NCBI RefSeq assembly: GCF_900120125.1
Contig: NZ_LT635546.1
Location: 299,228-363,227 of the forward strand
Source: Gemella massiliensis
GTDB lineage: Bacteria; Bacillota; Bacilli; Staphylococcales; Gemellaceae
Length of the DNA stretch: 64,000 nt
Direction of reading: 5' to 3'
Made by a program: the position numbers and the translations under genes. Shown piece by piece: positions 1 through 64,000 of this stretch. The first letter of the stretch is position 1; each line of letters opens with the position of its first letter. Under the pieces are notes generated by a model. It worked only from the letters and a program-made list of their open reading frames with translations. It had not been told where the DNA came from and searched no databases.

Positions 1-192
1 AAGAGACTCTTTAGTACCGTCATATTTTTTATTCCAACGCAAAAGAGAGGCTTTTGATATTTTATAGCGCCTACAAACAAAACGAATAGAGTTACCGTTT
101 CTATAAGTTTTAACTGCAGCTATTCTTGTTTGTAAAGTATGAGGTATATATCGTTGTGTTTTTTCTATATTTTCTGTTATAATAGTTTTCAT
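1..192 (-). CDS. Transposase N-terminal fragment, cut by the window edge
   Basis: A minus-strand frame opens at ATG (190-192) and stays open for 64 codons to the window edge. The peptide (MKTIITENIEKTQRYIPHTL at its start) contains a helix-turn-helix, roughly residues 22-56, with the run RRYKISKASLLRWNKKYDG. This is typical of the N-terminal DNA-binding domain of IS3/IS481-like DDE transposases. The catalytic DDE domain would lie outside the window. The start has a weak AAGGA ribosome site inside an inverted repeat. I cannot tell whether the whole gene is intact, and the exact IS family is uncertain. Confidence 0.6.
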   Translation of the reverse strand, partial: MKTIITENIEKTQRYIPHTLQTRIAAVKTYRNGNSIRFVCRRYKISKASLLRWNKKYDGTKESL

Positions 193-249
193 AAGAGTAA
201 ATTCCTTTTTTTGATTTGTAGGTAACTTCATTATACAGGATTTACTCTT
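193..249 (-). repeat. Inverted repeat over the transposase ribosome site
   Basis: On the minus strand AAGAGTAAATCC (249-238) can pair with GGAATTTACTCTT (205-193), giving 12 bp with one bulged A. The 3' arm ends at the transposase ATG and covers its ribosome site, so the hairpin could keep translation low. Such hairpins are common in insertion sequences. Confidence 0.45.
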
Positions 250-260
250 CTTTTTTTATT

Positions 261-291
261 ATATGTCTCACATCTATTGTAACACTACAAT
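261..291. repeat. Probable terminal region of the insertion sequence
   Basis: The interval 276-291 is a perfect 6-bp dyad with a 4-base loop (ATTGTA-ACAC-TACAAT). It lies about 85 bases outside the transposase start and just before the alaS promoter. It probably marks the element end, reading TGTAGTGTTAC inward on the minus strand. The other end is not in view, so the boundary is inferred. Confidence 0.3.
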
Positions 292-318
292 GGAAATTAG
301 AAATTCAAAATAAACCTA

Positions 319-347
319 TTGACAAATATTTGATAACTGTTTATAAT
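319..347 (+). promoter_or_regulatory. Promoter of the alaS T-box transcript
   Basis: A perfect -35 TTGACA (319-324) and a perfect -10 TATAAT (342-347) are separated by 17 bp. Transcription would start near 354, just before the T-box stem I. Confidence 0.85.
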
Positions 348-353
348 GATAGT

Positions 354-572
354 TAAATACAATGATGAAGTGTAGGAATTAAAAGTAATTCACATTATCC
401 TAAGAGAAAACCTGTCGGTGAAAAAGGTTTATAATGTACTTTTATGCTACCTATTTAACAGCTTCATGGCATTAAAGCCGTTATAAAAACTATGAGGAGT
501 TTTATACTCGAAGTAGGGTGGTAACACGATTATAGTCGTCCCTTGTGTAATTTTACACAAGGGACATTTTTT
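354..572 (+). promoter_or_regulatory. T-box riboswitch (alanine) upstream of alaS
   Basis: The leader carries the T-box antiterminator sequence AGGGTGGTAACACG (515-528). The sequence following it overlaps a strong terminator (538-572). A long stem I region lies upstream, and GCT at 446-448 followed by A is a plausible alanine specifier codon. T-boxes bind the matching uncharged tRNA and switch from terminator to antiterminator, so alaS should rise when tRNA-Ala is uncharged. The specifier position was judged by eye, not by folding. Confidence 0.85.
538..572 (+). terminator. T-box terminator hairpin before alaS
   Basis: GTCCCTTGTGTAA (538-550) pairs with TTACACAAGGGAC (553-565) and is followed by a run of T. 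It is the OFF structure of the alanine T-box. Confidence 0.9.
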
Positions 573-607
573 AGTTGTTATTTTACAATATCGAAAGGAG
601 AACAGCA

Positions 608-3232
608 ATGAAACAACTGACATCATCACAAACAAGAAGAATGTTTTTAGATTTTTTCGTAGAAAAAAATCATAAAATAGAACCGAGTGCTTCACTCGTA
701 CCGATAGATGACCCGTCTTTATTATGGATTAACTCAGGTGTAGCGACATTGAAAAAATATTTTGATGGACGAGAAATTCCGGAAAATCCAAAAATAGTAA
801 ATTCACAAAAATCTATTAGAACTAACGATATTGAAAATGTTGGTAAAACAGCACGACATCATACATTTTTTGAAATGTTGGGAAATTTTTCAATTGGTGA
901 TTATTTTAAAAAAGAAGCCATTGAATGGGCGTGGGAGTTTTTAACAGCTGAAAAATGGTTAGCACTCGAAAAAAAAAAATTATCTGTAACTATTCATCCG
1001 GAAGATATGGAAGCATATGATATTTGGAAAAACGATATCGGTTTACCGGAAGAACGAATTATTCGTATTGAAGGAAATTTCTGGGATATCGGAGAAGGTC
1101 CGTCCGGACCGAATACAGAGATTTTTTATGATCGAGGAGAAGATATTGATACAACATCACCAAAAGAAGAGATGTATCCCGGTGGAGAAAATGAACGTTA
1201 TCTTGAAGTTTGGAATGTAGTATTTAGCCAATACAATCACAATGCCGATGGTACGTATACAGAATTGCCGGCAAAAAATATTGATACCGGTATGGGATTG
1301 GAACGTATAGTTTCAGTATTGCAAGATGTACCAACTAACTTTGATACGGATTTATTTATGCCAATTATGCGTGAGATAGAAAAACTATCAGGTATTAAAT
1401 ATGGTGCATCCGTTGAACAAGATGTTGCATTTAAGGTGATTGCCGATCATATTAGAACAGTGGTGTTTGCAATAGCTGATGGTGCGTTGCCGTCGAATGA
1501 AGGACGTGGTTATATATTAAGACGACTGCTACGTCGTGCGGTTCGTTATGCAAAAGTTTTAGAATTGAATACCTCATTTATGTATAAGTTAACTGACGTT
1601 GTTGCAGATATTATGGTCGATTATTATCCAAATGTTAAAGAATCAGCTGATTTTGTAAAAGATGTGATATTAAAAGAAGAAGATCGTTTCCATGAAACAT
1701 TAAATGAAGGAGAAGCAATCTTAGAAACAATTGTAGAAGAAGTAAAAAATACGACGAAAATTATTTCAGGAAAAGATGCGTTTAAATTGTATGATACATT
1801 TGGATTTCCTATTGAATTAACACAAGAATATGCAGAAGAGTACGGCTTAACTGTAGATTTAGATGGTTTCAATGAAGAAATGGAAAAACAGAAAGAACGC
1901 GCTCGTTCATCTCGTCAAGATGATTCTTCAATGCAGGTTCAAACTGATCTATACAATAAAATTATTGGAGATAGTGAATTTATCGGTTATACACAATTAG
2001 TGGAGAAAAATGCATCGTTATTGGCAATAGTTGATAAAGAAGAAAATGTATTAAATTCTTATCAGGGTTCTGAAGTTGTGAAAGTGGTATTTGATAAAAC
2101 GCCATTTTATGCGGAAAGTGGTGGACAAGTTGCCGATCATGGTATCATTTTTTCACAAAATGTCAAAGCAAATGTACTTGATGTGAAAAAATTACCGGAT
2201 AAACGTCATATTCACTTTATAAAAATTATTGAGGGCGAATTAGTTGTCGGTGATAAATATACATTGGAAGTTGATAGAGAATACAGATTAAATATTGAAA
2301 AAAATCATACGGGAACACACTTATTAAATGAAGCATTAAGACAAAAAGTAGGTTCTCATATTAAACAAGCAGGTTCATTGGTAACAGATGAAAAATTACG
2401 TTTTGATATTACTCACTTTGCTCCATTAACAAAAGAAGAAATTGAGATGGTGGAAGAAGAAGTAAACAAGCAAATTTGGAATTCACTTGAAATTAAAACG
2501 GAAGAAATGCCAATTGCAGAAGCAAGAAAACTTGGTGCACAAGCATTATTTGGAGAAAAATATGGTGATGTGGTAAGAGTAGTATCAATAGGTGATTATT
2601 CTATCGAGTTATGTGGTGGTACGCATAATGCAAATAGTGCGGAAATAGGAATTTTCAAAATTATTTCTGAATCGGGAGTAGCAGCCGGGGTACGACGTAT
2701 TGAAGCGTTAACCGGAAAAGCAGCTTATAAATATCAAAAAGAACAAGAAAATACATTACATGATATAGAAAAACTTGTTAAAGGTAATGCAAGTAATGTT
2801 GTGGAAAAAGTTTCACACTTACAAACAGAGATTAAAAAATTATCCAAAGAAAAAGAAAGTTTGCAACAAAAGATTGCTAATGCAGAGTTAAGTAATTTAG
2901 TAAACAATGTGAAAGTTGTAAATAATATAAATGTTTTAACTGCTGTAGTAGAATCGGATAATATGAATCATTTGAAACAGTTAGTTGATAATGCTAAGAC
3001 AAAATTAGAAAATTACATAATTGCATTTGCTTCCGTTAATGATGATAAGGTAAATTTTGTAGTTGCTGTGGATAATAACTTAACTAAAAGTTATAATGCA
3101 GGAAAACTGGTAAATATATTAGCGACAATGTGCGATGGTCGTGGTGGAGGTAGACCTAACATGGCACAAGCAGGAGCAAAAAACAAAGATAATATTAACA
3201 ATGCATTTGAAGAATTGCTTAAAAATATTTAA
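608..3232 (+). CDS. alaS: Alanyl-tRNA synthetase
   Basis: Cytosolic class II synthetase that charges tRNA-Ala with alanine and hydrolyses mischarged Ser/Gly-tRNA. The 874-residue length is normal. The N-terminal catalytic core begins at the QTRRMFLDFF motif. The editing domain shows its metal site at H567, H571, C669 and H673 (NHTGTHLL and CGGTH). A coiled-coil linker and a C-terminal DHHA1 domain (GRGGGRPNMAQAG) follow. An in-frame upstream ATG exists at 575, but ATG 608 has an AAAGGAG site at 594-600 and gives the family N-terminus. It is controlled by the alanine T-box just upstream and ends in its own terminator, so it seems monocistronic. Confidence 0.98.
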   Translation: MKQLTSSQTRRMFLDFFVEKNHKIEPSASLVPIDDPSLLWINSGVATLKKYFDGREIPENPKIVNSQKSIRTNDIENVGKTARHHTFFEMLGNFSIGDYFKKEAIEWAWEFLTAEKWLALEKKKLSVTIHPEDMEAYDIWKNDIGLPEERIIRIEGNFWDIGEGPSGPNTEIFYDRGEDIDTTSPKEEMYPGGENERYLEVWNVVFSQYNHNADGTYTELPAKNIDTGMGLERIVSVLQDVPTNFDTDLFMPIMREIEKLSGIKYGASVEQDVAFKVIADHIRTVVFAIADGALPSNEGRGYILRRLLRRAVRYAKVLELNTSFMYKLTDVVADIMVDYYPNVKESADFVKDVILKEEDRFHETLNEGEAILETIVEEVKNTTKIISGKDAFKLYDTFGFPIELTQEYAEEYGLTVDLDGFNEEMEKQKERARSSRQDDSSMQVQTDLYNKIIGDSEFIGYTQLVEKNASLLAIVDKEENVLNSYQGSEVVKVVFDKTPFYAESGGQVADHGIIFSQNVKANVLDVKKLPDKRHIHFIKIIEGELVVGDKYTLEVDREYRLNIEKNHTGTHLLNEALRQKVGSHIKQAGSLVTDEKLRFDITHFAPLTKEEIEMVEEEVNKQIWNSLEIKTEEMPIAEARKLGAQALFGEKYGDVVRVVSIGDYSIELCGGTHNANSAEIGIFKIISESGVAAGVRRIEALTGKAAYKYQKEQENTLHDIEKLVKGNASNVVEKVSHLQTEIKKLSKEKESLQQKIANAELSNLVNNVKVVNNINVLTAVVESDNMNHLKQLVDNAKTKLENYIIAFASVNDDKVNFVVAVDNNLTKSYNAGKLVNILATMCDGRGGGRPNMAQAGAKNKDNINNAFEELLKNI

Positions 3233-3247
3233 AAGAGCAATATAGAT

Positions 3248-3276
3248 AAAAGGTAGCTATTGCTATCTTTTTTCTT
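3248..3276 (+). terminator. Terminator after alaS
   Basis: AAAGGTAGC and GCTATCTTT can form a 9-bp stem (one G-U pair) with a TATT loop, followed by six T residues. Confidence 0.7.
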
Positions 3277-3361
3277 TGAAAATATGATATAATAAAACTT
3301 ATTATAAGAATTATTTTGTCTTTAAGTAAACAAACTATTATATGATTAGGAGGATAATTCC

Positions 3362-3667
3362 ATGGAAAATAAAAAATTGGGAACTGTAGAAATTAATCCA
3401 CATGCTCTAACGGTAATTGCTAATATAGCAACTACTGAAGTAGAAGGAGTGTCAAAATTACTAGGTAAAAAAATATATTCAAAAGGTGTAGATTTGGAAT
3501 TTTCCGGTGATGAATTAATTATAGATGTCTATTGTAATTTAAAATCTGGTTTTTCAGTAACGAAAGTTGCCAGAAAAATTCAAGAAAATGTAAAAAACTC
3601 AATCTTCAATATGACTGAAATCAATACAAAAAGTGTTAATGTAAATATTTTAGGAATAGATTTTTAG
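3362..3667 (+). CDS. Asp23/Gls24 family protein (YqhY-like)
   Basis: Small 101-residue protein of the Asp23 (DUF322) family. The typical start EINPHALTVIANIATTEVEG and the C-terminal VNVNILGIDF are visible. In Bacillus the homologue YqhY sits next to nusB and is linked to acetyl-CoA carboxylase regulation. Other family members are envelope-stress proteins. Its place directly before nusB fits YqhY. It has an AGGAGG ribosome site (3350-3355) and lies 11 bases before nusB. The detailed function here is unknown. Confidence 0.85.
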   Translation: MENKKLGTVEINPHALTVIANIATTEVEGVSKLLGKKIYSKGVDLEFSGDELIIDVYCNLKSGFSVTKVARKIQENVKNSIFNMTEINTKSVNVNILGIDF

Positions 3668-3678
3668 TAGGAGAAAAA

Positions 3679-4074
3679 ATGAAAAGTAGACATGAATTAA
3701 GAGAAGCTGTTTTTAAAATTTTATTTCAAATAGAAAAAACAGACTTAAATTTTAAAGAGTTATTAGAATTGGAAAATGAAGAAATCTCAGGGAGTAAATA
3801 TGTAAATGAAACTTTAGCTCAAATATTAATGAATATAGATGAAATAGATGAAGTTATAAGTTTAAATTTAAAAGATTGGAAATTAGAACGATTATCAAAA
3901 ATGGATAGACAAATACTTCGCATAGCTGCCTATGAGATTTTATATAGTGAAATTCCATACAAAGTTTCTATAAATGAAGCGGTTGAGTTATCTAAAAAAT
4001 ATAGCGAAAAAGATGAAAGTTATAAGTTTATAAATGGTGTTTTAAAAGGTGTAGTGGAAAATAGTGCGAAATAA
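3679..4074 (+). CDS. nusB: Transcription antitermination factor NusB
   Basis: All-helical 131-residue RNA-binding protein that joins NusE (S10) on boxA RNA to prevent early termination, mainly in rRNA operons. The family start SRHELREAVFKILFQIE and the C-terminal EAVELSKKYSEKDESYKFIN followed by NGVLKG are present, and the length is normal. It is preceded by TAGGAG and followed after 11 bases by xseA, the usual Bacilli order, so asp23-nusB-xseA-xseB-ispA is probably one operon. Confidence 0.96.
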   Translation: MKSRHELREAVFKILFQIEKTDLNFKELLELENEEISGSKYVNETLAQILMNIDEIDEVISLNLKDWKLERLSKMDRQILRIAAYEILYSEIPYKVSINEAVELSKKYSEKDESYKFINGVLKGVVENSAK

Positions 4075-4085
4075 GGGGTGTTCAA

Positions 4086-5345
4086 ATGAAAGAAAGAACT
4101 TATTTAACAGTCACAGCCTTAAATAAATATATAGAGAGAAAATTTCTCCTAGATCCATATTTGGAAGAAATCTATATAAAAGGAGAAATCTCTAATTTTA
4201 AAATACATAACAACAATAATATATATTTTTCAATAAAAGATGAAAACACCAGAATAAATGCTGTCTGGTTTGGTGCAAAAAATTTTGAGTTTAAAGGTGG
4301 AGATACGGTTCTTATTAAATCAAAAATAAATTACTATTTCCCAAGAGGAGAGCATAATTTATTAGTTATTGATATGAAAAAAGATCGTATAGGAGAGCTT
4401 TATCAAAAATTTTTAGAGTTAAAAGAAAAATTAGATAAAGAGGGTCTTTTCTCTTCGTTATATAAAAAACAGATACCGAAACTAAGTGCAAATATAGGAG
4501 TTGTCACTGCAGAAACAGGTGCAGCTATTCAAGATATAAAAAGAACGATAATGCGACGCTTCCCATTGGCTAATATTAATTTATATTCAACGCTTGTTCA
4601 AGGTGAAAATTCCGTTCAGGATATAGTTAAAAATATAAAATTGGCAGATAATGGAGATAATGATGTAATTATTTTAGCACGTGGTGGCGGTTCAATAGAA
4701 GATTTGTGGAGTTTTAATACTGAAGAGGTAGTTAGGGCTATTTTTAATTGTAATACACCAATAGTAACCGGAGTAGGGCATGAAACCGATACTACATTAG
4801 CAGATTTTGTTTCTGATATGAGAGCTTCAACTCCGACAGCAGCGGCGGAGATAGTTACTCCAAATATTGAAGATATAAAAAATAAACTTAAGTTTAATTT
4901 AGATAAACTAAATAACAGAATAAAATTTATCTTGGAAAGCAGTAAGGCATGTATAGTAAAAAATAAAGAGAATCCATATATAAAAAATTATCTTAATATA
5001 TATTTAGAATATAAAAGAAATTTAGAGGCAACAGAAAAAAATTTACAGCGTATTCTTAATGCCGGTATAAAAGAAAAAAAAATAGATTTTTTTTATAAAA
5101 AAGAAGAATTTTTAGATATAGATATTTTGGAAAAATACAAAGAAAATTTTGCAAAAACTATTGAACACTTGGAAGCAAATTCGCCTATTAATATTATGAA
5201 AAAAGGTTATTCAATCACATTTTTAGAAGATAAAAAAGTAACTTCTGTTAAAGAAATAAAACCGAAAGATAACGCAACAGTGCAGTTGTTGGATGGAGTT
5301 TTTACCTGTGAAGTAAAAGAAGTATTAAAAGAAGGAGTTAAGTAA
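4086..5345 (+). CDS. xseA: Exodeoxyribonuclease VII large subunit
   Basis: The 419-residue catalytic subunit of exonuclease VII, which degrades single-stranded DNA to acid-soluble oligonucleotides. It shows an N-terminal OB-fold (about residues 4-100) and the conserved catalytic core with GVVTAETGAAIQDI, ILARGGGSIEDLWSFN and GVGHETDTTLADFVSD. A coiled-coil region and a C-terminal strand segment follow. It ends one base before the xseB ATG, so the two subunits are translationally linked. Lower GC than alaS, otherwise ordinary. Confidence 0.97.
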   Translation: MKERTYLTVTALNKYIERKFLLDPYLEEIYIKGEISNFKIHNNNNIYFSIKDENTRINAVWFGAKNFEFKGGDTVLIKSKINYYFPRGEHNLLVIDMKKDRIGELYQKFLELKEKLDKEGLFSSLYKKQIPKLSANIGVVTAETGAAIQDIKRTIMRRFPLANINLYSTLVQGENSVQDIVKNIKLADNGDNDVIILARGGGSIEDLWSFNTEEVVRAIFNCNTPIVTGVGHETDTTLADFVSDMRASTPTAAAEIVTPNIEDIKNKLKFNLDKLNNRIKFILESSKACIVKNKENPYIKNYLNIYLEYKRNLEATEKNLQRILNAGIKEKKIDFFYKKEEFLDIDILEKYKENFAKTIEHLEANSPINIMKKGYSITFLEDKKVTSVKEIKPKDNATVQLLDGVFTCEVKEVLKEGVK

Positions 5346-5546
5346 ATGAAAAAAGAAAATTTTGAATCTAATTTAGCTCAATTAGAAAAAATAGTAGTTA
5401 ATTTAGAAAGTGGAAATTTGTCATTGGAAGATTCACTGGAACAATATAAAGCAGGTATTGAAATTATAAAAAATTGTAATCAAATTATAGAAAATGCTGA
5501 AAAAGAAGTTGAAAAAATAGTTAAGGATTTTAAAAATAATGAATAA
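5346..5546 (+). CDS. xseB: Exodeoxyribonuclease VII small subunit
   Basis: A 66-residue helical protein that binds several copies per XseA and completes exonuclease VII. It has the family pattern: NFESNLAQLEKIVVNLESG, then LSLEDSLEQYKAGIE and a short acidic tail. It starts immediately after the xseA stop and overlaps ispA by 8 bases, as expected for a tightly coupled operon. Confidence 0.95.
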   Translation: MKKENFESNLAQLEKIVVNLESGNLSLEDSLEQYKAGIEIIKNCNQIIENAEKEVEKIVKDFKNNE

Positions 5547-6399
5547 CTTTGAATTATTTATCCAAGTACATAAACCTAAATTAAATGATTTTTCCAGAGA
5601 ATATATAAAGGCTTTGGATATCCCACTTCCTTTAAAGGAATCTATTATTTATTCTTTAATAAATGAGGGTAAAAAAATTCGCCCATTGTCATTTTTATAT
5701 TTATTAGATTATTATAGAGTGGATTATAATAGGTACTTTGACGTAGCACTAGCTATAGAATTGGTACATACTTATTCATTGGTTCATGATGATTTACCGG
5801 AGATGGATAATGATGATTATCGTTGGGGGAAACTTACAAATCATAAAGTTCATGGAGTAGATGTTGCTGTTTTAACCGGAGATGCTATGTTGACATTAGC
5901 TTTTGAAGTTCTTTCAGAATGTGAAGTAGATAGTAAATTAAAAATAAGGTTGATAAAACAATTAGCAAATTATTCAGGAGCTATGGGTATGATTGCCGGT
6001 CAAATTTATGATGTTAAACAAAAAAGTTTTAATGTTGATGCAAATTATCTTCGTAATATGCACAGTTTAAAAACAGGAAAATTAATAGAATTACCGCTAG
6101 ATTTTGCAACATTAATAGCGGATAAAAAAAGTGATTATGAATTAATAAAAGATTTTGGTAAAGAATTAGGAATTGCATATCAAATTAAAGATGATATATT
6201 AGATTATTACGGAGATTTCAAAAAAATTGGTAAACTTCCAAGCGATGAAAATATGATTACTTATCTTAGTTTTTATGGAATAACAGAGTGTGAGCAGCTC
6301 TTGTTAAAACATACCCAAAATGCAAAAAATATTGCAAAAAAATTAGAAAATAATAATTTGGAGCAATTTGCAGATTATCTTTTAAGAAGGGAAAAATAA
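5539..6399 (+). CDS. ispA: Farnesyl diphosphate synthase (polyprenyl synthetase family)
   Basis: Condenses IPP with DMAPP/GPP to farnesyl diphosphate, the precursor for undecaprenyl carriers and quinones. The 286-residue protein has the substrate motif GKKIRP (44-49), the first aspartate-rich motif DDLPEMD (84-90) and the second motif KDDILD near residue 220, which bind Mg and diphosphate. It overlaps xseB by 8 bases. In Bacillus, dxs and the argR-recN region follow; here a methyltransferase gene follows instead. Confidence 0.95.
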   Translation: MNNFELFIQVHKPKLNDFSREYIKALDIPLPLKESIIYSLINEGKKIRPLSFLYLLDYYRVDYNRYFDVALAIELVHTYSLVHDDLPEMDNDDYRWGKLTNHKVHGVDVAVLTGDAMLTLAFEVLSECEVDSKLKIRLIKQLANYSGAMGMIAGQIYDVKQKSFNVDANYLRNMHSLKTGKLIELPLDFATLIADKKSDYELIKDFGKELGIAYQIKDDILDYYGDFKKIGKLPSDENMITYLSFYGITECEQLLLKHTQNAKNIAKKLENNNLEQFADYLLRREK

Positions 6400-6424
6400 G
6401 ATTCAAAATATAGGAAGGGATAAT

Positions 6425-7183
6425 ATGTCAGAACAAAAAAATTTAAAAATAAGATTATCAGTAGATTCATTCTATGATAATATTTCAAAGAATAAACAAA
6501 AGACAAAAATCAATCCAAAGGATTTAAGTAAATCTTTAGGTTATGATGAAAAAATAATAAACGAGTTCCCGGATGAAATAAATATGGGACTTTCTTGTGG
6601 AAATCCTATTCAGCATTTGAAGTTAAAAGAAGGTCAAAGTTTGATAGATTTAGGTTGCGGAGCCGGAATGGATATTTTTATTTCCAGAATGAAATATCCT
6701 AAAGCAGGAACATTATATGGTTTAGACAGATTGGATTCTATGTTGGAAAAAGCAAAAAGTGTTCGTGATAAAAAAGGATTAAAAGATATAGAATTTATAA
6801 AAGGTGAATTGATTAGTATTCCGTTAAAAGATAAGGTGGTAGATAGGGTAATAAGCAACTGTGTAATAAATTTAGAACCTGATAAGCAAAAAGTTTATAA
6901 TGAAATATATCGTATCTTAAATGATGAAGGAATGTTTGTTATTTCGGATATATTATTAAAAAAAGATTTACCGATAGAATGGAAAAATTCACAAAAAATG
7001 CACTGTACTTGAGTTGCGGGTGCTCTTCTGGAAGAAGAGATGGTAAAAATAATACAAAAAGCCGGATTTAAAAAATTTCAAATCATAAACTCTGATGTTA
7101 CTGATGAATATGCTGAAAAATGGGGATATGGCAAAGAAATGAAAGATTATATTCAAAGCGGATTGCTTATTGGTAGAAAGTAA
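6425..7183 (+). CDS. ArsM-like methyltransferase with in-frame TGA at the catalytic cysteine (candidate selenoprotein)
   Basis: SAM-dependent methyltransferase resembling arsenite methyltransferase ArsM. The SAM loop DLGCGAGMD is at residues 75-83. Two ArsM cysteines are visible: C58 in LSCGNP and C146 in ISNCVINLEPDK. Codon 196 is TGA (7010-7012). After it the same frame continues VAGALLEEEMVKIIQKAGF to TAA at 7181-7183, giving 252 codons, a normal family length. In ArsM/AS3MT the residue just before the (V/I/L)xGAL motif is the third arsenic-binding cysteine, so the TGA replaces that residue. A perfect hairpin follows the TGA. Readings: selenocysteine, or a nonsense mutation leaving a 195-residue fragment. 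GGAAGG ribosome site; 25 bases after ispA. Confidence 0.75.
7010..7039 (+). promoter_or_regulatory. SECIS-like hairpin directly after the in-frame TGA
   Basis: CTCTTCT (7023-7029) pairs perfectly with AGAAGAG (7033-7039), leaving the 3-base loop GGA (7030-7032), 18-20 bases after the TGA. Bacterial SECIS elements are short hairpins inside the coding region with G in the apical loop, roughly 16-37 bases after UGA. In E. coli fdhF the loop GG sits at about +19/+20. The arm AGAAGAG also simply encodes Glu-Glu, so chance is possible. Confidence 0.45.
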
Positions 7184-7194
7184 TAGAACAAAAA

Positions 7195-7231
7195 AAATAC
7201 GAAAGTTTAGGGATAAACTTTCGTATTTTTT
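7195..7231 (+). terminator. Terminator after the ArsM-like gene
   Basis: AATACGAAAGTTTA and TAAACTTTCGTATT form a perfect 14-bp stem with a GGGA loop, followed by T residues. It sits just after the distal TAA rather than after the TGA, which supports the full reading frame as the original gene. Confidence 0.9.
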
Positions 7232-7484
7232 ATACGATAAGTTGTAAAATAAAGTGAAATATCTTGATAAAGTAATTTAATTGATTGATCTTAAATTTGT
7301 AATTTCTTATGTATTAAGAAAATAAAATTGGCAATAAACATAGGAGAAAGCTATATACGAGAGAACATTAAAAATTTTAATGTTTTTAATTGTTTAAGTT
7401 AATGTATTTTAAAATGTATCTACTTTAAAAAGAGAAAAATTAATGTTAGAATATAAGAAAGTACATATTAAGGGGCAGATAAAA
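7232..7484. other. Gene-free spacer before glycerate kinase
   Basis: AT-rich, no convincing gene. It contains the palindrome AACATTAAAA-A-TTTTAATGTT (7364-7384) followed by T residues, which could act as a weak terminator or attenuator. An unassigned GGAG lies at 7343-7346. I see no strong promoter. Confidence 0.4.
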
Positions 7485-8636
7485 ATGAAAGTTATGATAG
7501 CGATGAATGAATTCAAAGGTTGCTTAACATCGAAAGAACTTTCTTTAATAATAGAAAAAACAATTAAGAATGTTAATAAAAAAATAGATATAGTAAAAGA
7601 AGTTATTGCTGACGGTGGTGACGGATTTTTAGATATTTTTGAAAATTTTGATAAAAAAACTTTTACTACAGTTAATGCAATCGGAGAAAAAACTGAAGTT
7701 AAATACTTAGTAAATCATAATACTAAAGAAGCTGTTATAGAAGTTGCAGAGATAGTTGGTATTAGAAATTTAAGTAAAGAAGAATGTAATCCGTATAAAA
7801 CAACTACTTATGGTTTAGGAATTTTGATAAATACTTTGTTATACGAAGGGATAAAAACCTTTACTATAGGTCTTGGCGGCAGTGCAACAAATGATTGCGG
7901 TATAGGAATGTTGTCCGCACTTGGCATTAAATTTTATGATGAAAATAATAATCTTTGCGTGAGAGGAATTTCAGAATTAAAAAATATCGTAAAAATAGAT
8001 GATACTATGGTAAGTAAGTACTTAAAATATGCTAAGTTTAATTTAATATGTGATGTAGAAAATCCTTTGTATGGAAAAAATGGGGCAACATATATTTTTG
8101 GTGGGCAAAAAGGTTTGGATGAAAGAGATTTTTCTATTGTTGATGATTATGTTAAAAATTTTTCTAAAGTAGTTTACGATAAATATAAAAAAGATTTTTC
8201 AATAATTAAAGGCAGTGGAGCTGCCGGTGGATTGGCATATGCTTTTTTGAATTTTACCAATTCAAAAATGTTTAAAGGTTCTGAATATATGATTAATTAT
8301 TTGGATATAGAAAATAAAATCAGGGATATTGACGTTTTAATAACGGGCGAAGGCTGTTTGGATAAACAAAGTTTTATGGGAAAAGCACCGATAGAATTAG
8401 CAAAAATTGCGAAAAAAAATAATAAAAAGGTGATATTTTTAGCAGGTAGCATTACAGATGATGAGTTGGAACAACTTTCAGAAAATAATAAAGAATTAAT
8501 TGATGCAAGTTTTACTATTCAACGAGGTGTTATTTCAATACGAGAAGCGTTAGATAAAAAAATAGCAACTAAAAATATTGAAAAGACAATTGAACAAATT
8601 TTTTGCATATTGGAGTTGTTTAGTAGTGAAGTGTAG
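7485..8636 (+). CDS. Glycerate kinase (GlxK/GarK family)
   Basis: Phosphorylates D-glycerate with ATP, usually to 2-phosphoglycerate, feeding lower glycolysis. The 383-residue protein begins MKVMIAMNEFKGCLTSKELS, the family start. It carries ADGGDGF (about 38-44), TYGLGILI and the glycine-rich GLGGSATNDCGIGML motifs, and GSGAAGGLAYAF further on. An in-frame ATG at 7443 is rejected because the extra residues are not family-like and AGGGG precedes ATG 7485. Its 3' end overlaps the next gene by 11 bases if that gene starts at GTG 8626. Confidence 0.93.
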   Translation: MKVMIAMNEFKGCLTSKELSLIIEKTIKNVNKKIDIVKEVIADGGDGFLDIFENFDKKTFTTVNAIGEKTEVKYLVNHNTKEAVIEVAEIVGIRNLSKEECNPYKTTTYGLGILINTLLYEGIKTFTIGLGGSATNDCGIGMLSALGIKFYDENNNLCVRGISELKNIVKIDDTMVSKYLKYAKFNLICDVENPLYGKNGATYIFGGQKGLDERDFSIVDDYVKNFSKVVYDKYKKDFSIIKGSGAAGGLAYAFLNFTNSKMFKGSEYMINYLDIENKIRDIDVLITGEGCLDKQSFMGKAPIELAKIAKKNNKKVIFLAGSITDDELEQLSENNKELIDASFTIQRGVISIREALDKKIATKNIEKTIEQIFCILELFSSEV

Positions 8637-9489
8637 AAGTAATATTTTAATGGGAATATTTTGTATAGTTATGGCAGGCTTCGGATTTGCATTGATGGCA
8701 TTGTTTGTTAAATTATCAGGAGATCTACCATCAATGCAAAAAGCTTTTTTTAGAAACTTAATAGCTGCATTTATAACAATATTTCCATTAATGAAGCATA
8801 GGAGAAAATTAAGATTACCTTCCAATAAAATTGAATGGTCAACTTTAATTATAAGGGCTATTTTTGGAACTATCGGTTTAATTTTTAATTTTTATGCTAT
8901 TAGTCATATAAATTTGGCAGATGCATCAATTATACAAAAACTTTCACCATTCATTATTTTAATATTATCATATTTTGTTTTTAAAGAGAGAATGACAAAA
9001 TTTCAAGTAGGTGCCATTGTTATTGCATTTATAGGGATATTATTTGTTATTAAGCCTAATATAAACGGTTTAATAAGCAAAGGAGCCGCTGCAGCATTGA
9101 TGTCGGCATTAGGAACAGGAGTAGCATATACATGTGTTAGATATTTAGGTTTAAAAAAAATCTCAGGAGAATTTATTATTTTATTTTTTTCAGTTACATC
9201 TACTTTAATGCTGCTGCCTTATTTAATTTTTGATTATCATGAAATGTCAATATATCAAATTAGTATGTTACTTTTTGCGGGTATTAGTGCTTCTATCGGA
9301 CAATTTGGAGTTACATTTGCATATAGATTTGCGCCGGCAAAAAATATTGCGGTTTTTGATTATTCTCAAGTTTTATTCGCAGGGATATTAGGTATTATTT
9401 TTTTAGGTGAATTTCCTGATTTTTACAGTTTAATAGGGTATTGTATAGTAATTTTGATAGGAATAGTTTTGATTTTAAAAACAAATTAA
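8626..9489 (+). CDS. DMT superfamily (EamA) membrane transporter
   Basis: An integral membrane protein of about 287 residues with ten predicted hydrophobic segments in two EamA repeats. The first repeat shows GFALMALFVKLSGD; the second begins near GAAAALMSALGTGVAYTCVR. The family exports or imports small metabolites, often amino acids, nucleotides or drugs; the substrate cannot be read from sequence. GTG 8626 follows a GGAG site at 8612-8615. ATG 8650 and an upstream ATG 8578 are alternatives. Overlap with glycerate kinase suggests cotranscription. Confidence 0.88.
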   Translation: MKCRSNILMGIFCIVMAGFGFALMALFVKLSGDLPSMQKAFFRNLIAAFITIFPLMKHRRKLRLPSNKIEWSTLIIRAIFGTIGLIFNFYAISHINLADASIIQKLSPFIILILSYFVFKERMTKFQVGAIVIAFIGILFVIKPNINGLISKGAAAALMSALGTGVAYTCVRYLGLKKISGEFIILFFSVTSTLMLLPYLIFDYHEMSIYQISMLLFAGISASIGQFGVTFAYRFAPAKNIAVFDYSQVLFAGILGIIFLGEFPDFYSLIGYCIVILIGIVLILKTN

Positions 9490-9506
9490 TTGAGAAAGGG
9501 TACTAA

Positions 9507-10382
9507 ATGAAAAAATTTATAAAAGTGCTAATTGGAATAATTTTAGTTTGTGGGATGTTATTTTTATATTATTCCAAAAATTCATTATCGGAATTATTTT
9601 TTGGTAATAGTCAAAAAACGACTTCAGTGAATAAAAAAACTATTAAAATAAGAGATGGAATACGTGGAGTTGTACAGCCTAACCCTTTTATAGTAACTGA
9701 AGGAGAAATTAACCGAAATTTATTGGAAAATAGTAATAACAATTTAGTAGGGCAACTAATTTATACTAGAAAAAATGAATTACCAGAAGCACAACAAAAG
9801 TTACTGGCAAATAATAAAGATACTACACAGTATATATTAGGCTATTTAACCGGAGAGCGTGTACCGTTTGAATATGGGGAAACAGCAGAATTAGAAAGAA
9901 AATATCCTTATTATATACAGTGGGACAGAAGATGGGCATATGATGAGCTAGGAGATATAGATGTTGCAATTGGCGGATGTGGACCGACGAGTGTTGCAAT
10001 GGCAATTGGCGGATTATTAAATGACAAAACTATTACCCCAAGAAAGATTGCGGAAATAGAAAATAAAAATGGTTATTTTACATCACATGGAACTAGTTGG
10101 AATTTTTTTGATTTTATTGCAAAAGAATATGGGCTAAAATCTAATCAAGTATATTTAAGTAAAGAAAATATAGATAAAGTATTAAAACAAGGAAATCCAA
10201 TAATTATGTCGGTAAAACCTGGGAAATTTACAACTGTCGGTCATATTATTCTAGTTGTTGCAAAAGATAAAGATGGAAATTATATAATTAATGATCCGAA
10301 TAGTTATACAAGAACATTAAAAACATGGAGTTATAATGAGTTAAAAACAGAAATAGTAGCAATGTGGAAATTTTCAAAATAG
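9507..10382 (+). CDS. Membrane-anchored C39-like papain-fold peptidase
   Basis: A 291-residue protein with one N-terminal hydrophobic segment (about residues 5-22) acting as signal anchor. The extracellular part is a Peptidase_C39_2 domain. The likely catalytic cysteine is C158 in GGCGPTSVAMAIGG, the histidine is H246 in GHIILVVAKD, and D263 lies in NDPNS. No ABC domain is attached, so it is not a bacteriocin exporter. Similar proteins in Firmicutes are surface or secreted hydrolases of unknown substrate. It is 17 bases after the DMT gene. Confidence 0.85.
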   Translation: MKKFIKVLIGIILVCGMLFLYYSKNSLSELFFGNSQKTTSVNKKTIKIRDGIRGVVQPNPFIVTEGEINRNLLENSNNNLVGQLIYTRKNELPEAQQKLLANNKDTTQYILGYLTGERVPFEYGETAELERKYPYYIQWDRRWAYDELGDIDVAIGGCGPTSVAMAIGGLLNDKTITPRKIAEIENKNGYFTSHGTSWNFFDFIAKEYGLKSNQVYLSKENIDKVLKQGNPIIMSVKPGKFTTVGHIILVVAKDKDGNYIINDPNSYTRTLKTWSYNELKTEIVAMWKFSK

Positions 10383-10494
10383 TTGTAAAGTAAAAATATA
10401 AGAACTTGACATCAAATCAAAAAACCTTATATATCAGTTTATAAAGATAATATCTATATCAACAAAAAAAGTTTACACTTTTTTTGAAAAAGTC

Positions 10495-10523
10495 TTGACT
10501 TTCTTTTTTTATAATGATAGAAT
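10495..10523 (+). promoter_or_regulatory. Promoter of rpsP
   Basis: -35 TTGACT (10495-10500) and -10 TAGAAT (10518-10523) with 17-bp spacing. A second TATAAT at 10510-10515 lacks a matching -35. Confidence 0.7.
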
Positions 10524-10554
10524 AGTTACTAGCTTAGAAACCTTAGCAAAAAGA

Positions 10555-10613
10555 TTCAACTTTTTCATTAAAACACTTCATAAACACACACATTAAATTA
10601 ATAAAAAGTTGAA
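10555..10613 (+). promoter_or_regulatory. Long-range inverted repeat in the rpsP leader
   Basis: TTCAACTTTTT (10555-10565) is perfectly complementary to AAAAAGTTGAA (10603-10613), closing a 37-base loop. The 3' arm ends only 5 bases before the AAGGAG ribosome site of rpsP. It could be a structured leader for translational control. I know of no named motif that matches. Confidence 0.45.
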
Positions 10614-10630
10614 ACATAAGGAGTACAAAC

Positions 10631-10903
10631 ATGGCAGTAAAAATCCGTTTAAAAAGATTAGGTGCTAAGAAATCACCTTTTTACCGTATCGTTGTTGCTG
10701 ATTCAAGATCTCCACGTGATGGTCGTTCTATTGAAACTATCGGTACTTATAATGCTGTAAAAGATCCGGCAGAAGTTAAAATTGACGAAGAATTAGCGTT
10801 AAAATGGTTAGGTAATGGTGCACAACCTTCTGATACAGTAAGAAGTTTGTTATCAAAAGAAGGAATTATGAAAAAATTTCATGAATCAAAATTAAATAAA
10901 TAA
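10631..10903 (+). CDS. rpsP: Ribosomal protein S16
   Basis: A 90-residue small-subunit protein needed for 30S assembly. It has the family start [20 protein letters not shown] followed by [10 protein letters not shown], and a normal length. It has an AAGGAG ribosome site at 10618-10623. In many Bacilli rimM and trmD follow; here a terminator and an ABC importer follow instead, so it is monocistronic. Confidence 0.98.
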
Positions 10904-10907
10904 TTTT

Positions 10908-10935
10908 TGGAGCGTCTTAAGACGTTCTTTTTTTA
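10908..10935 (+). terminator. Terminator after rpsP
   Basis: GAGCGTCTTAAGACGTTC forms a compact hairpin followed by seven or more T residues. Confidence 0.9.
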
Positions 10936-11059
10936 TTATTTAAACATTATTATTGAAATTAGCGTGCATTTTTGATACAATTATAACAAGTTTTCAGAAA
11001 ATTAGAGAGAGAAGTTTGCTATATATGGTTATATAACAAAGTTATTATAGGAGGTTATT

Positions 11060-11704
11060 ATGGAATATTTAATAGAAATATTTCCTAGTTTATTGAATGG
11101 TGCATTGATTACAATAGAAGTATTTCTCTTAGTTCTTATTTTATCAATTCCACTAGGAATTATTATTTCTTTTATAATGCAGTTTAATATAAAGATAGTA
11201 AATTTTATTATCAGCATTTATATTTGGATTATGAGAGGAACACCATTATTATTACAATTAATTTTTATTTATTATGTTTTACCAAATGTAGGTATTCGTT
11301 TTGAAAGGTTACCGGCTGCTATTATTGCATTTACACTAAATTATGCGGCTTATTTTGCGGAAATTTTTCGTGGTGGTATAAATTCTGTACCAAAGGGACA
11401 ATATGAGGCGGCTAAGGTGTTAAAATTTACTAATTTACAAACGATTCGTTTTATAATTTTGCCTCAGGTAATAAAAATTGTTTTGCCTAGTGTTTTTAAT
11501 GAGATTATGAGTTTAGTAAAAGATACATCTTTAGTTTATGCTTTAGGAATAAGTGATTTAATATTAGCGAGCAGAACAGCTGCTAACAGAGATGCCAGTT
11601 TAACACCGATGTTTGTAGCCGGTGCTATCTACTTAATTTTGATTGGAATAGTAACATTGGTTTCAAAACGTGTGGAAAATAAATATAATTATGATAGGAG
11701 TTAA
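11060..11704 (+). CDS. Amino-acid ABC transporter permease
   Basis: A 214-residue HisM/GlnP-type inner-membrane permease with about five hydrophobic helices. It shows the GGALITIEV-like start (here NGALITIEVFLLVL), IWIMRGTPLLLQLIF and the cytoplasmic EAA loop EAAKVLKFTNLQTIRFIILP. It probably forms a homodimer channel with the ATPase and lipoprotein encoded directly downstream (3 and 12 bases apart). GGAGG lies before the ATG. Substrate is a polar amino acid; which one cannot be said. Confidence 0.93.
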   Translation: MEYLIEIFPSLLNGALITIEVFLLVLILSIPLGIIISFIMQFNIKIVNFIISIYIWIMRGTPLLLQLIFIYYVLPNVGIRFERLPAAIIAFTLNYAAYFAEIFRGGINSVPKGQYEAAKVLKFTNLQTIRFIILPQVIKIVLPSVFNEIMSLVKDTSLVYALGISDLILASRTAANRDASLTPMFVAGAIYLILIGIVTLVSKRVENKYNYDRS

Positions 11705-11707
11705 ATT

Positions 11708-12337
11708 ATGTTAGAATTAAAAAATATATGTAAAACGTATAACAATAGACAAATTATTTCTAATTTGAATTTAACAGTAGAAGATGGAAAAATTTTAGCT
11801 ATTGTTGGTCCATCCGTAGGGGGAAAGACTACACTTTTAAGAATGTTGGCAGGGCTAGAAACTATTGATTCGGGTGAAATTATCTATAATGGTGAAAATT
11901 TACCACTTAATGAATTAGAAAAGAGAAATTTATTGGGATTTGTTTTTCAAGATTTTCAATTATTTTCACATTTAACGGTAATAGATAACTTAACTTTATC
12001 TCCTATAAAAACGTTGAATGTGTCAAAAGAAACAGCAAAGAAAAAAGCTAAAGAGTTGTTAGAAAAATTGGGTCTTAGTAAACAAGTAGATTCATATCCA
12101 CATTCATTGTCAGGTGGTCAAAAACAACGTGTGGCTTTGGCACGTGCAATGATGATTGATCCTAAAATAATTGGTTATGATGAACCGACGAGTGCCTTAG
12201 ATCCTGAATTACGCTTGGAAGTAGAAAAACTGATTTTAAAAAATAGAGAATTAGGAATTACTCAAATAGTAGTAACCCATGATTTGAAATTTGCCGAAAA
12301 TATTGCTGATAGTATTTTGAAAATAGAAGCTAAGTAA
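11708..12337 (+). CDS. Amino-acid ABC transporter ATP-binding protein
   Basis: The 209-residue ATPase of the importer. Walker A is GPSVGGKT (34-41), signature LSGGQKQR begins at 134, Walker B is IIGYDEPTSALD, and the switch histidine is in VVTHD. The family is slightly longer (about 240), so the C-terminus is short. The usual GPSGGGKT is changed to V at the fourth position; the required GxxxxGKT pattern is kept, so activity is expected. Confidence 0.93.
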   Translation: MLELKNICKTYNNRQIISNLNLTVEDGKILAIVGPSVGGKTTLLRMLAGLETIDSGEIIYNGENLPLNELEKRNLLGFVFQDFQLFSHLTVIDNLTLSPIKTLNVSKETAKKKAKELLEKLGLSKQVDSYPHSLSGGQKQRVALARAMMIDPKIIGYDEPTSALDPELRLEVEKLILKNRELGITQIVVTHDLKFAENIADSILKIEAK

Positions 12338-12349
12338 GGTGATGAAAAT

Positions 12350-13192
12350 ATGAAAAAAATAAAAATTATACTTTATATAATCACTACTTTTATATTGTTA
12401 ACAGGTTGTGCCAGTGGTGGGGCGAATAAACCTAAAAATGATAACTGGAAAGAATTTGAAAATTCTAAAAAAATAGTAATTGGTTTTGATAATACTTTTG
12501 TACCGATGGGATTTCAAGATAAAAGCGGTGCAAATATCGGTTTTGATATTGATTTGGCAAATGCTGTTTTTGCTGAATATGGAATTAGTGTAGAGTGGCA
12601 AGCTATTAATTGGGATTTAAAAGAAACAGAATTAAAAAATGGTAATATTGATTTAATATGGAATGGATATTCAAGAACAAAAGAAAGAGAACAAAACGTT
12701 TTATTTACAGATGATTATATGATTAATGAACAGGTAATTGTTACAAAGAAAACTTCCGGAATAACAAAGGTAAGTGAATTAAAAGAAAAAGTTCTTGGAG
12801 CACAGAATGGTTCTTCCGGTTACGATATTTTTAATGCAGAGCCAAAAGTTCTAAAAGATTTTGTAAAAGGTAATGATGCGACACAATACGAGAGTTTTAA
12901 CGAAGCAATAATAGATTTGGAGAATGAACGTATAGAAGCATTATTAATTGATAGAGTATATGCAAATTATTATTTAAAACAACAAAATAAATTATCAGAA
13001 TATAATATATTTAGTGCAGGCTTTGAGAGTGAATCATTTTCTGTCGGAGCAAGGAAAGCGGATAAAACACTTGTTGGAAAAATAAATTCAGCTTTTAAAA
13101 AATTATATCAAGAAAAAAATTTCAAGATATTTCGAAAAAATGGTTTGGTGAAGATGTGGCAACAAAAAATATTAAAAATAGATAATCGGTAG
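12350..13192 (+). CDS. Amino-acid ABC transporter substrate-binding lipoprotein
   Basis: A 280-residue SBP_bac_3 family protein. A signal peptide ends in the lipobox LLTGC with C20 as the predicted lipidated cysteine, to be processed by Lgt (also encoded in this window). The ligand domain shows IVIGFDNTFVPMGFQD, GFDIDLANAVF and IDLIWNGYSRTKEREQ, typical of polar amino-acid binding. It completes the three-gene importer. Confidence 0.93.
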   Translation: MKKIKIILYIITTFILLTGCASGGANKPKNDNWKEFENSKKIVIGFDNTFVPMGFQDKSGANIGFDIDLANAVFAEYGISVEWQAINWDLKETELKNGNIDLIWNGYSRTKEREQNVLFTDDYMINEQVIVTKKTSGITKVSELKEKVLGAQNGSSGYDIFNAEPKVLKDFVKGNDATQYESFNEAIIDLENERIEALLIDRVYANYYLKQQNKLSEYNIFSAGFESESFSVGARKADKTLVGKINSAFKKLYQEKNFKIFRKNGLVKMWQQKILKIDNR

Positions 13193-13217
13193 ATTTTTAA
13201 AATCTACCGATTTTTTC
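13182..13217 (+). terminator. Terminator of the ABC importer operon
   Basis: AATCGGTAGATTTTT and AAAATCTACCGATT form a long stem that includes the stop codon of the lipoprotein gene, followed by six T residues. Confidence 0.88.
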
Positions 13218-13466
13218 TATATAGAGATAAAAATTGTTAAAAGAAACAAAAGAACGTTAAATTATGGATATATAAAAGAATTTCTCATTAACTATAATAT
13301 TAAGAAATACAATAGCAGTTATGACGGTTTTGTAAGTATTAAAAATTAATAAAATCGTTGTGGATAAGTAGAACTTTTAATGGTAGAAAAAAAGATTTAA
13401 GAATGATATAATGATACAATATTAGAAGATATTTAGGAAATAAATTAAATTTTATGGAGATGAATT
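13218..13466 (+). other. Spacer with one perfect DnaA box and a promoter
   Basis: No gene is seen. TGTGGATAA at 13359-13367 is the exact complement of the DnaA box TTATCCACA, but it is alone. Near 13407-13412 TATAAT (GATATAATG) could be the -10 of the following gene; the -35 is poor. ATGGAGATGAATT precedes the next ATG and contains its GGAG site. Confidence 0.4.
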
Positions 13467-14090
13467 ATGAGAAGTGGACATATAGTATATAAAGTAAATA
13501 ATTTACAGGCTGCTGTTAAGGAATGGGAAAATAAAGGATTTGAAGTTGAATATGGCAGAAAAGAAAATCCTATTAATGCTTTGATATATTTTAGCGAGGG
13601 GGCTTATATTGAATTATTGCAAAATACGGGAATTCCTAAAATTGTAAAACTGTTAAGTAAATTATTCGGCGTAAGTAAAAAAATGGAAAGATTTCATTAT
13701 TGGGATACCTGTGATGAGGGATTATGCGGTTTTTGCCTAGAGAAAGATTTTGGCAGTTTAGACGAAGAAGTTGAGTTTTTAAAAAAGAAAGGTATAAAGG
13801 GAATATTATTTAATAACCTTAAAAGAGTTGATACAAAAGGTAGAAATTTACAATATAGATGTTTCTTTCCGGAAGGAGTAAATTTTCCATTTTTAATGAG
13901 TTATTTCAGTGTAGACCCGAAACCTATAAATTTTATCCATCCCAACGGTATAAAGAAAATAAAGAAAATTATTTTTAAGATTGATGAAGATAATGCCAAT
14001 ATATTAAGACAATTGATTGATGATGATGTACTTGAAATTATAGATGATAATAATGAAAAAGGCATAGTTTCTATTGAATACGACTATTAG
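13467..14090 (+). CDS. VOC superfamily protein (glyoxalase-like domain)
   Basis: A 207-residue cytosolic protein with a glyoxalase-like (VOC) fold. The start GHIVYKVNNLQAAVKEWENK is the typical first beta-alpha unit, and ALIYFSEGAYIELLQ supplies the second strand pair with a glutamate (E in IELLQ) that often binds metal. The second half (about 70-207) is less conserved. The function is unknown; homologues are annotated glyoxalase-like without a tested reaction. It appears monocistronic, convergent with rpsD. Confidence 0.8.
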   Translation: MRSGHIVYKVNNLQAAVKEWENKGFEVEYGRKENPINALIYFSEGAYIELLQNTGIPKIVKLLSKLFGVSKKMERFHYWDTCDEGLCGFCLEKDFGSLDEEVEFLKKKGIKGILFNNLKRVDTKGRNLQYRCFFPEGVNFPFLMSYFSVDPKPINFIHPNGIKKIKKIIFKIDEDNANILRQLIDDDVLEIIDDNNEKGIVSIEYDY

Positions 14091-14146
14091 ATTGGAGAAT
14101 TATAAAGCTTAGAAAACTAATTAATCTATTTATATTATAGTTAATG

Positions 14147-14180
14147 AAAAACCTACTCAAAAGTAACTGAGTAGGTTTAA
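14147..14180 (-). terminator. Bidirectional terminator between the VOC gene and rpsD
   Basis: AAACCTACTCA (14149-14159) and TGAGTAGGTTT (14168-14178) form an 11-bp perfect stem with A/T tracts on both sides, serving rpsD and possibly the VOC gene. Confidence 0.85.
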
Positions 14181-14208
14181 ATGGTATTGAGTTTCTTTGA
14201 TAAAGAGA

Positions 14209-14811
14209 TTATCTGTTGTAGTACTCAACAATAAGTTGTTCGTTAATTTCCGGATGTAGTTCACTTCTTTCCGGTAATCTTACTAATGATCCTTCTAATT
14301 TATCAGCATCAAAAGTTAAGTATTCAGGAATAAAGTTGGTGATTTCTACAGCTTCTTTAACGATTTCCAAGTTTCTTGATTTTTCTCTTATTGAAACCAC
14401 TTGTCCCGGTTTAAGTGCATAAGAAGCGATGTCAACTTTTTTACCATCAACAAGCACATGACCATGGTTAACCAATTGTCTAGCTTGACGATTAGTTCTG
14501 GCTAAACCTAAGCTGTAAACTACTGAATCTAAACGAGTCGCAAGTAATGCCATAAAGTTTTCACCGTGAAGACCTTGCATTTTTCCTGCTTTATCAAATA
14601 ATTTACGGAATTGTTTTTCGTTCATACCGTGTAGGTAACGAAGTTTTTGTTTTTCTTGTAATTGTAATCCGTATTCAGATAGTTTTTTTCTCAAAATTGG
14701 ACCATGTTGTCCCGGTGCGTAAGGACGTTTAGATAACTCCTTACCTGTGCCGCTTAGAGAGATACCTAAACGACGAGATTTTTTCCAAGTTGAACCTGTA
14801 AAACGAGCCAT
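14209..14811 (-). CDS. rpsD: Ribosomal protein S4
   Basis: A 200-residue primary 16S-binding protein. It starts [20 protein letters not shown], the Bacilli S4 N-terminus, and contains the S4 RNA-binding domain (about 91-155; [20 protein letters not shown] then [16 protein letters not shown]). It is on the minus strand with GGAGGAG just before the ATG. As in Bacillus it stands alone rather than in the alpha operon and is probably autoregulated through its leader. Confidence 0.98.
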
Positions 14812-14990
14812 GAATATGCTCCTCCTTTAATCTTTTTGTTTTTTGTGTATAAAACAAAAAGCATGACTAATCATTGTTGTATATGTTATAAAATTGGAAC
14901 TTCACCTAGTAGCATAGGTTACGAGTAGCCACGTGAGAACGTATAACATAGGGGCAATAATAATTAATCTACTACTATTATTTTACACCG
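14812..14990 (-). promoter_or_regulatory. Structured rpsD leader (probable S4 autoregulatory site)
   Basis: The long 5' leader read on the minus strand has a GC-richer segment (14905-14960) able to form several helices. A perfect inverted repeat then lies next to the ribosome site: CTTTTTGTTTT at 14832-14842 against AAAACAAAAAG at 14851-14861. In Bacilli S4 represses its own mRNA through such a leader. The match to the named motif was not tested. Confidence 0.45.
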
Positions 14991-14996
14991 CTTATT

Positions 14997-15025
14997 AGTT
15001 TATCATTAAAATAATTATTAGTCAA
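14997..15025 (-). promoter_or_regulatory. Promoter of rpsD
   Basis: On the minus strand, -35 TTGACT (15025-15020) and -10 TAAACT (15002-14997) are separated by 17 bp. Confidence 0.7.
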
Positions 15026-15176
15026 CTGTTTTATCGGAAGAATAGAAGATATAAAAACATATTTTACTTAATAAATACTTAAAATCTCTTTATAATTATT
15101 GCTTTAAAGCGAAATGAGTGCTATAATTGTATGATGTATTATAGTATATAAAATTTATTTTGGAAGGAATATATGA

Positions 15177-17747
15177 ATGGCTATTTTAAATAAAATATTT
15201 GATGCTAATAAAAAAGAAGTTAAAAATTTAGCAAAGTTAGCTGATAAAGTATTAGCTAAAGACGAAGAATATTCAAACTTAACTGATGAACAATTAAAAA
15301 ATAAAACACAAGAATTTAAAGATTACATTCAAGAAGAAAAAGATAACGGAAAACCAATAGCTGATATTTTAGATAAAATATTAGTAGATGCTTTTGCAAC
15401 TGCACGCGAAGGAGCGCTTCGTGCTTTAGGTATGAAACCTTATAAGGTGCAAATTATGGGGGGAATCGCTCTTCATCGTGGGGATATTGCAGAGATGAAA
15501 ACCGGAGAAGGTAAAACTTTAACGGCTACAATGCCGGTGTATCTTAATGCTTTAGCAGGAGATGGAGTTCATGTTGTAACGGTCAATGAATACTTATCTC
15601 AACGTGATGCTGAAGAAATGGGAGTTCTATACAATTATTTAGGGTTAAGTGTAGGTCTTAATCTTAACTCAATGAATTCAGAAGAAAAAAGAGAAGCGTA
15701 TAATGCTGATATTACTTATTCAACAAATAATGAATTAGGTTTTGATTATTTGAGAGATAATATGGTTAAATCTGTTGAAGCACGTGTTCAACGTCCATTA
15801 AACTATGCTGTAATTGATGAGGTTGACTCAGTATTAATTGATGAAGCTAGAACACCACTTATTATTTCCGGTGAAGGACAAGAATCTACATCGTTATATC
15901 ATGTAGCTAATGCGTTTGTTAAAACTTTAAAACGTGCTGAAGAAGAAGACGGCAGTGACGGTGATTATACATTAGATGTAAAAACAAAAGCTATTCAGCT
16001 TTCAGAAAACGGTATAGATAAAGCAGAAAATCATTTTGGTCTAAAAAATCTTTATGATTTAAAAAATGTAGATTTAACACATCATATAAATCAGGCATTA
16101 AAAGCAAATTATACAATGGCACTTGATGTTGATTACGTTGTTGCAGAAGATGGAGAAATCTTAATAGTTGACCAATTTACAGGTCGTACAATGCCGGGAC
16201 GTCGTTTTTCAGAAGGACTCCATCAAGCGATTGAAGCAAAAGAAAATGTTCCAATTCAACGTGAAAGTAAAACAATGGCGACAATTACATTCCAAAATTT
16301 CTTTAGAATGTATAGAAAACTTAGCGGTATGACAGGGACAGCAAAAACTGAAGAAGAAGAATTTAGAAATATTTACAATATGTACGTCACTACTATTCCT
16401 ACCAATATGCCTGTAATAAGAGAAGATGCACCCGATTTTATTTATTCAAATATGAATGCTAAGTTTAATGCGGTAGCTAAAGAAGTAAAAGAACGTTATG
16501 ATGCGGGGCAACCTATTCTTTTGGGTACAGTTTCTATTGAAACCAGTGAACTTGTTTCAAAACTTCTATACAAATATGGTGTACCTCACAAAGTTTTAAA
16601 TGCTAAACAAAATGAAAGTGAAGCCGAAATAATTAAACAGGCAGGGCAAAAGGGTTCTGTTACTATAGCTACCAACATGGCAGGTCGTGGTACTGATATT
16701 AAACTAGGAGAAGGAGTTCGTGAATTAGGCGGTTTGGCTGTGATTGGTACAGAACGCCATGAGTCACGTCGTATTGATAATCAGTTACGAGGACGTTCAG
16801 GACGTCAAGGTGATCCGGGATATAGTCGCTTTTATTTATCACTAGAGGATGAACTTATGGTTCGATTCGGAGCAGATAGACTTAAACGAATTATGGGTGC
16901 TGCCGATGATACTCCATTAGAAAGTAGAATGGTAAGTAAATCGGTAGAAAGTGCTCAAAAACGTGTAGAAGGAAACAACTATGATGCACGTAAGCAAGTA
17001 CTTCAGTATGATGATGTTTTGCGAAAACAACGTGAGATTATGTACGGTGAACGCAATGAGGTATTGGAAAATGAAGTTGTAACTGACATTATAGATAGAA
17101 TGGTCGGCGAAGCTGTTGATAAAACTATTCAATATGCCGGAGAAATGATGGAAGCACAAAGCGAAAAAGAAGAAACAGAAGAAATTGTTAAATCAATAAA
17201 CGAGAAGTTTTTAGGAGCAAATCCTATTTTAGATGTAGAATATGCCGAAGTTATGTCAGATGAAGAAATTAAAGAACTTGCGCTTCGTAAAATCAACAAA
17301 GAATTGGAGAAAAAACGTGAGCTTCTAGGTGAAGATACAATGAATTCATTTGAAAAATATATTCTTCTTAACTCTATAGATGACAGATGGACAGATCATA
17401 TTGACCAAATGGATCAATTAAGAAAAGGCATTTTCTTGCGTTCATATGGACAAATTGATCCACTTCGTGAGTATAAAAACGAAGGGCATGAGATGTTTGA
17501 ATATATGATTGATGAAATTGAAAGTGAAGTAGTATCAAATCTTCTTCGTATAAAAGTTGAACGTCACGAAGAAATAGAGATAAAAAAAGAACCTACTAAC
17601 TTAGTAACAAATGATAGTAAGGAACATATCGCACGTGGACCTGTCAGAAGCCAAAAACGTGAAGAGAAAAAAGCTCGAATAGACGAAAGAAAGAAAAAAA
17701 TAAAAGAGCTAAAAGCACAAAAAGAAAAAACATATAAAAAGAAATAA
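15177..17747 (+). CDS. secA: Preprotein translocase ATPase SecA
   Basis: Drives unfolded preproteins through SecYEG using ATP. The 856-residue protein has Walker [12 protein letters not shown] starting at 107, the DEVD box at 214-217, the preprotein cross-linking domain, the second nucleotide fold ([14 protein letters not shown] and [15 protein letters not shown]) and the helical scaffold/wing domains. The C-terminus is a Lys/Glu-rich helix ([11 protein letters not shown]) without the CxC..CH zinc motif found in many SecAs. GGAAGGA precedes the ATG. prfB, which follows secA in many Bacilli, is absent here. Confidence 0.98.
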
Positions 17748-17877
17748 TTAGTATAAATTAAGAAGCTATTTTTTGTGTTTTATAATATTACAATTCAAAC
17801 GTAAAAAACTTTCTATATTTAATACAAACTTTTTCTTTTAATTATAAAGGTTTTAATTTATAACTCAAAAGTAAAAT

Positions 17878-17906
17878 TTGAAAAAATTAAAAAAACAAGG
17901 TAAAAT
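17878..17906 (+). promoter_or_regulatory. Promoter of ppaC
   Basis: -35 TTGAAA (17878-17883) and -10 TAAAAT (17901-17906), 17-bp spacing. The rest of the 197-base secA-ppaC spacer is AT-rich with no gene. Confidence 0.65.
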
Positions 17907-17944
17907 AGAGAGTACAGTAATTATATGCAGTAAGGAGTTTAGAA

Positions 17945-18871
17945 ATGACTAATATTTTAATTTTCGGACATAAAAATCCAGATACAGATTCGATTTGTTC
18001 AGCGGTAGTCTACAATAACATAAAAAGAATTCAAGGAATGGATACTGAAGCGGTTCGTTTAGGTGAATTAAATGATGAAACAAAATACGCATTAGAATAT
18101 TTTAATGTAAGAACACCGCGTTTAATATCTGAGGTATCAGAAGGGCAAAATGTAATTTTAGTTGATCATAATGAGTTTCAACAGTCAGCGAACGGAATAG
18201 AAAAAGCTGTTATTCGTGAAGTAATTGATCATCACCGTATTGCAAATTTTGAAACATCAGGGCCGTTATATTATAGAGCGGAGCCGTTAGGTTGTACCGG
18301 GACTATTCTAAAAAAAATATATGAAGAGCAAAGTGTTCATATAGATAAGCAAATGGCAGGTTTGATGTTATCAGCAATTATATCAGATTCATTACTTTTT
18401 AAATCTCCAACATGTACACTGCGTGACAGAATTGCAGCAGAAGAATTGGCAAGTATTGCTGAAGTAAATTTAGAAGAGTACGGATTAGCCATGCTGAAAG
18501 CCGGTGCATCAACAAAAGATAAAGAGGCACAAACTTTAATTTCATCAGATGCAAAGGAATTTATTTTAGGGGAAGATAAGTTGGTGATTGCTCAAATAAA
18601 TACCGTTGACGCAAAAGAAGTTGTGGAACGTCAAATTGAATTAACGGAAACAATTAATAAAGAAATATCAAAAAGAGGATTGTCAGCTTTTGTTTTCGTT
18701 ATTACCAATATTTTAACATCAAACTCTGAGGTTCTTGTTCTTGGTGATAAAAAAGATAAAGTGGCAAATGCCTTTGAAAAAGTGTTAACTAATGACCTGA
18801 TGACATTAGAAGGTGTAGTTTCTCGTAAAAAACAGGTAGTACCGCAAATTACAGAAGAATTTACGAAATAA
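17945..18871 (+). CDS. ppaC: Manganese-dependent inorganic pyrophosphatase (DHH family)
   Basis: Hydrolyses pyrophosphate and so pulls biosynthetic reactions forward. The 308-residue family II enzyme has metal ligands in GHKNPDTDSICSA (H and two D, about residues 8-20), VDHNEFQQS, the DHH motif EVIDHHRIANFE and SDSLLFKSPT. A C-terminal DHHA2 domain shows SRKKQVVPQI, which binds phosphate. It has an AAGGAG site and its own promoter. Confidence 0.97.
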   Translation: MTNILIFGHKNPDTDSICSAVVYNNIKRIQGMDTEAVRLGELNDETKYALEYFNVRTPRLISEVSEGQNVILVDHNEFQQSANGIEKAVIREVIDHHRIANFETSGPLYYRAEPLGCTGTILKKIYEEQSVHIDKQMAGLMLSAIISDSLLFKSPTCTLRDRIAAEELASIAEVNLEEYGLAMLKAGASTKDKEAQTLISSDAKEFILGEDKLVIAQINTVDAKEVVERQIELTETINKEISKRGLSAFVFVITNILTSNSEVLVLGDKKDKVANAFEKVLTNDLMTLEGVVSRKKQVVPQITEEFTK

Positions 18872-18886
18872 TTTATAATAATATAG

Positions 18887-18950
18887 AGTAGGAGTAGGAC
18901 TGATTGTAAAGTGGATAATGTTTTCTTGATAATCATCTCCGACTCCTGCT
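18887..18950 (+). terminator. Imperfect long hairpin after ppaC
   Basis: AGTAGGAGT (18887-18895) can pair with ACTCCTGCT (18942-18950), enclosing a 46-base loop with weaker inner pairing. The T-run after it is poor, so it may be a weak terminator or only an RNA 3' structure. Confidence 0.4.
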
Positions 18951-18990
18951 TATATTTTAAAGTTTAATTTTAATAATAAGAGGAAAATGA

Positions 18991-19377
18991 ATGAAAGAAA
19001 GAAAATCATTTGTATGGAATTTTGTAAAAAGTATTGTCATAAACTTTTTAATAGTGCTTGCTTTTTCAGGGCTTTTTGGTAATAGTTTACGAATAGAAAA
19101 ACCGATTTATGGATTTGTTGGGGCAGTATTAATTACTTTGTTGTATATGTTCATCCGCCCGCTATTATTTATGTTAAGTATTATACCGATTATTATGACA
19201 TTTGGTATTTTTATTGTTTTTATTAACGCATTTTTAATAACGTTGGTTTCGTATTTATTGGCACCACGTTTTGAAATTAGTTCATTTGCTTCAGCATTAT
19301 TTTTAGCTGTATTTATATCGTTATTTAATATGTTTTTAAATAGTAATGATAGAAAAATAATTATTAAAAAATTTTAA
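18991..19377 (+). CDS. Phage-holin-like membrane protein (YvlD family)
   Basis: A 128-residue protein with four hydrophobic segments (about 12-28, 37-55, 58-85, 90-115), matching the PF04020 family; B. subtilis YvlD is the closest known analogue by context. In Bacillus yvlD also stands directly before hprK and lgt. No biochemical function is established. It is not a phage gene despite the family name. AAGAGGAA precedes ATG and hprK follows after 16 bases. Confidence 0.82.
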
Positions 19378-19393
19378 TATAGGAGATAATTTT

Positions 19394-20341
19394 ATGAAAG
19401 AATTAACAACTAAGGATTTAGTAGATAAGCTGAATTTAGAAATTATTAGCGGTGATAAAGGACTGGATCGTAAAATTATTTCTGATGAATTATCACGTCC
19501 AGCACTGCAATTAGCAGGATATTTTTCTTATTATTCTCCACAGCGTATTCAAATATTAGGGACGAGTGAATTATCATTTTTTAAATTAGTTGCAGATATA
19601 GAAAAAAAATCACGAATGCGAATGCTTTGTACACGTATTACACCTTGCATTATTGTAACCCGCGGTTTAAATGTTCCGAAAGAATTAATAGAAGCCTCTA
19701 ATAAATATGATACACCGGTACTTCGTAGTAAAAATGATACTACAAAAGTTATGGGGAGCATTTCTAATTATCTTCAAAAGGAATTTGCCCCTACTATATC
19801 TATTCACGGTGTTTTTATTGAAGTATATGGTATCGGGGTGCTTATTACAGGGGAGAGTGGTATTGGTAAGAGTGAAATTGCCCTTGAACTTATTAAACGT
19901 GGGCATAGATTAATAGCAGATGATAGGGTTGATATCAAAGAATTGGAAAAAGATTATTTAATCGGTAATTGTGAATCTACCCTTATAAAACATTTGTTGG
20001 AAATTCGTGGGTTAGGAATTATAAATGTTATGACTTTATTTGGAACAGGGGCAGTAAGAAGTGATAAAAGATTGCAGCTTAATATCCACTTGGAAACATG
20101 GAATGAAGCTAAGCAATATGATCGTATAGGTTTAAGTGATGAATATAAAGAAATTTTAAATTCCAAAATTGAGAAAAAAACTATTCCGGTACGACCGGGT
20201 AGAAACGTGGCGATTATTATAGAATCGGCAGCGATGAATTACAGATTGAATAAAATGGGAATAAATACTGCTGAGGAATTTACTAATCGCCTTGAAGAAG
20301 AAATAAGAAAAAAAAATATAAGAAATAGTAAGGGGGAATAA
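19394..20341 (+). CDS. hprK: HPr kinase/phosphorylase
   Basis: Phosphorylates HPr on Ser46 in response to glycolytic state and removes the phosphate, so it governs carbon catabolite repression through CcpA. The 315-residue protein has the N-terminal domain, Walker A GESGIGKS (153-160), [10 protein letters not shown] and the HprK signature [16 protein letters not shown]. The last segment [20 protein letters not shown] is also typical. It follows the YvlD-like gene and precedes lgt by one base, forming an operon. Confidence 0.97.
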
Positions 20342-20342
20342 T

Positions 20343-21146
20343 ATGACCGTAAATTATATTAATCCAATAGCATTTCATTTATTTTCAAAACCGGTATATT
20401 GGTATGGAATAATAATAGCAACTACGGTGCTGATAGCGTATTTAATGGCAGAAAAAGAAGCAACCAAACGAGGTTTGCCTAATGAAATAATGTTGGATTT
20501 ATTATTAAGGATGTTGCCGGTAGCATTTATTTTTGCGAGATTATATTACGTCGTTTTTAGATGGGATAATTACTCTAAAAATCCCGGTGAAATAATTGCC
20601 ATTTGGGATGGCGGTATTGCTATTTATGGTGGTTTAATAGGTGGATTTTTAGTGCTATATTTTTTTGCAAAAAAAAGAAATATAAAGATTATAAAATTGT
20701 TGGATATAATAGCTCCAAGTTTGTTGATCGGACAAGCGTTGGGAAGATGGGGGAATTTCTTTAACCATGAGGCGTTTGGTGGAATAGTTACAAGAAAATA
20801 TCTTCAGGATAGACTAATACCGAATTTTATTATAGAAAATATGTATATAGACGGTGCATATCGACAACCGACATTTTTATACGAAAGTTTATGGTGTGTT
20901 GTGGCGTTAATAATTTTATTGGTGGTGAGAAATAAATTATCACAGAGTGAAGTTTTTGTGGGATATTTAATTTTATATGGAACAGAGAGATTTATTGTAG
21001 AGGGTATGAGAACAGATTCGCTATATTTAGGGATGTTTAGAATATCTCAAGTTCTTTCGCTGGTATTTGTTATAGGAAGTTTGATATACTTAGTATTACT
21101 CAATACAAAGTATAAAGATAAGAAAATTTTGTATATAAATTCTTAA
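20343..21146 (+). CDS. lgt: Prolipoprotein diacylglyceryl transferase
   Basis: Integral membrane enzyme that transfers diacylglycerol to the lipobox cysteine of lipoproteins, such as the ABC binding protein at 12350-13192. The 267-residue protein has seven hydrophobic segments. It shows ARLYYVVFRW, the Lgt signature GRWGNFFNHEAFG, QPTFLYES and the conserved TERFIVEGMRTDSLYLG. It lies in the hprK operon; trxB follows after 14 bases. Confidence 0.96.
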   Translation: MTVNYINPIAFHLFSKPVYWYGIIIATTVLIAYLMAEKEATKRGLPNEIMLDLLLRMLPVAFIFARLYYVVFRWDNYSKNPGEIIAIWDGGIAIYGGLIGGFLVLYFFAKKRNIKIIKLLDIIAPSLLIGQALGRWGNFFNHEAFGGIVTRKYLQDRLIPNFIIENMYIDGAYRQPTFLYESLWCVVALIILLVVRNKLSQSEVFVGYLILYGTERFIVEGMRTDSLYLGMFRISQVLSLVFVIGSLIYLVLLNTKYKDKKILYINS

Positions 21147-21160
21147 AGAAGGTGTAAAGT

Positions 21161-22081
21161 ATGACAGAAAAAACCTATGATGTAATAATAGTAGGAGCAG
21201 GACCTGCGGGGATGACAGCTTCTATTTATGCAGGGAGAGCAAACTTATCCGTATTAATGTTGGAAAGAAAATATCCCGGTGGACAGATGTTATCTACTGA
21301 AGAAATAGAAAATTATACCGGTTTTGAGCAAATAACCGGCCCGGAATTATCGGAAAAAATGTTTGAACATTCTAAAAAATTTGGAACAGAATTTGCTTTT
21401 GGAAATATTACAGAAATTAAAGAAAAAGATGGGTTAAAATATTTAACGACAGATGAAAAAACTTATATTTCAAAAACCGTAATTATTGCTACCGGTTCAG
21501 AACATAAAACATTGGGAATTCCGGGAGAAGAACTTTTTTCAGGAAAAGGAGTTAGCTACTGTGCTGTTTGTGACGGGGCATTTTTCAAAAATAAGAATGT
21601 TGTAGTAATCGGTGGCGGCGATTCTGCGATCGAAGAGGCGTTATATTTATCAAACTTGGTTGGCAAAGTAACTATAATTCATCGAAGAGATAAATTACGT
21701 GCTCAGAAAATTTTACAAGATAGAGCTTTTGCAAGAAAGAATATTGAATTCGTTTGGGATAGTATTCCTTTGGAAATAAAAGGAGAACGTAAAGTATCGT
21801 CAATAGAATTAAAAAATGTGAAAACAGGAGAGAAAACTTCCTTAGAAGCAGATGGTATCTTTATCTATGTTGGAATGTTACCGCAAACCGCAGATTTTTT
21901 ACAGCTGGGAATTACTAATGAAGTTGGATATATTCCGACAAAGGAAAATCTTGAAACAAGGGTTGCTGGGATATTTGCGGCAGGTGACGTTAGGGTAAAA
22001 GATATTCGTCAAGTAGTAACCGCTACGGCAGATGGTGCTATAGCAGCACAAAGTGCATATAGTTACATAGAAAATTTATAA
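21161..22081 (+). CDS. trxB: Thioredoxin reductase
   Basis: FAD/NADPH enzyme that keeps thioredoxin reduced in the cytosol. The 306-residue protein has the FAD loop IVGAGPAGMTASIYAGRA near the start, the redox pair C134-A-V-C137 in YCAVCDGAFF, the NADPH loop VIGGGDSAIEEALYL and the C-terminal GIFAAGDVR. It closes the hprK-lgt-trxB group and ends in a strong terminator shared with the convergent fRMsr gene. Confidence 0.97.
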   Translation: MTEKTYDVIIVGAGPAGMTASIYAGRANLSVLMLERKYPGGQMLSTEEIENYTGFEQITGPELSEKMFEHSKKFGTEFAFGNITEIKEKDGLKYLTTDEKTYISKTVIIATGSEHKTLGIPGEELFSGKGVSYCAVCDGAFFKNKNVVVIGGGDSAIEEALYLSNLVGKVTIIHRRDKLRAQKILQDRAFARKNIEFVWDSIPLEIKGERKVSSIELKNVKTGEKTSLEADGIFIYVGMLPQTADFLQLGITNEVGYIPTKENLETRVAGIFAAGDVRVKDIRQVVTATADGAIAAQSAYSYIENL

Positions 22082-22088
22082 TAAAAGA

Positions 22089-22123
22089 AAATTAACCGTA
22101 AGATTAATTACGGTTAATTTTTT
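22089..22123 (+). terminator. Bidirectional terminator, trxB and fRMsr
   Basis: AAATTAACCGTAA and TTACGGTTAATTT form a 13-bp stem with six T on the plus side and an A-run on the other side. Confidence 0.88.
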
Positions 22124-22592
22124 AACAAAATTTTATTTTTTCAAAAATTATTTCGGTAGCTTCTGAAAAGGCAGCTACCTCATTTTGAGTAAATCTATTG
22201 AATAGTGTTGAATCAATATCCAACAAAGCAACTACTTTGTTATTTTTTAAAATAGGTATAACAAGTTCACTGTTAGATGCACTATCACATGCTATATGAC
22301 CGGGAAAATTATGAACATTTTCAATATATACGGTATTTTTTGTAGTAAAACAATGACCGCACACACCTTTATTAAAAGGAATTCTGGTACAGGCAACTTT
22401 TCCTTGAAAAGGACCGAGAACTAAGTTGTTTTGAACAGAATCAACTAAATAAAAACCAACCCAATTTGTGTCAGGGAGATATTCCTTGTAAAAAGCAGAA
22501 AGATTAGAAAGGTTGGTAATCAGATTACTTTCATTTGCTATTAATGCACTTGCTTGTTCGATAAATAAATTTTTGTTATTAACAATATTCAT
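22122..22592 (-). CDS. Free methionine-(R)-sulfoxide reductase (GAF domain)
   Basis: A 156-residue GAF-fold enzyme that reduces free methionine-R-sulfoxide with thioredoxin. The catalytic cysteines C68, C78 and C102 have the same spacing (10 and 24) as the three in E. coli fRMsr. TNWVGFYLVD and GVCGHCFTT are typical. An in-frame GTG at 22607 lies on the ribosome site; ATG 22592 with GGAGG eight bases before it is the start. It is convergent with trxB, whose product can supply its electrons. Confidence 0.93.
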   Translation of the reverse strand: MNIVNNKNLFIEQASALIANESNLITNLSNLSAFYKEYLPDTNWVGFYLVDSVQNNLVLGPFQGKVACTRIPFNKGVCGHCFTTKNTVYIENVHNFPGHIACDSASNSELVIPILKNNKVVALLDIDSTLFNRFTQNEVAAFSEATEIIFEKIKFC

Positions 22593-22690
22593 AAATAAAA
22601 CCTCCACAAAATTTACTTTATTATCGCATAAGTCGATTAAAAAATAAAGAGAAATATATAGAATAACAATATTTCAAAAAATATAATTAT

Positions 22691-22719
22691 TTGACAATGA
22701 TATAGTTTTATTATATTAT
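22691..22719 (+). promoter_or_regulatory. Promoter of the pheST T-box transcript
   Basis: -35 TTGACA (22691-22696) and -10 TATTAT (22714-22719) with 17-bp spacing. Confidence 0.75.
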
Positions 22720-22740
22720 TTTAAGTATAAATTTTAAAAA

Positions 22741-22980
22741 CGGTGATTAAGACGGTATATGGTGTATTTCTAACAGGGAGCAACTTTTTAACTGAAAGGG
22801 TTGTATTAATATAGTGTATATTTTCAGCTTATGAGTAATTGTATAAGTAATAGTTATGAGTACAATCGGCTAGTGTCCGTTATGCACTTTAAATATAAGG
22901 AAGCTTATTGTAGCTTCGAATTTGGGTGGTACCACGATATATTCGTCCCTAGGGTGAGAAAACTCTAAGGGATTTTTTAT
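22741..22980 (+). promoter_or_regulatory. T-box riboswitch (phenylalanine) upstream of pheST
   Basis: The T-box sequence TGGGTGGTACCACG (22923-22936) is an excellent match, and a terminator follows at 22945-22978. The stem I region contains TTC at 22823-22825 followed by A, a plausible Phe specifier. High uncharged tRNA-Phe should turn on pheST. The specifier choice is by eye. Confidence 0.88.
22944..22979 (+). terminator. T-box terminator before pheS
   Basis: TCCCT and AGGGA arms with an inner GAG-AAAA-CTC helix, then six T residues. It is the OFF state of the phenylalanine T-box. Confidence 0.75.
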
Positions 22981-23024
22981 TTTAGATAAGTTATATCTAT
23001 AATGTAATTTTAGGAGGAGATAAT

Positions 23025-24050
23025 ATGTCTTTATTAGAAAATATAAAAAGAGAATACATTGAATTAGTAAAAGAAGTTTCTGATGAAAAATCTTTATATG
23101 AACTTAAAGTCAAATTTTTAGGTAAAAAAGGGCAGTTAACCGAGGTTATGAAGAGAGCGAAAGACTTAGCCCCTGAAGAACGCCCGTCTTTTGGAAAAAG
23201 TGTTAATGAGGTAAAAAATTACATTAATCAGAGTATTGAAGAAACACGTAAGGAAATTGAAGAGCGAGCGTTGGAATTAAAGTTGGCGAGTGAAGAAATT
23301 GATGTGACATTACCAAGTAAAAAAATAGAACTTGGTGGTGTAAATCCTTTAAATAAAATTATTGAAGAAATAGAAGAAATTTTTATTTCAATGGGATATG
23401 CTATTGCAGAGGGGCCGGAAGTAGAAACGGATAAATTTAATTTTGAGATGTTAAATCTGCCGAAAGATCATCCGGCACGTGATATGCAAGATTCGTTTTA
23501 TATCACCGATGAACTTCTGATGCGTACACAAACATCACCGGTACAAGCACGTGAAATGCTTAAGGCGAATGGTAAAGGACCTGTGAAAATTATTTGTCCC
23601 GGTAAAGTATTTAGACGTGATAATGATGATGCAACACATTCTCATCAATTTACACAAATTGAAGGATTAGTAGTTGATAAAAATATTACATTTAGTGATT
23701 TAAAAGGAACATTGGAACATTTTATTCAGGCAATTTTTGGAAAAAATAAAAAAATACGTTTACGTCCAAGTTTTTTCCCATTTACAGAGCCATCGGTTGA
23801 AGTTGATGTATCGTGGGGAAATGAAGATGATGAAGAAAATATTAAATGGTTAGAAATTCTTGGAGCAGGTATGGTTCATCCTAATGTGCTTAAGATGGCA
23901 GGTTTCGATCCGGAATTGTATACCGGTTTTGCATTTGGTATGGGACCGGAGCGAGTAGCAATGTTGAAATATGGAATTAGTGATATTAGAAATTTCTATA
24001 CAAATGATGTTAGATTTTTGAAACAATTTAATAGTGATAGAAATGATTAA
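23025..24050 (+). CDS. pheS: Phenylalanyl-tRNA synthetase alpha subunit
   Basis: The catalytic alpha chain of the alpha2-beta2 class II synthetase. The 341-residue protein has an N-terminal coiled coil that binds tRNA (about 1-90), motif 2 with [36 protein letters not shown] and motif 3 [23 protein letters not shown] precedes the ATG. Controlled by the T-box and followed after 12 bases by pheT. Confidence 0.98.
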
Positions 24051-24062
24051 TGGAGGTAGATG

Positions 24063-26456
24063 ATGTTAGTAAGTTATAATTGGTTAAAACAATATATAGA
24101 TATTAAAGATAGTGCGCAAGATCTGGCAGAAAAGATTACACGAGGTGGAATTGAGGTAGAAGGTGTAGAATACTTAGCAGAAAATATTTCTAATGTTGTT
24201 GTAGGTTATGTAAAATCAAAAGAAAAACATCCGGATGCTGAAAAATTAAATGTTTGCACAGTTGATGTTGGAGAAAAAGAAGATTTACAAATTGTCTGTG
24301 GTGCGCCGAATGTGAAAGCAGGACAATATGTGATAGTAGCTAAAATCGGTGCAAAATTACCGGGTATTAAAATTAAAAAAGCAAAATTACGTGGTGTGGA
24401 ATCTCAGGGAATGATTTGCTCACTAAAAGAACTTGGTTTAAACCAAAGTGTTGTACCGAAAAAGTATCAAGATGGTATTTATATTTTTGAAACAGAACAA
24501 AAACTAGGAAGTGATGTAGTAGAAGTTTTGGGATTAAATGATTATATTTTGGATCTCTCTATTACACCAAATAGAGCAGATGCATTGAGTATGCGCGGTT
24601 TGACTTATGAACTCGGTGCTTTATATAATCAAACGGTTAAATTTAATGATAAAAAATACGAAGAAAATACTACTGATACCAACTTAAAAGTGTCAATCCA
24701 AAGTGAAAATTGTATAAATTATTTAGCACAGATTGTAAATAATATTACAGTAGTTGATTCGCCATTATGGTTACAAACATGTTTAATGAATTCGGGTATT
24801 AGACCAATTAATAATATTGTGGATATAACAAATTATGTTCTGTTAGAATTTGGACAACCAATGCACGCTTTTGATAAGAAATTAACCGGAGACAATATTG
24901 TAGTACGTGATGCTGAGGTAGGAGAAATTTTAAAAACTTTAGATAATGTTGAAAGAAAATTACAAAAGGATGATCTAGTTATAACTGACGGTATAAAACC
25001 CATCGCATTAGGAGGAGTAATGGGTGGGAAAAATACTGAAGTAAACGGCAATACAACAAGTATTATTTTAGAATCAGCTTATTTTAATCCTATTACCGTT
25101 CGCAAAACTTCTGCATACCATGGTTTAAGAAGTGATTCTTCTGCACGTTTCGAAAAGGGCATTGATATTAATATACAAAAAGTCGCATTACAAAGAGCAA
25201 CCGAGTTAATTTTAGAGCTATGTCCGGAAGCTACAATAGAAACAATTGTGGGAGAAGCAAAAACACTTAGCGATAAAGAAATAATAATTACCGAAAATTA
25301 TATTAATGATTATTTAGGAATAGAGTTATCTAAAGAAAAAATTATTAATATTTTACAAAGTTTGAGCTTCAATGTGGAAAAAATAGAAGATTATCTATTG
25401 GTAAAAATTCCGACAAGAAGACCGGATATTACAATTAAGCAAGATTTAGTAGAAGAAATAATCAGAATATACGGTTATGATAATTTAGCGTCTACATTAC
25501 CTAAATTTTCTAAAACAACACGAGGAGGTTTAACTTATAGTCAACGAGCGGTAAGAGATTTAAGAAAAATTTTTGTAACATTAGGATTTAATGTTACAAT
25601 TAACTATTCGTTAGTATCCGAAAAGGAAAGCACAGAATTTACGTTAGAAGATCACCATAAGGTAAAATTACTTATGCCTATGACGGAAACACATTCAACA
25701 TTACGTCAAAGTCTTGTACCGGGATTATTAAATGCAACAGCATATAATGTAGCTCGTAAGCAGAAAAATCTGAAAATTTTGGAAATAGGGAAAGTTTTCT
25801 TTGGTAGCGGTGACGATAATATTCAGCCAACTGAAAAGTTATATCTATCAGCAGCGTTAACAGGAGTAGAACACTCTACAAAATGGTTAAAAGAAGAAAA
25901 GGAAATAGATTTTTACAGTGCCAAAGGATATTTAGAAACTATTTTTGAAAGATTAGGATTAGTAGAAAAAATTTCTTACAAATCAGTTAAATTGAAAAAT
26001 ATGCATCCCGGAAGAACGGCGGAAATGTATCTTGGAGAAAAGAGATTAGGTTTTATCGGAGAAATTCATCCTGCGTATGCCGGAGATAAAGGTTTAAATA
26101 AAACTTATGTTTTTGAAATAAATTTAGAAGAAATTATTTCAGAGAAAAAAGTTAAACCACTTTATGAAGAAGTAACTAAATATCCGGAAATCACTCGTGA
26201 TGTAGCAATGCTTGTAGATAACAAAGATGAATATGCAAATATATATTCGGTAATTGAAAATGTAAATAGCAAACTTATTACTAATATAGAATTATTTGAC
26301 TTATATGAGGGATTAGAGCTTCTTACGGGGAAAAAATCTATAGCACTTACGTTAACTTATAGTGATAAAGAAAAAACTTTAACTGATGAAGAAGTGACAG
26401 AAGCTCATGAAAAAGTATTAGATGCTTTAAGTAACTATGGAGCAATCATAAGATAG
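24063..26456 (+). CDS. pheT: Phenylalanyl-tRNA synthetase beta subunit
   Basis: The 797-residue beta chain, which carries editing and tRNA-binding domains. The order is: N-terminal EMAP-like tRNA-binding domain (about 40-150, with GAPNVKAGQ), B3/B4 editing domain (NNIVDITNYVLLEFGQPMHA then FD), B5 domain, catalytic-like core and C-terminal anticodon-binding fold (PEITRDVAMLVD). Two ATGs are adjacent (24060 and 24063); GGAGG at 24052-24056 favours the second. Normal length. Confidence 0.97.
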   Translation: MLVSYNWLKQYIDIKDSAQDLAEKITRGGIEVEGVEYLAENISNVVVGYVKSKEKHPDAEKLNVCTVDVGEKEDLQIVCGAPNVKAGQYVIVAKIGAKLPGIKIKKAKLRGVESQGMICSLKELGLNQSVVPKKYQDGIYIFETEQKLGSDVVEVLGLNDYILDLSITPNRADALSMRGLTYELGALYNQTVKFNDKKYEENTTDTNLKVSIQSENCINYLAQIVNNITVVDSPLWLQTCLMNSGIRPINNIVDITNYVLLEFGQPMHAFDKKLTGDNIVVRDAEVGEILKTLDNVERKLQKDDLVITDGIKPIALGGVMGGKNTEVNGNTTSIILESAYFNPITVRKTSAYHGLRSDSSARFEKGIDINIQKVALQRATELILELCPEATIETIVGEAKTLSDKEIIITENYINDYLGIELSKEKIINILQSLSFNVEKIEDYLLVKIPTRRPDITIKQDLVEEIIRIYGYDNLASTLPKFSKTTRGGLTYSQRAVRDLRKIFVTLGFNVTINYSLVSEKESTEFTLEDHHKVKLLMPMTETHSTLRQSLVPGLLNATAYNVARKQKNLKILEIGKVFFGSGDDNIQPTEKLYLSAALTGVEHSTKWLKEEKEIDFYSAKGYLETIFERLGLVEKISYKSVKLKNMHPGRTAEMYLGEKRLGFIGEIHPAYAGDKGLNKTYVFEINLEEIISEKKVKPLYEEVTKYPEITRDVAMLVDNKDEYANIYSVIENVNSKLITNIELFDLYEGLELLTGKKSIALTLTYSDKEKTLTDEEVTEAHEKVLDALSNYGAIIR

Positions 26457-26466
26457 GAGAATGCTT

Positions 26467-27084
26467 ATGGTATTGAAAATTTTATTGTTATGTATATCGG
26501 CTTATCTTATCGGTGCGATTCCCTTTGCACTAATAGTGGGAAAAGTATTTTACAATGTTGATATTAGGACTATGGGTAGTGGTAATCTCGGGACGACAAA
26601 TACTTTTAGGTGTCTTGGAAAAAAAGCAGGAATTATTGTTTTTGTAATGGATGTTGTAAAAGGAATAATCGCAATTTTTATCCCTACACTCGTTATAGGC
26701 AGAGTAGAATATTTATCGATATTCGGAGCACTTGCAATGATAGGACATGTATTTCCTATTTTCGCAAATTTTCGTGGAGGCAAAGCGGTGGCAACAGGAT
26801 CGGGAGTATTTATATTTTTGTATCCATTTTTAAGTATGGTTATGATTGTAATATTTTTCGCTACAATATTTTTAACCGGTTATGTATCATTGGGCAGTAT
26901 TTTAATATGTTTAATGTCAATAATTTATTTATCTATTTTTGAAGTCGGAATAGATAAGTATATAATGATAACAATGTGTATTTTTGTTATCTATATGCAC
27001 AAAAAAAATATAAAAAGACTTTTGAACGGAACGGAGAGTAAATCAAAATTAAAAATAGGTGGAAAAAATGACAGAAATAATTAG
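26467..27084 (+). CDS. plsY: Glycerol-3-phosphate acyltransferase PlsY
   Basis: Membrane acyltransferase that uses acyl-phosphate to acylate glycerol-3-phosphate, the first step of phospholipid synthesis. The 205-residue protein has five hydrophobic helices with the three PlsY motifs: MGSGNLGTTN, GHVFPIFANFRGGKAVATGSG near the middle, and a C-terminal membrane-proximal part. ATG 26467 is chosen over 26461 because GGAG ends 7 bases before it. It overlaps folD by 17 bases, implying cotranslation. Confidence 0.95.
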   Translation: MVLKILLLCISAYLIGAIPFALIVGKVFYNVDIRTMGSGNLGTTNTFRCLGKKAGIIVFVMDVVKGIIAIFIPTLVIGRVEYLSIFGALAMIGHVFPIFANFRGGKAVATGSGVFIFLYPFLSMVMIVIFFATIFLTGYVSLGSILICLMSIIYLSIFEVGIDKYIMITMCIFVIYMHKKNIKRLLNGTESKSKLKIGGKNDRNN

Positions 27085-27916
27085 TGGAACAAGTTTAGCA
27101 AAACGATTAAGAGAAGAAATAAAACAAGAAGTAGGGATTTTAAGAGAAAAAAATATTGAACCAACTCTAGCGGTAGTTATAGTAGGAAATAATAAAGCTT
27201 CTCTTAGCTATGTCAATTTTAAACATAAGGCATGTTTAGAAAATAATATAAAGTCTATAAAAGTAGAACTTGATGAAAATATTACAACAGAAGAGTTACT
27301 TAATGAAATAAATAAATTGAATAATGATAATACAATAAATGGTATTTTAGTTCAGTTACCATTGCCACAAAGTATTGATGAAGAAAAAATTTTAAATGCT
27401 ATAAATCCGGAAAAAGACGTCGATGGATTTCATCCGATAAATGTAGGAAAATTAGTGGCCGGGTCTGCTGAGTTAATTCCCTGCACACCGCTCGGAATTA
27501 TGGAGATGATTAAGTCAACCGGTGAAATAATAGAGGGGAAATTAGCACTGGTAATTGGAAGAAGTAACATTGTCGGGAAACCTGTTTCTACTTTATTACT
27601 ACAGGAAAATGCAACCGTGATTACAGCACATTCAAAGACAAAAAAATTAGAAACTTTAATAGAGAATGCTGATATAATAGTTTGTTGTGTAGGGAAAGCA
27701 CATTTTTTATCAGGAAACGAAAAAGTAAAAGAGAATTGTATTATTATTGATGTAGGAAATAATTATATTAATGGAAAATTAGTTGGTGATGTTAATTTAG
27801 AAAAATTTATAGGTAAGGTGGCTTATATTTCGCCGGTACCGGGAGGAGTAGGGCCGTTAACAATAACAATGTTAATGAGAAATACACTGATAGCAACACA
27901 TAAAATGAATAAATAA
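27068..27916 (+). CDS. folD: Methylenetetrahydrofolate dehydrogenase/cyclohydrolase
   Basis: Bifunctional enzyme that interconverts 5,10-methylene-, methenyl- and 10-formyl-THF, supplying one-carbon units for purines and fMet. The 282-residue protein has the substrate lysine in SYVNFKHKACLE, QLPLPQSI, the NADP loop GRSNIVGKPVSTLL and PVPGGVGPLTITMLMRNT. An in-frame GTG at 27059 overlaps the ribosome site AGGTGGA, so ATG 27068 is preferred. Confidence 0.97.
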   Translation: MTEIISGTSLAKRLREEIKQEVGILREKNIEPTLAVVIVGNNKASLSYVNFKHKACLENNIKSIKVELDENITTEELLNEINKLNNDNTINGILVQLPLPQSIDEEKILNAINPEKDVDGFHPINVGKLVAGSAELIPCTPLGIMEMIKSTGEIIEGKLALVIGRSNIVGKPVSTLLLQENATVITAHSKTKKLETLIENADIIVCCVGKAHFLSGNEKVKENCIIIDVGNNYINGKLVGDVNLEKFIGKVAYISPVPGGVGPLTITMLMRNTLIATHKMNK

Positions 27917-28110
27917 GGATAAAATGGATTGATTTAAAAACTAATAGTTCCAACAAAATTATTTATTGGTAGCTGGATGTAGGTGTATATTGATTTAGGT
28001 TTATTTTAAAGAAATTTATTCAAATTTATTGAATTGGGAGCAACTTTACAAAATCGAGATTTAACGAAATCATGATTTTTGAATTGCTCTCTTTTTATTT
28101 GTAGTGTTAA
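27917..28110 (+). terminator. Spacer with a long terminator-like hairpin after folD
   Basis: GAGCAA (28038-28043) pairs with TTGCTC (28084-28089), and AAAATCGAGATTT with AAATCATGATTTT inside (two mismatches). A T-run follows at 28091-28096. I see no gene in 27917-28035. Confidence 0.65.
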
Positions 28111-28113
28111 AAA

Positions 28114-28153
28114 TAAAAAACCACTTATTCCAAATTAGAACAAAGTAGTTTTT
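28114..28153 (-). terminator. Terminator of rpsT
   Basis: Minus-strand stem between AAAAACTACTTTGTTC and GAATAAGTGGTTTTT (one mismatch and G-U pairs), with a T-run on that strand. Confidence 0.8.
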
Positions 28154-28163
28154 AAACGTTTAA

Positions 28164-28406
28164 TTATTTAGCTAAGTTTGATTTGTATCTGGCAGCTGTA
28201 TTTTTATGAATTAGGTTAGTTTTAGCAGCTTTATCAATTTTTTTATAAGCAAGGTTTACTAACTCTGCAGTGTTAGCAGCACCTTCAGCTTTAGCAGCTT
28301 TAGCTTTTTTAATAGCTGTACGCATTTCTGATTTTTTAGCAGTATTGCTAGCATTTGTTTTAGCGTCTTTTCTCACACTTAGAACTGATGATTTAATGTT
28401 TGGCAT
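28164..28406 (-). CDS. rpsT: Ribosomal protein S20
   Basis: An 80-residue helical small-subunit protein with a lysine/alanine-rich composition. It starts MPNIKSSVLSVRKDAKTNAS and ends NTAARYKSNLAK, typical for S20. An in-frame upstream start at 28424 lies before the GGAGG site, so ATG 28406 is the start. It is alone on the minus strand. Upstream, GTTGC-TAAAA-GCAAC (28481-28495) may be a leader hairpin. Confidence 0.97.
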   Translation of the reverse strand: MPNIKSSVLSVRKDAKTNASNTAKKSEMRTAIKKAKAAKAEGAANTAELVNLAYKKIDKAAKTNLIHKNTAARYKSNLAK

Positions 28407-28663
28407 ACGATTCACCTCCTGCAATGAATTTTTTATTACTAAGAAATATTAATTAATATTCTTAATTACAATGAATTAAGTGTTGCTAAAAGCAACTACC
28501 TAATTTTAACATAACAAAGAGTTAAATGCAATATATTTTTAAGTTTTTTATGAGTAGGTTAGAAAAATTTGTTGTTTTTTATATTTTGTATTGACTAATG
28601 AGATAGATAATGTTACCATATAAAACATTGGTAATTATTTTGTTATCATAGAAATTTTATAAT

Positions 28664-28702
28664 AAAGATGTTTGAGAGATCCATCTATAAAAAAAACTGT
28701 GG
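28664..28702 (+). promoter_or_regulatory. preQ1 riboswitch (class I) upstream of queT
   Basis: P1 stem AGATG (28666-28670) pairs with CATCT (28682-28686), enclosing an 11-base loop. The A-rich tail TATAAAAAAAACTG follows, typical of the preQ1-I pseudoknot. A terminator comes next and the gene is a QueT-type transporter, a known preQ1 target. Loop details differ from the Bacillus example, so folding should be confirmed. Confidence 0.8.
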
Positions 28703-28703
28703 T

Positions 28704-28739
28704 AAACACTGATTTCTCATTTCAGTGTTTTATTTTTTT
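28704..28739 (+). terminator. Terminator controlled by the preQ1 riboswitch
   Basis: AAACACTGA and TCAGTGTTT make a 9-bp stem followed by a T-rich run. It should form when preQ1 is bound, turning queT off. Confidence 0.85.
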
Positions 28740-28766
28740 CTCTTGAGCAGGATAAGGAGTTTTTAT

Positions 28767-29294
28767 ATGAGAGATAATAAGGTTAGAATATTAACGATAC
28801 AAGCATTAATAACAGCGATTTATGTTGTACTTACAGTAGTTGTTGCACCTTTTTCTTATGGTGCTATACAGTTTAGAATTAGTGAATCGTTATCTCAGCT
28901 AGTAGTGTTCAGTAAAAAATATTGGTTTCCAATTACATTAGGTGTAGCCGTAGCAAATATTTTCAGTCCGCTCGGTATTGTTGATGTATTTTTCGGTACC
29001 CTTGGTACAGGATTAGCACTATTAATAAGTGTCTTTGTATTCAAATTTATAAAAAGCAGATATGTAAGACATATTATGAATATCATTTTATATTTGATAA
29101 TTTGCATGCCGATTATCGCTTATGAAATTACTATTTTTAGTGGTAATAATTCAACACGAGTACCATTTGAATTTGGGGTATTTTCCTCAATCTATGTTTC
29201 ATTATTATTATCTCAGGTAGTTGTGATGATTATCGGTATTGTAATAACAGAAGCATTAAATAAAGTAATAGATCTAAAGAAAGTTTTTGAATAA
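28767..29294 (+). CDS. queT: QueT family queuosine-precursor transporter
   Basis: A 175-residue membrane protein with about five hydrophobic helices, matching the QueT (former DUF988) family. Such proteins act as substrate-binding S components of ECF transporters for queuosine precursors such as preQ1. It shows ITAIYVVLTVVVAPFSYGAI, QFRISESLSQLVVF and FSPLGIVDVFFGTLGT. ATG 28767 with AAGGAG is used; an in-frame ATG at 28725 lies in the terminator. The organism probably imports preQ1 or queuine rather than making it. Confidence 0.9.
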   Translation: MRDNKVRILTIQALITAIYVVLTVVVAPFSYGAIQFRISESLSQLVVFSKKYWFPITLGVAVANIFSPLGIVDVFFGTLGTGLALLISVFVFKFIKSRYVRHIMNIILYLIICMPIIAYEITIFSGNNSTRVPFEFGVFSSIYVSLLLSQVVVMIIGIVITEALNKVIDLKKVFE

Positions 29295-29302
29295 TAAATT
29301 TA

Positions 29303-29381
29303 ACGGTCAAGTAATTTTATACCACTTTTTAAATTTGTTTAATTTATTTAAGAAAAAAGTGATAACTTGACTGTTTTTTAT
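29303..29381 (+). terminator. Long nested terminator after queT
   Basis: AACGGTCAAGT (29303-29313) pairs with ACTTGACTGTT (29366-29376), and an inner ACCACTTTTT pairs with AAAAAAGTGAT. Six T residues follow. Confidence 0.8.
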
Positions 29382-29406
29382 TCAATAAAAAATTTTTTTT
29401 TTGTTA

Positions 29407-29437
29407 TTGACACTAACGTTACGTTATAATGTAAACT
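29407..29437 (+). promoter_or_regulatory. MerR-type promoter with 19-bp spacer and operator
   Basis: -35 TTGACA (29407-29412) and -10 TAAACT (29432-29437) are separated by 19 bp. The spacer contains the perfect dyad TAACGT-T-ACGTTA (29414-29426). MerR-family activators bind such dyads in over-long spacers and untwist the DNA. It precedes the merR gene, so autoregulation is likely. Confidence 0.75.
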
Positions 29438-29478
29438 ATATATATCAGCTGGTAAAAAACAAACACTAGGAGGTGGAT

Positions 29479-30213
29479 ATGTACACAATAGGAGAAATGT
29501 CAAAAATTTCCGGTGTTAGTGTTAGAACACTGCATTATTATGATGAAATAGGTTTGCTGTCACCAATTAAAGAAAAGAATGGTTATCGCAAGTACAGTGA
29601 GAAAGAATTAGATAAGTTACAACAGATTATGTTTTACAAGTGTTTAAAGTTTTCTTTGCATGATATAATGAATATTTTAAATGGTAACGTTGATCACATG
29701 GAAATTTTAATCAGACAACGAGAACTAATAAAAAAGGAAAAGTATCGTTTTGATCAGTTGCTTAAAACGATTGATAAAACAATAGAACATATAAAAGGAG
29801 AAAAGATGATGACTGTAGAGGAAAAATTTGTAGGTTTTAGACATGAAGATTTAGAGAAGTATGAAGAACGTGCAATGGAAAAGTATGGTAAAGAAGTGAT
29901 AAAAGAAGCAAAAAGACGAAGAGGCGGCGTTGAAAATATAGCTAATGAAGAGTTTAATAATGTGTTTAAAACATTAGCTAAATATAAAGCAGATGGTTTA
30001 AGTGTTGATGATAAAAAAGTACAAGAAGAGATTGATAAACTATATAATCATATAAATAAATATGGATTTGATTGTACATTAGAAGTATTTTCTCTTATAG
30101 GAAAAGGCTATGCGCAAAATCCGGAATTTAGAAATAATATTAATAAATTTGGAGCGGGCGTAGCAGAATTTACGAGTGAAGCAATAGAATATTATTATGA
30201 AAAAACTAATTAA
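29479..30213 (+). CDS. MerR family regulator with TipAS effector domain
   Basis: A 244-residue regulator. The N-terminal winged helix is MYTIGEMSKISGVSVRTLHY followed by YDEIGLLSP, and a dimer coiled coil (about 75-112) follows. The C-terminal domain (about 118-244) resembles TipAS/Mta drug-binding domains (KFGAGVAEFTSEAIEYYYEK). Family members such as Mta and TipA activate their own promoter and efflux or resistance genes upon drug binding. Start ATG 29479 has AGGAGG at 29468-29473. No efflux gene is adjacent, so targets are elsewhere. Confidence 0.9.
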   Translation: MYTIGEMSKISGVSVRTLHYYDEIGLLSPIKEKNGYRKYSEKELDKLQQIMFYKCLKFSLHDIMNILNGNVDHMEILIRQRELIKKEKYRFDQLLKTIDKTIEHIKGEKMMTVEEKFVGFRHEDLEKYEERAMEKYGKEVIKEAKRRRGGVENIANEEFNNVFKTLAKYKADGLSVDDKKVQEEIDKLYNHINKYGFDCTLEVFSLIGKGYAQNPEFRNNINKFGAGVAEFTSEAIEYYYEKTN

Positions 30214-30279
30214 TTGATTGATAGATTGTAATTTTCGATGATAGGTAACTGATAAATTCAAAAATTTTTAATAAATCTA

Positions 30280-30308
30280 TTGACAAAATTTAAAATATAT
30301 ACTACACT
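30280..30308 (+). promoter_or_regulatory. Promoter of rplJL
   Basis: -35 TTGACA (30280-30285) and -10 TACACT (30303-30308) with 17-bp spacing. Confidence 0.75.
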
Positions 30309-30310
30309 AA

Positions 30311-30436
30311 TAAGGTCAGTTTAAATGTACCGTAGACAGTAGGGGGAGCAATCCTTAATTAGCCTACCGAGGACAAAAATTCGAAAAGAAACTTATGTGC
30401 CTTTTTGTATGTTCTCGCATACAAAAAGGTATTTTA
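30311..30436 (+). promoter_or_regulatory. Ribosomal protein L10 leader
   Basis: The leader has the L10-leader signature segments GTACCGTAGACAGTAGGGGG and GCCTACCGAGGAC, where ribosomal L10(L12)4 binds. It then has a strong terminator: GTGCCTTTTTGTATG pairs with CATACAAAAAGGTAT. Binding of excess L10 complex should favour termination. Confidence 0.88.
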
Positions 30437-30476
30437 TTGGTACTGGGATTGATAAATCTACTTAGGAGGAAGTTCA

Positions 30477-30977
30477 ATGTCAAAAGCTATTGAGAAAAAA
30501 CAAGAGTTAGTTAACCAAATTGCTGAAGAAATTAAAGCTAGTTCATCAGTTGTTATTGCTGACTACCGTGGTTTAAATGTTGCAGAAGTAACAGAACTGC
30601 GTAATAATATGCGTAACGAAGGTTTAACTTTTAAAGTTTATAAAAACTCACTAGTTCGTCGTGCTATGAAAGAAGCCGGCGTTGAGGGGTTAGATGAAGT
30701 TCTAACAGGACCGAACGCATTTGCTTTTTCAACAGACGATGTCGTAGCGCCTGCCAGAGTTTTAAATGATTTCGCTAAAGAACATGAAAACTTGGAACTT
30801 AAAGCCGGTGTTATAGAAGGAAAAGTTGCAGATTATTCAGAAATTAAAGCTATTGCCGCATTACCAAGCCGCGATGGGTTACTTTCTATGTTGCTATCTG
30901 TATTGACAGCGCCAATGCGCAATACTGCTTTAGTTGTTAAAGCTGTAGCAGACCAAAAAGCTGAACAAGAAGCTTAA
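30477..30977 (+). CDS. rplJ: Ribosomal protein L10
   Basis: A 166-residue base of the ribosomal stalk that holds L7/L12 dimers. It begins [20 protein letters not shown] with [20 protein letters not shown], typical of L10, and ends in an alanine/glutamate-rich helix that binds L12. AGGAGG precedes the ATG and the L10 leader controls it. rplL follows after 40 bases. Confidence 0.98.
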
Positions 30978-31017
30978 TAAAAAATTAAAACATAATTAAA
31001 ATCGGAGGAAATTTATA

Positions 31018-31380
31018 ATGACTAAAGAACAAATTTTAGATGCTATTAAAGAAATGTCAGTTTTAGAATTAAACGACCTAGTAAAAGCAATTGAAGAAGA
31101 ATTCGGGGTAACTGCTGCTGCACCTGTAGCTGTAGCTGGAGCTGCTGTAGCCGGAGCTGCTGAAGAAAAAACTGAGTTTGATGTAGTATTAACATCAGCT
31201 GGTGATTCAAAAATAAAAGTAATTAAAATTGTTCGTGAAATCACAGGCGACGGATTAAAAGAAGCTAAAGAAAAAGTTGATGGTGCACCGTCAGTTGTTA
31301 AAGAAGGAGCTTCTAAAGAAGAAGCTGAAGAAATTAAAGCTAAATTAGAAGAAGTTGGAGCTTCTGTAGAAGTTAAATAA
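31018..31380 (+). CDS. rplL: Ribosomal protein L7/L12
   Basis: A 120-residue stalk protein that recruits GTPase factors. It has the helical N-terminal dimer domain, an alanine-rich hinge (about 37-52) and the C-terminal domain with [26 protein letters not shown] precedes ATG. It ends before a terminator-like attenuator, which would make rplJL transcripts more abundant than downstream ones. Confidence 0.98.
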
Positions 31381-31469
31381 TTTCTAAATTATTAAGTAGA
31401 TAAAAAATAGATAGATGTAAATAAACAATAATATTCTATTTGAGAATATTTGATACGATGATAATAACA

Positions 31470-31515
31470 AAAATAGTATATCTCAAGTGTTTTACTTTGA
31501 GGTATGCTATTTTCT
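31470..31515 (+). terminator. Attenuator hairpin between rplL and the methyltransferase
   Basis: AAAATAGTATATCTCAA (31470-31486) pairs with TTGAGGTATGCTATTTT (31497-31513) over 17 bp with two G-U pairs. The T-run is within the 3' arm. It should reduce read-through from rplJL. Confidence 0.75.
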
Positions 31516-31535
31516 TGATTGAAGGAGTATTTATA

Positions 31536-32132
31536 ATGGAGCATTATTATACTAACAATCCGACAACAAATAGTTGCGAGAAAATTATATATTCTGAAAT
31601 TAATAATACTAAATTAAAATTTTATACAGATAATGGGGTATTTTCAAAAGATAATATAGATTTTGGAACTCGGAGTTTGCTGGAGAGTTTTTTCAGCAAA
31701 AAATTAGACGTAAAAGTAGCTGATATCGGTTGTGGTTACGGTGTTATATCTATTTATCTGGCGAAAAAAAATCCAACTTACACATTTACTATGGTAGATG
31801 TAAATAATAGAAGTCTTGAATTAGCTAAAAAAAACATTGAATTAAATAAAGTGATAAACAAAATAGAAGTAATAGAAAGTAGTTCTTTCGATAATGTAAA
31901 AGATATCTTTGATATAGTTATTACTAATCCTCCTATAAGAGCCGGAAAGCAAATTGTTCATAAAATTATGGAAGATAGTTATAATCATTTAGTAATAGCC
32001 GGAGAATTGTGGGTTGTAATACAAAAAAAACAAGGGATGGCAAGTTGTAAAAAATTACTTGAAGAATTATTTTCTAATGTAGAGATTATTAGTAAAAATA
32101 AAGGATATTACATTTTAAAAGCAGTAAAATAA
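31536..32132 (+). CDS. Class I SAM methyltransferase (YbxB/RsmC-like)
   Basis: A 198-residue enzyme with a C-terminal half like RsmC, which makes m2G in 16S rRNA. Motif I is VADIGCGYGVISIYLAKK, the acidic residue lies in FTMVDVNNRSLELAKKN, and the catalytic motif is DIVITNPPIRAGK. B. subtilis ybxB sits in the same place between rplL and rpoB. An in-frame ATG at 31440 is rejected because the attenuator lies after it and AAGGAG precedes ATG 31536. Confidence 0.9.
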   Translation: MEHYYTNNPTTNSCEKIIYSEINNTKLKFYTDNGVFSKDNIDFGTRSLLESFFSKKLDVKVADIGCGYGVISIYLAKKNPTYTFTMVDVNNRSLELAKKNIELNKVINKIEVIESSSFDNVKDIFDIVITNPPIRAGKQIVHKIMEDSYNHLVIAGELWVVIQKKQGMASCKKLLEELFSNVEIISKNKGYYILKAVK

Positions 32133-32161
32133 TTGACAATTTACTATGATTATGATAAAAT
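32133..32161 (+). promoter_or_regulatory. Promoter of rpoBC
   Basis: -35 TTGACA (32133-32138) and -10 TAAAAT (32156-32161) with 17-bp spacing; the stop codon of the methyltransferase gene is directly before it. Confidence 0.8.
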
Positions 32162-32173
32162 GGTGAATTGCAA

Positions 32174-32252
32174 GTAATTCTATTTTAGCATAATAGAGTT
32201 ATATAAAATTATATAAGAAGAAAGAGAAAATGTATAATATTTTCTTTTTAGT
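32174..32252 (+). promoter_or_regulatory. rpoB leader with two hairpins
   Basis: AATTCTATT pairs with AATAGAGTT near 32176-32204. AAGAGAAAAT pairs with ATTTTCTTTTT (32220-32250), a terminator-like hairpin. They could attenuate rpoBC transcription; I know of no named motif. Confidence 0.4.
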
Positions 32253-32282
32253 TTATAAGAGAAATACTAAGAGGTGACACAG

Positions 32283-35200
32283 TTGCAAAAAGTTAAATTT
32301 GGTAAGCACAGACAAAGACGTAGCTATGCGAGAATTTCAGAAGTAATCGATTTACCAGACTTAATAGAAATTCAAACGTTATCTTATGAGAAATTTTTAG
32401 AAACCGGTTTAAAAGAAGTTTTTAGAGATGTTTCTCCAATTGAAGGTAATAATGAAAAATTAAGTTTAGAATTTATTGATTATAAACTTGGAACTCCTAA
32501 GTATAATGTTGATGAATCAAAAGAACGTGATGCTACATATTCAGCACCACTACGTGTAAGAGTTCGTTTGATTAATAAAGAACGTGATGAAATTAAAGAA
32601 CAAGAAGTGTTTATGGGTGAACTACCGCTAATGACGGAGACAGGAACATTCATAATAAACGGTGCAGAACGTGTTATCGTTTCACAATTAGTTCGATCAC
32701 CTTCTGTGTATTTTACGGAAGATGATAAATTAAAGGTAAAAAATATTCCTAATGCATATAAAACAACTGTGATTCCTAACAGAGGAGCTTGGTTGGAATT
32801 TGAGAAAGATATTAAAGGTTTGGCATATGCCAGAATAGATAGAACAAGAAAAATTCCGCTAACAACACTTATCAGAGCCTTGGGATTTAATTCGGATGAG
32901 GAAATCATCAGATTATTCGGTGAAGATGCTGAGCTTCTTAATACATTGGAAAAAGATGAGAATCAGGATGTCGGGACAGCTTTAAAAGTAATCTATGATA
33001 AACTTCGTCCCGGAGAACCCGCGAATGTTGAAACAGCTAAATCTACATTGTATGGACGTTTTTTTGATCCGCGTCGTTATGATTTGGCAAAGGTAGGAAG
33101 ATATAAACTTAATAATAAACTTCATGTCGCTGAAAGATTAGAAAATCAAATTTTAGTAGAGCCGATTGTTGATACTGAAACAGGTGAAATTTTAGTAGAA
33201 AAAGGTATTAAATTGACTCGTGAAATTTTAGATAATATTCATGAGGAATTAGAAACTACAGCTAATATAAGAGAATTTGATATGAATGAATCGCTTGACG
33301 GAAGTGACAGTTTAAAATTACAGTTATTTAAAATTGTGAATCAGGTTAAAGTTGGAAATGATTACAATGTTGATGAGTTGACAGCAGATCAAGTATTACA
33401 TGTTATAGGTAATGCTTCACCGGATAAAGATATTTTAACATTAACTATTGCCGATATTATAGCAAGTATTAATTACTACTTATTATTAATCAGAAATAGA
33501 AGAAATGATGATTCGTTTGAGTATGAATTAATAGGTAGGGTTGATGATATTGATCATCTTGGTAATCGTCGACTTCGTTGTATAGGTGAATTACTTCAAA
33601 ATCAAATTCGTGTCGGTATTTCTCGTATGGAGCGTGTCGTTAGAGAAAGAATGAGTATTCAAGATACTAATGAAATTACACCGCAACAGTTGATAAATGT
33701 TAGACCGGTTACTGCGATTATTAAAGAGTTTTTTGGAAGTTCTCAATTATCACAATTTATGGATCAAACCAATCCGTTAAGTGAGCTTACTCACAAACGT
33801 AGATTGTCTGCGCTTGGACCTGGTGGTTTAACGAGAGAACGTGCCGGAATGGAAGTTCGTGACGTCCATTATTCTCACTATGGGCGTATGTGCCCGATTG
33901 AAACGCCGGAAGGACCAAACATTGGCTTAATTAACTCACTATCTTCATTCGCAAGAATTAATGAGTATGGTTTTATTATGACTCCATATAGAAAAGTAGA
34001 AGTTGATAATGAAGGGCGACCTTATGTTACTGAAAATGTTCAATATTTAACAGCAGATCAGGAAGATAAATATGTGGTTGCACAATCTAACTCGAATGTA
34101 GATGAAAATGGATATTTCTTAGATGATGAAGTTGTTTGTCGTTTTAGAGGAGATAATACGATTAAACCTAGACAAATGATGAACTTCATGGATGTATCAC
34201 CTAAACAGGTAGTATCAGCAGCTACAGCTTGTATTCCATTTTTAGAAAACGACGACTCTAACCGTGCGCTTATGGGTGCAAACATGCAACGTCAAGCGGT
34301 ACCTTTGATGGTAACTGAAGCACCGTTTGTTGGAACCGGTATGGAGCATTTAGCAGCACGTGATTCAGGAGCAGCAGTTATAGCTAAATATCGTGGTATT
34401 GTTGAATATGTGGATGGTGCTAAAATAAAGGTACGACGACTTGAAATTCTTGACGGAAATGAAATTAAAGGTGAGTTAGATACATATATTGTACATAAAT
34501 TTGTACGTTCTAATCATAGTACATCATATAATCAAAAACCTATTGTTAAAGTAGGAGACAGAGTTGAACCGAAAGATATTCTTGCTGACGGACCATCTAT
34601 GGATAAAGGAGAATTAGCATTAGGTAAAAACTTAGTGGTAGCATTTGTTAACTGGGACGGGTACAATTATGAAGATGCTGTTATTATGAGCGAACGTCTT
34701 GTTAAAGATGATGTTTATACTTCTATTCATTTAGAAGAATATGAAACAGAAGCAAGAGATACAAAACTTGGACCGGAAGAAATCACACGTGAGATACCTA
34801 ATGTAGGAGAAAATGCTCTTAAAAACTTGGATTCACGCGGTATTATCCGTATAGGTGCGGAAGTAAAAGATGGGGACATTCTTGTCGGTAAAGTAACACC
34901 TAAAGGGTTAACAGAACAAACACCGGAAGAAAAACTGTTATACGCAATTTTCGGTGCAAAATCTAAAGAAGTACGTGATACTTCATTGCGTGTGCCACAT
35001 GGTGCTGACGGAGTAGTAGCGGATGTTAAAATTTTCAAACGTGAAGATGGTGCGGAGTTAGCCAATGGCGTTAACGAATTGGTTAGAGTATTTATTGTTC
35101 AAAAACGTAAAATTCGTGTTGGTGATAAAATGGCTGGTCGTCATGGAAATAAAGGGGTTATCTCAAATATTTTACCTGAAGAAGATATGCCTTATTTACC

Positions 35201-36080
35201 GGATGGGACGCCCGTTGATGTTATGTTAAATCCACTTGGAGTACCGTCACGTATGAACATTGGACAAGTATTAGAACTTCATTTAGGTATGGCGGCTAAA
35301 CAACTCGGTATCCACGTAGCGACACCGGTGTTTGACGGTGCTAGTGATGATGATGTTTGGTCAACTGTGGCAGAGGCCGGTATGGCAAAAGATGCTAAGA
35401 CGGTTCTTTATGACGGGCGTACCGGTGAACCGTTTGATAGTCGTGTTTCAGTTGGAGTTATGTATATGATTAAACTTGCTCACATGGTTGATGATAAACT
35501 TCATGCACGTTCAATTGGTCCATATTCATTGGTAACGCAACAACCTCTTGGAGGTAAAGCACAATTTGGTGGACAAAGATTTGGTGAGATGGAGGTATGG
35601 GCATTAGAAGCATATGGTGCAGCTTATACACTTCAAGAAATCTTGACTTACAAATCAGATGATACGAACGGTCGTATTAAAACTTATGAAGTTATTGTTA
35701 AAGGTGAGAATATTCCGCGTCCCGGAGTACCGGAATCGTTCCGTGTTCTTATGAAAGAACTTCAAGCCTTAGGTATGGACTTTAGAGTAATGGATAATGA
35801 TGATAATGAAGTGGATATGGGTGATATAGACCTAGGCGATACTATAGATTTTCATACAGGTTTAGGACACTTACATGAAAAAAAAGAAGATGAAGTTAAG
35901 AATGAAGAAACTGATGAAGATGTAGATATTGATACTGAAGACGAAGAAAATGAGGAAGTTGATGAAAATAGCGGTTATCAATCACTAGCTGACTTATTGC
36001 TGTCAAATAATGATGAATATGATGATGTAGAAGATATAGAAGATGAAGAAATCGAAGAAGATTTTGATAATGAAAAATAA
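32283..36080 (+). CDS. rpoB: RNA polymerase beta subunit
   Basis: The 1265-residue catalytic beta subunit. Conserved blocks include the rifampicin region [20 protein letters not shown] followed by [19 protein letters not shown], with wild-type residues, and [16 protein letters not shown]. The C-terminus beyond the family core is an unusually long, very acidic tail (about residues 1195-1265), rich in D and E. TTG 32283 is preferred over GTG 32274 because GAGGTG is the ribosome site; B. subtilis rpoB also starts at TTG. Confidence 0.98.
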
Positions 36081-36148
36081 AAATTTTACAATGAATCACA
36101 AAATACTATTCAAGGCTATTATACAAAATAATAAAGGAGGTATGCTCC

Positions 36149-39100
36149 TTGATAGACGTAAATAATTTTGCATATATGAAAATTAGTTTAGCCTCTCCTG
36201 AAAAAATAAGAAGTTGGTCTTATGGAGAAGTTAAAAAACCGGAAACGATAAATTATAGAACTTTAAAACCGGAAAATGATGGGTTGTTCTGTGAAAGAAT
36301 TTTCGGACCAACAAAAGATTGGGAATGTGCTTGCGGTAAGTACAAAAGGGTAAGATATAAAAATATAAAATGTGATAAATGTGGTGTTGACGTTACTTTA
36401 TCAAAAGTACGTAGAGAAAGAATGGGGCATTTGGATTTAGCAGCTCCGGTCAGCCATATTTGGTATTTCAAGGGAATACCAAGCCGTATGGGTCTGCTAT
36501 TGGATCTTAGTCCCAGACAATTAGAAGAAGTAATCTATTTTGCTTCATATATTGTAATTGATCCGGGTGAAACGGACTTTATGAAAAAACAAATTGTTTC
36601 AGAGCGTGAAGTTCGTGAGGCACGTAGTACATTCGGCGCTAACTCATTTGTAGCTAAAATGGGAGCGGAAGCTATCCGTGATTTATTGGCAGAGTTAGAT
36701 ATTGAAAAAGAATTAAGAGATTTAAAAAATGAACTTAAAGAATTAAGTGAGAGTAATTATAAATCAGGACAAAAAATTGTTAAAATTATTAAACGTGTAG
36801 AAGTGTTTGAAGCGTTTAAAAATTCCGGAAATAAACCGGAGTGGATGATTATGACCGTTTTACCTGTTATACCTCCTGAATTACGTCCAATGGTTCAGTT
36901 GGACGGTGGACGTTTTGCAACGAGTGATTTAAATGATTTGTATCGACGTGTTATTAATCGTAATAACCGTTTGAAAAAACTTATAGAATTAAAAGCACCC
37001 GGCTTAATCGTTCAAAACGAAAAACGTATGTTACAAGAAGCAGTAGATGCTTTGATAGATAATGGTCGTCGTGGTCGTCCGGTTACCGGCCCCGGCAACA
37101 GAACTTTAAAATCGTTATCTAATATGCTTAAAGGTAAACATGGACGCTTCCGTCAAAACTTACTAGGTAAACGTGTTGATTACTCTGGTCGTTCAGTTAT
37201 CGTAGTTGGACCGAATTTGAAAATGTATCAATGTGGATTACCGAAAGAAATGGCGCTTGAATTGTTTAAACCGTTTGTAATGAGAGAATTAGTAAAACGT
37301 GAATTGGCGAATAATATTAAAAACGCAAAAAATCAAATTGAAAGAATGGAAGATCACGTTTGGGATATATTGGAAGATATTATTCGTGAACACCCGGTAT
37401 TACTTAACCGTGCACCGACATTGCACAGATTAGGTATTCAAGCTTTTGAACCGATTTTAGTGGAAGGTCGTGCGATAAGATTGCATCCACTTGTAACTAC
37501 AGCGTTTAATGCTGACTTTGACGGTGACCAAATGGCTGTTCACGTGCCGCTATCAAAAGAAGCACAGGCTGAAGCACGTATGTTAATGCTGGCTGCACAA
37601 AATATTCTTAACCCAAAAGATGGAAAACCTGTTGTTACACCGTCTCAAGACATGGTTCTCGGTAACTATTATTTAACATTAGAAAGACCGGGAGCAATCG
37701 GTGAAGGTATGATTTTTAAAGATGCTGACGAAGCAAGAATGGCATATCAAAACGGGTATATTCATTTACATACTCGTGTTGGTATTGCAGCAAAATCATT
37801 CAATAATCCGACATTTACAGAAGAACAAAATAAAAAATTATTAATTACAACAATTGGTAAAGTTATTTTTAATGATATACTTCCGGCCGGCTTTCCATTT
37901 TTAAATGAACCAACTAAAGATAACTTGGAGGTAGCAACACCGAAAAAATACTTTGTTGCAACAAGTGAATTATCAGAAGGCGGGCTTAAAGCCTATATTA
38001 AAGAAAAAGAAACCGCAATACCATTTAAAAAAGGTTTCTTGTCAAAAATTATTTCAGAAATTTTTAATAGATTCCATATTACCGAAACATCTATGATGTT
38101 GGATAGAATGAAAGACTTAGGATTTAAGTATTCTTCAAGAGCTGGTATTACCGTTGGGGTAAGTGATGTGTTTGTCTTACCAAATAAATATGATATTCTT
38201 GCAGAATCACAAGAAAATGTTGATAAAATCACTAATCTATTTAGACGTGGTTTATTAACGGAAGAAGAACGTTATCAAAATGTTATTGCACAATGGGCAA
38301 AAGCTAAGGATGTTATCCAAGATCAACTTATGGACTCTCTTCCTGCGACTAACCCAATTTATATGATGAGTGATTCGGGAGCACGTGGTAATGCGTCAAA
38401 CTTTACTCAACTTGCCGGTATGCGTGGACTTATGGCATCTCCATCAGGTAGAATCATGGAAATGCCGGTACGTTCATCATTTAAAGAAGGACTTACAGTA
38501 TTGGAATACTTTATTTCTTCTCATGGGGCACGTAAAGGACTTGCAGATACGGCATTAAAAACTGCTGATTCAGGGTATTTGACACGTCGTCTTGTTGATG
38601 TTGCCCAAGATGTTATTGTTCGTGAAAATGATTGTGGAACATCTCGAGGTTTAAGAGTGGCAGCACTTAGAAATGGAACTGATGAAATTGAGAGTTTGCA
38701 AGAACGCTTAGAGGGAAGATACAGTAAAGAAACTGTTGTTCATCCGGAAACCGGTAAAGTCATCGTTGAAGATGGTGAATTAATCACGTTAGATACAGCG
38801 AAAGAAATAGAAAAAGCCGGTATCGAAAGTGTTGTAATTCGTTCGGCGTTTACATGTAATAGTCGTCATGGAGTTTGTGAGAAATGCTATGGTAAAAACT
38901 TAGCAACTGGAGAAAAAGTTGAAGTAGGAGAAGCAGTAGGTACAATAGCTGCTCAGTCTATTGGAGAACCGGGAACACAGCTTACGATGCGTACATTCCA
39001 TACCGGAGGGGTAGCAGGTGCAGATATTACTCAAGGTTTACCTCGTATTCAAGAATTATTCGAAGCACGTAATCCAAAAGGGAAAGCTTTAATTTCAGAG

Positions 39101-39829
39101 GTAGATGGAACTGTAACAAAAGTAGAAGTGGATAATAATCATATTCGTAGAATATTTGTATTAAGTGAAATTGGAGAGGAAAGAGAGTATCAAGATTACG
39201 GTACAAGTCGTATGTTAGTTAAGGAAAACGATGAGGTTAAACGTGGTCAAGCATTAACTGAAGGGTCTATTGAACCCAAAGAATTACTTTCTATTGCAGG
39301 ATTGGAAGCTGTACAAAGTTACTTATTGACAGAGGTACAAAAAGTTTACCGTATGCAAGGGGTTGAAATTAGTGATAAACACGTTGAAGTAATGGTAAGA
39401 CAAATGTTGAGGAAAGTGCGTGTTATCAATGCAGGAGATACCGACTTGTTACCGGGTTCATTAGTAGATATTCATAGGTTTACTGATGAGAATAAAAAAA
39501 TTCTTAAACATCGTGGAAATATGGCAACAGCGAAACCTGTTATTCTTGGTATAACAAAAGCATCTTTAGAAACGGAAAGTTTCTTATCAGCAGCGTCATT
39601 CCAAGAAACAACAAGGGTTCTTACAGATGCGGCGGTTAAAGGTAAAACCGACATGTTGATGGGACTTAAAGAAAATGTTATTATTGGTAAATTGATACCT
39701 GCCGGTACCGGTATGCCTAGATATAACAACATTGATGTTCAATATGAAGAAGATTTAGAGCAAGAAATGGAACAAGAATTAAGTAAACCCATTGAACAAG
39801 AATTACACGATGAATTAGAAACTATTTAA
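36149..39829 (+). CDS. rpoC: RNA polymerase beta' subunit
   Basis: The 1226-residue beta' subunit. It has the N-terminal zinc-binding cysteines (CACGKYKR and CDKCG), [19 protein letters not shown] (here NLLGKRVD...), the catalytic Mg site NADFDGDQM, the bridge-helix and trigger-loop region ([20 protein letters not shown]) and the second zinc site with [12 protein letters not shown]. The start is TTG (36149), as in B. subtilis, with AAAGGAGG 8 bases before it. It lies 68 bases after rpoB. Confidence 0.98.
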
Positions 39830-39878
39830 TTAAAAATGTGATAGAAATATAGAATATAAAAAAGTTTTGATATTTCTA

Positions 39879-39907
39879 TTGACAAACATTAAATAAATAT
39901 GTACAAT
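39879..39907 (+). promoter_or_regulatory. Promoter of infC-rpmI-rplT
   Basis: -35 TTGACA (39879-39884) and -10 TACAAT (39902-39907) with 17-bp spacing. Confidence 0.8.
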
Positions 39908-39911
39908 AGAT

Positions 39912-40026
39912 AATGTTGAATACAAAAGTAGAAGCACCCGTTTCTCACCTGCCAATGTTGATTGTTCAGGTTTATGTAGATGAAATGTAGAATTTTATGC
40001 TGGGTGTTTTGCACCCAGCTTTTTAT
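39912..40026 (+). promoter_or_regulatory. L20 leader with terminator upstream of infC
   Basis: The leader has AAGCACCCG (39932-39940) and a terminator GCTGGGTG-TTTTG-CACCCAGC (39999-40019) with a T-run. GCACCC near the 5' end can also pair with the 5' arm of the terminator, an antiterminator. In Bacilli excess L20 binds this leader and promotes termination. Confidence 0.82.
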
Positions 40027-40071
40027 TTGCTTTTAGTATTTAATGAATTTTATAAATAGGAGGTGCTGGTC

Positions 40072-40590
40072 ATTAGTAAAGATACTGCACAAGTAAATGA
40101 AGGTATTAAAGCGAAAGAGTTTCTTTTAATTAGTCAAAACGGAGAACAATTAGGAGTAAAATCTAAAGCAGAGGCATTGCAAATAGCAGAAAGAATGAAT
40201 TTAGATGTCGTTTTAGTTGCACCTAATGCAAAAACACCGGTTGCTAAAATTATGAATTATGGTAAATTCAAATTTGAGCAACAGAAAAAAGAAAAAGAAG
40301 CACGTAAGAAACAGAAAATCGTTACAACAAAAGAGATACGTTTATCTCCTACGATAGAAAAACACGATTTTGAAACTAAATTAAAAAATGCTAAAAAATT
40401 CTTAGCAAAAGAAGATAAAGTAAAAGTTTCTATTCGCTTTAAAGGGAGAGCAATCACCCATAAAGAAATTGGACAGAAAGTTTTAGAAAACTTTTCTAAC
40501 GAAGCTAGCGATATAGCAACTGTCGAACAAAAACCTAAAATGGAAGGTCGCAGTATGTTTTTAGTTCTAGCACCAAAAAAAGAGAAATAA
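40072..40590 (+). CDS. infC: Translation initiation factor IF-3 (ATT start)
   Basis: Binds 30S subunits, keeps them apart from 50S and proofreads start codons. The 172-residue protein has the N-domain ([20 protein letters not shown]) and the C-domain ([20 protein letters not shown]). The family N-terminus ISKD is encoded from ATT at 40072-40074, with AGGAGG at 40058-40063 and 8-base spacing. B. subtilis infC also starts at ATT; IF3 discriminates against this codon, giving feedback control. An upstream GTG (40063) overlaps the ribosome site and is rejected. Confidence 0.95.
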
Positions 40591-40616
40591 AGGTTTAATA
40601 TAGGAGGAATTTGATA

Positions 40617-40811
40617 ATGCCAAAAATGAAATCTCACCGTGGTTTAGCAAAACGTGTGAAAAAAACAGCTAACGGTAAGTTAAAACGTAGCCGTGCTTAT
40701 ACATCTCACTGGTTTTCAAGAAAAACTACTAAACAAAAACGTCACTTACGTAAAGCATCATTAGTATCTCGTGGTGATTACAAACGTATTAGAACTTTAT
40801 TAGTTAAGTAA
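40617..40811 (+). CDS. rpmI: Ribosomal protein L35
   Basis: A 64-residue very basic large-subunit protein: [20 protein letters not shown] at the start. ATG 40617 has AGGAGG at 40602-40607; the in-frame TTG at 40611 is too close. It lies between infC and rplT, the conserved order, and shares the L20 leader control. Confidence 0.97.
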
Positions 40812-40868
40812 TATAGAATTTATAATGTAAATACTTATTTATAAGTTATACTAAAGGAGGAATTAGAT

Positions 40869-41228
40869 ATGCCACGTGTAAAAGGTGGAACAGTGACTCG
40901 TCGTCGTCGTAAAAAAGTTTTGAAATTAGCTAAAGGTTATTTTGGATCAAAACATACATTATTCAAAGTAGCAAAACAACAAGTAATGAAATCTGGAATG
41001 TATGCGTTTAGAGATCGTCGTCAAACTAAACGTAATTTCAGAAGATTATGGATCGTTCGTATCAATGCTGCTGCTAGATTAAACGGACTATCATACAGTC
41101 GTTTAATGAACGGTCTAAAAGTTGCAGGTATTGATATTAATAGAAAAATGTTATCAGAAATAGCTATTCATGATGCTCAAGCTTTTTCAAGCATTTGTGA
41201 ACAAGCAAAAGCAGCATTAGCTAAATAA
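40869..41228 (+). CDS. rplT: Ribosomal protein L20
   Basis: A 119-residue 23S-binding assembly protein and the repressor of its own operon. It has the long basic N-terminal helix ([20 protein letters not shown]) and the globular C-terminal part with [27 protein letters not shown] precedes ATG, and the strong hairpin at 41230-41275 terminates the operon. Confidence 0.98.
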
Positions 41229-41229
41229 T

Positions 41230-41279
41230 AAAGATAAAAAGAAACTAGCAATTAGGTTAGTTTCTTTTTATCTTTATTT
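41230..41279 (+). terminator. Bidirectional terminator, rplT and choline-kinase-like gene
   Basis: AAAGATAAAAAGAAACTA and TAGTTTCTTTTTATCTTT form an 18-bp perfect stem. The convergent minus-strand gene ends at its edge. Confidence 0.88.
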
Positions 41280-42090
41280 AATAAATAATTTTTCGAGGAG
41301 TTTTAAGGCTCTGATATTTCTTTACGGCAATCTCATGATAAATTTCTTCGCCACGTTTTTCATAAAGTAGAGTAGCCCAAGTGTACCATAATAAATCGCA
41401 AAAACGCAAGAAAATATCTAGTTTATTAAAATCACATTGTTTATCTGTGAAATATGCTTTGAGGAAAGTGATTGTTTCCTGATAATCCAGTTCATTTTCT
41501 GATATGAAACTGGCAATATCAAAGTAATAATCATTTTGCCCGGCATATTCATAATCTATTAAAAACAGATTATTTTCAGTAAATAAAAAATTCCCTTCAA
41601 CTAAATCATTATGACATAATCTGTCAGGTTTATAAACCTTTTTTATTTCATCAACCAAATAAATAAAATTATCAATATCCAATTCATCAATAAGATTGAA
41701 ATAAGAGTAAAAAGTATCAACTATATTGAAAGAATTTTCTGCCTGAAATTTTTTCGAATGAAACTTCTTAAGCAACTTTGCTATTTCGATGATGTTGGAT
41801 AAATTTTTTTGCGAGATAAATGTTTTAGAATTTTTTTGGTATGGTGTAATAAGGTTGTTATTATTATAATGAATTACATTAAGAAAATACGGTTCATTTT
41901 TTAATAATTTAATGGCTTCTTTTTCGTTTTCTTTATTAACAAGTTTAGTATCATCTTTTTGTGTTCTGTAAAAATAACTATTTTGCTCAGTATGAACGAT
42001 GTAATTTTTGTTAGTAATACCATAGCTTGTTTCTATCATGGTAATTATTTTTTCTTCGAGAATTTTTTCCAGTTTTTCTTTTTTATACAT
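41278..42090 (-). CDS. Choline/ethanolamine kinase-like phosphotransferase
   Basis: A 270-residue protein of the APH/choline kinase fold. The catalytic loop is LCHNDLVEGNFLF (Brenner motif HxDxxxxN) and the metal-binding segment is FLIDYEYAGQNDYYFDIASF. The match is closest to LicA-type choline kinases and related bacterial kinases. Such enzymes activate choline for phosphocholine decoration of cell-wall polymers, but no licB/licC/licD neighbour is present, so the substrate remains uncertain. ATG 42090 is used; an upstream in-frame GTG at 42099 lacks a better ribosome site. Confidence 0.8.
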   Translation of the reverse strand: MYKKEKLEKILEEKIITMIETSYGITNKNYIVHTEQNSYFYRTQKDDTKLVNKENEKEAIKLLKNEPYFLNVIHYNNNNLITPYQKNSKTFISQKNLSNIIEIAKLLKKFHSKKFQAENSFNIVDTFYSYFNLIDELDIDNFIYLVDEIKKVYKPDRLCHNDLVEGNFLFTENNLFLIDYEYAGQNDYYFDIASFISENELDYQETITFLKAYFTDKQCDFNKLDIFLRFCDLLWYTWATLLYEKRGEEIYHEIAVKKYQSLKTPRKIIY

Positions 42091-42441
42091 ATATATCACT
42101 CACTCTTAATTTTAAATCACCCATATTATATAATATTAGCTTGTTTATGTAAAATGAAAAAGTTTTCAACAAAAAAATTGGAATTATAAATTAGTATATT
42201 AAAATCCTATTTTTTAGATGGAATTAGTAAAAAAATATTATCATAAACATTTTAAATTTTATGTTAATTTACCTAAAAGAATATATCAAAAAAATGGTTG
42301 ATATAATTGAAAAATAGATAGAAAAAATGAAGTTAATATAACATGTTTCCTTGAAAAAAAAATTGTTTTTTGATATAATTAAAGAGTATAAAATATATTT
42401 ATATACAAAATATTTTTTTTAAATTTTACAGGAGGTGTAAA
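42091..42441 (+). other. Gene-free region before yaaA, with promoter
   Basis: 350 bases, strongly AT-rich. -35 TTGAAA (42351-42356) and -10 TATAAT (42374-42379), 17-bp spacing, drive yaaA-recF. I find no TTATCCACA-type DnaA box, no dnaN remnant and no other gene. Confidence 0.65.
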
Positions 42442-42657
42442 GTGAAAAAAGTAGTAATTGATAATGAGTATATTACTTTATCTCAATTTTTAAAAATGGA
42501 AGACTTTATTAATTCCGGAGGACAGGCAAAGTTTTTTCTTTCGGAAGAAGATGTATTTTTAAACAATGAATTAGAACAGCGTAGAGGGAAAAAACTATAT
42601 TCAGGTGACATAGTAAAGATAAAAAATAAAGAATTTTTAATTAGTAATGAAAATTAG
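42442..42657 (+). CDS. yaaA: S4-domain RNA-binding protein YaaA
   Basis: A 71-residue protein consisting of one S4 domain: ITLSQFLKMEDFINSGGQAK and then LNNELEQRRGKKLYSGDIVK. In Bacilli it always stands between dnaN and recF, and is related to ribosome assembly proteins (RlbA-like). Start is GTG 42442 with AGGAGG at 42430-42435. It overlaps recF by 11 bases. Confidence 0.92.
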   Translation: MKKVVIDNEYITLSQFLKMEDFINSGGQAKFFLSEEDVFLNNELEQRRGKKLYSGDIVKIKNKEFLISNEN

Positions 42658-43786
42658 AGAATTAAAATTACTTTATTTTAGAAATTATGAAGCACTTGGA
42701 TTGGAGTTACATCCCTCTCTTAATGTTTTAGTCGGTGATAATGCTAATGGTAAAACAAATTTAATAGAGGCTATTTTTTGTTTAGCACTGGGGAAAAGTT
42801 ATCGTACTAAAAGTGATAGTGAATGTATTAAATTTGGAGAAAGTGCAACAGCGATGTCTTGTGTACTGAACAAAAGAAATAGAAATATAAATATTATGCT
42901 TGGAATAAGCAATAAGGGAAAAAATGCAAAGATAGCAGGAATAAAAAGAACAAAACTCACAGACTTTGTGGGTGAACTTAATGTCGTTTTATTTTCTCCG
43001 GAGGATTTACAAATTGTAAAAGGTTCTCCGGTGCTAAGAAGAGAATTTATTAATAGAGAATTTTATCAATTCTCAAGAGTATATCATAGATATAATCTTA
43101 TGTATCAGCATTTGTTAAGACAGCGTAATGCTTATTTAAAAGATATGAGAAAAAATCCGAAAGATGAGTTAGCATTAACGTATCTTGAAACTTTAACATC
43201 TCAATTGGTAAAAATTGCTATGTATATCACAAAAGAGCGTGTTAATTTTGTAAGAGATATAGCAAAACTTGCAAAGGATAATATGAATAATATTTCGAAT
43301 GGTACGGAGAAATTAGAAATAAGGTATAAAAGTTCTATTTTAGAACAACTTAGCATTGAAAATATTGATGATAAAAGATTTACTGAAGAAAATATTGTTG
43401 AAAATATGATGAAAAAATCATTTGATGATATTATGCGTGGAAGTACAAAGGTAGGTCCGCATCATGATGATTTAATTTTCTATATTAATAATTTAGATGC
43501 AAAGGTCTATGCTTCACAAGGGCAACAACGTAGTATTGTTTTATCGCTAAAACTTTCAGAAATAGATTATCTGAAACAGAAAACAGAAACTTATCCGGTA
43601 CTTCTGTTAGATGATGTTTTAAGTGAACTTGATAAAACACGTCAGCAAAAGTTGTTGGATGCAATTAATGAAAATGTTCAAACTTTTATAACAACACCTT
43701 CAATAACTGAGATAAAAGAGGAATTATTAAAAAAATCTAAGGTATTTTATATAAAACAGGGTAATGTTAGTGAAACAAGTTATTAA
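42647..43786 (+). CDS. recF: DNA replication and repair protein RecF
   Basis: SMC-like ATPase that helps load RecA at gapped DNA. The 379-residue protein begins MKIRELKLLYFRNYEALGLE, has Walker A VGDNANGKTNLIEAI (about 31-45), the signature SQGQQRSIVLSLKLSE and Walker B PVLLLDDVLSELD. It overlaps yaaA, as in Bacillus, and gyrB follows after about 100 bases. Confidence 0.97.
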   Translation: MKIRELKLLYFRNYEALGLELHPSLNVLVGDNANGKTNLIEAIFCLALGKSYRTKSDSECIKFGESATAMSCVLNKRNRNINIMLGISNKGKNAKIAGIKRTKLTDFVGELNVVLFSPEDLQIVKGSPVLRREFINREFYQFSRVYHRYNLMYQHLLRQRNAYLKDMRKNPKDELALTYLETLTSQLVKIAMYITKERVNFVRDIAKLAKDNMNNISNGTEKLEIRYKSSILEQLSIENIDDKRFTEENIVENMMKKSFDDIMRGSTKVGPHHDDLIFYINNLDAKVYASQGQQRSIVLSLKLSEIDYLKQKTETYPVLLLDDVLSELDKTRQQKLLDAINENVQTFITTPSITEIKEELLKKSKVFYIKQGNVSETSY

Positions 43787-43855
43787 AAAAATATTTTGTA
43801 ATTATTCAAAGATGAATGATAATATTTTATAGTAAAGAAAGTTATATTTAGTTAA

Positions 43856-45805
<1,950 letters not shown>

Positions 45806-45821
45806 TACGAAAGGATAGAAC

Positions 45822-48269
45822 ATGGAAGATAATAAAAATAATATTACCTTGAGAAACATAACAACAGAAATTGAAAATTCTTTCTTGGATTACTCAATGA
45901 GTGTTATTGTCTCACGTGCATTGCCGGATGTACGTGATGGTTTAAAACCTGTACATAGAAGAATATTATATGCCTTTAATGAATTAGGACTAACATATGA
46001 TAAACCTTATAGAAAAAGTGCAGCGGTAGTAGGGGAAGTAATGGCAAAATATCACCCTCACGGTGATTCTGCAACATATGGAACAATCGTTCGTTTAGCA
46101 CAAGATTTTAATAGTCGTTATCCGCTGGTTGACGGGCAAGGAAACTTTGGTTCTATTGACGGAGATGGTGCTGCTGCAATGCGTTATACAGAAGCACGTA
46201 TGAGTAAAATCGCATCCGAAATGTTACGTGATATAAATAAAAATACTGTTGATATGCAAGATAACTATGACGGTACCAAAAAAGAACCAAAAGTATTGCC
46301 GGCCAAAATACCTAACTTATTAGTAAATGGAAGTAGCGGTATCGCAGTAGGTATGGCTACAAATATTCCACCGCATAATTTAGGAGAAGTTATTGACGGT
46401 ATTGTGGCACTGTCCGATAATCCTGATATAACAATAGCGGAACTAATGACAAAAATAAAAGGACCGGACTTTCCAACCGGAGCATATTTACTGGGGCGTA
46501 GCGGCATAGTTAAAGCATATAATACCGGACGTGGTTCAATTATTATGCGTGGTAAAACTGCAATTGAGCAGATGAAAAATGGGAAAGAACGTATTGTTAT
46601 TACAGAAATACCTTATCAGGTAAATAAAGCAAAATTGGTAGAAAAAATAGCGGAATTAGCCCGTGATAAAAAAATAGAAGGTGTAACAGATTTACGTGAT
46701 GAAAGTAGTTTGAAAGGAATTCGTATTGTTATTGAATTACGCCGAGATGTTAACAGTAATGTAATTTTAAATAATCTTTATAAATTGACGCCTCTACAAA
46801 GTTCATTTGGTGTGAATATGATTGCTCTTGTAAACGGTGTACCTAAGTTATTAAATTTAAAAGAGGCACTATATTATTATTTAGAACATCAAAAAGAAGT
46901 TGTAGTAAGAAGAACGAAATTTGATCTCAAAAAAGCACAAGATCGTGCTCATATTTTAGAAGGATTAAGGATTGCCCTTGATAATATCGACAGAATAATT
47001 AGTTTAATTCGCGGTTCTAAGACAACAGAAGAGGCCAAAACAGGATTAATAAAACAATTTGATTTATCTGATATTCAAGCACAAGCTATATTAGATATGC
47101 GACTACAACGTTTAACAGGGTTAGAACGTGAAAAAATTGAAGATGAGTATAGTAAATTAATGAATTTAATAAAAGATTTACAAGATATCTTGAATAAAGA
47201 AGATCGTGTTCGTGAAATTGTTAAAACAGAGTTACTCGAAATAAAAGAAAAATATGGAGATTCACGTCGTAGTGTTATAATTGAAGGACAAGTTGATACG
47301 ATAGATAATGAAGATTTAATAGAAAAAGAACAAATAATTATTACATTATCACACAATCAATATATCAAACGTTTAGCAGCTAGTACATATAAATCTCAAG
47401 GACGTGGTGGACGTGGTGTTAATGGAATGACAACAAATGATGAAGATAATATCGCATATATGTTAAGTTGTTCAACTCATGATCATATATTATTCTTTAC
47501 AGATAAAGGTAAGGTATACACACTTAAAGGATATGAAGTTAATCAAATGAGTAGACAATCAAAAGGAATACCGATAATAAATCTTCTTGAAATTGAAAAA
47601 GAAGAAAAAGTTAATTCTATTATTGCCATTTCCGACTTACAAGAAGAAGGAACAAATCTAATTTTCTCTACTAAGTTTGGTATTATTAAAAAATCTAAAC
47701 TCGGTGATTACGCAAGTATTCTTAAAAAAGGGAAAATAGCACTTAAACTTGATGACGGTGATTCTCTAATAGATGTTCAACGAATTACTGATGAACAAGA
47801 TATTATGATTGTAACAGCTAATGGGCAAGCAATTCGTATTAATGCAGAAAAAGTACGTACCATGGGACGGGTGAGTCGTGGTGTGAAAGGTATTACACTC
47901 GGTTTAGATGATTATGTTATTGGCATGGAAGTAGTAGATGAAACGAAAAAAATCTTGACTGTAACCGAAAATGGTATTGGTAAAATATCTAAATCAACGG
48001 AATTTAATGTAATTAACCGTGGAGGAAAAGGTGTCAAAGTAGCAAAAGTTACGAAGAAAACAGGTAAAATCGTTGCGGTAAAATCAATTGCAGGTAACGA
48101 AGATCTAATGGTAATGACAAACCAAGGTGTTATTATTCGAATTGATATTTCAACAATTAGTACACTAGGGCGTACAGCAACAGGGGTTAAAGTAATCAAT
48201 TTAGTTGATGATCAAAAAGTGGCGACAGTTACATTAGCAGAAAAAGAAGAAAATTATGAAGAAGAATAA
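45822..48269 (+). CDS. gyrA: DNA gyrase subunit A
   Basis: The DNA breakage-reunion subunit, 815 residues. The winged-helix core has the active tyrosine in [15 protein letters not shown]. The quinolone region reads [19 protein letters not shown], so S83 (E. coli numbering and also actual residue 83) is kept but residue 87 is Gly, where Asp or Glu is usual. The C-terminal beta-pinwheel has the GyrA box QGRGGRGV (near residue 530). AAGGA precedes ATG. Confidence 0.98.
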
Positions 48270-48334
48270 TCTGATGTAAAATTGATTATATTACATGACT
48301 ACCGATCATAAAAAGCAGTTAGAAAGTTTATACG

Positions 48335-48374
48335 AAGGATTTAGTTTTGTCATAACAGGACTAAATCCTTTTCA
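48335..48374 (+). terminator. Terminator after gyrA, abutted by the insertion sequence
   Basis: AAGGATTTAGT (48335-48345) pairs with ACTAAATCCTT (48360-48370), followed by a short T-run that stops where the IS200-type element begins. Confidence 0.75.
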
Positions 48375-48462
48375 TTAATGGCTTTAGCCAGTTGAGGAGG
48401 CGAAGTCTCCGAAACAATAAACCACCCGCTATGCGGGTGCGAGAAAAGAGTTAAACAATTGA

Positions 48463-48526
48463 AAAATCATCCTTTCTTGATAAAATAAGAGTAGTTCAAG
48501 CACTAAAATAAAGAAAGGATGATTTT
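48463..48526 (+). repeat. Perfect 16-bp inverted repeat over the tnpA ribosome site
   Basis: AAAATCATCCTTTCTT (48463-48478) is exactly complementary to AAGAAAGGATGATTTT (48511-48526). The 3' arm contains the AAAGGA ribosome site of tnpA (ATG 48531). IS200 elements are known to repress transposase translation with such a hairpin, so this element is probably kept quiet the same way. Confidence 0.75.
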
Positions 48527-48530
48527 AATT

Positions 48531-48995
48531 ATGGCAAATAAACATAATAGTTTATCGCATACAAAGTGGATATGTAAATACCATATTGTATTTACCCCTA
48601 AGTATAGACGAAAAATAGAATTTAATCAATACAAACGAGATATAGTAGATATAATAAAAAGGTTATGTAAGTATAAAGGAGTGGAAATAATAGAAGGACA
48701 TATAATGCCAGATCATATACATTTGCTGTTATCAATACCACTAAAATATAGTGTATCAAGTTTTATGGGATATTTGAAAGGAAAAAGTTCACTGATGATA
48801 TTTGATATGCATGCAAACCTGAAGTATAAGTATGGGAATAGAAAGTTTTGGGCAGAAGGATACTATGTAAGTACTGTAGGTTTGAATGAAGGTACAATAA
48901 GAAAATACATCAAAGATCAAGAAGCGCATGATATTGCAATAGATAAACTGACAACAAAAGAATATACAAATCCATTTGGAAATAAGAAAAAATAG
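48531..48995 (+). CDS. tnpA: IS200/IS605 family transposase TnpA
   Basis: A 154-residue Y1 HUH transposase that cuts and joins single-stranded DNA at the element hairpins. The HUH motif is in GHIMPDHIHLLLSIP (HIH); the catalytic tyrosine is in the C-terminal helix, within TIRKYIKDQEAHD. The start KWICKYHIVFTPKYRRK is typical. All key residues are present and the frame is intact, so it may be active. ATG 48531 is chosen; upstream starts lie in the hairpin. Confidence 0.93.
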   Translation: MANKHNSLSHTKWICKYHIVFTPKYRRKIEFNQYKRDIVDIIKRLCKYKGVEIIEGHIMPDHIHLLLSIPLKYSVSSFMGYLKGKSSLMIFDMHANLKYKYGNRKFWAEGYYVSTVGLNEGTIRKYIKDQEAHDIAIDKLTTKEYTNPFGNKKK

Positions 48996-49000
48996 ATAAA

Positions 49001-49133
49001 CCCGTTTGACGGGTAGCGGGCGTAAAAATACAATAGGGCTTGAACAAATGTGAAAGCCAGCGTCTTGAGGTGCGTGTTAGTAACAAAGGGTTATACCCGA
49101 AGAGAAAACCACCCCTTTTCAGGGGTGGTCATT
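49001..49133 (+). ncRNA. Structured right end of the IS, resembling an omega-RNA/reRNA scaffold
   Basis: About 130 noncoding bases follow tnpA. Helices include CCCGT/ACGGG, GGCTT/AAGCC (49037-49058), GGGT-TAT-ACCC (49088-49098) and the terminal ACCACCCC/GGGGTGGT. IS605 right ends that encode TnpB guide RNAs have this kind of multi-helix scaffold ending near the element border. Here no tnpB exists, so this could be a relic, a trans-acting guide, or only the TnpA-recognised end. Confidence 0.35.
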
Positions 49134-49339
49134 ATTTTAGTATAACTTTTTGTTGTTAAAATATAAAATAATTAGTTATTTTTTCTAAAATCAGAACATT
49201 TTGACAAAAATGGTCATAAAAGTTTGCAAATTAAGAAAAAAACTGGGAAATATCAAAAAATAAATTGTTTTCTTCTTTAAAAAGCTATATAATGGATATA
49301 TGCTATTAAATTTCATATAAAAATACTAAGGAGTATTAC
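49134..49339 (+). other. Spacer with the ppc promoter
   Basis: -35 TTGTTT (49265-49270) and -10 TATAAT (49288-49293), 17-bp spacing. No gene is seen. AAGGAG (49328-49333) precedes the ppc ATG. Confidence 0.65.
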
Positions 49340-52030
49340 ATGCAAAGTACGAGATTAGAGAGTAGTATTAACGAAAATATTGTTCAAGAAGAGATTCAGC
49401 TATTGACTGAAATGTTGTTGGAAGCCACTAGAAAAATGACATCAGAAGAAACTTTTAAAAAAATTATGACATTAAAAAAATTGGCGGATAACAAAAAATA
49501 TGATGAATTAAATACTGTTGTAAAAGATTTAACAAAAGAGGAAATGTATACAGTAGCAAAATTTTTCTCAGTATTGCCGCTTCTTATAAATATAGCGGAA
49601 GATGTAGATTTGGCATTTGAAGTAAATTACAAAAATAATGCCGGTGAAAATTATATAGGAAAACTTAAAACGGCAATAGAAAAAATAACGGATAATACTA
49701 TATTAGAGAATATAAATGTTGTTCCCGTTTTAACTGCTCATCCTACACAGGTTCAAAGAAAGTCTATGTTGGATTTAACCGAAGAGATACATTCACTGCT
49801 TAGAAAACACCGTGATATTAAGCAAGGGCTCATAAATGAAACGAAATGGAGAAATAGTCTTCAAAAACATATAGAGATTATTTTACAAAGTGATACTATT
49901 CGTGAAAAAAAATTAAAAGTATCAAATGAAATAACTAATGTTCTTGAATATTATAATCGTTCTTTTATTCAAGCAATTTCTACCCTAATGACAGAATATA
50001 AAAATTTACTTAAAGAAAATAATATTTCTTTAATGAATGAAACACCAATTACTATGGGAATGTGGATAGGAGGAGACCGTGACGGAAATCCTTATGTAAC
50101 TGCAGAAACATTAAAACTTTCAGCTATGAAACAATGTGAAGTAATATTAGATTATTATGTTGTAAAATTAGAAAATCTGTATAGAACATTTTCTATCTCT
50201 TCTCAATTTATTAACGTAAGTGATGAATTGAGAAGTCTTTCAGAAAAATCAACAGATGTTTCTGAATATAGGGAAAAAGAACTTTATAGAAAATCTATTT
50301 TTTACATTAAAGAAAAACTATTAAATACAAAAAATTATTTATTAAACGATATAAAATCAGAAAATATTTATTTAACAACCTGTGAATTTGAAAAAGATTT
50401 AGAAGTCATAAAAAATTCTCTTTTGGAAAATAATGGGGAAGTATTTATAACCGGAGAATTTGAAGAATTATTAAATATCGTAAAAATTTTCGGCTTTTAT
50501 TTGGCAAGTATTGATATGAGGCAAGATTCCAGTGTTCACGAAGTTTGTGTAGATGAACTATTAAGAAATGCCAATATAGTGAAAAATTACAGCGATTTAC
50601 CGGAAAAAGATAAATGTAAAGTGTTATTAAAGCAATTAGTTGAAGATCCCAGACCGCTCAGTATCGGGGATAATTCAAAACAATCAGAACAGTTAAATAA
50701 AGAACTTGAAATTTTTAGAACTGCAAGAATTTTAAAAGACAAGTTAGGCGATAATATTATTAAGCAAAGTATTATTTCACATACAACAAGTATTTCGGAT
50801 TTGTTAGAACTTGCTATCATGTTAAAAGAAGTTGGATTAGTAGGAAAAGATTTTGCAAGGCTTCAACTTGTCCCATTATTTGAAACTATTGAGGATTTAG
50901 AAAATTCATATGAAGTAATGGATAATTATTTGAAATTGGATATAGTTAAAGAATGGATTAAAGATAACAAATATTATCAAGAAATAATGTTAGGTTATTC
51001 TGATAGTAATAAAGACGGAGGTTATTTATCTTCGGGTTGGTCTTTATATAAGGCTCAACAAAAACTGGCTTTATTAGGCGATAAACATGGAATAAAAATA
51101 ACATTTTTCCACGGACGTGGAGGAACTGTCGGTCGTGGTGGTGGTCCCAGTTATGATGCGATAGTATCACAACCGCTAGGTAGTCTACAAGATAGAATTC
51201 GATTAACAGAACAAGGTGAAGTAATAGGAGCAAAATACGGCAATAAAGATGCCGCTTACTATAATTTGGAAACATTATTCTCGGCAGTAATAGAAAGAAT
51301 GAATTCTGATAAAGTAGAATTAGATGAGAGTTTATATAGAAAAATTACAAATGTAATGGATGAAATTGTTACAGATAGTTATAAAACATATAGAAAATTA
51401 GTTTTTGAAAATAAAGAATTTTATAATTATTTCTTTGAGGCTACTCCAATAAAAGAAATTTCCAGTTTAAATATCGGCTCACGACCGGTATCACGTAAAA
51501 AAATTACGGATATAGGTGGACTTCGTGCTATACCTTGGGTATTTTCATGGTCGCAAAGTAGAATAATGTTACCCGGTTGGTATGGAGTAGGAACAGCATT
51601 CTCTAATTTTATAAAAAAAGATAGTAAAAATCTCTCTTTTCTTCAAGAACTGTACGAACAATGGCCATTTTTCAAAGCATTATTGTCAAATGTTGATATG
51701 GTGATGTCAAAAGCAGATATGGGGATTGCAAAAGAATATGCAAATCTTTGTAGTGATGAAAAAACAAAAAAAGTGTATAGTGAAATTTTAAAAGAATGGA
51801 ATTTAACAAAAGAGGTTGTTTTAAAAATTTCTAAACATAGTAATTTTTTAGAAGATAATTTCTATTTAACACAAAGTTTAGAGCATAGATTACCATATTT
51901 TAATACATTAAATTATGTACAAATAGAACTTATAAGACGTGCAAGACAAGGAGAAATTCCTGATTCTCAAATAAATACAATTCATATAACAATAAACGGA
52001 ATAGCAACAGGTTTAAGAAATTCCGGATAA
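49340..52030 (+). CDS. ppc: Phosphoenolpyruvate carboxylase
   Basis: Fixes bicarbonate onto PEP to make oxaloacetate, an anaplerotic step needed for aspartate-family synthesis where the TCA cycle is incomplete. The 896-residue protein has the catalytic histidine in [13 protein letters not shown], the [18 protein letters not shown] block, [16 protein letters not shown] and [16 protein letters not shown], and ends [11 protein letters not shown], the normal C-terminus. It is monocistronic between its own promoter and terminator. Confidence 0.97.
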
Positions 52031-52034
52031 TATG

Positions 52035-52072
52035 AAACCGAAGTAATAGAAAATGTTACTTCGGTTTTTTTG
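52035..52072 (+). terminator. Bidirectional terminator after ppc
   Basis: AAACCGAAGTAA (52035-52046) and TTACTTCGGTTT (52056-52067) form a 12-bp perfect stem. It also contains the stop codon of the convergent gene. Confidence 0.88.
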
Positions 52073-52541
52073 ATATTAATGTTGAAAAATCCAAATCATC
52101 ATATTTTGATTTTATATTTTTAGATAGAGTATCAAAATTATTATTTGGAAATAACGGATCAAAATCATCGTCGATAGAATTTTTTTTATGCTGTGAAGTA
52201 AATTTATTACCGGAAATATCCTCTTCTTGATCAGTTAAATTTTCTGTATAAATTTTTTTATAACTATTTTGATGATTTATTTCAATATCATTTGGAGAGC
52301 TTACACCTTTAAAGTTGTAAAATAACGGACCATATTCTTCCAGTAATTCTTCGTTTGATAAGTTAATAAATGGATTTTCTATTTTCTCTACCGTTTTGGA
52401 GTAAATTTCTTCTACTATTTTTTCATTAGTTTCTATGGTGGCTACATTATTTTGCCAAGATAAAATAATATTAAAAAGTATTTCGAGTTGTTTTTCACTT
52501 AGATACGGTAGATAATTTCTAATTTTTTGTGCTGTATCCAT
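52056..52541 (-). CDS. Uncharacterised acidic protein
   Basis: A 161-residue protein I do not recognise. The first 55 residues look helical (MDTAQKIRNYLPYLSEKQLE start); the rest is low-complexity and acidic with many N, D, S and K residues (DDDFDPLFPNNNFDTL), probably disordered. There is no signal peptide or membrane helix. It lies 9 bases after the HxlR regulator gene on the same strand and has an AAGG site, so the two are probably cotranscribed. Confidence 0.7.
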   Translation of the reverse strand: MDTAQKIRNYLPYLSEKQLEILFNIILSWQNNVATIETNEKIVEEIYSKTVEKIENPFINLSNEELLEEYGPLFYNFKGVSSPNDIEINHQNSYKKIYTENLTDQEEDISGNKFTSQHKKNSIDDDFDPLFPNNNFDTLSKNIKSKYDDLDFSTLISKKPK

Positions 52542-52550
52542 AGTTTTACC

Positions 52551-52895
52551 TTACGATTTTTGAGCTGTTGTTTTTAAATATTCAATATAATCAGCACCCC
52601 AATTTTCCAATTCATCAAGAACTTTTTGAAAATTTTTTCCTATTGATGTTAAACTATATTCAACTTTTGGGGGAACTTGAGCGTAAACTTCACGATGAAT
52701 AAGACCGTCATGTTCCAGTTGTTTAAGTTGTTTAGTTAAGGTAGCTTGAGTAATTTCTCCAAGTTCACGTTGTAATTCATTAAATCTTTTTTCTTTATTA
52801 CTAAGAATATGAAGTATCAAAATAGTCCATTTTCCCGCAAGGATCTTTTGTGTAGTAAAAAATGGGCAAATTCCAAATAAAGTTTCGTTTTTCAT
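52551..52895 (-). CDS. HxlR family redox-type regulator (HypR-like)
   Basis: A 114-residue winged-helix regulator: CPFFTTQKILAGKWTILILH, RFNELQRELGEITQATLTKQ and the wing with PPKVEYSLTSIGK. C10 in the N-terminal ICPF segment matches the position of the sensing cysteine in HypR/YodB-type HxlR proteins. HypR of B. subtilis activates a divergent nitroreductase gene under disulfide stress, and here too a nitroreductase gene is divergent. GGAGG precedes ATG. Confidence 0.9.
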   Translation of the reverse strand: MKNETLFGICPFFTTQKILAGKWTILILHILSNKEKRFNELQRELGEITQATLTKQLKQLEHDGLIHREVYAQVPPKVEYSLTSIGKNFQKVLDELENWGADYIEYLKTTAQKS

Positions 52896-52955
52896 ATTTT
52901 ACCTCCTGAATTTTATTAAAATTTATATTGATATTATGAAATTCTATCAAAAAAG

Positions 52956-52966
52956 ATACTAAGTAT
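52956..52966. promoter_or_regulatory. Candidate operator of the HxlR regulator
   Basis: ATACT-A-AGTAT is a perfect 11-bp dyad in the divergent spacer. HxlR-family sites known from YodB contain TACT...AGTA. A second spaced pair AAGTA...TACTT (52961-52983) flanks the -35. The assignment is inference from position. Confidence 0.5.
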
Positions 52967-52981
52967 AATAAAAAAACGTAC

Positions 52982-53010
52982 TTGATATTTTTTTTATACA
53001 ACTATATAAT
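52982..53010 (+). promoter_or_regulatory. Promoter of the nitroreductase gene
   Basis: -35 TTGATA (52982-52987) and -10 TATAAT (53005-53010), 17-bp spacing, next to the candidate operator. Confidence 0.7.
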
Positions 53011-53083
53011 CATATATATAAATTATAAAACAAAAATGCTCTTGAAGCAAGATAAAATTTAAAAATAAAAAGGAGATTTTAAT

Positions 53084-53671
53084 ATGACACAAGAAAAATT
53101 ATATCAAACAAGAAGAAGTAATTACGCATTAGGAAAAAACCTTCCAATTTCAGAAGAGAAAGTGTTAGAAATTATAAAAAATGCAATAAAATATTCACCA
53201 AGTGCTTTTAATTCGCAAACTGCACATGCAGTAGTGTTGTTAGGTGATAACCACGATAAATTATGGAATATAACATTTAATGAATTATCTAAAATATTAC
53301 CTAATGAAGATGCTAAAAAAACAACTAAAGATAAATTAGATACTTTTTCTGCAGCATACGGAACAATTTTATTCTTTGAAGATCATGATGTAGTAAAAGG
53401 ATTGCAAGAACAATTTCCAACATATGCTGACAATTTTCCATTATGGTCTGAACAATCAACAGGTATTGCATCATTTGCTGTATGGAATGCATTGGCAGAA
53501 GCTGGAGTAGGTGCAAATATCCAACATTATAATCCATTAATTGATGATGCTGTAGCTAAAGAATGGGATATTCCGACCAATATGGTATTACGTGCACAAA
53601 TGCCGTTTGGTGAAATTACAGCTCCGGCAGCACCTATTGAGAGAACTGATAGAACACGTATAATAAAATAA
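53084..53671 (+). CDS. Nitroreductase family protein (HypO-like)
   Basis: A 195-residue FMN-dependent oxidoreductase. FMN-binding features include RRSNYALGKNLPIS near the start and YSPSAFNSQTAHAVVL, then GIASFAVWNALAEAGVGAN and the C-terminal MPFGEITAPAAP. Such enzymes reduce nitroaromatics, quinones or other electrophiles. The divergent HypR-like regulator suggests induction by thiol-oxidising stress. Confidence 0.9.
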   Translation: MTQEKLYQTRRSNYALGKNLPISEEKVLEIIKNAIKYSPSAFNSQTAHAVVLLGDNHDKLWNITFNELSKILPNEDAKKTTKDKLDTFSAAYGTILFFEDHDVVKGLQEQFPTYADNFPLWSEQSTGIASFAVWNALAEAGVGANIQHYNPLIDDAVAKEWDIPTNMVLRAQMPFGEITAPAAPIERTDRTRIIK

Positions 53672-53685
53672 TTTGTTAAAAAATT

Positions 53686-53735
53686 ATAAACTTTCTTTTT
53701 AATTAATTGTAATAAAAAGAAAGTTTATTTTATTT
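53686..53735 (+). terminator. Terminator after the nitroreductase gene
   Basis: TAAACTTTCTTTTTA and TAAAAAGAAAGTTTA form a 15-bp perfect stem followed by T residues. Confidence 0.85.
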
Positions 53736-53864
53736 ATTTATAATTATGAGTAAAATGAATAGAATTTTAAAAAAGAAAAAGGTTAGTTTTAATTTTTTAT
53801 ATTTTAAATTTAAGAAAATATAAAACTATATTTTTTATGAATAATAAATTTATAAGCACAAAAA

Positions 53865-53896
53865 TTGAAACGCATACATTGTTATGTTATTATAAT
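53865..53896 (+). promoter_or_regulatory. Promoter of the aldehyde dehydrogenase gene
   Basis: -35 TTGAAA (53865-53870) with -10 TATTAT (53888-53893, 17-bp spacing) or TATAAT (53891-53896, 20-bp). The preceding AT-rich segment 53787-53835 can form a weak A/T hairpin. Nothing else is seen in this spacer. Confidence 0.55.
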
Positions 53897-53922
53897 AAAA
53901 AAATTAAAAAGGAGATTTTCTG

Positions 53923-55401
53923 ATGGAAAAATTAAAAAAAGAAAATTTTAAAATGTATATTGATGGGGAATGGGTGGACTCATCAGATAAATTAGTTGTG
54001 AAATCTTATAACCCGGCTAATTCAGAGTATTTAGCGAACTTCCCAGATGCGACTGAAGAAGATGTAAATAGTGCAGTAGCGGCTGCAAGAAGAGCCTTCA
54101 AAACTTGGAGAAAAACAACAGTTAGCGAACGTGCTGCCTTATTAAATAAAATTGCAGATATAATTGATGAAAATACGGAACTGTTAGCAATAACAGAATC
54201 ACTTGATAATGGTAAACCGATAAGAGAAACTTTAAGTGTTGACGTTCCGCTAAGTGCAAAACATTTTAGATATTTTGCGGGATGTATTTTAGCTGATGAA
54301 GGACAAGCAACGGTATTAGATGAAAAATTTTTAAGCCTAATTTTAAGAGAGCCTATAGGTGTTGTTGGGCAAATTATACCTTGGAATTTTCCGTTTTTAA
54401 TGGCAGCATGGAAACTTGCACCGGCTTTGGCAGCAGGGAATACTATCGTTATTAAACCGTCAAGTTTAACTTCACTTAGCTTGTTGACATTTGTAGAACT
54501 AATTCAAGATATATTGCCTAAAGGAGTGTTAAACGTAGTTACAGGGCGTGGAAGTAAATCAGGTGAGTTTCTAAAAAATCATAATGGTTTAGATAAACTC
54601 GCATTTACCGGATCAACAGAAGTTGGAAGAAAAATTGCCTTAGCTGCTGCAGAAAAATTGATACCTGCAACATTAGAATTGGGTGGAAAATCAGCAAATA
54701 TTATTTTAGATGATGCAGATATGGAAAAAGCATTAGACGGTGTTCAATTAGGTATCTTATTTAACCAAGGACAAGTATGCTGTGCCGGTTCAAGAATATT
54801 TGTTCAAGAGGGTATTTATGATGAGTTTGTAGCGAAAGTAAAAGAAAGATTTACTAAACTTATAATAGGGGATCCGTTAAACCCTGAAACACAAATGGGA
54901 AGCCAAATTGATGAAAAACAAGCCGAGAAAATTATTAACTATATTGAAATTGCTAAAAAAGAAGGTGGAGAAATTCTTGTAGGCGGAGAAAGATATACGG
55001 AAAATGGTTGTGACAAGGGAGCATTTGTTAAACCTACATTAATTACTAATATAAATAATGGATGCCGTATCGCTCAAGAAGAGGTATTTGGTCCGGTTTC
55101 GGTAATTATTAAATTCAAATCTGATGAGGAAGTTATTAACCAAGCAAATGACAGTGAATATGGACTGGCTGGAGCAGTATTTTCTAAAAATATTAATAGA
55201 GCATTAAATATTGCTCGCAGTGTTGAAACCGGAAGAATGTGGGTTAATACTTATAATCAAATTCCGGAACACGCACCATTCGGCGGATATAAGAAATCAG
55301 GTATTGGACGTGAAACTCATAAAGTTATTCTTGAACACTATTCACAAATGAAAAATATCTTAATTGATTTAACTGATGATATATCAGGATTTTATAATTA
55401 A
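53923..55401 (+). CDS. NAD(P)-dependent aldehyde dehydrogenase
   Basis: Oxidises an aldehyde to the acid. The 492-residue enzyme has the NAD-binding PWNFPFLMAAWKLAPALAAG, FTGSTEVG, the general base E252 in LELGGKS and the catalytic C286 in NQGQVCCAGSR. The C-terminal HAPFGGYKKSGIGRE is typical. It is closest in pattern to broad-specificity AldA/acetaldehyde dehydrogenases; substrate cannot be read. Monocistronic with AAGGAG. Confidence 0.93.
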   Translation: MEKLKKENFKMYIDGEWVDSSDKLVVKSYNPANSEYLANFPDATEEDVNSAVAAARRAFKTWRKTTVSERAALLNKIADIIDENTELLAITESLDNGKPIRETLSVDVPLSAKHFRYFAGCILADEGQATVLDEKFLSLILREPIGVVGQIIPWNFPFLMAAWKLAPALAAGNTIVIKPSSLTSLSLLTFVELIQDILPKGVLNVVTGRGSKSGEFLKNHNGLDKLAFTGSTEVGRKIALAAAEKLIPATLELGGKSANIILDDADMEKALDGVQLGILFNQGQVCCAGSRIFVQEGIYDEFVAKVKERFTKLIIGDPLNPETQMGSQIDEKQAEKIINYIEIAKKEGGEILVGGERYTENGCDKGAFVKPTLITNINNGCRIAQEEVFGPVSVIIKFKSDEEVINQANDSEYGLAGAVFSKNINRALNIARSVETGRMWVNTYNQIPEHAPFGGYKKSGIGRETHKVILEHYSQMKNILIDLTDDISGFYN

Positions 55402-55417
55402 GACTTCGTAAAGAAAT

Positions 55418-55453
55418 AAAGGTGTAGAGCAAAAATCTACACCTTTATTTTTT
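55418..55453 (+). terminator. Terminator after the aldehyde dehydrogenase gene
   Basis: AAAGGTGTAGA and TCTACACCTTT form an 11-bp stem with a T-rich tail. Confidence 0.9.
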
Positions 55454-55798
55454 AAGAAAATAATTTATTATTGCAATTTTGATAAAATAACAAATTGCTG
55501 TTTTTTTATATTATTTTAAAATAGTTATAATATTAATTTTTCAGAGTTTCTATCAAGGTATTTGGAATAAATCGTTTCACGTAAAAATACATATTATGAT
55601 AGAAATTCTGAAATTTTTATAAATTAAAATAGATAAAATAAAAGAAAGAACGATACATGAATATTTGTAGATTGCACTAAAATTACTAGAAAATATAGGG
55701 GATATATGGTATAATGTAGTGTATCTTTTTGAGCTTTGTGATACAATTATGATGATAGATAAAAGAATTATAAAGTTCAAGATTGTGAGGTGTAATTA
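55454..55798 (+). promoter_or_regulatory. Gene-free region before clpX with a long hairpin and promoter
   Basis: TTCAGAGTTTCTATCA (55540-55555) pairs with TGATAGAAATTCTGAA (55597-55612; one G-U), with a nested GTATTT/AAATAC pair, then a T-rich run. A TATAAT at 55526-55531 could start this RNA. Farther on, the extended -10 TGGTATAAT (55707-55715) is the probable clpX promoter. No CIRCE or obvious CtsR repeat is seen. Confidence 0.5.
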
Positions 55799-57010
55799 AT
55801 GAAACACGATACTAAAAAAATACATTGTTCATTTTGTGGTAAAAGCACTGATGAAGTGTTTAAAATGATTGCAGGTAACGATGTATTTATTTGTGATGAG
55901 TGTGTAGATTTATGTTCTGATATGATTGAAGAAGAATTAGAGTATAGAAATAATTTAACAAAAAAAGAATTTAAATTATTAAAACCACATGAAATAATGA
56001 ATAAACTAAATGATTATGTAATAAGTCAAGATAAAGCAAAAAAATCAGTTGCTGTTGCTGTTTACAATCATTACAAGAGAATAAATACAAAAAAAGATGA
56101 TAACGATATTGAGTTGCAAAAAAGTAATATTGCTTTAATTGGGAGTACAGGTTCAGGGAAAACTTTAATAGCACAAACCTTGGCTAAAATGTTAGATGTT
56201 CCTTTTGCTATTTCCGATGCAACAACTTTAACAGAGGCCGGGTATGTAGGAGAGGACGTTGAAAATATTTTACTTCGTCTTATTCAAAATGCCAATTATG
56301 ATATAGAGAGAGCTGAAAGAGGAATTATCTATATTGATGAAATTGATAAAATTGCTAAGAAAGGTGAAAATGTTTCAATAACACGTGATGTATCCGGTGA
56401 AGGTGTTCAACAAGCATTGTTAAAAATCTTGGAAGGAACGGTTGCAAGTGTGCCGCCACAAGGAGGAAGAAAGCACCCCGGAGAAGAAATGATAAAAATA
56501 AATACAAAAGATATTTTATTTATTATCGGTGGAGCATTTTCAGGAATTGAAGAAATAATAAAACGTCGTTTAGGAGAAAAAATTATTGGTTTTACTAAGA
56601 GTGATGAGCTTAATGACGAAGAAGATATTATTTCAAAAGTAAAACATGAAGATTTGGTAAAATTTGGAATTATACCGGAATTTATAGGTAGAATACCTGT
56701 CATTTGTTATTTAGAAGAACTCGATGAGAAAGATTTAATAAGGGTATTAAAAGAACCTAAAAATTCGGTATTAAAGCAATATGAATACTTATTTGAATTA
56801 GATAATGTTAAGTTAATATTTGAAAATTCAGCATTGGAAGAAATTGCCAAAGAATCAATTAAAAGAAAAACAGGAGCAAGAGGATTACGTTCTATAATTG
56901 AAGAAATATTACTTGACGTAATGTATGATATACCTAGTAAAAAAAATATTACAGAGTGTATTGTAACTAAAGAGAATGTAATTAACAAAACAAAACCAAT
57001 ATTAAAATAA
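55799..57010 (+). CDS. clpX: ATP-dependent Clp protease ATPase subunit ClpX
   Basis: AAA+ unfoldase that feeds ClpP and recognises tagged proteins. The 403-residue protein has the N-terminal zinc domain (HCSFCGKS...CDECVDLC), Walker [16 protein letters not shown], the pore loop [14 protein letters not shown], Walker [13 protein letters not shown] and the RKH-like loop, plus an IGF loop candidate (IIGFTKSDE lies close). The B. subtilis gene also precedes lon and ysxC. Tig is not present upstream. Confidence 0.98.
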
Positions 57011-57032
57011 TTGATTGAGAGAGGAGTTAGTT

Positions 57033-59330
57033 TTGGGTAAATATTATTTATTAGAGCATAAAGATTTATTTTTCCCGTCTAATACTTACACAATAGATAT
57101 AGAGGATAAAAGATTTTTAAAAACTATAAAAGGATTGAAAAAAGATAAATTTTCCGTTTTTATTGCTAATAATCGAAAATTTATCGATACTTATGATGAG
57201 GAATTTTCAGAAGAGGATATGTATGATGCACAAGGTTTTAATATTTTCTTTGGTACATACGGTCAATTAACTGTTGATAAGAAAAATAAAATTTACCAAT
57301 ATTCATGTTACGGTGTTGCAGAAGTGAAAAGTGGTGTATATAAGGATAATATGGTAGAATACTTAGATATAACCACAAAAGAAACTGAACATGGTGATAT
57401 TAATGAAAATGTGGCGTTGATAAAATTAAAAACCGAACTTAGTTCATACTTAGCTAATGAAAATTTTGAGATAGATCTTTATGAAACGGATGATTTGGAG
57501 AAATTTATTAATAAGAATATTAAGTATTTTCCAATTGATAAATTTTTTAAAAAACGTGTGTTATATTCATTAAGTTTAGATAAGAAAGTTGCTGCTATTA
57601 TAAAAGGATTTGATATGCTTGATTCCGGTGTGGATTTAAAACGTAAAATTGATAAAAAAGTTAGAGAAAATATTGATAATCAACAAAAAGAATATTTTTT
57701 ACGTGAGCAGATGAAAGTAGTTCAAGATGAACTTAAACAAATTGTTCCGGAAGATGACGATTTAGAAAAATTGAAAAAGCAAATTTTAGATATAAAATTA
57801 GCTAAAGAAGATGAAGATGTTCTTATGAAAGAGTTGGACAGATTAGAAAAAACTCCGGTAATGAGTCCGGAACATTCTATTATTAGAACATATTTAGAAA
57901 CTGTAGTTGCACTTCCTTGGAATAATGTTACTAAAGATGAGATTGATATAAAAAATGCAGAAAAAATCTTAAATGAAGATCACTACGGTTTGGAAAAGAT
58001 AAAAGAGCGTATTTTGGAATTTTTAGCAGTTAAAAAATTACGTGAGGATATGAAATCACCAATTCTCTGCTTAGCCGGTCCTCCGGGAGTAGGGAAAAGT
58101 TCTTTGGCAAAATCAATAGCGACTTCTATGAACAGAAGTTTTATTCGTATATCTTTAGGGGGTATAAGAGATGAAGCAGAGATAAGAGGGCATAGAAGAA
58201 CCTATTTAGGAGCCTTACCGGGAAAATTAATTCAATCTTTAAAAAAAGTAAAAACTAAAAATCCGGTTATTTTATTGGATGAAATAGATAAAATGGCTTC
58301 AGATATAAAGGGAGATCCGGCAGCAGCAATGTTGGAAGTAATTGATCCTGAACAAAATAATGAATTTGTGGATCACTATTTGGATATTCCTTTTGATTTA
58401 TCACAAGTATTATTTATTGCAACCGCTAATAATTTAGGGATGATTCCGGCACCGCTCCGTGATAGAATGGAGATTATAGAATTAGAATCTTATACGGTAA
58501 AAGAAAAAGAGAATATTGCAATTAAATATTTAATACCAAAACAAATAAAAGAGAATGGTTTAGAAATTAACAATGTTACATTTTCAAAAGCAGCGGTGAA
58601 TAAGATAATTAACAGTTATACTTATGAAGCCGGAGTTAGAAGTTTAGACAGAGTAATTGCTTCGGTATGTAGAAAAGTCGCATTACGTGTATTAAAAGGT
58701 GAAGAAAAAATAAAAGTTGGCGTCAATAACTTAGAAAGTTTTGTTGGCCCTGAAAAATATAATATGAAAGATAAGAATAGTGAACCACAAATCGGATTAG
58801 TTAATGGTTTAGCCTATACTAGTGTAGGAGGGGATACTTTAGAAATAGAAACAAGTATTTCTAAAGGAAGCGGGAAAATTGTTCTTACCGGTAAGCTGGG
58901 TGATGTAATGAAAGAATCGGCACAAATGGCTATTTCATATTTAAGATCTAATGCGGAGGAGTTAGGACTTTCTGACATTAACTTCTCTGAAATAGATATT
59001 CATCTTCATGTTCCGGAAGGTGCAGTACCTAAAGATGGTCCTTCAGCGGGAATAACAATAACGACTTCTGTATATTCAGCACTTACAAAAAAAACGGTTG
59101 ATAACAATATTGCTATGACAGGAGAAATGACCCTTCATGGAAAAATTCTTCCAATTGGCGGGGTAAAAGAAAAAGTTTTAAGTTCAGAAAAAATGAATAT
59201 TAATACTATTATTATTCCAACTAAAAATAAAAAAGACTTAATTGATATTCCAAGAGAAGTTTTGAACAGATTGACTATTTATACCGTAGATAATATTCAT
59301 CAAGTATTTGGTGTGGTGTTTGGAGAATAA
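57033..59330 (+). CDS. lon: ATP-dependent protease Lon
   Basis: A cytosolic serine-lysine AAA+ protease of 765 residues. It has a shortish N-terminal substrate domain, coiled coil, Walker A GPPGVGKSSLAKSIA, Walker B NPVILLDEIDKM and the proteolytic domain with S671 in DGPSAG and the catalytic lysine in LHGKILPIGGVKEK. TTG 57033, 6 bases after GAGGAG, is preferred to TTG 57015, which overlaps the ribosome site. It overlaps nothing and is followed by ysxC after one base. LonB is missing. Confidence 0.96.
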   Translation: MGKYYLLEHKDLFFPSNTYTIDIEDKRFLKTIKGLKKDKFSVFIANNRKFIDTYDEEFSEEDMYDAQGFNIFFGTYGQLTVDKKNKIYQYSCYGVAEVKSGVYKDNMVEYLDITTKETEHGDINENVALIKLKTELSSYLANENFEIDLYETDDLEKFINKNIKYFPIDKFFKKRVLYSLSLDKKVAAIIKGFDMLDSGVDLKRKIDKKVRENIDNQQKEYFLREQMKVVQDELKQIVPEDDDLEKLKKQILDIKLAKEDEDVLMKELDRLEKTPVMSPEHSIIRTYLETVVALPWNNVTKDEIDIKNAEKILNEDHYGLEKIKERILEFLAVKKLREDMKSPILCLAGPPGVGKSSLAKSIATSMNRSFIRISLGGIRDEAEIRGHRRTYLGALPGKLIQSLKKVKTKNPVILLDEIDKMASDIKGDPAAAMLEVIDPEQNNEFVDHYLDIPFDLSQVLFIATANNLGMIPAPLRDRMEIIELESYTVKEKENIAIKYLIPKQIKENGLEINNVTFSKAAVNKIINSYTYEAGVRSLDRVIASVCRKVALRVLKGEEKIKVGVNNLESFVGPEKYNMKDKNSEPQIGLVNGLAYTSVGGDTLEIETSISKGSGKIVLTGKLGDVMKESAQMAISYLRSNAEELGLSDINFSEIDIHLHVPEGAVPKDGPSAGITITTSVYSALTKKTVDNNIAMTGEMTLHGKILPIGGVKEKVLSSEKMNINTIIIPTKNKKDLIDIPREVLNRLTIYTVDNIHQVFGVVFGE

Positions 59331-59331
59331 T

Positions 59332-59925
59332 ATGAAAAAGTTAAATATTCATAATGTTGATTTAATGATAAGTGCCGTATCTAAAAAACAATATCCGAAA
59401 CACAATAAACCGGAAGTTGCTATGTGTGGTAGGTCAAATGTGGGTAAATCGACATTTATTAATACAATATTAGAAAGAAAAAACTATGCCAGAGTATCAT
59501 CAAAACCGGGGAAAACAAGAACGCTTAACTTTTTTGATATAGATAATAAAGTAGTATTAGTTGATGTTCCGGGGTATGGATATACTAAACTTTCCAAAGG
59601 TGAACAAGAAAAGTTATACGATATGATAGTAGAGTATCTTGTTAATAGTGAAAATTTAGGTTTTGTACTACATTTAGTAGATAGTAGACATAAGCCATCA
59701 CAAGATGATATAGAAATGAATGAATTTTTGAATTATTATAAAATTCCATTTGTTTTAGTGCTAACTAAAGTTGATAAAATATCAAAAAATGAACTTGCAA
59801 AAAATATGGCAAAAATAAAAAAAGAATTAGATTTAACAAATAATATTTCAGTGATTGGGTTTTCTTCAGTTACAAAATTAGGTAAGGAAAAAGTAGTGGA
59901 AGAAATATCAAAAATTTTAGTATAA
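59332..59925 (+). CDS. ysxC: Ribosome biogenesis GTPase YsxC (EngB)
   Basis: Small essential GTPase for 50S assembly, 197 residues. G1 is GRSNVGKST, G3 is DVPGYGYTKLSKGEQE, G4 is TKVDK and G5 is GFSSVTKLG. ATG 59332 with GGAG just before is used; an in-frame upstream ATG (59308) is inside lon. Follows lon as in B. subtilis. Confidence 0.96.
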   Translation: MKKLNIHNVDLMISAVSKKQYPKHNKPEVAMCGRSNVGKSTFINTILERKNYARVSSKPGKTRTLNFFDIDNKVVLVDVPGYGYTKLSKGEQEKLYDMIVEYLVNSENLGFVLHLVDSRHKPSQDDIEMNEFLNYYKIPFVLVLTKVDKISKNELAKNMAKIKKELDLTNNISVIGFSSVTKLGKEKVVEEISKILV

Positions 59926-60184
59926 ATAATATAAAATCGATTTTCTTATTAGAGATTTATCTATAATGGTTGTATAATAAATATTAAGGTATAAAAATAT
60001 CCTTTACATCTCATTATAGAATCCCTTTAATGAGCAAGTCGATTTTTTAAGAAAAACTGTTGATAAGCGTTTAAAAAAGTTTCCTTAAAATTAAAAATTT
60101 GATAATTAAAGTAAAAAATATTATAATTAATGGGGTATTGATTTAATTATTTTATAACAAAAAAGTATATGGAGGAAATTTTAG
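59926..60184 (+). other. Gene-free region before sufC, with promoter
   Basis: -35 TTGATA (60100-60105) and -10 TATAAT (60123-60128), 17-bp spacing, drive the suf operon. A small hairpin CTCATTA...TAATGAG (60012-60035) lies upstream and may end ysxC transcripts. No gene is seen. Confidence 0.65.
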
Positions 60185-60925
60185 ATGTCAGTTCTAGATA
60201 TTAAAGATTTAGAAGTATCGATTAATAAAAAACAAATTTTAAAAGGGTTAGATTTAAAAATTAAATCAGGAGAAATTCATGCTGTAATGGGTCCTAATGG
60301 TGCCGGAAAATCTACACTTGCGTCTGCCATAATGGGGCATCCTAAATATGAGGTAGACGGAGGAAGTATTTTACTTGACGGTGAGGAAGTATTGGATATG
60401 GTGGTAGATGAACGTGCGCGTGCAGGTTTATTTTTAGCTATGCAATATCCATCAGAAATACCGGGTGTTCCAACATCCGAGTTTATAAAATCTGCGATTA
60501 ATGCTCAGCGCGAAGATAATATTCCGTTGATGAAGTATATAAAAAAATTAGATAAAACAATGAAATTTTTGGATATGGATTTAAAAATGTCTCAGCGTTA
60601 TGTAAATGACGGTTTTTCAGGTGGTGAAAAAAAACGTAATGAGATATTACAGTTAATGATGATAGAACCCAAATTTGCTATTTTAGATGAGATTGATTCA
60701 GGTCTGGATATTGACGCATTAAAAGTTGTTTCTAAAGGCGTTAATAAAATGCGTGGTGAAAATTTTGGATGTTTAATTATCACTCATTATCAACGTTTAT
60801 TAGATTACATTGTTCCTGATTTTGTCCATGTACTAATGAATGGGAAAATTGTAAAAACCGGTGGGTCTGAACTGGCATTACGTTTAGAAAAAGAAGGATA
60901 TGATTGGTTAAAAGAAGAGGTTTAA
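60185..60925 (+). CDS. sufC: Fe-S assembly ATPase SufC
   Basis: ABC-type ATPase of the SufBCD scaffold, 246 residues. Walker A is GPNGAGKSTLASAIMG (about 36-51), the signature FSGGEKKRNEI, and Walker B AILDEIDSGLDIDAL, with the SufC-specific signature that follows. GGAGG precedes ATG. First gene of sufCDSUB, the standard Gram-positive order. Confidence 0.97.
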   Translation: MSVLDIKDLEVSINKKQILKGLDLKIKSGEIHAVMGPNGAGKSTLASAIMGHPKYEVDGGSILLDGEEVLDMVVDERARAGLFLAMQYPSEIPGVPTSEFIKSAINAQREDNIPLMKYIKKLDKTMKFLDMDLKMSQRYVNDGFSGGEKKRNEILQLMMIEPKFAILDEIDSGLDIDALKVVSKGVNKMRGENFGCLIITHYQRLLDYIVPDFVHVLMNGKIVKTGGSELALRLEKEGYDWLKEEV

Positions 60926-60926
60926 T

Positions 60927-62222
60927 ATGGAAAACAATAAGTTAAAATTAAGTATTAAAACTTTAAAAAGCGTTTTTTCTGATACAAATGAACCGACATG
61001 GTTTTTAAATATTAGAAAACTGGCTATGTATAAAAGTTATACTTTGCCTTTTCCTAAATTAGAGTCTATGAATTTAGAAAGTTGGCAATTATTTAATATT
61101 GATTTTTCGAATTTAAGGCTTCCTGATGAAAAAATTGATATTAATGAAATAAAAGATAAGTATAATATTAAAGATTCCGATATTGTTATAATTCAAAAAA
61201 ACAATACAATACTATATATTAATGTTCCTGAACAGTATAAAGAAAAATTGGTTATTAAAAATATTTTTGAAGCTATGAATAATGACCACATTAAAGATAG
61301 TTTTTTATCTGTTGTTGATTATGCAGAAAGTAAGGTTACAGCGGTTCACTATAGTTTATTAAATGCCGGTTTATTTGTAGAAACTAAGGATAATGTTGTT
61401 ATTAATGAACCTATTCAGTATATTGTAATAACTGATAAAAAACAAAGTTTATTTAATCATGTAACTATAAAAGCGGGTAAAAATTCGTCAATTAATTTTG
61501 TAGAAAACTATATAAACAATTTGAAAAATGATGATACACCGTTTAGTATTGTAGTAGAAGTTGTAGCAGAAGAGAATGCCAAAGTAAACTATAGTTCTAT
61601 AACCAATTTACCGAAAGGAAAACGAGGGACTATTTTGCGTCGTGGATTAACAAACGATAATTCACTTATTAACTGGAATGTAGCAGCTATGGATGAGGCT
61701 GACGTTTATCATGACAATACTACTAATATTCTTGGAGACGGTTCGGAGGCTAACTTAAAAATAGTAACTCTTGGGGTAAAAGAACAAAAAACATATTTTA
61801 ATAGTGAAGTGGTAAATCAAGGGTTAAACTCTAAAGGAGATATACTTCAACATGGGGTTATGTTAGATAGATCGCATATTGTTTTTAATGGAGTGGGATT
61901 TATTGTAAAAGGTGCTACCGGTTCAAATGCTTATCAAAGTTCACGAATGTTAACATTATCAAGTGAAGCAAAAGGTAATGCTAATCCAATGTTGTTAATT
62001 GATGAAAATGATGTTATGGCAGGGCATGGTGCTTCTCTTGGAAGAATTGATGAGGAACAACTTTACTATTTGCAAAGTAGAGGATTATCAAAAAAAGAAT
62101 CAAGTAGATTATTAGTTCATGGTTTTTTGTCACCGGTTATATCAGAACTAACAGTTAATTTTATCAAAGAAATGGCAACTGTACTTATCGATGAAAAAAT
62201 AAATAATAATGAGAGTGAATAG
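60927..62222 (+). CDS. sufD: Fe-S assembly protein SufD
   Basis: Scaffold protein of SufBC2D, 431 residues. It has the beta-helix part with the SufBD family segments ANVHYSLL (here AVHYSLLNAG), GATGSNAYQSSRMLTLSSEA and AGHGASLGRIDEEQLYYLQS followed by RGLS. It lies one base after sufC with AAGAGG; sufS follows after 6 bases. Confidence 0.96.
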   Translation: MENNKLKLSIKTLKSVFSDTNEPTWFLNIRKLAMYKSYTLPFPKLESMNLESWQLFNIDFSNLRLPDEKIDINEIKDKYNIKDSDIVIIQKNNTILYINVPEQYKEKLVIKNIFEAMNNDHIKDSFLSVVDYAESKVTAVHYSLLNAGLFVETKDNVVINEPIQYIVITDKKQSLFNHVTIKAGKNSSINFVENYINNLKNDDTPFSIVVEVVAEENAKVNYSSITNLPKGKRGTILRRGLTNDNSLINWNVAAMDEADVYHDNTTNILGDGSEANLKIVTLGVKEQKTYFNSEVVNQGLNSKGDILQHGVMLDRSHIVFNGVGFIVKGATGSNAYQSSRMLTLSSEAKGNANPMLLIDENDVMAGHGASLGRIDEEQLYYLQSRGLSKKESSRLLVHGFLSPVISELTVNFIKEMATVLIDEKINNNESE

Positions 62223-62228
62223 TATAAT

Positions 62229-63458
62229 ATGGAAAAATTCAGCAGTGTTAGGGAAGATTTCCCTATTTTAAAGCGAAAAATTGGAGATAATAAGTTAGTA
62301 TTTTTTGATAATGGTGCAACTACTCAAAAACCTATTCAGGTAATAGATGCTATAACAAATTATTATAAAAATTATAACTCAAATATTCATCGTTCGGTTT
62401 ATACTTTAGGTGATGAATCAGAGAAAATTTATATGGAGTCAAAAGAACTCGTAAAAAATTTTATTAATGCTGAAAGTTATGAGGAAATAATCTATACAAG
62501 TGGGACTACTGAGGGCTTAAACTTTGTTGCAAGAATGGTAGAACAAGAGTTAAACAGTGGTGATGAGATAATTCTTAGCTATATGGAACATCATGCTAAT
62601 ATTGTACCGTGGCAACAACTTGCTAAACGAAAAAATCTTGTATTAAAGTATCTTGAACTAGATGAAAAAGGTAGAATAAGCATAAATCAACTGCAAGATT
62701 ACATTACTGCTAAAACTAAGGTTGTTTCCCTTTGTCACGCTTCTAATGTATTAGGTAATATTAATCCTGTTTATAAAATAGGGGAATTGTTAAAAGATAA
62801 AGATATTTATTTTATAGTAGATGCGGCACAATCGGCACCACACTTAACACTTGATGTTCAGAAAATGAACTGTGATTTTTTGACGTTTAGTGCTCATAAA
62901 ATGTGCGGTCCTACCGGAATAGGGGTGCTTTATGGGAAAAAAGCATTATTAGAAAAATTTGATCCTGTTGAATTTGGTGGCGGTATGATTGGTATTGTTG
63001 AAGAACGTTCTGCGACATGGGCAGTTTTACCGGATAAGTTTGAAGCGGGAACGCCGTTATTAGCACAAGCTGCCGGTCTTGGTGCTACGATAAAATATTT
63101 AACTAATCTTAATTTAGAAAATATAGAAAAATATACTAAGGAATTGACTAAGTACCTTTATGATGAACTTTCTAAAATTGAAGATATAGATATATATGGT
63201 ACTGATAATATTAATGAGAAAGTATCATTGATTTCATTCAATTTAAGGGGTGTCCATCCACATGATTTAACGAGTTTCTTGGACGAAAAAGGTATATGTA
63301 TTCGTGCAGGACATCAATGTACCCAGTTGTTATTACAAAAATTAGGTGTTTACTCTGTTGCCAGAGTTAGTTTGTATTTTTATAATACAAAAGAGGAAGT
63401 TGATTTCTTTATTAAAACATTAAAAGAAACGAAGGAATTTTTTGATAATGAGTTTTAG
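62229..63458 (+). CDS. sufS: Cysteine desulfurase SufS
   Basis: PLP enzyme that takes sulfur from cysteine, 409 residues. The PLP lysine is K224 in FSAHKMCGPTGIG, and the persulfide cysteine is C364 in RAGHQCTQ. HRSVYTLGDES (HR instead of a longer insert) and YTSGTTEGLNFVA are typical. It overlaps sufU by 11 bases. Confidence 0.97.
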   Translation: MEKFSSVREDFPILKRKIGDNKLVFFDNGATTQKPIQVIDAITNYYKNYNSNIHRSVYTLGDESEKIYMESKELVKNFINAESYEEIIYTSGTTEGLNFVARMVEQELNSGDEIILSYMEHHANIVPWQQLAKRKNLVLKYLELDEKGRISINQLQDYITAKTKVVSLCHASNVLGNINPVYKIGELLKDKDIYFIVDAAQSAPHLTLDVQKMNCDFLTFSAHKMCGPTGIGVLYGKKALLEKFDPVEFGGGMIGIVEERSATWAVLPDKFEAGTPLLAQAAGLGATIKYLTNLNLENIEKYTKELTKYLYDELSKIEDIDIYGTDNINEKVSLISFNLRGVHPHDLTSFLDEKGICIRAGHQCTQLLLQKLGVYSVARVSLYFYNTKEEVDFFIKTLKETKEFFDNEF

Positions 63459-63882
63459 TGATTTAAAAGATTTATATAAACAAGTGATCTTGGATCACAG
63501 TAAGCACCCACGTAATTATGGAGTGATAGAGGATAGTTACAAATTGGAAATGCTCAATCCTTCGTGTGGTGACAAGATTACCGTCAGTATGTGTATTGAA
63601 AATAATATTATAACTGATATTAAATTTATTGGGACAGGTTGTTCTATTTCTCTTGCTTCTGCTTCCATGTTAACAGAAGAATTAAAAGGTCTTAGTGTAG
63701 AAAAGGCTAATGAAAAAATAAAAGATTTTTTAAATATGATTATGGGTATGGAGTATAATGCCGATAATCTTGAAGACAGTATTTCTTTAGAAAATATTTC
63801 AAAATTACCGGCACGTGTTAAATGTGCTACATTGGCATGGAAGATTACAGAAAAAATATTAGAAGAAAATAGAGATAGTTAA
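63448..63882 (+). CDS. sufU: Zinc-dependent sulfurtransferase SufU
   Basis: Accepts sulfur from SufS and hands it on, 144 residues. Zn ligands are C40 and D42 (SCGDK), C65 (GTGCSISLASASML) and C126 (KCATLAW). The order and a spacer between C65 and C126 mark it as SufU rather than IscU. ATG 63448 overlaps the sufS end; AAGGA lies 10 bases before. Confidence 0.96.
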   Translation: MSFSDLKDLYKQVILDHSKHPRNYGVIEDSYKLEMLNPSCGDKITVSMCIENNIITDIKFIGTGCSISLASASMLTEELKGLSVEKANEKIKDFLNMIMGMEYNADNLEDSISLENISKLPARVKCATLAWKITEKILEENRDS

Positions 63883-63906
63883 AGTGTAGAAAAAGGAGTG
63901 AGTGCA

Positions 63907-64000
63907 TTGAGTAAAAACGAAGAAATGTTTACCGATTATCAGTATGGATTTTCTGATGTTGATGTTTCAATATTTAAAACTGAAAAAGGTTTAACGAAAG
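63907..64000 (+). CDS. sufB: Fe-S assembly protein SufB, 5' end only
   Basis: The frame opens at TTG 63907 with AAGGAGTG before it and continues to the window edge as MSKNEEMFTDYQYGFSDVDV, then SIFKTEKGLTK, the known SufB N-terminus ([21 protein letters not shown] in relatives). It is the last gene of sufCDSUB. Only 31 codons are visible. Confidence 0.9.
   Translation, partial: MSKNEEMFTDYQYGFSDVDVSIFKTEKGLTK

Follow-up and report, generated by a model that had tools for sequence, protein, structure and literature searches.

The arsM-like frame at 6425–7183 on the forward strand of a 64,000-nt stretch of Gemella massiliensis DNA (hereafter the window) opens with an ATG and contains one in-frame TGA, at 7010–7012 (codon 196). 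This raises the question of whether the TGA ends the gene or encodes selenocysteine (Sec). Standard gene calling stops the ORF at the TGA, leaving a 195-residue protein. The frame runs on for 56 codons to a TAA at 7181–7183, and the product has 252 residues if the TGA is Sec, as the preliminary description had proposed. Comparative sequence evidence points to the latter: the locus very probably encodes a selenoprotein, namely an ArsM-type SAM-dependent arsenite methyltransferase with SECIS-directed Sec at position 196, whose product would feed an arsenosugar-like pathway. The features of the locus are as follows.

6413–6420, forward strand: ribosome-binding site-like AGGAAGGG, 5′ of the arsM ATG (sequence; the same stretch lies 5′ of the G. 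bergeri gene).
6425–7183, forward strand: arsM-like gene, 252 codons with the TGA predicted to be read as Sec, TAA stop at 7181–7183 (translation, NCBIfam, AlphaFold).
6596–6598, forward strand: codon for C58, equivalent to CmArsM Cys72 (alignment with 4fr0; invariant column).
6860–6862, forward strand: codon for C146, equivalent to CmArsM Cys174 (alignment with 4fr0; invariant column).
7010–7012, forward strand: UGA codon 196, predicted Sec, equivalent to CmArsM Cys224; UxxG motif UVAG (alignment, Gemella comparison).
7023–7039, forward strand: candidate SECIS hairpin CTCTTCT-GGA-AGAAGAG, GGA loop at 7030–7032 (bSECIS constraints, conservation).
7192–7231, no strand assigned: bidirectional intrinsic terminator-like hairpin just 3′ of the arsM TAA (18-pair stem with T runs).

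An ispA-type prenyl synthase gene lies 25 bases upstream of the start, and the terminator-like hairpin lies directly past the TAA, which argues that the gene ends there and not at the TGA. The encoded protein is 97% identical to its G. bergeri homologue.

The best NCBIfam model for the protein, with Sec scored as Cys, was the arsenite methyltransferase model PRK11873/NF008823 (E=2.8e-66, 223.8 bits). Because this score falls below the curated cut-off of 263 bits, we class the protein as ArsM-like only in a broad sense. ArsM enzymes were also its best PDB sequence matches. When aligned with 4fr0, C58, C146 and position 196 correspond to Cys72, Cys174 and Cys224 of CmArsM (residue numbers counted off the printed alignment), and all three are invariant columns in a 20-sequence alignment, the third being the Sec position. 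The preliminary description had placed the TGA at the third metalloid-binding cysteine with the other two intact, and the alignment bears out both points. An AlphaFold model of the full-length protein had a pLDDT of 89.9 and a pTM of 0.89, and the best 13 Foldseek matches of this model were all ArsM/AS3MT. Against 4fr0 it gave a VIA Z of 23.9 over 210 residues, and Z values were 23–24 across 4fr0, 6cx6 and 5evj. The last strand of the model (243–251) comes after the UGA, and the structural alignment extends to residue 252, so the post-UGA part completes the fold.

Compared with known enzymes, the protein shares the Rossmann SAM fold and the C72/C174/C224 equivalents of CmArsM, CrArsM and human AS3MT (4fr0, 6cx6, 5evj, 8xt7). 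It differs from CmArsM in the predicted Sec where CmArsM has Cys224 and, with no cysteine before C58, in lacking a counterpart of Cys44; its C-terminus is also shorter than in all three (252 versus 321–387 residues). It further matches ArsM_DUF2284_UU (NF041536), ArsM_AhpD_UU (NF041537) and MTase_UXPK_star (NF047649) with E values of 1e-34 to 1e-38. These are selenoprotein methyltransferases with the same UxxG site, but they include an additional domain and at least two Sec residues, whereas the Gemella protein has a single domain and one predicted Sec. Unlike in ArsM_AhpD_UU, the AhpD-like protein of Gemella is separate and adjoins the radical SAM protein ArsS.

We evaluated codon 196 across relatives. 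The TGA was present in eight of the nine Gemella genomes searched, the window's own included; the ninth, G004, has TGT (Cys), as does a more distant Gemella metagenome-assembled genome (MAG). Outside Gemella, TGA occurs in Ezakiella and in genome G318, with Cys in the other relatives read. This is the U/C exchange at one column that the preliminary description had named as a check. A real stop, arising by nonsense mutation or in a pseudogene, would fit the standard gene call and the single base separating TGT from TGA. Yet the Gemella genes that keep the TGA diverge by up to 177 of 735 nt (24% of DNA), and dN/dS downstream of it is 0.01–0.11 within Gemella, about as low as upstream. The family-like 3′ part in TGA strains is therefore under purifying selection and not a decayed remnant. 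Nonsense mutation and pseudogene were rejected on TGA conservation, dN/dS and the position of the terminator after the TAA; with the completed fold, the conserved SECIS and the full Sec machinery also against it, we regard a real stop as highly improbable.

The preliminary description had held that a close TGT strain, with a decayed 3′ part in the present one, would speak against Sec. What we found in G004 is an intact gene that has lost the hairpin. The tree places the Cys form of G004 inside the Sec clade (92% SH-aLRT), surrounded by Sec forms, which suggests a Sec-to-Cys replacement. Since the grouping of Gemella with Ezakiella is open to long-branch error, we make no claim of a single Sec origin for the two. 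The Sec forms also vary next to the site: Gemella carries an extra Cys two residues before the Sec (C194-T-U196), with C-G-U in G318 and A-T-U in Ezakiella. A selenenylsulfide between C194 and U196 is possible.

The candidate SECIS at 7023–7039 has a 7-bp stem and a GGA loop that starts 17 nt past the UGA, with G as the first loop base, and lies within published bSECIS limits (PMC13188914). The 17-nt hairpin alone folds at −6.1 kcal/mol and the 39 nt made up of the UGA plus 36 nt at −9.2 kcal/mol, so that the bSECIS threshold of −7.5 kcal/mol is passed with flanking pairs only. The fold z-score of the hairpin was a modest −2.0, and the 61-nt fold around the TGA gave a z of −0.99, by itself not significant. 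The SECIS signal is one of conservation and position, not of raw stability. Across eight distinct Sec sequences the hairpin is identical except for a single A-to-G substitution, which leaves a G-U pair. Codons 200–203 form the sole run of at least four codons identical in all eight, whereas over the whole gene only 24% of amino-acid-invariant degenerate codons are codon-invariant. In G004, codons 199–206 differ from the window at 6 of 24 bases and the stem is broken, as against 0–1 differences in the Sec species. Of 20000 synonymous recodings of the post-TGA codons, just 44 gave a SECIS-like hairpin as stable as this one, and 23 of the 2272 TGA triplets in the window have so stable a hairpin. 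Together with the retention of the TGA and the low dN/dS, the recoding result upholds the earlier view that a TGA at this codon is no chance event.

The same genome encodes a complete set of tRNA-Sec, SelA, SelB and SelD, all above curated cut-offs: tRNA-Sec scored 68.4 bits (anticodon TCA), and profile matches reached 595 bits for selA, 337 for selB and 370 for selD. All four genes on which the preliminary description had made its reading depend (selA, selB, selC, selD) are thus in place. SelD, YedF, SelB, a cysteine desulfurase-family protein and SelA are clustered, and selD is a selenoprotein gene itself, with a TGA at codon 15 and a hairpin whose GGG loop lies 17 nt past the UGA (16–17 nt across the genus). 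tRNA-Sec and a single-TGA selD occur in all nine Gemella genomes searched.

These genes also bear on a rival reading in which suppression at the UGA inserts an amino acid other than Sec, Trp or Cys, and for which the open and selected downstream frame would serve equally well. Against such suppression, the only natural replacement at the metal-ligand column is Cys, the genome has the SECIS as well as the Sec tRNA and SelB, and in selD and arsS, too, an in-frame TGA precedes a similar G-loop hairpin. Recoding of TGA as Trp found no support: Cys was the sole replacement seen, and each of the three genes read has a single TGA with a SECIS-like hairpin after it. Read-through by anything other than Sec accordingly has a very slim chance of being right.

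For Sec-ArsM, comparative sequence evidence indicates that SelB and Sec-tRNA-Sec very probably bind the GGA-loop hairpin 17 nt past UGA-196, with Sec inserted at the third metalloid-binding position. By homology to CmArsM, the As(III) site would consist of C58, C146 and U196, and the selenol would act there as a stronger nucleophile and a better leaving ligand during SAM methyl transfer.

The gene complement offers a candidate fate for the product. All nine Gemella genomes encode the radical SAM protein ArsS (TIGR04167), in a gene that contains one TGA. In the window genome it lies outside the window (L079:8416–9381, G000:C7), with the predicted Sec in a C-terminal SSUGGETC, six residues from the frame end counting Sec itself. 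Its SECIS-like hairpin has a GGU loop and spans and follows the stop codon, as in four other Gemella genomes. The arsS gene adjoins a TIGR04169 protein and a TIGR04283 glycosyltransferase. TIGR04283 is present in all nine Gemella genomes, and TIGR04167, TIGR04169, TIGR04282 and TIGR04283 are all found above cut-offs in the window genome; NCBI names proteins of these four types for arsenosugar biosynthesis. The preliminary description had suggested a detoxifier of arsenic, selenium or tellurium, but the gene complement speaks more for an arsenosugar-type route. From this complement we infer that ArsM is the source of methylated arsenic for ArsS and that the ArsM product probably enters an arsenosugar-like pathway with Sec-ArsS and the TIGR04169, TIGR04282 and TIGR04283 proteins, rather than classical arsenic efflux, a step less certain than those above. 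Because arsM (C7:305652–306407) is not adjacent to arsS (C7:163424–164305) and its neighbours vary between Gemella species, the pathway link is one of co-occurrence.

Two further observations concern these genes. Two split transposase-like genes, nearly identical and oppositely oriented (L079:6852–7977 and 12988–14113), flank arsS-TIGR04169-TIGR04283 in a composite transposon-like arrangement. A lipoprotein-like protein encoded about 2 kb from the tRNA-Sec gene (L074:6611–8983) joins two rhodanese domains to a TIGR04282 arsenosugar-type glycosyltransferase and has a kinase-like part at its C-terminus.

The enzyme could instead be a selenoprotein that methylates a selenium, tellurium, antimony or sulfur compound, perhaps handling the cell's own selenium. 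In the 64-kb window no ars genes adjoin arsM, and acr3, looked for in the window genome, was not found. In the Gemella MAG, a Cys-form arsM lies directly 3′ of selB-csd-selA, a sel-operon-like placement (L080:8646–11967 and L012). These points favour another substrate, but the three-cysteine ArsM site is intact, ArsM structures rank first among both sequence and fold matches, and arsenosugar-type genes are present; we consider a non-arsenic substrate unlikely. With arsenic methylation as the preferred reading, one may speculate further that the Sec machinery of Gemella, a genus associated with humans and placed in a part of Bacilli that mostly lacks Sec, is retained chiefly for organoarsenic chemistry. 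Sec-ArsM and then Sec-ArsS would act in an arsenosugar-like (or selenium/arsenic-sugar) pathway that makes a metabolite at the trace arsenic levels met in humans, not in arsenic detoxification. We advance this wider proposal tentatively, as a possibility with the odds somewhat against it.

A Sec-containing arsenite methyltransferase was reported by Fomenko et al. 2007, as cited in PMC9312934 and PMC13188914. Sec-ArsM is listed as a selenoprotein family in PMC2398784, with 41 proteins from 39 organisms counted later (Peng 2016, PMC5029168). The idea of a Sec-ArsM is therefore not new, and Gemella adds a further member. The likeness to this family (PRK11873/NF008823) lies in the ArsM-like sequence, the Sec in a UxxG at the third metal-binding Cys, the Cys relatives at the same column and the downstream SECIS; here it occurs in class Bacilli with a score under the NF008823 cut-off. 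The name Gemella was absent from the Sec-ArsM papers searched for it. Judged by title and abstract, none of the papers naming Gemella with selenocysteine or selenoproteins was on Gemella selenoproteins, and a literature search on ArsS, arsenosugar and radical SAM together returned no paper. The further finding is that a human commensal genus is predicted to combine Sec-ArsM with Sec-ArsS, a co-occurrence which suggests that the oral microbiome has an organoarsenic pathway that has gone unrecognised. Because standard gene calling truncates arsM at the TGA and the catalytic residue is lost, annotation of oral and mucosal genomes may overlook the enzyme. The genus also provides a natural experiment, in which close species have Sec or Cys at one catalytic column and the SECIS is lost alongside; with such a species pair, how far selenium benefits arsenic methylation can be tested directly.

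The surroundings of arsM differ within the genus. Its neighbour is ispA in the window genome and G. bergeri, and an aquaporin with a CobW-type GTPase in G. sanguinis, one G. haemolysans strain, G002, G004 and G005. In several Gemella species, as at L010:949–2892, arsM lies 3′ of these two genes. The upstream aquaporin might be a channel for As(III) or for the methylated products made from it. The CobW-type GTPase beside arsM (L010) is related to a CobW-related selenoprotein family.
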